The notes under the pieces were generated by a model. It made no database searches. It saw only the letters and a program-made list of their open reading frames with translations, and had not been told where the DNA came from. The translations under genes and the position numbers were made by a program. Source: Acidobacteriota bacterium (GTDB taxonomy: Bacteria > Acidobacteriota > UBA890 > WLXD01). Taken from it: a stretch of DNA of 10,561 nt. Location: contig JACZXM010000053.1 of the NCBI GenBank assembly GCA_022571615.1, forward strand, positions 1 through 10,561. The letters are read 5' to 3'. Positions 1-10,561 of this stretch are shown here, piece by piece. Position 1 is the first letter of the stretch; the number at the start of each line of letters is the position of its first letter.

Positions 1-541
1 TGACCTGCACGACCCGTTCGACCTTCTGACGTGGAACGAGCCGCAGCGTGACGGTGGCGATGACCCCGAACAACCCATACCCACCAATCGCGAGGGCGAA
101 CAGCTCAGCATTCTCCTCACGACTACAATGCCGCACTTCAGCGTCGGCGTCGACCAGTGTGAAGGACTCTACGTCCGCAACCATGGGCTTGCGAGTCAGG
201 GCGCGGCCGTGGGCATTCGCAGCAAGCGACCCACCGATGCACAATCGATCGGCCCCGGTTTGCTTCTGCGCGATGCCCCACTGCCTTTCCTGACCCTCTT
301 GCGCATCCAAGTACGCCTCGACGAGCTCGGGCCACCAGTCAGCCAGGTTCGGCGGCACTTGAACCCCGACATCCGGCATCAGACGCCTCGTCTCCCGGAT
401 CAGTTGCTTCATGTCCTCGACGCTCACGGGGGTCGCCCACTCCGGCGAGGGCGGCCTCGCTACCGTCGGTGGATAGATGAACTCCTCGTAGTCGTTTGCG
501 GACGACATCACGAAGTTGCCGACCAGGAACATCCCGGCCAT
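1..541 (-). CDS. FAD-binding (PCMH-type) oxidoreductase fragment, runs off left edge
   Basis: An open minus-strand frame runs from ATG 541-539 for 180 codons to the window edge without a stop. After a hydrophobic start (residues 1-12, extended by hydrophobic codons upstream of the ATG) comes NDYEEFIYPPTVAR, then SVEDMKQLIRETRR (40-53), WPELVEAYLDAQ (70-81), WGIAQKQTGADRLCIGGSLAANAHGR (88-113) and a block ending LFALAIGGYGLFGVIATVTLRL (147-168). The GG-x-(6)-HGR and IGGYGLFGVI blocks match the second half of the FAD-binding domain of FAD-linked oxidases (oxygen-dependent sugar or sterol oxidoreductase type). The glycine-rich phosphate-binding loop normally found between the SVED and WPEL blocks is not visible, so an internal deletion is possible. 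The true start is unclear because the upstream sequence belongs to the TolC fragment on the other strand. By hand count about 40 of 180 codons end in A/T, more than in the adjacent TolC piece. Substrate unknown; family fairly sure. Confidence 0.72.
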   Translation of the reverse strand, partial: MAGMFLVGNFVMSSANDYEEFIYPPTVARPPSPEWATPVSVEDMKQLIRETRRLMPDVGVQVPPNLADWWPELVEAYLDAQEGQERQWGIAQKQTGADRLCIGGSLAANAHGRALTRKPMVADVESFTLVDADAEVRHCSREENAELFALAIGGYGLFGVIATVTLRLVPRQKVERVVQV

Positions 542-554
542 CAAGAGCACGAAC

Positions 555-590
555 AGCACCGCGACCGCCAGGACGACCTCAAGCGGGTCC
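555..590. other. Head-to-head breakpoint between two truncated genes
   Basis: Plus-strand TolC similarity begins abruptly near 572 (DDLKRVLNIEASSKQGW), and minus-strand oxidoreductase similarity ends near 541-570 with a hydrophobic stretch. No intergenic spacer, promoter or ribosome site lies between them. Upstream of 572 the TolC frame reads through Arg/His/Gln-rich nonsense that is antisense to the oxidoreductase. This is what an inversion, deletion or chimeric assembly join would leave. The exact base cannot be fixed by eye. Confidence 0.6.
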
Positions 591-1381
591 TCAACATCGA
601 GGCCTCCAGCAAGCAGGGCTGGAATGTGGACATCCATCCGACCACCGAGCCCGAGGTCAATGTCGACACCGTCGACGTCGGGGAGGCCGTTCGGATCGCG
701 ATCGACAACGACCCGCTCTTGCGGCAGCGCCGCATCGCCCTCGAGACCAGCGGCCTGAACCTGCGGGTGGCGCACAACCAGATGCTCCCCGACCTCAATT
801 TCAACGGCTCGATCAACCTCTCGGGCCAGGGCGGCGACCGGCTGATCACCACCGGTGGGTTCGGCTCGCAGGGCGTTTTGGAGATCCAGCCTGGGGGCTT
901 CGGCGACGCGCTGCGCAATCTGATGTCGGCCGACTTCCGTAACTGGAGCGTCGGCCTCTCGATCACCTTCCCGCTCAACAACTGGGCCGCCAAGGCCCAG
1001 CACGCGCAGGCGGTGATCAACGAGCGCAGCGTTCGCGTCCAGATCGCCGACCGCGAGCAGGAGCTGCGCGTCGAGGTGCTCAAGGCCGCACGGCAGGTGG
1101 AAACCGGCGCCCAACAGGTCGAGCAATCCCGCGTCGCGCTCGAGTTGGCGGACCGACAGCTCGAGGCCGAGCAGCGCAAGTTCGCCGTCGGCACGACGAC
1201 GAACTTCCAGGTGCTCGATTTCCAGCGCCAGCTCGCCGATGCGCAGAGCGTCGAGCTGCGCTCGATCATCAATTACGTCAATGCCCTAGCGCGACTCGAG
1301 CAGGCGAAGGGAACTCTGCTCGGTGCGCTGCGCGTCAGCATCGGTATGGCCGGAGTGCCGAGCGCCAACGCTCGGCGGTAG
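572..1381 (+). pseudogene. TolC-family outer-membrane efflux protein, C-terminal fragment
   Basis: About 269 residues of an outer-membrane efflux (OEP/TolC) protein, the outer-membrane channel used by tripartite efflux pumps or type I secretion. Visible are the end of repeat 1 (DDLKRVLNIEASS), then a full second repeat: VGEAVRIAIDNDPLLRQRRIALE, the beta-strand region LPDLNFNGSINLSGQ, WSVGLSITFPLNNW, then long coiled-coil helices rich in E/Q/R (ERSVRVQIADREQELRVEV) and the typical LEAEQRKFAVGTTTNFQVLDFQRQLADA with a final LARLEQAKGTLL. Family members are usually about 420-500 residues with a signal peptide; here signal peptide and first repeat are missing. The frame stays open upstream to an ATG at 128, but residues encoded by 128-570 are not TolC-like. 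An in-frame GTG at 626 has no evident ribosome site. Third positions are about 89% G/C by hand count. Family sure; whether it is a genuine pseudogene or an assembly artefact is open. Confidence 0.8.
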
Positions 1382-1453
1382 CCGCCCGTGGCGAAAGGGG
1401 CTTGGGCCGAAACTCCAAGGGCGCCGGGAACTTGCGGCCTGCTTGAAGGGGGC

Positions 1454-1474
1454 CACTCGCGGCTGACGCGAGTG
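1454..1474 (+). promoter_or_regulatory. Perfect 8-bp hairpin overlapping a candidate GTG start
   Basis: CACTCGCG (1454-1461) and CGCGAGTG (1467-1474) pair perfectly around a 5-nt loop. The last three bases of the stem are the GTG at 1472 that is the better start for the downstream lipoprotein. A purine-rich AAGGGGG lies just before the stem (about 1446-1452). In mRNA the hairpin would hide the start codon, or serve as an end signal for the tolC transcript; there is no T-run after it. Function inferred only. Confidence 0.4.
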
Positions 1475-4400
1475 CCGTGGAGATGCGTGGTAGGCGTGGT
1501 TCTGGCCCTTCTCGCAGCGGGCTGTCGCGATGCCGGACCGGGGGGGGGCGGTCAGGCGGAGGGCTCGGCGCGCCGCTGGCCGGTGGTCTTTCTCACCAAC
1601 TCGACTGTCTCGGCACTGTCGGCGGAAGAGAATGCGGCGCTTGACTGGATCCGCTCCGCCAACGACTTCGAGGTTCGCGTGGTCCAGTTCGCCGACGTTG
1701 CCGACGGCAGGATCACCCCGGCGGACATCGTCTGGTGGCACTATGCGCAGGCCCCCGAGCTGCCTTCGGTAGCGATGCGCCCCGAGTCCGTCGCCGCCCT
1801 GCGCGAGCACGTTGACCGCGGCGGCCACCTGCTGCTAACGCTGTTGGCAGCGAGCTATGTTCTGCCTCTGGGTCTCGAGTCCGTGGCCCCGGATCAGGTC
1901 GCAATCGTCCCCGGCACCGATTTTCTGCGCTGGCCGCTGGCCGACCCGGAGGACGGTGGTGAGGAAAGGATACTAGCCGGCCTGCAGTCCTATCGCGGCC
2001 ATCCGCTGTTGCGCCGGTTCTGGGGTGGAACCTACACCGCCTCGATCGACCCGCGCCGGAGCTATCCGGTCTCCCGGTACACCGGCGATAACTGGCCGGC
2101 CGAGGGGGCCGTCATCGCCGTCGGCAAGCGCACCATCGGCATCGACAGCGACCATAAGGTCGTGCTCGAGTATCGACCCAGCAGCGAACGGCCAGGCGGG
2201 CGCGTGCTGACGATCGGAGAGGCGCTGTACTTTGCCGGCGACAACCACAACCGGACTCAGCTCGAACTGTTGGCGACCGACGCGCTGACGTATCTTGGCG
2301 GCAAGCTACCCCCGGCGCCGTTAGGCGCTGCGATCCCGTCCACGGGCGCGCCGACCCTGCCCTCGGCCGTCACCATGGCAGGCGACGAGGCCACGGCACC
2401 GGCGCCGCCGCGTACCGATCCCCGGCTGCCCGCCGACGAGCCGGATGGATCGGATCTGCCGGAGGTGCTGGCGGCAACCACCTACTGGGCTCCGGGCGAC
2501 ACCCGCGTCCGCGTCTTCGAGCCCGTGGCCACCGCGGACCCCGAGCTTCCCGACCCAGGCGGCCTGCTCGAGGCTGTGTCGGCAGCTCGTTCCGGGCTCG
2601 CTCTGGAGACCGAGGCCGAGGCCGCCACACCGTTCGATCTATCCAGCCCTCGTGTACTTGTCACCGGCCGGCAGAACGGCCGTATCGAGGACCTGTGGGT
2701 TTACCCCCTGCGGATTCTGCGCAATCTTCGCTTCGGCCTGGTGCGGAACAACGAGCCTGTCGAGTGGTTCGATGCCCTTGACGGGCCGATCGATTTCATC
2801 GCCCGACCCGAGGGACACACGTTCCGCAGCAGGGGTGATCCGGAGGTGACCCTGCACCTCGCCGTGCCCCGTGACAACGGTGGATTGCTGGCGCTGCTGG
2901 AGGTGCACACGAGCATTCCCCTCCGCGTTATTGCCGCCTGGGAGACCGATCATGCTCCGATGTGGCCGCGCGGCAGCCGGTACCTCGGCGGCCTGCAGCT
3001 GGGCTGGGATAGCGGCGCCCAGGCCATCGTGTGGCGGGACCCCACCGCGCGCTTCGTCGCCTACGCCGGGTTCGGTAGGGAGCCGACACGCGTGCTGCTG
3101 GGGTTCGATCGCGACCAGGATCTCCGAACCACCGGCCGGCAGACGACGGTGCCCCAGATCGACCTGACGGCGGCAGGGGTGCGGACGCGTCGGGTAGCGA
3201 TCGAGGTGCCGTTCGATCCCGCCACCGATTCGGTTCTGACCTTCGCAGTCGGAGGCGGTAGGCAGGACGCGGCGGCCAGCCGCCAGGTGTACGCCGACAT
3301 GCTGGCTGACCCCATCGCGGTGTGGACTGCGAACGCCAATTACTACCGCCAGCTCATCGCCGACACGCTGGACCTGGCGACCCCGGATCCGACGTTCAAC
3401 GAAGCCTTTCGCTGGGCCAAGGTCGGCCTCGATGCCTTCCGGGTCACCACCCCCGGAATGGGCACCGGGTTGAGCGCAGGATACGCCAGCAGCGCGGTTC
3501 CGCAGCCGGGTTCCTGGGCAACGGAGAACGATTTCCTACGCCGCCCAGGCTACGGCTGGTACTTCGGCCGGGACGCAGTCTGGACGGGGTTCGCGGCCGA
3601 CGCGTACGGCGGCACCGACCTGACTTCGGAGGCGCTCCGCTTCCTAGCGCGCTACCAGGACGTGGATGGCAAGATCTTGCATGAGATGTCGCCCGCCTGG
3701 TCGATCCATTATGACGCCGCCGATTCGACACCCCTGTTTCTGCTCGGGCTCCACCACCATGTACGCGCCACGGGCGACCGAGAGCTGTTGCGAACGCTGT
3801 GGCCGAGTGTGCGTCGCGCCATGGCGTTTCTGGAGTCCACCGATACCGACGGTGACGGGTGGATCGAAAACACCGACGTCGGGCACGGCTGGATCGAAGG
3901 CGGTAGGTTCTACGGAGCCCACACGACCTTCTACCTCGCCAGCCTCTGGGCGGCGACGCTCGAGGCCGTCGAGAGTATGGCGACCTGGATGGCCGATACC
4001 GAGCTCGCGGCCAGCACCCACGCCCGGGTGCAGGCCACTCGCGAGATGCTCAATACCGAGTTCTGGGACGACCAGCGACGCACCTACCATTACGGCAAGA
4101 AGGCCGACGGCACCTTCCTACCAATTCAGACCATCATGCCCGCGGTGCCGATGGTGTTCGGACTCCTGGAGGAGCTTAAGGTACGCCCCCTGCTCGAGAA
4201 GTTCGCCAGCGCCGAGATCACGGCGGATTGGGGCACCCGCATGACCGAGACCACCAACCCCGATTACGACCCCAGCGGATACCACGACGGTATGGTCTGG
4301 CCCTTGTTCTCGGGTTGGGCGGCACTGGCAGCCTACCGCTACCATCGCCCGCTCGGAGCCACGATCCCGCTCAACGCCACGCTCCGGTTGTACCGCCACG

Positions 4401-5182
4401 GCAACCTGGGTCGTGTCCCGGAAACCCTGCACGGCGACCGATTCGAGCTCATGGGGGTGACCTCCCACCAGGCATGGTCACAGGCGATGGCGATCCTGCC
4501 GGCGGTCGAGGGACTGCTCGGCGTCCGGCCCGACGCGCTCCAGGGCCGGCTGCGCATCCATCCCCACCTTCCCGGCGGATGGGATGAGGTGGTCGCGCAG
4601 CCCGTACGGGTCGGTGACGACGCCTTCAGGATCAAGATTATCCGCGAGACCGAAACCACGCGTTTTGTCATCGATCGGCTTGCCGGCGCCAATCCGATCG
4701 AGCTCGAGCTGTCGCTGCCGTTCCCGCGCTCGGTGCTGGTGAATCTCGACCGCGACGCCACCACCGGAGCGGCGATTCCGGAGGGCGAGGAGATCATCGA
4801 TCATCCCTCCGAGAAGGAGGCGCTCGTGCGCGCTACGCTCACGGGGCCCAGTGCAACGGTCACCTTCCGGCATAGTCCGTACCCGCAGGTCGTGCAGACG
4901 ATGCCGACGCTGCAGCCAGGCGCCCCCAGCACCGGCTTGCGGATCCTGGAGACGCGCTACGCGGGCGGCAGCCTTGTGGTTCGGTTGCAGGGCATCCCTG
5001 GACGGCTGTATCGCCTGACGCTCGCGACGCCCTGGCCGGTGGCCACCGTAGAAGGGGGGGTGACACGAACGAGAGTCGTGTCGGCCGGACCCGGGCGCGC
5101 GAGCATCGAGCTGACCATCCCGGGAACAGGTGACAACTATCAGCGTGCCGACATCAGCGTGCAGTTCCAGCACGCAAGGTGA
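1472..5182 (+). CDS. Large lipoprotein with amidotransferase-like N-terminus and six-hairpin glycosidase (amylo-alpha-1,6-glucosidase-like) domain
   Basis: The frame is open from GTG 1388 (1264 codons). I prefer GTG 1472 because it gives a compact lipoprotein signal (VPWRCVVGVVLALLAAGC) with the lipid-bearing Cys at residue 18, or 46 when counted from 1388. Positions below count from 1388. Residues 64-305 (WPVVFLTN, DIVWWHY, LREHVDRGGHLLLTLLAASYVLPLG, RVLTIGEALYFAGDNHNRTQLEL) look like a class I glutamine-amidotransferase/ThuA-like alpha/beta fold. A Pro/Ala-rich linker spans about 306-360, then a beta-rich region to about 620. From about 650 comes an (alpha/alpha)6 glycosidase: WYFGRDAVWTGFA (724-736), TDTDGDGWIENTD (818-830), GYHDGMVWPLFSGW (964-977), SHQAWSQAM (1026-1034), then beta-rich C-terminal regions. 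The RD and DGDGWIE motifs resemble glycogen-debranching (GDE_C) and glucoamylase-like enzymes, so a role in cleaving an oligosaccharide at the cell envelope is likely; the substrate is not evident. It follows the tolC fragment by 7 or 90 nt and converges with the kinase gene. Confidence 0.85.
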   Translation: MPWRCVVGVVLALLAAGCRDAGPGGGGQAEGSARRWPVVFLTNSTVSALSAEENAALDWIRSANDFEVRVVQFADVADGRITPADIVWWHYAQAPELPSVAMRPESVAALREHVDRGGHLLLTLLAASYVLPLGLESVAPDQVAIVPGTDFLRWPLADPEDGGEERILAGLQSYRGHPLLRRFWGGTYTASIDPRRSYPVSRYTGDNWPAEGAVIAVGKRTIGIDSDHKVVLEYRPSSERPGGRVLTIGEALYFAGDNHNRTQLELLATDALTYLGGKLPPAPLGAAIPSTGAPTLPSAVTMAGDEATAPAPPRTDPRLPADEPDGSDLPEVLAATTYWAPGDTRVRVFEPVATADPELPDPGGLLEAVSAARSGLALETEAEAATPFDLSSPRVLVTGRQNGRIEDLWVYPLRILRNLRFGLVRNNEPVEWFDALDGPIDFIARPEGHTFRSRGDPEVTLHLAVPRDNGGLLALLEVHTSIPLRVIAAWETDHAPMWPRGSRYLGGLQLGWDSGAQAIVWRDPTARFVAYAGFGREPTRVLLGFDRDQDLRTTGRQTTVPQIDLTAAGVRTRRVAIEVPFDPATDSVLTFAVGGGRQDAAASRQVYADMLADPIAVWTANANYYRQLIADTLDLATPDPTFNEAFRWAKVGLDAFRVTTPGMGTGLSAGYASSAVPQPGSWATENDFLRRPGYGWYFGRDAVWTGFAADAYGGTDLTSEALRFLARYQDVDGKILHEMSPAWSIHYDAADSTPLFLLGLHHHVRATGDRELLRTLWPSVRRAMAFLESTDTDGDGWIENTDVGHGWIEGGRFYGAHTTFYLASLWAATLEAVESMATWMADTELAASTHARVQATREMLNTEFWDDQRRTYHYGKKADGTFLPIQTIMPAVPMVFGLLEELKVRPLLEKFASAEITADWGTRMTETTNPDYDPSGYHDGMVWPLFSGWAALAAYRYHRPLGATIPLNATLRLYRHGNLGRVPETLHGDRFELMGVTSHQAWSQAMAILPAVEGLLGVRPDALQGRLRIHPHLPGGWDEVVAQPVRVGDDAFRIKIIRETETTRFVIDRLAGANPIELELSLPFPRSVLVNLDRDATTGAAIPEGEEIIDHPSEKEALVRATLTGPSATVTFRHSPYPQVVQTMPTLQPGAPSTGLRILETRYAGGSLVVRLQGIPGRLYRLTLATPWPVATVEGGVTRTRVVSAGPGRASIELTIPGTGDNYQRADISVQFQHAR

Positions 5183-5185
5183 CCG

Positions 5186-5235
5186 AGCAGGCCGTGGTGG
5201 AAGTGTGATGGGTCACACTTCCACTACGGCCTGCT
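5186..5235. terminator. Bidirectional hairpin terminator between convergent genes
   Basis: Arm 5186-5208 pairs with 5213-5235 over 23 positions, 22 Watson-Crick pairs and one G-T (5196/5225), with a 4-nt loop TGGG. It starts 4 nt after the TGA of the plus-strand lipoprotein gene and overlaps the TAG (5236-5234) of the minus-strand kinase gene, so it can end both transcripts. There is no T-run on either side, so it is not a classical intrinsic terminator; it could also act by blocking 3' exonucleases. Confidence 0.8.
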
Positions 5236-6148
5236 AGCCGCTGCCGACAGCGCTCATCGCTTCAGGCAACCGTGCCAGGCCCTCACAGCCGGCCAGAAGG
5301 CAAGAGGCAGACGCCGCCAGGCTCGCGTAGCGGGCTGCGGCGGCCCAGCCCTCACCGCGCAGGCGAGCCACCACCATTGCGGCGCCGAACGTATCACCGG
5401 CCCCCGTGGGATCGAGGACGTTCACCGGTGGCGCGATGATCGTCACAGACTCGGGTTGGTCGGCAAGATGCAGAATCGAGCCGCGCGCGGACGCGGTCAC
5501 CACCACCGCCTGCGGGCCGCCATCGAGAATCGTTGCGATTGTCTTGGCGACGAGGCAATCCGTGCCGGCGATCCGCGCCATCTCGAACTTGTTGCACTGC
5601 AACAGGTCCGCCGTCGCGATCCACCGTGCCGCTCGCTGCGGTGACCGCGGCACCCGAGTTCCATCCCCCAGCATGCCCAGGGCCAGACTGTGGAAATCGA
5701 GGTGAATGGGTGCGGTGCACTCAGCCAGCTCCTCGAGCGCTTCCAGCCGCAGATCGAACCCGGTGATGCAATTGACCAGAACGCTGTCCGCCGACCTCGC
5801 TACCGCGAGATCCCGCTCCTGCAGCGGCGGCATCGGCGACGCGAGGCGCTCGCGGCGATCGCCTCCTGACGCTCCATGACGGTAGTCGAGCTCGATCCTG
5901 GTGTTGGGACCGTCGTGGGCCACGAGTCCGTCCAGCTCGACCCCCTCAAGACCGGACCAGTGACGAGTCAGGCGTGCCAGCAGGTCCGTCCCGACACGGC
6001 ACACCGGTAGGATTCGAACCTCCGAGCCTGCCAATGCCGACAGCGCACCGACGCTGTAGGCGATTCCACCCAGGCTACCCCGGGTCGTGCCATCGCGTCC
6101 GGTAATGCGATCGTCGACCACGGTGCCGACGACGGCCACCGTTCTCAC
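5234..6148 (-). CDS. PfkB-family carbohydrate kinase
   Basis: A 304-residue cytoplasmic sugar or nucleoside kinase of the ribokinase/PfkB family, transferring the gamma-phosphate of ATP to a substrate hydroxyl. The N-terminal strand is RTVAVVGTVVDDRIT, followed by the first signature region GGIAYSVGALSALAG (27-41) and PVCRVGTD. LLQCNKFEMARIAG (182-195) is the usual NxxE-type position, VVVTASARGSIL (215-226) follows, and DPTGAGDTFGAAMV (246-259) is the anion-hole/catalytic-base motif with D252. I chose GTG 6148-6146 because it overlaps the symporter stop as GTGA and starts exactly at the first beta strand. The frame stays open far upstream inside the symporter gene, but that extension is a shadow. 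The length is normal for the family. As last gene of the operon it probably phosphorylates the imported sugar. The exact substrate (amino sugar, pentose, fructose type) cannot be read from the motifs. Confidence 0.88.
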   Translation of the reverse strand: MRTVAVVGTVVDDRITGRDGTTRGSLGGIAYSVGALSALAGSEVRILPVCRVGTDLLARLTRHWSGLEGVELDGLVAHDGPNTRIELDYRHGASGGDRRERLASPMPPLQERDLAVARSADSVLVNCITGFDLRLEALEELAECTAPIHLDFHSLALGMLGDGTRVPRSPQRAARWIATADLLQCNKFEMARIAGTDCLVAKTIATILDGGPQAVVVTASARGSILHLADQPESVTIIAPPVNVLDPTGAGDTFGAAMVVARLRGEGWAAAARYASLAASASCLLAGCEGLARLPEAMSAVGSG

Positions 6149-7578
6149 GGCGACGCCGAGACGCGCCTCGCAAGCGCCAAGACCGCCGCCAGCAGGACCG
6201 TCACTGTCGCACCCAGCGGCGTGAGCCACGTCCAGGCCAACGAGTATTGCTGCGCAGCCAGGGCCGCACCTACGCCGGCGGCCAGAGCCAGCGCGACCTG
6301 CCACTGCGGCAACGACCAGCGGGTAAGGCCGACCAGGAAGATCCCCAATATTCCGCTGAAGGTGATCGAGGTGATCGTAAGCCCCGCTTCGAGTACCGAG
6401 CCCCAGCCCTGCGCCAGCCCCGCCACCAGTGCCAGCACCGCTGCCCAAGCCAGCGTGATTCGACGCGACGTACGCAGGGCCCGTTCGGTCGAGGTAGAGC
6501 GACCACGCAGGAGGAAATCCAGCGTCGAGGCCGAGGCCAGCGAGCTCATCGAGGAAGAGAGCGTCGACATCGCCGCCGCGAACACCGAGGCGATGAGCAG
6601 ACCTCCAAGCCCCGCTGGCATCTCGTCGGCAATGAAGCGCGCGAAGACCTGGTCGTTGGAGCTGAAGGGTCGGGCGGGTGGGTTGGACTGATAGAAGGCG
6701 AACAACAACGAGCCGATCACGAGAAACACACCCATTTGCGCCAGTACCAGGATGCCGCTGCCGATCACGGCGCGCTTGGCATCGCGCTCGCTGCGGCAGG
6801 CCAACAGCCGTTGAACGAACATCTGGTCGGTCCCATGGGTTGCCATCGTCAGCACGGCACCACCGACCAGCCCGGCCCAGAACTTGTACGGAGCCGACCA
6901 GTCCCAACCGAAGTCGAACACACGCAGTTTGCCAAGCGGCTCGAGCGTAGCCACCGCTCCCTCCCAACCGCCGGGAATCCGTTGCACCAGCAGCGCCATC
7001 GCCACCAAGGCGCCCCCCATGTAGACCGCCAGTTGCAGCGCATCGTTGAAGATCACGGCGCGCAGCCCACCGCGCACCGTGTACACCAGCGTGATCCCGG
7101 TCACCATCAGGATGGCTGCCGCCAGAGGCATCGGCAACAGCGCCTGCAGCACCAGCGCGGTGGCGAACAGCCGCACTCCGTCGGCGAGACAGCGCGACAC
7201 CAGGAACACCAGCGAGCCGAGCCGCTGCACCATACCCCCGAAGCGCTGGGCGAGCAACTCGTAGGCGGTCTGGACGCTGCCGGAGAAATAGGCCGGTACG
7301 AGCAAGCTCGCCACCGCGAAGCGTCCGACGACGTAGCCCAGCGCCACCTGCAGGAACGTCAGGTCACCGGAATACGCGATCGCCGGAACCCCCACGAACG
7401 TCAGCGTCGAGGTCTCGGTTCCGACGATCGACAGACAGGTGCTCCACCAGGACATTCGCCGTCCGGCGAGAAAATACTCCTCGATCGATCTCTGCCCGCG
7501 GCCCAGTCGCTCCCCCAACCACAGAGTGAGCCCAAAGTAGGCCACCACGACGGTCCAATTCACCAGCGCGGGGCTCAT
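6145..7578 (-). CDS. Sodium:solute symporter (SSS family)
   Basis: A 477-residue inner-membrane Na+-coupled importer of the SSS/SGLT family. Hydrophobic helices run through the whole length, starting with LVNWTVVVAYFGLTLWLG. Family markers are SIEEYFLAGRRMSWW (31-45), the substrate/Na+ helix TETSTLTFVGVPA (54-66), the YTVRGGLRAVIFNDALQ signature (166-182), THGTDQMFVQRLLACRSERDAKRA (247-270) and the serine-rich Na2-site helix AAMSTLSSSMSSLASAST (325-342). The length is at the short end of the family (about 450-600), with a complete core. The start ATG 7578-7576 lies in a 9-bp sequence repeated exactly 200 bp upstream, and the palindromic element separates the gene from the GH3 fusion gene. Only a weak purine site (CAGG) precedes it. 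The stop overlaps the kinase start (GTGA). Context suggests it imports a sugar released by the upstream enzyme; an SSS-type carrier for MurNAc or a related amino sugar would fit, as an inference. Confidence 0.92.
   Translation of the reverse strand: MSPALVNWTVVVAYFGLTLWLGERLGRGQRSIEEYFLAGRRMSWWSTCLSIVGTETSTLTFVGVPAIAYSGDLTFLQVALGYVVGRFAVASLLVPAYFSGSVQTAYELLAQRFGGMVQRLGSLVFLVSRCLADGVRLFATALVLQALLPMPLAAAILMVTGITLVYTVRGGLRAVIFNDALQLAVYMGGALVAMALLVQRIPGGWEGAVATLEPLGKLRVFDFGWDWSAPYKFWAGLVGGAVLTMATHGTDQMFVQRLLACRSERDAKRAVIGSGILVLAQMGVFLVIGSLLFAFYQSNPPARPFSSNDQVFARFIADEMPAGLGGLLIASVFAAAMSTLSSSMSSLASASTLDFLLRGRSTSTERALRTSRRITLAWAAVLALVAGLAQGWGSVLEAGLTITSITFSGILGIFLVGLTRWSLPQWQVALALAAGVGAALAAQQYSLAWTWLTPLGATVTVLLAAVLALARRVSASP
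7570..7578. repeat. 9-bp direct repeat, copy 1 (symporter start codon)
   Basis: GGGGCTCAT here equals 7770-7778. Read on the minus strand it is ATGAGCCCC, the first three codons of the symporter (Met-Ser-Pro). Probable target-site duplication. Confidence 0.7.
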
Positions 7579-7579
7579 T

Positions 7580-7604
7580 TAGCCTGCATTTCTCAACGGG
7601 GTGC
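7580..7604. repeat. Inverted repeat, left arm
   Basis: Begins TAGCCTGC and contains TTTCTCAACGGGGTGC. It is the reverse complement of 7737-7761 except at one base (A at 7588, where the partner arm implies G). Confidence 0.88.
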
Positions 7605-7660
7605 CTAGCGAGGGGGCGGAAGGGGGCGTGGAACCAAGGCGCGCGCGCAAGGGCCCCGCA

Positions 7661-7706
7661 GGCGTACTCTTGCACCAGGTCGAGGAGCCCGACCGAGTGC
7701 AACGCC
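7661..7706. repeat. Central stem-loop of the palindromic element
   Basis: GGCG (7661-7664) pairs with CGCC (7703-7706), TTGCAC (7670-7675) with GTGCAA (7697-7702), and GGTCG (7678-7682) with CGACC (7690-7694). Small internal loops and a 7-nt terminal loop separate the stems. With the outer repeats the whole element can fold into one long branched hairpin. Confidence 0.65.
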
Positions 7707-7736
7707 GTAGACGCGCCGCTTTCCGCCCCCGCAGTA

Positions 7737-7761
7737 GCACCCCGTTGAGAAACGCAGGCTA
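7737..7761. repeat. Inverted repeat, right arm
   Basis: Reverse-complement partner of 7580-7604, with 24 of 25 positions matching. It ends GCAGGCTA. Confidence 0.88.
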
Positions 7762-7769
7762 CGTGAGAG

Positions 7770-7778
7770 GGGGCTCAT
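7770..7778. repeat. 9-bp direct repeat, copy 2 (overlaps GH3 fusion stop)
   Basis: GGGGCTCAT, identical to 7570-7578. On the minus strand its ATGA overlaps the TGA stop (7777-7775) of the GH3 fusion gene, so this copy is a fossil of the original symporter start. Confidence 0.7.
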
Positions 7779-10561
7779 GGTCGCCTGACAGAATCGATGG
7801 CGCGCACCACCGCGATGTGAAAATCGATGCGGGCCTGACGATGCTGGCGATTCTCGCGCGTCGGATGCACTCGGTTGGTCAGCAGCACGACGAACAGGTC
7901 GCGCTGGAAATCGATCCACAGGGAGGTACCGGTGAACCCCGTGTGCCCGATCGCGGCGGCATCGAACATTGACCAATTCCCGCTTCCCTGGGCCGTGTCC
8001 CAGCCTAGCGCCCGGCTGCTGCCCGGCACGATCTGCTGGCGTTTCCGCCAGCCATCGATGGTCGCTCTGTGCAGGATGCGATGGTGATCGTAACTGCCCA
8101 TGTTCAGCAGCATTTGAGCGAAGATGCTCAGATCCCACGCGGTCGAAAACAGACCGGCATGCGAGGAAATCCCGCCGATGACGTAGGTATTCTCGTCGTG
8201 AACTTCCCCCACGAGCATGCGGTCGCGCCACGGGTCGCGTTCGGTCGGCGGTATCCGATCGCGCAGGTTGGCGGGCGGATTCCAGCCGGTGTCGGTCATC
8301 GCCAGCGGCGCGAAGACCTCGCGCTCGGCGTACTCCCAGAACGGCTCGCCCAGCGCCCTGGTTAGGACCTCTCCCAGTAGGATGATCCCGAGATCAGAAT
8401 AGACGTATTGCGTGCCCGCCGGCGTCTCCAGCGAGCTCGCGTAGATCCGATCCATCACCTGCTCTCGCACCGCCGCGCCCGCCGCCGCGGGGTCGTAGTC
8501 GCGAAAGAACTCCACATACGCGGGGAGCCCGGAAGTATGGGTAAGCAGATGCCGTATGGTGACCGCCTCCTTGCCCTCGCCCTCGAACTCCGGCACCAGC
8601 GCCTGTACCGGATAGTCCAGACGCAGGTACCCGCGCTCGACCGCCTGCATCGCTACCGTGGTGGTCGCAATGACCTTGGTGAGCGACGCCAGGTCGAAGA
8701 TCGCGCTGGTCGTCATTGCCCTAGCCTCGGGCTCGTAGCTCATGCGTCCGATGGCGCCGTAGCCGATCAGCTCGTTGCGGTGGCCGACGGCGAATACGGC
8801 TCCCGGAAATGCGCCGCGGTCGACCCAGTCTCGGAGCGCGGCACGGGCGGCCCCCAAGTCAACCGCCGGACGGCTCGGGACGCTCATGCCGGAACCAGTG
8901 CCCAGCTCCGGGACCCGCAGCCCGGCATCGAGGACACTCGTGCTCACCCCGTGGCCGACGCGATACAGACCCGGCACCGAGACCGGTAGCCTACCGCTGA
9001 AGGGAATCTCGCCCACCAGGGCCCGCGCCACCGCCCGCTGTAGCGGCTCGCTCCAGCCGTAGGCTGCAACCACCGTCGAGGCCTCGGGGAACGCTGCCAC
9101 CGCGTAGGGGCTGCCCAGCGCTACAACGATCGTCGGCACCTCCAATTGGGCGATCATCTTGGCGTAGGAGGCCTGCCGAGGGGGCAGCGCGATCTTGCCG
9201 GAGCTCGAGCGGATCCTCACCCGCACCGCCAGGACGACGGTTCGTGCCTTGGCGGCGGCAGCGACGATTTCCGCGGCCTCATCGCCCCGTGTGCGCCCGT
9301 CGATGGAGAACGCGGCCACGTTGGCCAATGGCTCGCGCAGCGCCGCCACCAGGCTTGCCGTCGGCGCCGGCTGGTTGTTGTCCGAGACACCCACCACCAC
9401 CACGCTGTTCCACACTCGAGCGTCAAGCGGAATCAGTGCCGACCGATCGCGCAGCAACGTCACTGCGGCATCCGCCACCTCCTGCGCCCGGTGGGCTTCC
9501 GATGCCAGCGCAAAGCTGCCCGACAGCCCGGCGAGCAATTGCTCGTCCTCGTATCCGGTCAGGCCCAGCTTCACCTTGGCACTGAGCACTCTCCGCACCG
9601 CGTCATCGAGCCTTTGCTCGGAAAGGGCACCGCGCTCGACCGCGCGCACCACCGCGGCGTGTACCGCACGCGGGTTCGGCGACAGCAACACCATGTCCGC
9701 GCCGGCGACCAGCGCCTCCACCGCTGCCTGCCCACTCCACCAGCGGCGCGAGATGCCGCCCATTTCCATGGCGTCGGTGACAACCAGGCCCTCGAACCGC
9801 AATTGCGTCCGCAGCAGGTCGGTGAGCACCGCACGCGACAAGGTCGCCGGCAGCCAGCGATCGGCCGTGAACGCCGGTACCGCCATGTGGGCGGTCATAA
9901 TGCTGGCAACTCCAGCTTCGATCGCGGCGCGAAACGGCGCCAGTTCGACCGCCTGCAGCCGCTCGCTGTCGTGACCGAGCACCGGTAAGGCGATGTGCGA
10001 GTCGACCGCCGTGTCTCCGTGCCCGGGGAAATGCTTGGCGGTGGCGAGCACCCCGCCGCCCTGCGCCCCGCGCACAAACGCCGCCACCATCCCGCCGACG
10101 TGCTGCGGATCTTCGCCGAATGCACGCACGTTGATCACCGGGTTACGCGGGTTGACGTTGACGTCGGCCACCGGGGCGAAGATCCAGTGGATGCCGAGGG
10201 CGCGCGCGTCCCTGGCACTGGCCGCGCCCATCCACTCCGCGGTGCTCGCGTCGTAGGTGGCGCCCACCGCCATGGCGGTCGGAAACGGGACCGCCCCCTC
10301 AATCCGGAACCCGGCCCCCCACTCGAAATCCGCCGCCACCAGCAGCGTCAGATGCCCGGCCTTGGCCGACGCCACCTGCAAGTCGTCGAGCAGCGCGGTC
10401 GCCTCGTAGGCCTGCGACCGGAACAGGATCACGCCGCCCAGGGCCAGATCGTCGACCAGGGCGGTCAGGTCGAGACGGGTCTCAGCATCGGCGGGGTAGT
10501 ACTTGCCGAAAGCCCGCACCATCAGCACCTGCCCGGCACGATCCTGCAGCGACATCGCCGC
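7775..10561 (-). CDS. GH3 beta-N-acetylhexosaminidase fused to beta-lactamase-fold serine hydrolase, 5' end outside window
   Basis: Two enzymes in one chain; 926 residues are counted from ATG 10555. The frame stays open to the edge (Ala-Ala before this Met), and GH3 domains normally begin with SLQDRAGQVLM-like sequence after a signal peptide, so the real start and export signal probably lie beyond the window. Residues 1-330 are the GH3 catalytic barrel: AADFEWGAGFR (74-84), KHFPGHGDTAVDSH (174-187) with the NagZ-type Asp185/His187 acid-base dyad, and VVTDAMEMGGI (258-268) with nucleophile Asp261. Residues 360-535 are the GH3 C-terminal alpha/beta domain. Residues 565-920 are a class C beta-lactamase/penicillin-binding-like domain with SLTK (Ser624, Lys627), YSD (719-721) and HTG (871-873). 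Such fusions are known in Bacteroidota and related groups and suggest attack on muropeptides: the GH3 part removes N-acetylglucosamine and the hydrolase part may cut a peptide or ester. It heads the operon with the symporter and kinase. Confidence 0.92.
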   Translation of the reverse strand, partial: AAMSLQDRAGQVLMVRAFGKYYPADAETRLDLTALVDDLALGGVILFRSQAYEATALLDDLQVASAKAGHLTLLVAADFEWGAGFRIEGAVPFPTAMAVGATYDASTAEWMGAASARDARALGIHWIFAPVADVNVNPRNPVINVRAFGEDPQHVGGMVAAFVRGAQGGGVLATAKHFPGHGDTAVDSHIALPVLGHDSERLQAVELAPFRAAIEAGVASIMTAHMAVPAFTADRWLPATLSRAVLTDLLRTQLRFEGLVVTDAMEMGGISRRWWSGQAAVEALVAGADMVLLSPNPRAVHAAVVRAVERGALSEQRLDDAVRRVLSAKVKLGLTGYEDEQLLAGLSGSFALASEAHRAQEVADAAVTLLRDRSALIPLDARVWNSVVVVGVSDNNQPAPTASLVAALREPLANVAAFSIDGRTRGDEAAEIVAAAAKARTVVLAVRVRIRSSSGKIALPPRQASYAKMIAQLEVPTIVVALGSPYAVAAFPEASTVVAAYGWSEPLQRAVARALVGEIPFSGRLPVSVPGLYRVGHGVSTSVLDAGLRVPELGTGSGMSVPSRPAVDLGAARAALRDWVDRGAFPGAVFAVGHRNELIGYGAIGRMSYEPEARAMTTSAIFDLASLTKVIATTTVAMQAVERGYLRLDYPVQALVPEFEGEGKEAVTIRHLLTHTSGLPAYVEFFRDYDPAAAGAAVREQVMDRIYASSLETPAGTQYVYSDLGIILLGEVLTRALGEPFWEYAEREVFAPLAMTDTGWNPPANLRDRIPPTERDPWRDRMLVGEVHDENTYVIGGISSHAGLFSTAWDLSIFAQMLLNMGSYDHHRILHRATIDGWRKRQQIVPGSSRALGWDTAQGSGNWSMFDAAAIGHTGFTGTSLWIDFQRDLFVVLLTNRVHPTRENRQHRQARIDFHIAVVRAIDSVRRP

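Follow-up and report, generated by a model that had tools for sequence, protein, structure and literature searches.

Overall, after comparing the DNA between two genes of an Acidobacteriota bacterium with its relatives, we reached the following reading, which we hold with considerable confidence: one copy of a putatively IS1380-mobilised MITE family landed in a short gene junction, the 9-bp repeat found there is not the habit of the element, and the fold of the element has been kept. The window (the whole stretch of DNA analysed, 10,561 nucleotides of contig JACZXM010000053.1) holds the following features around this junction.

6145..7578, minus strand: 477-aa ORF, named a symporter by the sequence-only reading; homologue in 62 of 99 genomes, its own included (E 1e-30)
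7570..7578, no strand assigned: downstream copy of the 9-bp direct repeat, holding the symporter start ATG
7580..7604, plus strand: left terminal inverted repeat TAGCCTGCATTTCTCAACGGGGTGC, from comparison of copies
7580..7761, no strand assigned: 182-bp MITE copy, TAG...CTA, its ends set by comparison with other copies
7602..7740, plus strand: conserved hairpin core, scoring 117 bits with covariance model R1, which was built from 24 sequences including that of the window
7605..7778, minus strand: speculative leader ORF of 57 codons, starting at the upstream ATGA and stopping 26 nt before the symporter ATG
7737..7761, minus strand: right terminal inverted repeat, from comparison of copies
7762..7769: extra 8 nt, CTCTCACG on the operon strand, from the MITE end to the 9-bp repeat
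7770..7778, no strand assigned: upstream copy of the 9-bp direct repeat, in which the upstream ORF stops (ATGA)
7775..10555, minus strand: 926-aa ORF from the ORF list, a GH3 fusion by the label of the sequence-only reading

A MITE family in the source genome and its relatives

The sequence between the two ORFs is a mobile mini-element and a member of a MITE family. It is short, has terminal inverted repeats, carries no transposase gene and occurs in many copies at differing flanks, and its ends are common to an autonomous element of the same genome (locus L098), where the agreement reaches less far at the left end than at the right. Nested inverted repeats between the 9-bp copies had been noticed from the letters alone, and we found them at 7574-7604/7737-7767 (31 nt, 90%) and 7605-7628/7714-7737 (24 nt, 79%). 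The minus strand of 7560-7790 has a predicted folding energy of -135.4 kcal/mol (z -7.5), which none of 200 shuffles equalled, and the plus strand folded as DNA gives z -8.1.

Further copies had been anticipated, and a search of the source genome (G000) with the 209-bp sequence recovered ten near full length, the window included. The nine others are 85-92% identical to it, with ends within 3 nt of those at 7580-7761, and at least 60 matching pieces were counted in the best 40 of 55 candidates. Matches at E 1e-3 were obtained in at least 5 of 60 genomes, the source included (up to 13 best candidates per genome), and copies are also present in order-level relatives. Comparison of the ends at 33 loci (the window included, some of them one-ended) and at six loci of genome G042 gave the consensus TAG...CTA with differing flanks and single-base departures at several loci. 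Length is nearly constant: 22 of the 27 measured rows span 180-182 nt, and the remainder are shortened copies of 83, 109 and 118 nt, an interrupted copy of 421 nt and the IS1380 element of 1715 nt. The end pattern was counted 51, 133, 81 and 45 times in G000, G006, G007 and G008, respectively, compared with 0, 4, 1 and 3 for the reversed pattern. A narrow end-pattern scan of contigs returned one locus, in the Acidobacteria MAG JADFNY010000225.1; plasmids gave no match to the window core or to the G042 repeat, and two exact-pattern scans of viral contigs gave none. In the literature searched, no title or abstract opening names this MITE family.

Other repeats were seen along the way. Solo element ends lie at gene ends at L043:1742-1770, L044:1756-1784 and L097:1115-1138; at such loci two ORFs end in a translated element repeat (...ISQRGA*), and at L097 the element-end TAG is, by eye, the stop codon of an arginase-like ORF. 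The source genome also carries a second abundant repeat family, represented by L105 (G000:C291:4562-4857) and at least some 40 further places (best 40 of 237 candidates), which is about 280-300 bp long by paired ends and whose ends, TAGCAGGCCRTGGTGGAAGTGTG, also begin with TAG; the IS1380 element and the MITE copy L025 both abut an end of this family. A third short palindromic repeat, of TAGCAGNGTGCTGAAAAACTCC type, occurs in G007 at L096 after an IS630-type gene, and the MITE copies L045 and L051 abut sequence resembling it.

IS1380 elements as probable partners

The sequence-only reading had advised comparison with insertion-sequence termini. The MITE ends match IS1380-family ends, both in the same genome and across the phylum. 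At L098 of G000, a 474-aa transposase lies between inverted ends of MITE type in an element of 1715 bp with CTAG on both outer sides. This protein matches Pfam PF13701 at 528 bits and NCBIfam NF033539 at 404 bits (cut-off 180). By eye, the left end of the window MITE shares 22 of its first 24 nt with the right end of this IS1380 element, whose left end matches that of the MITE for no more than about 19 nt. Homologues of IS1380 were found in at least 29 of 396 phylum genomes (up to four best candidates per genome). Among 30 IS1380 loci from 29 genomes, the end motif, with up to two mismatches, was present on at least one side at 25 and on both sides at 7, compared with 1 and 0 for the reversed motif. 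The ends common to phylum IS1380 and the MITE are of the type TA(G/A)CCCGnATTTCTCA at CTAG-like sites, and the IS1380 end subtypes TTTCTCA, TTATTCATGAA and TTATGCATAA have similar counterparts among the MITEs. Where a genome holds both, the subterminal bases compared by eye agree in 4 of 7 (G000, G265, G289 and G273), agree partially in G171 and differ in G217 and G233.

Judged by these ends, the MITE is most likely mobilised by IS1380-type transposases in trans. Co-occurrence of the core with IS1380 is weak across the phylum (7 of 29 genomes, the source included, vs 60 of 396; Fisher p 0.13; best eight and four candidates per genome, respectively), and an IS1380 homologue is present in 7 of the 60 core-bearing genomes among the matches listed. 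No PF13701 transposase was found in G006, G007 and G008, which hold many copies and are 75-83% complete, nor in G042.

Other parents were considered and rejected. An IS630-type parent was suggested by the TA ends; the one DDE_3 element found in four genomes, that of G007, has other ends. The other DDE_Tnp_1 elements, L099-L101, have no matching end pair, and L099 has one unpaired site (up to four mismatches). An IS200/RAYT parent was sought as well, and it bears on the idea that the repeat is of REPIN/RAYT type and owes its movement to a tyrosine (Y1) transposase, which would suit a hairpin in many copies with TTCGTAG beside the stem in several genomes. However, Y1_Tnp had no match in G000, G007 and G008, the one in G006 lacks such ends, and such ends are found on IS1380 elements, and we regard this idea as very improbable.

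The gene junction and its 9-bp direct repeats

Exact 9-bp direct repeats with a spacing of 200, GGGGCTCAT at 7570-7578 and 7770-7778, flank the insert as the sequence-only reading had it, and it had also read the junction correctly: the upstream copy contains the stop of the 926-aa ORF as ATGA, and the 477-aa ORF begins in the downstream one. The stop-to-start distance is 196 nt. The prediction that relatives would show an overlapping empty site came true in one genome of the same family, G001, although as GTGA; an ATGA overlap was not seen in other relatives. In G001 (L067), the homologues of both neighbours overlap by the 4-nt GTGA without an insert, and the symporter begins MSAALLNW (GTG start), compared with MSPALVNW in the window. 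The neighbours are 34 nt apart in G002, a member of the same family, and 83 nt apart in G004, without the element in either. The neighbourhood was compared at 21 loci. A GH3-ORF homologue lies upstream of the symporter homologue at L066, L067, L068 and L070; at L068 (G006), a gene that by eye resembles a MurQ-type etherase stands between the two. At L069 (G008), a similar MurQ-like gene precedes the symporter, with the GH3-type ORF outside the examined DNA, and at L081, L083, L084 and L085 a GH3-type match is arranged differently. Insertion is thus supported, as are the empty site and the presence of further copies.

The 9-bp repeat itself is unusual. When left and right 30-nt flanks of different copies were combined, 1 of 702 such mismatched pairs shared at least 9 nt, and of 253 pairs of operon-strand ATGA sites in the window, 2 share 9 nt, the 9-bp repeat pair being one of them; therefore, the likelihood of a chance origin is a few in a thousand, low but not nil. 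Since the repeat is unusual and placed where the G001 overlap predicts, it is probably a real duplication that arose either with the insertion or earlier at this junction. An upstream 17-mer was tried as a decayed element end and rejected as too weak, because 302 of the 7030 window 17-mers, the element included, score as high (p 0.04).

The duplication is not a normal product of the MITE. The ends of the MITE (7580-7761) fall inside the 9-bp repeats, with a single extra nt, 7579, on one side and 8 nt on the other. The sequence-only reading had called this offset of 1 nt and 8 nt from repeat to palindrome odd, and the offset is real; the 9-bp target duplication that the same reading proposed for the element was not supported. 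We take the offset to mean that the 9-bp repeat and the element ends are two different things. Other copies with flanking duplications of their own had been expected; the copies exist, but none of the 26 other true flank pairs (30-nt flanks) has a 9-bp repeat. The longest common word in these flanks, 8 nt, belongs to the IS1380 element, which on its right borders the second repeat family. The 26 rows comprise 25 of MITE type and the IS1380 element L098; among the former, L035 is interrupted, L046:2906 is weak and L027 was taken one base short, and the set excludes the one-ended or contig-cut copies (L029, L033, L034, L036, L037, L040-L042 and one piece of L039), the solo ends L043 and L044 and the G042 repeats. 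The ends TAG...CTA have CTAG as the commonest flanking 4-mer, at 11 of 23 left and 11 of 23 right flanks at order level (the flank-test rows without the window, L027, L046:2906 and L098) and at 8 and 7 of 22 at phylum level. The phylum count drew on the 31 best core matches, of which 25 remained once the window, G042 and four loci from genomes of the order had been set aside; 22 of these 25 have both ends by a loose rule, with lengths of 180-193. The same 4-mer stands on both sides in only 5 of 23 copies at order level and in 6 of 22 at phylum level. In the window copy, TTAG (7579-7582) and CTAC (7759-7762) take the place of CTAG/CTAG, and the element proper is possibly 7583-7758, between these two CTAG-like 4-mers.

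These data bear on three other histories of the junction. The view first taken of this DNA was a classical insertion with a 9-bp target duplication, in which the true element has 191 bp (8 nt, the MITE and 1 nt). The exact repeat does sit where the L067 overlap predicts a single copy, and the rarity of 9-nt agreement between mismatched flanks favours this view too. Nevertheless, the 26 other flank pairs lack such a repeat, the 8 extra nt CTCTCACG stand beside no other MITE copy in the own-genome sequence examined, and IS1380 here sits at CTAG; for IS1247, a member of the IS1380 family, a duplication of 5 bp is published (PMC3281130). We consider a 191-bp element quite improbable. Alternatively, a break may have been filled with a MITE copy and flanking bases of another locus, with the 9-bp ends duplicated during repair. 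Such a capture would explain why this copy lacks CTAG/CTAG, as well as the 8+1 extra nt and the 9-bp repeat, but no donor copy with CTCTCACG at its end was found in the own-genome sequence examined, and we judge it improbable, if somewhat less so. The most serious competitor, to which we give a substantial though clearly minor likelihood, is that an older short gap took the MITE at a TA-containing site and that the 9-bp repeat came about by chance or through a small duplication of unrelated origin. Gaps vary among relatives, as in G002 and G004, removal of the MITE would leave a short ordinary gap, and the count of ATGA pairs includes a second pair besides the repeat. Against it, an exact 9-mer at both stop and start is unlikely by chance, and L067 shows an overlap and no gap. 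With a plain overlap, the older junction would read ATGAGCCCC.

We return to the insertion of a MITE copy of the usual length. An IS1380-type transposase would act in trans on the common ends, and a copy would thereby enter the short junction of two genes that formerly overlapped or nearly did. Insertion would leave a hairpin-bearing gap of 196 nt from stop to start, and the 9-bp duplication would arise there together with the insertion or before it. We infer this order of events. At this site, the insert would part the two genes with a very stable hairpin. No promoter or intrinsic terminator was found in 7450-7900. The 57-codon ORF might keep some reinitiation; such a leader is possible but was rejected, since in 16 of 22 copies the open frame is another one.

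The hairpin core and comparison with known systems

The inner ~139 nt of the MITE form an oriented imperfect hairpin. When 24 copies from five genomes were aligned (24 of the 28 aligned copies, with L027, L030, L055 and L060 left out), the hairpin had 41 pairs, and in 19 both partners had changed. In these building sequences, from which the structure itself was derived, covariation was 0.365 vs 0.184 in shuffles, and paired cells amounted to 94% vs at most 46% when the structure was slid. At E 1e-4, model R1 then matched at least 60 of the 396 phylum genomes, and at 1e-10 at least 35 (E-values rough); 55 of the 60 had not been used for the model. Core copy numbers are lower bounds because at most eight best candidates were scored per genome; within this limit, 336 of 396 genomes gave no core match, including the same-family relatives G001 and G002. 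In 37 matches fitted to R1, with six weak or opposite-strand rows all kept, 37 of 41 pairs changed on both sides and covariation was 0.515 vs 0.181. As an independent check, the best copy of the loci examined was taken from each of 25 non-model genomes and aligned by MAFFT with no structural input, and both sides had changed in 32 of the 40 predicted pairs. Rfam gave three matches in 7400-7950, to two microRNA precursor families, at 25-31 bits compared with gathering thresholds of 137 and 200.

Compensatory change across the phylum suggests that selection probably acts on the fold of the core, whether as RNA or as single-stranded DNA, and we infer both this selection and something that reads the fold. 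Arm-to-arm correction of palindromes occurs, and such conversion can also produce covariation. The core palindrome might thus be kept by conversion rather than by structural selection; however, asymmetric parts are kept too. In the first 31 of the matches, mean column identity was 0.78 for inner unpaired, 0.85 for inner paired and 0.69 for outer-stem columns, and the conserved mismatches speak against mere conversion, which is expected to erase them. We consider conversion as the sole cause unlikely.

The G042 repeat matches only the inner part of the MITE. In that genome, the core sits in an element some 215 bp long whose 14-bp ends are unrelated and self-palindromic (consensus CAAACSGCSGTTTG), and its loci (L063 and L184-L213 among them) have a conserved GCAGGGACGTTGCGATGCGGCGAAGCCGCG after the left end; L127, L128 and L132, from the same genus, have IS1380-type ends. 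We tentatively speculate, while thinking it rather doubtful, that the core is a selected module that travels through the phylum on whatever transposon ends are at hand, mostly IS1380 subtypes and CAAACSGCSGTTTG in G042. If so, it would be a structured DNA or RNA element in its own right. MITE interiors are usually taken as passive filler between transposase-binding ends. A fold kept by compensatory change at near-constant length while the ends follow different IS1380 subtypes or are replaced suggests that the interior does something, in transposition, host tolerance or as RNA, and the core supplies a covariance model and an IS1380 partner for testing this. The junction, for its part, illustrates how two neighbouring genes can be parted by an element of this kind.

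REPINs involve two short REPs and a RAYT. They are dispersed hairpins, as here (PMC3116915), but no RAYT with such ends was found in G000, G006, G007 and G008. IS1380-family insertion sequences (NF033539) have terminal repeats and CTAG-like flanks like the MITE, which, unlike the IS1380 of G000, lacks a transposase and has a different interior. ERIC/IRU elements of enterobacteria are imperfect palindromes of similar size, dispersed in many genera. Their likeness to the present family is one of description; the ends here match IS1380, and the phylum here is Acidobacteriota. The elements are named in PMC10969869. The QMITE2 element of Coxiella, as described in the same review, resembles the family in its terminal inverted repeats of 23-29 bp, core of 113-145 bp and stable predicted hairpin, but has direct repeats of 7-9 bp (PMC10969869). 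MITEs in general, as described there, share with the present family short length, the lack of a transposase, terminal inverted repeats in common with an IS, many copies, a stable hairpin and preference for a short target site (PMC10969869); unlike them, this family is GC-rich, of near-constant length, and has an oriented covarying core across many genomes of the phylum, with one genome in which the same core is joined to unrelated ends.
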